From the NCBI GenBank assembly GCA_018894595.1, contig JAHIPN010000198.1, positions 1 through 7,744 on the forward strand: DNA of 7,744 nucleotides, given 5' to 3'. Both the position numbers and the translations under genes were made by a program. Source of the stretch: a bacterium. Lineage in GTDB: Bacteria; Atribacterota; JS1; SB-45; 34-128. Below the pieces are notes generated by a model. The model was not told where the DNA came from. It searched no databases and saw only the letters and a program-made list of their open reading frames with translations. Positions 1 through 7,744 of the stretch are shown here, one piece after another. The stretch's first letter is position 1. Every line of letters starts with the position of its first letter.

Positions 1-31
1 AGTCTCAAGATGGAAGATTGTACTGTGCGTT

Positions 32-457
32 ATGAATAGATACGGAACTATACTGGAAGGTGGGGTTGATTTCGACCTTACACATTTTGGGAAATTGAAA
101 ACGGTTAGAGATGTTTATGCTACAGGAAATCTTATTGTTACAGAGGAATTAAGAAAATTACAACCCACTCTATTCCCAAGTTGGCATGCTTTTACACCAG
201 ATGAATTGAAGATGTTGTTGGAAAGACATGGGTGCTATGTGGAAAAGTTATCGGCACCAGGTACCTTGGCACGTTCCGTAGATATTAAACTGCTAAAACA
301 GCTTTTGGTAGATAGAAAATCTTACGAAGACTATCTTAATTTTGAGGAAGAGTTCGACAAGAATACCTGTGTATTGTGGATTGGAGCAATAGGTGCAGGT
401 GGGTTACTCGTAACTGCTACTAAAGATTTAAATGACACTAACGCCAACGGTGTATAA
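32..457 (+). CDS. C-terminal part of class I SAM-dependent methyltransferase (5' end outside window, probably frameshifted)
   Basis: Seen: an open frame with no real start of its own. It continues upstream to the window edge, but its first ten codons there (VSRWKIVLCV) look unlike a methyltransferase. Another frame over the same bases (3-35) reads SQDGRLYCAL and then stops. DGRLYCA followed by MNRYG is what the strand-5 region of a class I methyltransferase should look like, so one base seems to be missing near 27-31. Further on come FTPDELKMLLERHG (residues 54-67 of this frame) and a final strand WIGAIGAGGLLVTATK (116-131). Both are typical of the C-terminal half of small-molecule or tRNA-type methyltransferases, and the methyltransferase at 5358-6158 has the same layout. 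The SAM-binding motif I lies outside the window. The stop codon falls inside the left box of the repeat at 452-533, as in a cassette whose gene runs into its recombination site. Substrate unknown. If the frameshift is real, this is a pseudogene. Confidence 0.72.
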   Translation: MNRYGTILEGGVDFDLTHFGKLKTVRDVYATGNLIVTEELRKLQPTLFPSWHAFTPDELKMLLERHGCYVEKLSAPGTLARSVDIKLLKQLLVDRKSYEDYLNFEEEFDKNTCVLWIGAIGAGGLLVTATKDLNDTNANGV

Positions 458-533
458 CAGTGTGTTTGCGGGTTGCTACGCTCCGCCCAATTTGCCCTTC
501 CAGCCGACTTCGCAAAGCCGCGGGACATTATGT
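452..533 (+). repeat. attC-like imperfect inverted repeat A (degenerate)
   Basis: This stretch is clearly richer in GC than the flanking genes. Its left end is GTATAAC (452-458, against attC R'' consensus RYYYAAC, one mismatch). Its right end is ATTATGT (527-533, against R' consensus GTTRRRY, degenerate). Inner arms TTTGCG (465-470) and CGCAAA (511-516) pair, and GCGG (468-471) can alternatively pair with CCGC (483-486). The centre carries CCCAATTTGCC (486-496), a variant of the CCAAATTGC motif in repeats C and D. The left end, TAACAG then GTTT and GGGTT, resembles repeat D. It follows the methyltransferase fragment directly and ends 36 bases before the TTG start of the next gene. The cassette-site reading is inference. 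Confidence 0.55.
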
Positions 534-555
534 ACAATGACATACATAAAAGAAG

Positions 556-560
556 AGGAG
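556..560 (+). promoter_or_regulatory. Ribosome-binding site AGGAG deciding the TTG start at 570
   Basis: AGGAG lies 9 bases before TTG 570. The upstream in-frame ATG codons at 432 and 537 have no Shine-Dalgarno sequence. Using them would add residues encoded by repeat A and unlike any S66 N-terminus, so TTG 570 is the preferred start. Confidence 0.75.
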
Positions 561-569
561 AGATGTATT

Positions 570-1607
570 TTGATAAAACCAAAGAAAATAAAACCAGGAT
601 CACGAATAGCAATTATTTCACCTTCAAATGGACTTCCATTTTTATTCTCTAATATTTATGAATTAGGGTTAAAAAATTTGAAAGAAATATTAGGTTTTGA
701 AATAGTTGAAATGCCAACTGCAAGGATGTCTCCGGATGAACTATATAAAAATCCAAAATTACGCGCAGATGATATAAATCAAGCTTTTGCAGATGATAGT
801 ATTGATGGAATTATAACTTCAATAGGAGGTTATGAATCTGTACGAATTCTAAAGTATTTAGATATTGATATAATCAAGAAGAATCCAAAGTTTATTATGG
901 GTTTTTCAGATGCTAGTACTTTTTTATCTTATCTAAATTATTTAGGAATGATAACTTTTTATGGCCCTTCAGTAATGGCTGGATTTGCACAGCTTAAACA
1001 TCTTCCTTTTCAGTGCATAGAACATATTAAAAGAATTTTATTTGCAAATCGTTTTCCTTATAATTATACTCCTTATGCAAAGTGGACTAATGGCTATAAA
1101 GATTGGAGCAATAAGGATACTCTGGGAGAGTGTACGGAATTTTTTAATAATGAAAATGGGTGGACTTTCTTACAAGGAAATGAAATTACACAAGGTCGTC
1201 TTTGGGGTGGCTGCATCGAAGTTTTAGAATTCATCAAGTCAACCAATTATTGGCCCGATAAAACTTTCTGGAATGATAAGATTTTGTTTTTTGAAACATC
1301 TGAAGAAAAGCCTTTACCAAGTCAAGTAGGATACATGCTAAGAAATTATGGTATTCAAGGAATACTCGAGAAGCTAAAGGGTGTTGTTTTTGGCAGAGCA
1401 AAAGATTATTCGGTTAAAGAAAAAGAGGAACTTAACAAAATTATCTTAAATGTAATAAGGGATGAGTTTAATGTGAGTGATATTCCTATAATTGTTGATA
1501 TGGACTTTGGTCATACTGATCCGAAGTTAATTTTACCTTTAGGGTGTATGGTTAGTCTTAATCCAACAACTAAAGATATTACGTTAATAGAGAATCCCTT
1601 TAACTAA
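570..1607 (+). CDS. S66 family peptidase / LD-carboxypeptidase, MccF-like
   Basis: A 345-residue protein from TTG 570, close to the usual length of MccF-type S66 enzymes (about 340). The family hydrolyses L,D- or nucleotidyl-peptide amide bonds. LdcA trims murein tetrapeptides in peptidoglycan recycling, and MccF cleaves microcin C and related aminoacyl-nucleotides to give immunity. Seen from the TTG start: N-terminal strand RIAIISPSNG (12-21); GIITSIGGYES (80-90); nucleophile elbow MGFSDAS with Ser113; GRLWGGCIEVL (209-219); FFETSEE with probable catalytic Glu242; and DFGHTDP with His315. Ser113/Glu242/His315 closely match the MccF triad spacing (Ser118/Glu243/His311 in E. coli MccF). No signal peptide is visible, so it is probably cytoplasmic, which fits an immunity or detoxification role better than cell-wall work. 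It sits between repeats A and B as a one-gene unit. The family call is firm; the MccF-like substrate is inference from architecture and company. Confidence 0.9.
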   Translation: MIKPKKIKPGSRIAIISPSNGLPFLFSNIYELGLKNLKEILGFEIVEMPTARMSPDELYKNPKLRADDINQAFADDSIDGIITSIGGYESVRILKYLDIDIIKKNPKFIMGFSDASTFLSYLNYLGMITFYGPSVMAGFAQLKHLPFQCIEHIKRILFANRFPYNYTPYAKWTNGYKDWSNKDTLGECTEFFNNENGWTFLQGNEITQGRLWGGCIEVLEFIKSTNYWPDKTFWNDKILFFETSEEKPLPSQVGYMLRNYGIQGILEKLKGVVFGRAKDYSVKEKEELNKIILNVIRDEFNVSDIPIIVDMDFGHTDPKLILPLGCMVSLNPTTKDITLIENPFN

Positions 1608-1626
1608 TAGTACGAAATAGTATTGC

Positions 1627-1710
1627 ACATAACAGCGGATATACGCTGCGGGCTTCGCCCTTTGGCACATTCGACTACGTCGAACGTCGTATAAGCTCGG
1701 AACGTTAGCT
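1627..1710 (+). repeat. attC-like imperfect inverted repeat B
   Basis: A GC-rich spacer between the S66 gene and the next methyltransferase. Its left box is ACATAAC (1627-1633, one mismatch to RYYYAAC) and its right box GTTAGCT (1704-1710, one mismatch to GTTRRRY). Arms TATACG (1640-1645) and CGTATA (1688-1693) pair perfectly. Two small hairpins lie inside: GGGC-TTC-GCCC (1650-1660) and TTCGAC-TAC-GTCGAA (1670-1684). The right end runs into CTGAAAT, comparable to GACGAAAT after the right box of repeat D. It lacks the CCAAATTGC core of repeats C and D, so it is a diverged member or a different site type. Confidence 0.55.
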
Positions 1711-1738
1711 GAAATCATCCTTAAAGGAGGAGAAATCT

Positions 1739-2485
1739 ATGAACTCTAATCTTGAATGGTGGCAGAAGTTTTTCAAGGGGACCTGGCAACATGTCCAACC
1801 ACTTGTCCATACTCCCGAACAAAACCAGAAAGAAGCAGATTTTGTTGAAGATGTTCTTAATGTTAAACCTTCCGCTGAGATACTTGACGTACCGTGCGGG
1901 GAAGGTCGTTTAACTATTGAATTGGCTTCTCGTGGATACAAAATGAGCGGGGTTGATATAAATGAAAGTTTCCTTAAAGAGGCAAAAGAAAAAGCTGACA
2001 AAAGAGGACTGGATATCATTTGGCATCATGGAGATATGCGCAAAATACCATGGGAAAATAAATTCAATGCTGCTTTCTGCATGTGGGGAAGTTTCGGCTA
2101 TCTTGATGATGAGGGAGATGCGGAATTCATTAAGGCAGTGAGCCGATCATTAAAGAGAAGCGGGGTTTTTCTTTTAGATATCCTGGTTGCTGAGACACTC
2201 TTTCCAAAATACCAATCAAAGGGGTGGAACAAGATAGGAGATACTATCGTATTAGAAGATAGAATTTGGGATCACATAACTGGACGGGTAGAGGTAGATT
2301 GGACATTTATCCGACAAAAAAAGCAGGCGACTTATCATAGCAGTATTAGAATTTATACTTATAAAGAAGTTATTAACTTATTGAGACAAAATGGATTTGA
2401 GCATTTCGTGGCGTTTGGGTCATTATCAAAAGATGCTTTTCAATTTGGAGCACAGAGGTTATTCATAACTGCAAGGAAAATTTAA
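1739..2485 (+). CDS. Class I SAM-dependent methyltransferase
   Basis: A 248-residue protein with an excellent ribosome-binding site: AAAGGAGG at 1723-1730, 8 bases before ATG 1739. Seen: a Rossmann-fold motif I, AEILDVPCGEGRLTIELA (46-63), followed by GYKMSGVDIN (66-75) with Asp73 expected to bind the SAM ribose hydroxyls. GDMRKIPW (98-105) forms the motif II/III region, then comes CMWGSFGYLDD (114-124), which resembles the substrate-pocket segment of small-molecule methyltransferases. The C-terminal half carries YTYKEVINLLRQNGF, a usual closing helix. This is a soluble enzyme with no membrane segment; the methyl acceptor cannot be told. It ends one base before the SDR start, so the two genes are almost certainly co-translated and share the unit bounded by repeats B and C. 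Its base composition is less AT-rich than the SDR it is joined to, which suggests different origins. Confidence 0.9.
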   Translation: MNSNLEWWQKFFKGTWQHVQPLVHTPEQNQKEADFVEDVLNVKPSAEILDVPCGEGRLTIELASRGYKMSGVDINESFLKEAKEKADKRGLDIIWHHGDMRKIPWENKFNAAFCMWGSFGYLDDEGDAEFIKAVSRSLKRSGVFLLDILVAETLFPKYQSKGWNKIGDTIVLEDRIWDHITGRVEVDWTFIRQKKQATYHSSIRIYTYKEVINLLRQNGFEHFVAFGSLSKDAFQFGAQRLFITARKI

Positions 2486-2486
2486 T

Positions 2487-3254
2487 ATGAATAAGACAGT
2501 ATTAATTACAGGAGTAAGTAGAAAAGTCGGAATTGGTGCAAGCATGGCTATTAGATTAGCATCTGTTGGATATAATATATTTACTACCTATTATAGGCCT
2601 TATGATCAAGATATGCCAAAATGGAAAAAAGATGATACTGATATACAAGTGATAGCAAGAGAGATTTCAAAATTTCCTGTTAAATTCAGTAGTTATGAAT
2701 GTGATCTTAGCGATATTGCACAGATTGCAAAGATTTTTGATACAGTTGAAAAAGAAATTGGACCTGTTTATGGACTAATAAATAATGCTTGTTTTTTTAT
2801 TGATACTAATATTGATTCATTAACAGCGGAGTTAATTGACAAACATTACTATATTAACCTACGAGCCCCTATGTTACTTTCTCAGGAATTTGTAAAAAGA
2901 TATCGCCAGAATAAAAATTATTCACAAGGTAGAATTATTACATTAACTTCTGGTTATGTAACAGAACCTAATCCTGGGAATTTAGCGTATAGTGCGACAA
3001 AAGCTGCAATGAATCGTTTTACTAACAGTCTTTCTTTAGAAGTGGCAGGATTGGGGATAACTGTAAATTCAGTAGATCCTGGTGCTACTGATACCGGTTG
3101 GATGTCGAGAGAATTAAAATCGGAAATTTTAAAAAATGCTCCTATGAAGCGACTTGGACAACCTATAGATGTAGCTAATCTAATAGAATTTCTGATATCA
3201 GAAAAAGCGCAGTGGATAACAGGTCAGATAATTCATTCTCGGGGAGGATTGTAA
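2487..3254 (+). CDS. Short-chain dehydrogenase/reductase (SDR), classical type
   Basis: A 255-residue protein starting one base after the upstream methyltransferase stop. AAGGA (2473-2477) lies 9 bases before the ATG, inside the end of that gene. Seen: nucleotide-binding motif TGVSRKVGIG (8-17), with a two-residue insertion relative to the usual TGxxxGIG; INNAC (98-102); Asn124; Ser155 in TLTSGYV; and YSATK with Tyr168 and Lys172. This is the complete Asn-Ser-Tyr-Lys tetrad of an active NAD(P)H-dependent oxidoreductase. DPGATDTGW (197-205) is the segment after the catalytic helix, and the protein ends in the usual SDR tail GQIIHSRGG. Substrate unknown; FabG-like annotations should not be taken as fatty-acid synthesis here. 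It is the same subfamily as the SDR at 4452-5252 (shared TGVSR..GIG, PGATDT and QWI.GQ) but clearly diverged and more AT-rich. Confidence 0.92.
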   Translation: MNKTVLITGVSRKVGIGASMAIRLASVGYNIFTTYYRPYDQDMPKWKKDDTDIQVIAREISKFPVKFSSYECDLSDIAQIAKIFDTVEKEIGPVYGLINNACFFIDTNIDSLTAELIDKHYYINLRAPMLLSQEFVKRYRQNKNYSQGRIITLTSGYVTEPNPGNLAYSATKAAMNRFTNSLSLEVAGLGITVNSVDPGATDTGWMSRELKSEILKNAPMKRLGQPIDVANLIEFLISEKAQWITGQIIHSRGGL

Positions 3255-3264
3255 AAAAATAGCG

Positions 3265-3411
3265 GCACTTCGTATAAAAGGATATTTGCGGTTACAGGGC
3301 TAAAGCCACTCCGTTCCAAATTGCCTATTATCACGGTTTCTGCTTTCGGATAAATTGCGCCAATTATGGTAACTCCGCAAATACCTGGAATATTAGACAA
3401 AATCGAAGTGC
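3265..3411 (+). repeat. Long attC-like inverted repeat C
   Basis: The SDR-adenylyltransferase spacer is mostly one long imperfect palindrome. Outer arms GCACTTCG (3265-3272) and CGAAGTGC (3404-3411) match over 8 bp. Inner arms TATTTGCGG (3283-3291) and CCGCAAATA (3375-3383) match over 9 bp. The next four bases, TTAC (3292-3295) and GTAA (3369-3372), pair across a 2-nt bulge. The apical part holds CCAAATTGCC (3316-3325), also found in repeat D and the 7079-7126 hairpin. ATTAGAC (3392-3398) sits in the right arm and is one base from repeat D's GTTAGAC. No clear left RYYYAAC box is seen; the corresponding place reads AATAGC. The outer arms lie outside the R' box, so the fold is longer than a standard attC. 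Read as RNA it could insulate the next gene from read-through or processing. Confidence 0.65.
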
Positions 3412-3413
3412 AA

Positions 3414-3418
3414 GGGAG
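3414..3418 (+). promoter_or_regulatory. Ribosome-binding site GGGAG deciding the GTG start at 3428
   Basis: GGGAG lies 9 bases before GTG 3428 and 2 bases after the outer right arm of repeat C, so folding of the repeat would leave it free. No in-frame ATG nearby has a competing site. Confidence 0.65.
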
Positions 3419-3427
3419 TGAAAAACT

Positions 3428-4279
3428 GTGAATCATAGCATATTAAATAAAATAGTAAACTGGGCTGAAAATGAATCTGAGATTCGAACTCTTATTCTTG
3501 AAGGATCGCGAGCATCGAATTCACAAACTGATGAACTGTCGGATTATGATTTAAATGTTTTTGTAGTTAATCCTGATAAGTATACTTCAGATAACAGTTG
3601 GATAAATAATTTTGATCAAGTATTGGTTTATCAGAAAGAAAAGTTTTTCTATAAGAATATAGAAATTCCTACTCGATTAGTTTTATATAAAAATAATCCC
3701 CGAGTTGATTTTTCCTTCTGGCCTATCAATGTATTGTATGAAATTATAGAAAATAGAATTCTACCAGAATCCTATAGAAACGGTTATGAAATACTTCTCG
3801 ATAAAGATAAGGTTACTGGTAATATTATATTGCCTAATTACGATGGTTTTATAATAACCCAACCAACAGAAGATGAATTATTAACAACAATATATAATTT
3901 CTGGTTTGAAGCATGCAGTGTTGCAAAGTATTTAAAAAGAGATAGATTATGGTTTGCGAAAATATTAGAAAATGGTCCTATAAAAGGGTTTATGCTTCAA
4001 ATTATATTATGGAATGAGTCGAGTAAATATGATTGGAACAACAACAAAATTCATTCGCAAGGCAAAAATCTTGAAACCCACGTAGATATAGATATTAAAG
4101 AATCCTTCAAGAAGTGCTTTTCAAGATACGATAAAAGCGATACATGGGATAGTTTATTTGGAATGATCGAGTTATTTAAAAGGCTTGCATATGAATTAAC
4201 AATGACAATGAATGTTAAATATCCAAATGATTCTATTTCTGTAATAGAAAAATATATAAGGCAGTTATATGAAAGATAA
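3428..4279 (+). CDS. Aminoglycoside 6-adenylyltransferase, ANT(6)/AadK-like
   Basis: A 283-residue protein from a GTG start, matching the usual ANT(6) length (B. subtilis AadK is about 284). The family transfers AMP from ATP to the 6-hydroxyl of streptomycin, inactivating it in the cytoplasm. Seen: the nucleotidyltransferase core TLILEGSRAS (21-30), then SDYDLNVFV (38-46), where Asp39 and Asp41 are the expected metal ligands. RVDFSFWPI (92-100) gives the third acidic position (Asp94). LLDKD (104-125 region), the FWFEACSVAKYLKR helix and a C-terminal helical domain ending near YPNDSISVIEKYIRQLYE also follow the ANT(6) pattern. No truncation or missing catalytic residue is seen. It lies alone between repeats C and D as a single-gene unit, is very AT-rich, and has no evident promoter. 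Chromosomal AadK-type enzymes can give weak or no streptomycin resistance, so the phenotype is uncertain. Confidence 0.9.
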   Translation: MNHSILNKIVNWAENESEIRTLILEGSRASNSQTDELSDYDLNVFVVNPDKYTSDNSWINNFDQVLVYQKEKFFYKNIEIPTRLVLYKNNPRVDFSFWPINVLYEIIENRILPESYRNGYEILLDKDKVTGNIILPNYDGFIITQPTEDELLTTIYNFWFEACSVAKYLKRDRLWFAKILENGPIKGFMLQIILWNESSKYDWNNNKIHSQGKNLETHVDIDIKESFKKCFSRYDKSDTWDSLFGMIELFKRLAYELTMTMNVKYPNDSISVIEKYIRQLYER

Positions 4280-4293
4280 TGTACTGTGACTTC

Positions 4294-4385
4294 ATCTAAC
4301 AGCAGGTTTAGGGTTCGCTCCTTCGTTGCTCATCCAAATTGCTCTACTCCGCTTCGCAATTTCTTAAACCGGCGGGACGTTAGAC
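4294..4385 (+). repeat. attC-like site D (best conserved)
   Basis: The left box ATCTAAC (4294-4300) matches attC R'' RYYYAAC perfectly, and the right box GTTAGAC (4379-4385) matches R' GTTRRRY perfectly. TCTAAC and GTTAGA pair over 6 bp. Inner boxes GGTTTA (4305-4310) and TAAACC (4365-4370) pair over 6 bp and occupy the L''/L' positions, with unpaired spacers of 4 and 8 nt. The centre carries AAATTGC (4336-4342) and GCAATTT (4356-4362), a 7-bp hairpin with 13-nt loop. The total of 92 bp lies within the known attC range. It follows the adenylyltransferase stop by 14 bases, in the orientation expected for a cassette's terminal site. No integrase is visible, so activity is unknown. Confidence 0.7.
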
Positions 4386-4437
4386 GAAATCTTTGGGAAA
4401 TATGTAAAGTTGAAGAAAATGTTGACTTTTACAAGAG

Positions 4438-4445
4438 AAAGGAGG
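4438..4445 (+). promoter_or_regulatory. Ribosome-binding site AAAGGAGG deciding the ATG start at 4452
   Basis: A perfect AAAGGAGG lies 6 bases before ATG 4452. The frame is open back to TTG 4410, but that start has no ribosome-binding site and would add 14 residues before a normal SDR N-terminus. Confidence 0.85.
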
Positions 4446-4451
4446 ACGCTC

Positions 4452-5252
4452 ATGACAAATAAATCAAATAAACCATTAGAAGGACGAATTGCATTAGTAA
4501 CTGGGGTTAGTCGTCGGAAGGGAATTGGTTTTGCAATTGCATCTCGTTTAGCCCAAGATGGGGCGGATCTCTTTATTCAATCTTATTCTCCTTATGATGA
4601 AGGTTTCCCCTGGGGCGCAGAACCTAATGGAATCGAATCGATATTAACTGAACTCAAGAATCATGGGCATAGAGTTGAGCATATCGAAGACAACTTTAAT
4701 GACCCTGAAGCACCAAGAAGAGTTGTTGAAAAAGCGTTTCAAACTTTTTCAAACATAGACATTCTAGTTGCTAATCATGCATATTGGTTGGAAGGTAAGT
4801 TGGAAGACCTTACAGCTGAAAACATTGATACACATATGAATGTTAATGTAAGGGCGACTCTTTTATTAATAAAGGAATGGAGTATACGCCATGGTGACAA
4901 CCGTCCAGGTGGGAGGGTTGTCATGATGACTTCAGGACAACACCTTTCTCCTATGTGCGATGAATTATCATATGTGGCTTCAAAAGGTGCGCTTCATCAG
5001 CTCACTCAAAGTATATCATACACTCTTGTCAAACGGGGTATAACGGTAAATACTGTTAATCCCGGAGCAACTGATACCGTTGATTATCAGAGATATTACC
5101 CCGAAATTTATCAAGCAGTGCTTGATAAAGAACCACAAGGCAGGTGGGGACAGCCAGAGGATGCTGCAAGATTAATAGCCTGGCTCGTTAGTGATGAAGC
5201 TCAATGGATATCAGGACAAGTAATTAATTCCGATGGCGGAGTTCATTTTTAA
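4452..5252 (+). CDS. Short-chain dehydrogenase/reductase (SDR), paralogue of the one at 2487-3254
   Basis: A 266-residue protein from ATG 4452. Seen: ALVTGVSRRKGIGFAIA (14-30), a glycine motif with the same two-residue insertion as the other SDR here; ILVANHAYW (104-112), with ANHA in place of the usual NNAG; Asn132; Ser161 in MMTSGQ; and YVASK with Tyr174 and Lys178. The catalytic tetrad is complete, so an active NAD(P)-dependent oxidoreductase is expected. NPGATDT (203-209) and a C-terminal QWISGQVINSDGG follow. It shares TGVSR..GIG, SPYD/RPYD, PGATDT, GQP.D.A and QWI.GQ with the SDR at 2487-3254. The two are therefore one subfamily, but far too diverged for a recent duplication. The acid after the second strand is absent in both (QSYSPYDE, TYYRPYDQ), which may favour NADPH. 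Composition is less AT-rich than the flanking genes. Substrate unknown. It follows site D and shares its unit with the methyltransferase downstream. Confidence 0.92.
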   Translation: MTNKSNKPLEGRIALVTGVSRRKGIGFAIASRLAQDGADLFIQSYSPYDEGFPWGAEPNGIESILTELKNHGHRVEHIEDNFNDPEAPRRVVEKAFQTFSNIDILVANHAYWLEGKLEDLTAENIDTHMNVNVRATLLLIKEWSIRHGDNRPGGRVVMMTSGQHLSPMCDELSYVASKGALHQLTQSISYTLVKRGITVNTVNPGATDTVDYQRYYPEIYQAVLDKEPQGRWGQPEDAARLIAWLVSDEAQWISGQVINSDGGVHF

Positions 5253-5279
5253 GAGCCATTCCTGATTTTAGTTTTGGAT

Positions 5280-5335
5280 ATAATATGACAGGACAGTCCT
5301 TTGTCGCACTTTTATTACTTTCCTGTAAATATTAT
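5280..5335 (+). repeat. Inverted repeat in the SDR-methyltransferase spacer
   Basis: ATAATAT-G-ACAGGA (5280-5293) pairs with TCCTGT-AA-ATATTAT (5321-5335) around a 27-nt loop, with a small internal mismatch. A smaller alternative hairpin uses AGGA (5290-5293) and TCCT (5297-5300) inside GACA...TGTC. There is no U-run suited to a terminator and no RYYYAAC/GTTRRRY box, so it is not one of the attC-like sites. The left arm overlaps a TATAAT sequence (5279-5284) that lacks a proper -35 box. Confidence 0.45.
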
Positions 5336-5341
5336 GTTTTT

Positions 5342-5347
5342 AAGGAG
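5342..5347 (+). promoter_or_regulatory. Ribosome-binding site AAGGAG deciding the TTG start at 5358
   Basis: AAGGAG lies 10 bases before TTG 5358. The resulting N-terminus, MDIVEQYYDKYSEDEWERL, is typical of this methyltransferase family, and no ATG in that frame precedes the conserved block. Confidence 0.75.
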
Positions 5348-5357
5348 TTGAATTATA

Positions 5358-6158
5358 TTGGATATAGTTGAACAGTATTATGATAAATATTCAGAAGATG
5401 AATGGGAACGACTTAATCGTCATAAAATTGAATTTGAGATTACAAAAAGGTATATGCGAAATTATATCACTAAAAAAGCAAAGATTTTAGATGTTGGAGG
5501 GGGACCTGGTAGATATACATTATTTTTAGCAGAACAAAGTCATAAGGTAACTTTATTTGATATATCATCAAAAAATATTAAAATTGCAAAAGAAAGAATT
5601 ACGGAAAAGGATGTTAAAATAGAAAAATTTATACACGGTAATGTTTTGGATATAACCGAACATATATCAGAGCAATATGATGTTGTTTTATGTATGGGTC
5701 CTTTATATCATTTAACGGAGGAAAAGGATAGAATTAAAGCTATTCAAGGATGTCTTGAGGTACTTAAAGATAGCGGCTTATTATTTGTTACATTTATTTC
5801 TGCCTATGCTCCAATGATAGACATTATAAAAAAATATCCTGAAAAAATTATAGATAATAAGGAAAATCTATTAAATTATCTCAAAGATGGAAGAAATATT
5901 GTATCTGAAGATAATCCTGGATTTACAACAGCATATTTTATAAATCCAAATAAAATAGAAGAATTTATGAATCAATTTAATTTAGAAAAATTAGTACTAT
6001 CTGGAGTAGAAGGAATTCCCTCACAAAGCGAAGAAAAAATAAATTCTTTGTCTGAAGAGGCATTTCAGAAATGGCTTGATATTATTTATCAAACTTCAAC
6101 GGAACCTGTGACTTGGGCAAGTTGTGAACATTTATTGTATATTGGTAAAAAAACTTAA
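5358..6158 (+). CDS. Class I SAM-dependent methyltransferase
   Basis: A 266-residue protein from a TTG start. Seen: an N-terminal lid YYDKYSEDEWERLNRHKIEFE (7-27); motif I KILDVGGGPGRYTLFLAE (42-59); acidic Asp68 in VTLFDIS; the GNVLDI region around residue 95; and VVLCMGPLYHL (about 109-119), the post-I segment common in small-molecule and tRNA-modification methyltransferases. DSGLLFVTFIS forms strand 5, NPNKIEEFMNQFNLEKL the late helix, and CEHLLYIGKK the final strand with the HLL signature. All SAM-binding elements are intact. Its C-terminal layout matches the broken methyltransferase at 1-457, so both probably belong to one family. Very AT-rich, unlike the SDR before it. The substrate cannot be assigned. 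The 105-base spacer before it holds an inverted repeat but no attC-like boxes, so it may share its unit with the SDR. Confidence 0.9.
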   Translation: MDIVEQYYDKYSEDEWERLNRHKIEFEITKRYMRNYITKKAKILDVGGGPGRYTLFLAEQSHKVTLFDISSKNIKIAKERITEKDVKIEKFIHGNVLDITEHISEQYDVVLCMGPLYHLTEEKDRIKAIQGCLEVLKDSGLLFVTFISAYAPMIDIIKKYPEKIIDNKENLLNYLKDGRNIVSEDNPGFTTAYFINPNKIEEFMNQFNLEKLVLSGVEGIPSQSEEKINSLSEEAFQKWLDIIYQTSTEPVTWASCEHLLYIGKKT

Positions 6159-6235
6159 GGTAATATTGGTCACACTATCTGCAGTAAGGAAACTTATGAT
6201 TGATATTGGAAACAGTGCGTCAACCCTGCAGGACG

Positions 6236-6265
6236 ACAACGTTGCAAATACTTAAAACGTTATCT
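6236..6265 (+). repeat. Possible right half of an attC-like repeat
   Basis: GTTGCAAATAC (6241-6251), then ACGTTATCT (6257-6265), lines up with the right half of repeat C (CCGCAAATAC, then ATATTAGAC) at the same spacing. GTTATCT (6259-6265) has one mismatch to GTTRRRY. No paired left half is evident in 6159-6235, so this is a remnant or a chance likeness. The rest of the 139-base spacer shows nothing recognisable. Confidence 0.3.
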
Positions 6266-6283
6266 TAAATAAATTTTATTTCT

Positions 6284-6288
6284 AGGTG
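6284..6288 (+). promoter_or_regulatory. Ribosome-binding site AGGTG deciding the ATG start at 6298
   Basis: AGGTG lies 9 bases before ATG 6298. The in-frame GTG at 6286 is part of this sequence and has no Shine-Dalgarno of its own. MKKLVLHSDQ is a natural first strand for the S51 family. Confidence 0.6.
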
Positions 6289-6297
6289 CAATCGATT

Positions 6298-6948
6298 ATG
6301 AAAAAATTAGTATTACACAGCGACCAAGTTCATGACCACAAAGAAGTTGTTTTAGCTTTTATAGAACTGTTAGGTAAAAAAAGTCCGAGATTAGCTTATA
6401 TCCCCTCCCAATCAGACCTACAAAGAAGATATTTTAATGAAAAAGTGGAGTGGTATAAGCAGTTCGGAATTACTGATATGCTTTATTTTGATGTTGATAA
6501 AGAATATGACGAGAGAAAAATTGATGAGCTGCTTGCTTGTGATGCCATCTTTCTTTCAGGAGGCAACACCTATTACTTTCTCAATTCTCTTAAAAAACGT
6601 AAGTTTCTACCAAAATTAAGAGAGTATGTTCGGACAGGTGGTATTTTAATTGGAGTTAGTGCTGGGAGTATTATGATGTCTAAAACAATTAACATAACTA
6701 CTCTCCATAATGAAAACACCATTGGTTTGAAAGATTATAAAGCTTTAGGTTTAGTTGATTTTGAATTTTTTCCTCATCTTGACCATAACATGAAACAATA
6801 TTTAGAAGATTTAAAGAAATATTCTATTAAAAGCAATTCAATAATTTATGCCTGTAAGGATGGTGATGGAATAATTGTAAATGACGATGAAATCAAATTT
6901 TTTGGTGAGGTGCTGAAAATAAAAAACGGTGAAGTATCAAGGGTATAA
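6298..6948 (+). CDS. S51 family peptidase, dipeptidase E-like (PepE)
   Basis: A 216-residue protein, close to the usual S51 length (about 220-230). The family is a serine hydrolase with a class-I-glutamine-amidotransferase-like fold; E. coli PepE cleaves dipeptides with N-terminal aspartate. Seen from ATG 6298: RLAYIPSQSD (31-40); DAIFLSGGNTYYFLNSL (82-98), the SGGNT oxyanion-loop signature; GVSAGSIMM (119-127) with nucleophile Ser121 in GxSAG; and FFPHLDHNM (157-165) with catalytic His expected at 160 (E. coli PepE: Ser120, His157). The closing segment IIYACKDGDGIIVNDDEIKFFG is standard for the family. No signal peptide, so cytoplasmic. Specificity for Asp-X dipeptides is not assured: many Bacillota members have other or unknown substrates, including cyanophycin-type and immunity functions. 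It stands alone between a weak repeat half and the structured gap downstream. Confidence 0.88.
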   Translation: MKKLVLHSDQVHDHKEVVLAFIELLGKKSPRLAYIPSQSDLQRRYFNEKVEWYKQFGITDMLYFDVDKEYDERKIDELLACDAIFLSGGNTYYFLNSLKKRKFLPKLREYVRTGGILIGVSAGSIMMSKTINITTLHNENTIGLKDYKALGLVDFEFFPHLDHNMKQYLEDLKKYSIKSNSIIYACKDGDGIIVNDDEIKFFGEVLKIKNGEVSRV

Positions 6949-6951
6949 ATG

Positions 6952-7262
6952 CTGCGAGCCTGAAAGTGTCAAAAGAACCCCTTGACAATATGGCTATTGT
7001 TAAAGACAAAGTGGGACTTGGATAATGGTGTGCCGATGGTAGATATCAAGGGATGCGAGACGGCGGCTAACGACGGATGATAAGGAAGCCAAAGATTTTC
7101 CAAATTGCCTTTGGTAACTTCTTGTCTCTGGACGAAATTAGTAAATCATACCAATATCTGTAGTAAATTATAGTTGTAAAATCTTTTTAATGAAGAATGT
7201 CAAGAGAACTGTTCCTATTCAAATTTGTCGGAAATACCCAAAAGGTTATCTGAAATTGAAGG
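6952..7262 (+). other. Gene-free structured region; possible 5' remnant of a group II intron or unrecognised structured RNA
   Basis: No coding frame of substance is seen between the peptidase stop (6948) and ATG 7286, but the stretch is full of stems. TTGACAATA-TGGC-TATTGTTAA (6982-7003) is a 9-bp hairpin with one G-T wobble. TGTCAA (6967-6972) can instead pair with TTGACA (6982-6987). The 7079-7126 stem is listed separately. The beginning GCTGCGAGCC (about 6954-6963) resembles the group II intron 5' consensus GUGYG with an extra base. Blocks such as GGGATGCGAGACGGCGGCTAAC (split by short variants) and TAATGAAGAATGTCAAGAGAACT recall domain I of such introns in general style. No domain V and no reverse transcriptase are present, so an intron would be a 5' fragment. 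This is recognition by feel, without alignment. Confidence 0.35.
7079..7126 (+). repeat. Extended stem-loop with CCAAATTGCC loop
   Basis: CCAAAG (7089-7094) pairs with CTTTGG (7109-7114), GAAG (7085-7088) with CTTC (7118-7121), and GATAA (7079-7083) with TTGTC (7122-7126) through one wobble. The right strand has a 3-nt bulge and the left a 1-nt bulge. CCAAATTGCC (7100-7109) runs from the loop into the right strand and is identical to the core of repeat C. GACGAAAT follows at 7131-7138, as after the right box of site D. It may be a degenerate attC-like site or a domain I stem of the putative intron. Confidence 0.5.
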
Positions 7263-7285
7263 TAAAACAATAGAGAGGTAAAAAT

Positions 7286-7744
7286 ATGGATGAGTTATTT
7301 GAATCGGTTAAGAAAAGAGCGAAAGAGTTGGGAGTTAAAAAAATAGTAGTAGCATCATCCACAGGTGATAGTGCAAAGGGAGCTGTTAAAGAGTTGGGAA
7401 CTAAAGACTATGAGATAATAGTTGTGACCGATCGTGATGAGGTAGTTTGGGATGTTGGATCTATGTCCGAAAAAATGCAAAGGGAATATGAAATTAAAAC
7501 GGGAGCAAAGGAGTATCCCAGTGGCATAGACCATGATTCACCAGTACGTAAAGAGCTTAAGGATATGGGTGTCAACTGGATCATTCAAGCTACTGAGGTT
7601 TTCAGGGGAATCAATGTCCCTGGTGGTTTCAATGTAGCCCAGGTGATTGCCCAAACACTTTATCTGTTTGGGTCCGGAACAAAAGTTGCCATAGAGATTA
7701 CGCTGATTGCCTGTGATGCTGGGGCAATAAGGGCCGGTGAAGAT
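7286..7744 (+). CDS. Pyruvate kinase C-terminal-domain-like protein, 3'-truncated by the window
   Basis: An open frame of 153 codons from ATG 7286 to the window end with no stop. GAGAGG (7273-7278) lies 7 bases before the start. Seen: a first helix MDELFESVKKRAKELGV (1-17), strand KIVVASSTGDSAKGAVKEL (19-37), where ASSTGDSA resembles the phosphate-loop-like turn of the pyruvate kinase C-terminal (alpha/beta) domain, and strand YEIIVVTDRDE (42-52). A conserved-looking middle block covers FRGINVPGGFNVAQVIAQTL (106-125). The end, VAIEITLIACDAGAIRAGED (134-153), matches the EI..MA.DAG pattern of the family. Stand-alone proteins of this kind, without the catalytic barrel, occur in clostridia and archaea and have no settled function. 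Codon use is more balanced than in the cassette-like genes, so this may mark the edge of the accessory block and the return to core chromosome. Confidence 0.7.
   Translation, partial: MDELFESVKKRAKELGVKKIVVASSTGDSAKGAVKELGTKDYEIIVVTDRDEVVWDVGSMSEKMQREYEIKTGAKEYPSGIDHDSPVRKELKDMGVNWIIQATEVFRGINVPGGFNVAQVIAQTLYLFGSGTKVAIEITLIACDAGAIRAGED

What the first reader, a model, noticed from the sequence alone, without database searches (positions are those of the whole stretch)
452..4385. Cassette-like array with attC-like sites in a probable Bacillota genome, without visible integrase
Four spacers (452-533, 1627-1710, 3265-3411, 4294-4385) carry GC-rich imperfect inverted repeats in one orientation, each directly 3' of a gene. 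Right boxes are GTTAGAC, GTTAGCT, ATTAGAC and ATTATGT; left boxes are ATCTAAC, ACATAAC and GTATAAC, with none clear in the third. Unit lengths measured right box to right box (about 1.18, 1.69 and 0.99 kb) suit gene cassettes. The cargo is unrelated enzymes of resistance or detoxification type, and base composition changes from gene to gene. Integron cassettes are normally a proteobacterial trait, so a Gram-positive array mobilised by an unknown or distant recombinase would be new or little described.
Basis: partly seen in the sequence, partly recalled or inferred. Interest (0 to 1): 0.78.

Follow-up and report, generated by a model that had tools for sequence, protein, structure and literature searches.

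The report
Gene cassettes with an unusual integrase
This stretch of DNA is a row of swappable gene cassettes like those of bacterial integrons, and related genomes pair such rows with an enzyme that lacks the part thought to define integron enzymes.

Summary
Four folded sites (452-533, 1627-1710, 3272-3398, 4294-4385) lie on one strand, each 3' of a gene. A covariance model of related sites finds all four, including one not used in training. Over 51 cassettes, start and end boxes co-vary within a cassette but not across a site, as expected of circular cassettes recombining at the right box.

"Bacillota" is not supported: the closest DNA relative, G001 (Atribacterota by one marker), carries four window segments at 93-96% identity, three in another order.

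The window has no integrase. In related genomes a tyrosine recombinase without the integron-specific extra domain, often with an N-terminal HARP-like domain, has a conserved attI-like site just 3' in 16 of 19 loci, and attC sites in 9 of 19. No genome tested passes the IntI cut-off (0 of 147, 0 of 14). A Chryseobacterium plasmid shows the same arrangement.

Best reading: an integrase-less fragment of an integron-like system run by an "I2-less" integrase. Cassette nature is strongly supported; the enzyme's role rests on association and is untested at the bench.

The parts
2..457 (+). Cassette 0: 3' part of a methyltransferase-like gene, cut by the window start; its start box in the relative G001 is GTTATAC, exact partner of its end box GTATAAC here
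   Evidence: 96% identical over window 1-438 to L128; start box read there; no Pfam hit for the fragment, methyltransferase by eye from the longer copy
452..533 (+). attC-like site 1: left box GTATAAC 452-458, right box ATTATGT 527-533
   Evidence: 64.3 bits (training member)
570..1607 (+). Cassette 1 gene: S66 LD-carboxypeptidase / MccF-like
   Evidence: PF17676, PF02016; homologues named LD-carboxypeptidase, some microcin C7 resistance protein MccF
1627..1710 (+). attC-like site 2: left box ACATAAC (exact partner of the ATTATGT that starts its cassette), right box GTTAGCT 1704-1710
   Evidence: 51.8 bits (training member)
1739..2485 (+). Cassette 2, first gene: SAM methyltransferase
   Evidence: PF13649
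2487..3254 (+). Cassette 2, second gene: short-chain dehydrogenase; no site found between the two genes
   Evidence: PF13561
3272..3398 (+). attC-like site 3: degenerate left box GTATAAA, right box ATTAGAC 3392-3398
   Evidence: 25.9 bits, E 9e-5, not in training
3428..4279 (+). Cassette 3 gene: ANT(6)-like adenylyltransferase family, distant (AadS model 160 bits, cut-off 450)
   Evidence: 95% identical copy in L128
4294..4385 (+). attC-like site 4: left box ATCTAAC, right box GTTAGAC 4379-4385
   Evidence: 64.3 bits (training member)
4452..5252 (+). Downstream gene: short-chain dehydrogenase
5358..6158 (+). Downstream gene: SAM methyltransferase; relative (66% DNA over 429 columns) in L001
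6286..6948 (+). Downstream gene: S51 peptidase family; 94% identical copy in L128
7065..7173 (+). Doubtful decayed attC-like site
   Evidence: 13.3 bits, E 0.13
7245..7744 (+). Cassette with right-box-like start GTTATCT 7245-7251 and a gene with a PK_C-like domain (26.3 bits, below the cut-off 28); also in L001 and L002

Best explanation
The window is a piece of an integron-type cassette array from an uncultured bacterium, probably near Atribacterota. Each cassette is one gene (once two) plus a 3' folded site. Cassettes leave as circles and re-insert at the G/TT of a right box (inferred from box register and shared borders). The recombinase is most likely a tyrosine recombinase that lacks the IntI extra (I2) domain and, in these phyla, usually has an N-terminal HARP-like domain: HARP-Int. 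In relatives an attI-like site lies just 3' of its gene, which is transcribed towards the cassettes. HARP-Int would bind the folded single strand of attC, the HARP-like domain perhaps replacing I2 in reading DNA structure, and join it to attI or another attC. The window holds no integrase, so here the enzyme acts in trans, lies outside the fragment, or has been lost. Shown: sites, structure, register, shuffled order, association. Inferred: catalysis by HARP-Int, single-strand substrate, role of the HARP-like domain.
For: Sites: R1; in 95 sites all 11 stem pairs show two-sided changes, and pairing and covariation exceed 500 of 500 shuffles. Register: 51 cassettes, 2.82 of 4 variable box positions match within a cassette, 17 exact; shuffled 2.05 and 4.9; 0 of 20,000 shuffles reach; across one site 2.04 (n 89). 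Mobility: three window segments recur in G001 contig 221 in another order; the PK_C cassette is shared with L001 from 2 bases before its right box on, with unrelated DNA before it. Enzyme: attI-like R2 at E<=1e-4 just 3' of HARP-Int or its fragments in 16 of 19 loci (10 of the 16 trained the model, one more is nearly identical to a trained one); attC at E<=1e-3 in 9 of 19 loci, on the integrase's strand (one of them cut by the contig end, E 0.00099); in 6 of the 10 misses the contig ends within 1 kb downstream. Genomes with HARP-Int have attC in 12 of 13, without in 47 of 134, Fisher p 7e-5, relatedness not corrected. Thirteen loci of other tyrosine recombinases, from G001, G002 and nine relatives: 0 attC, 0 attI at E<=0.1. 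IntI over cut-off in 0 of 147 and 0 of 14 genomes; IntI1 itself scores 508 bits with that model. Chryseobacterium plasmid: homologous recombinase, weak attI-like hit (E 0.02), four cassettes whose start and end boxes agree 8/8, 8/8, 8/8 and 7/8.
Against: No recombination was observed. Four loci with downstream DNA (L054, L056, L057, L058) have no attC hit, and L054 and L056 no R2 either. Forty-seven of 147 genomes have attC but no HARP-Int at E<=1e-60: incomplete assemblies, or another enzyme. Several HARP-Int copies are broken, and the N-terminal domain was seen in 10 of the 17 hits only. R2 sites also occur alone (9 of 12 checked), unlike one attI per integron. The HARP match is weak and absent for the Chryseobacterium enzyme. 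Not all shared borders are clean. The S66 gene in G012 has no R1 site beside it.
Confidence: 0.68

Rival explanations
1. Ordinary CALIN: cassettes captured by a standard IntI (own, now lost, or foreign, acting in trans), with HARP-Int an unrelated neighbour.
For: CALINs are commoner and taxonomically wider than integrons with intI (passages of PMC9668308 and PMC8618304). The window has no integrase. Many genomes have attC but no HARP-Int.
Against: 0 of 147 and 0 of 14 genomes pass the IntI cut-off, though no genome with IntI was in that search as a positive control. The attI-like site just 3' of HARP-Int, ending in a cassette-start right box, ties the enzyme to the arrays. R1 does not hit the class 1 dfrA14 attC, whose sequence is in L168.
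Confidence: 0.2
2. The host's XerC/XerD pair recombines the folded sites, as for CTX phage.
For: All 14 genomes of the G001 family have other tyrosine recombinases (those I translated in G001 and G002 look Xer-like). The attC stem has few inserted bases; a stem without extra-helical bases is noted for the CTX site in PMC4792948 (passage).
Against: Thirteen loci of such recombinases have no attC or attI. Arrays are patchy (attC in at least 20 of 50 and 59 of 147 genomes), while Xer genes are near universal (general knowledge).
Confidence: 0.07
3. The repeats are static terminators or intergenic palindromes and the array does not move.
For: The window sites lie 3' of genes and have GC-rich, partly self-complementary sequence.
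Against: Box register, shuffled order, shared cassette border.
Confidence: 0.03

Closest known systems
Integrons with IntI (class 1, Vibrio superintegron)
   Same: R''/R' boxes, hairpin attC, cassette register, attI next to the integrase, tyrosine recombinase; the best PDB sequence hit is the integron integrase 2a3v (E 3e-45), just ahead of XerA 5hxy (1e-43)
   Different: No I2 domain (alignment skips chain residues 180-239; TIGR02249 positions about 180-230 skipped); N-terminal HARP-like domain in many; attC stem without inserted base in the 5' arm in 93 of 95 sites; attI with a covarying palindrome beside the right box and a weaker one upstream
CALIN elements
   Same: Clustered attC-like sites without IntI nearby, as in this window
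   Different: In 9 of 19 loci of relatives a recombinase lies by the sites, one that an extra-domain search would not count
Treponema 'reverse' integrons
   Same: Integrase transcribed towards attI and the cassettes (passages of PMC3607928, PMC4909258)
   Different: I did not compare the Treponema integrase itself
Archaeal integrons (PMC9668308)
   Same: Uncultured lineages, mostly CALINs
   Different: Their IntIs have the extra domain (passage)
NF040815 'site-specific tyrosine recombinase/integron integrase' (XerA)
   Same: The G012 enzyme scores 254 bits, the Chryseobacterium one 221.5, cut-off 220
   Different: Adds an N-terminal domain and the association with attC and attI

Membership tests
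CALIN (cluster of attC lacking IntI) | two or more attC sites in one orientation | tested here: met
   four sites on the + strand, by a model of my own
CALIN (cluster of attC lacking IntI) | no integron integrase nearby | tested here: inconclusive
   none in the 7744 bases; the window's genome is not held
CALIN (cluster of attC lacking IntI) | sites found by the IntegronFinder attC model | not testable with these tools
   model not available
Integron (IntI type) | attC with R''/R' boxes and conserved hairpin | tested here: met
Integron (IntI type) | cassette start box pairs with its own end box | tested here: met
   51 cassettes as a set; 17 exact; 4 cassettes; in the window one exact pair and one with 3 of 4
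Integron (IntI type) | attI beside the integrase gene | tested here: met
   in relatives only: 16 of 19 loci; none in the window
Integron (IntI type) | IntI with the extra (I2) domain | tested here: not met
   0 of 147 and 0 of 14 genomes over the TIGR02249 cut-off; the hits skip the region
Integron (IntI type) | extra-helical bases in the attC stem | tested here: inconclusive
   inserted base in the 5' arm in 2 of 95 sites, missing bases in 3 to 5; the sites were gathered with a bulge-free model
Integron (IntI type) | recombination at G/TT by the integrase | not testable with these tools
   only a shared cassette border near the right box was seen
HARP (PF07443) | N-terminal domain reaches the family cut-off | tested here: inconclusive
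   18.8 bits against 25 for the G003 piece and no hit for G012; 32 of 60 homologues at E<=0.1, best 7.7e-5, bits not shown
HARP / XPB / UvsW fold | same fold | tested here: inconclusive

The most novel reading that the evidence does not exclude
There is a second, widespread class of integrons whose integrase never had the I2 domain. It recognises nearly bulge-free attC hairpins, in Atribacterota and Stahlbacteria perhaps through a HARP-like structure-reading domain, and uses a palindromic attI of its own kind. Many 'CALINs' in uncultured phyla and in Bacteroidota would then be complete systems missed because searches demand I2. It may represent, or parallel, the state before I2 that the 'chicken-egg' question about integron origin asks for.
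Probability: 0.5. Interest if true: 0.92.

Novelty: new variant of a known kind. Interest (0 to 1): 0.78.

Why it matters
The extra domain is used to tell integron integrases from others (passages of PMC9024848 and PMC2426708). PMC4792948 calls the origin of I2 and attC a chicken-egg paradox (passage). A working cassette system without I2 would make that question testable and change counts of where integrons occur. The Chryseobacterium plasmid offers a case from a sequenced isolate.

Tried and rejected
Rfam: nothing for the window at E<=1 or for L001, L002, L024, L025 at gathering. Free folding of single sites: weak. Repeat finder: none of its five inverted pairs falls on a site. Box-plus-stem scan: strand-symmetric and unspecific, so not evidence. 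Plasmid BLAST of the window: no match. ANT-like protein in viral contigs: none. Bacillota host: not supported, but the window's host stays unproven because cassettes move and G001 was placed by one protein. Integrase remnant before the L001 attI-like site: weak (31 of 1000 shuffles as high), not claimed. PDB sequence search with the N-terminal profile: nothing; with one sequence: weak unrelated hits. No HARP chain is in the whole-model VIA list, which recombinases fill. A sequence-gap count of stem bulges was unreliable and replaced. No integrase tree was built. Ten paper searches: among the listed titles and abstract starts I saw none on a HARP-domain or I2-less integron integrase; only open-licence PMC text is held and lists were cut, so this is weak evidence. 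Papers were seen as found passages only (PMC9668308, PMC9024848, PMC8618304, PMC2426708, PMC3607928, PMC4909258, PMC4792948, PMC2727003, PMC7370490, PMC9892861); the last two gave nothing I used.
Full report
What was checked. The four spacers and boxes are as described, except that site 3 spans 3272-3398 with a degenerate left box. The genes are an S66 peptidase, a methyltransferase, a short-chain dehydrogenase and a distant ANT(6)-like adenylyltransferase. I aligned 15 sites chosen by eye from the window, L001, L002, L024 and L025; RNAalifold gave one 11-pair stem with two-sided changes in 9 of 11 pairs. The model R1 finds the four window sites on one strand; the one left out of training scores 25.9 bits, E 9e-5.

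Relatives. The window's genome is not held. The partial gene at the window end led to two loci (of 63 pattern matches): L001 (record 'Old_saline_planktonic', no taxon named) and L002 (Candidatus Stahlbacteria). Both carry R1 sites. The HslU of the L001 genome, G001, has among the 120 listed hits phylum-named matches only to Atribacteria, Atribacterota or Caldatribacteriota; that is one marker of one assembly. The window DNA matched 6 of 50 genomes of that phylum; the long matches are in G001 and G012, the rest are short. G001 contig 221 carries window 1-438 (96%), 6185-6943 (94%) and 3382-4229 (95%) in that order, not the window's. So cassettes are shuffled between the two. Borders are not all clean: the S51 match starts 74 bases before its right box, the ANT match 10 bases before, and no site was found after cassette 0 in G001. 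The PK_C cassette matches L001 from 2 bases before its right box, with unrelated DNA before it; it matches L002 from 17 bases before, where both have an attC-like 3' arm. In L002 the DNA before it is an R1 site, in L001 a weak R2 site (E 0.034).

Register test. Searches list 112 sites; I used 102. The ten dropped were cut or weak; the cut was not uniform: window site 3 (E 0.003) was kept, L134:3674 (E 0.0026) dropped. They give 60 consecutive pairs 250-2600 bases apart, 51 with both boxes readable. Within a cassette the boxes match at 2.82 of 4 variable positions, 17 of 51 exactly; shuffled 2.05 and 4.9; 0 of 20,000 shuffles reach either. The two boxes of one site, from different cassettes, match at 2.04 (n 89). 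This is what circular excision and insertion at the right box predicts. On 95 sites the stem is 89.4% paired against 61.4% shuffled, and sliding the partner by one to three columns lowers it to 26-54%.

Association. Nineteen loci: 17 HARP-Int hits (4 of 50 and 13 of 147 genomes), several broken, the N-terminal domain seen in 10, plus two fragments in G002. R1 at E<=1e-3: 9 of 19, on the integrase's strand; of the 10 misses 6 have under 1 kb of contig downstream, 4 (L054, L056, L057, L058) are true misses. In most the array lies downstream; in L024 it lies upstream and the contig ends 230 bases after the gene. Within about 100 bases of the integrase end lies a conserved element ending in a palindrome and, mostly, AAACRA|GTT (7 of 12 pairs with two-sided changes). 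Its model R2 hits 16 of 19 at E<=1e-4; 10 trained it. L048 is weak; L054 and L056 have none. R2 sites also occur without integrase: of 12 others, 3 have integrase remnants upstream, 9 none. Genome-wide, 13 of 50 (E<=0.01) and 51 of 147 (E<=1e-4) genomes have R2; up to 16 matches per genome, some of them both strands of one palindrome. Thirteen loci of other tyrosine recombinases, about 3 kb each, from G001, G002 and nine relatives, gave no R1 or R2 hit at E<=0.1; they are not from the genomes with intact HARP-Int. By genome: attC in 12 of 13 with HARP-Int against 47 of 134 without (p 7e-5), and 4 of 4 against 16 of 46 (p 0.02). Relatedness was not corrected for, and genome scans scored a capped number of candidates.

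Beyond these phyla. A Chryseobacterium plasmid has a recombinase 45% identical over residues 6-349, a weak R2 hit after it (E 0.02), one weak R1 hit (E 0.029), and four cassettes on the same strand with box matches 8/8, 8/8, 8/8 and 7/8, starts picked by eye. Five of 11 IMG/VR loci with shorter relatives have R1 hits at E<=1.2e-3 on the opposite strand upstream: a divergent layout; the five enzymes I translated lack the HARP-like part. So lack of I2 is the common feature; the HARP-like domain is not.

Known work, from passages: IntI is recognised by its extra domain (PMC9024848, PMC2426708); archaeal IntIs have it (PMC9668308); Treponema integrons share the co-directional layout (PMC3607928, PMC4909258); extra-helical bases guide strand choice (PMC2727003); the origin of I2 is called a paradox (PMC4792948); the one complete Firmicutes integron in that survey is in Limnochorda (PMC9024848). 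Here 93 of 95 stems have no inserted base in the 5' arm, which would fit an enzyme without I2, but the sites were collected with a bulge-free model.

Verdict. Cassette array: near certain. Host nearer Atribacterota than Bacillota: likely. For the window alone the strict label is an integrase-less cassette array; the novelty lies in the system it points to.

Noticed in passing
L185 8129, 10224, 12605: A 172-bp repeat sits three times directly in front of cassette starts on the Chryseobacterium plasmid: perhaps a small element that targets these sites.
   Followed up: partly
L001 4228-4310, L059 2755-2839, L130 and others: attI-like R2 sites without an integrase upstream: 9 of 12 checked. Fossil attI sites or a second class of array site.
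   Followed up: partly
L001 10634 and L002 near 7487: Two copies of the PK_C cassette agree up to the left box CGATAAC, then differ over the roughly 30 bases that L002 still holds.
   Followed up: no
L129 259-1316: The S66 gene of window cassette 1 (90% identical) occurs in G012 without an R1 site beside it.
   Followed up: partly
window 1739-3254: Cassette 2 holds two genes with no site found between them.
   Followed up: no
L176, L178, L180, L181, L182 (IMG/VR): Contigs of 80-362 kb with I2-less, HARP-less recombinases and attC-like sites on the opposite strand.
   Followed up: partly
L035, L037: Genomes G195 and G194 share an adenylosuccinate-synthase-like gene (by eye) next to HARP-Int and its attI-like site: possibly a sedentary locus.
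   Followed up: no
L128, reverse complement about 540-1830: An apparent transposase gene in the G001 array fragment, by eye only.
   Followed up: no
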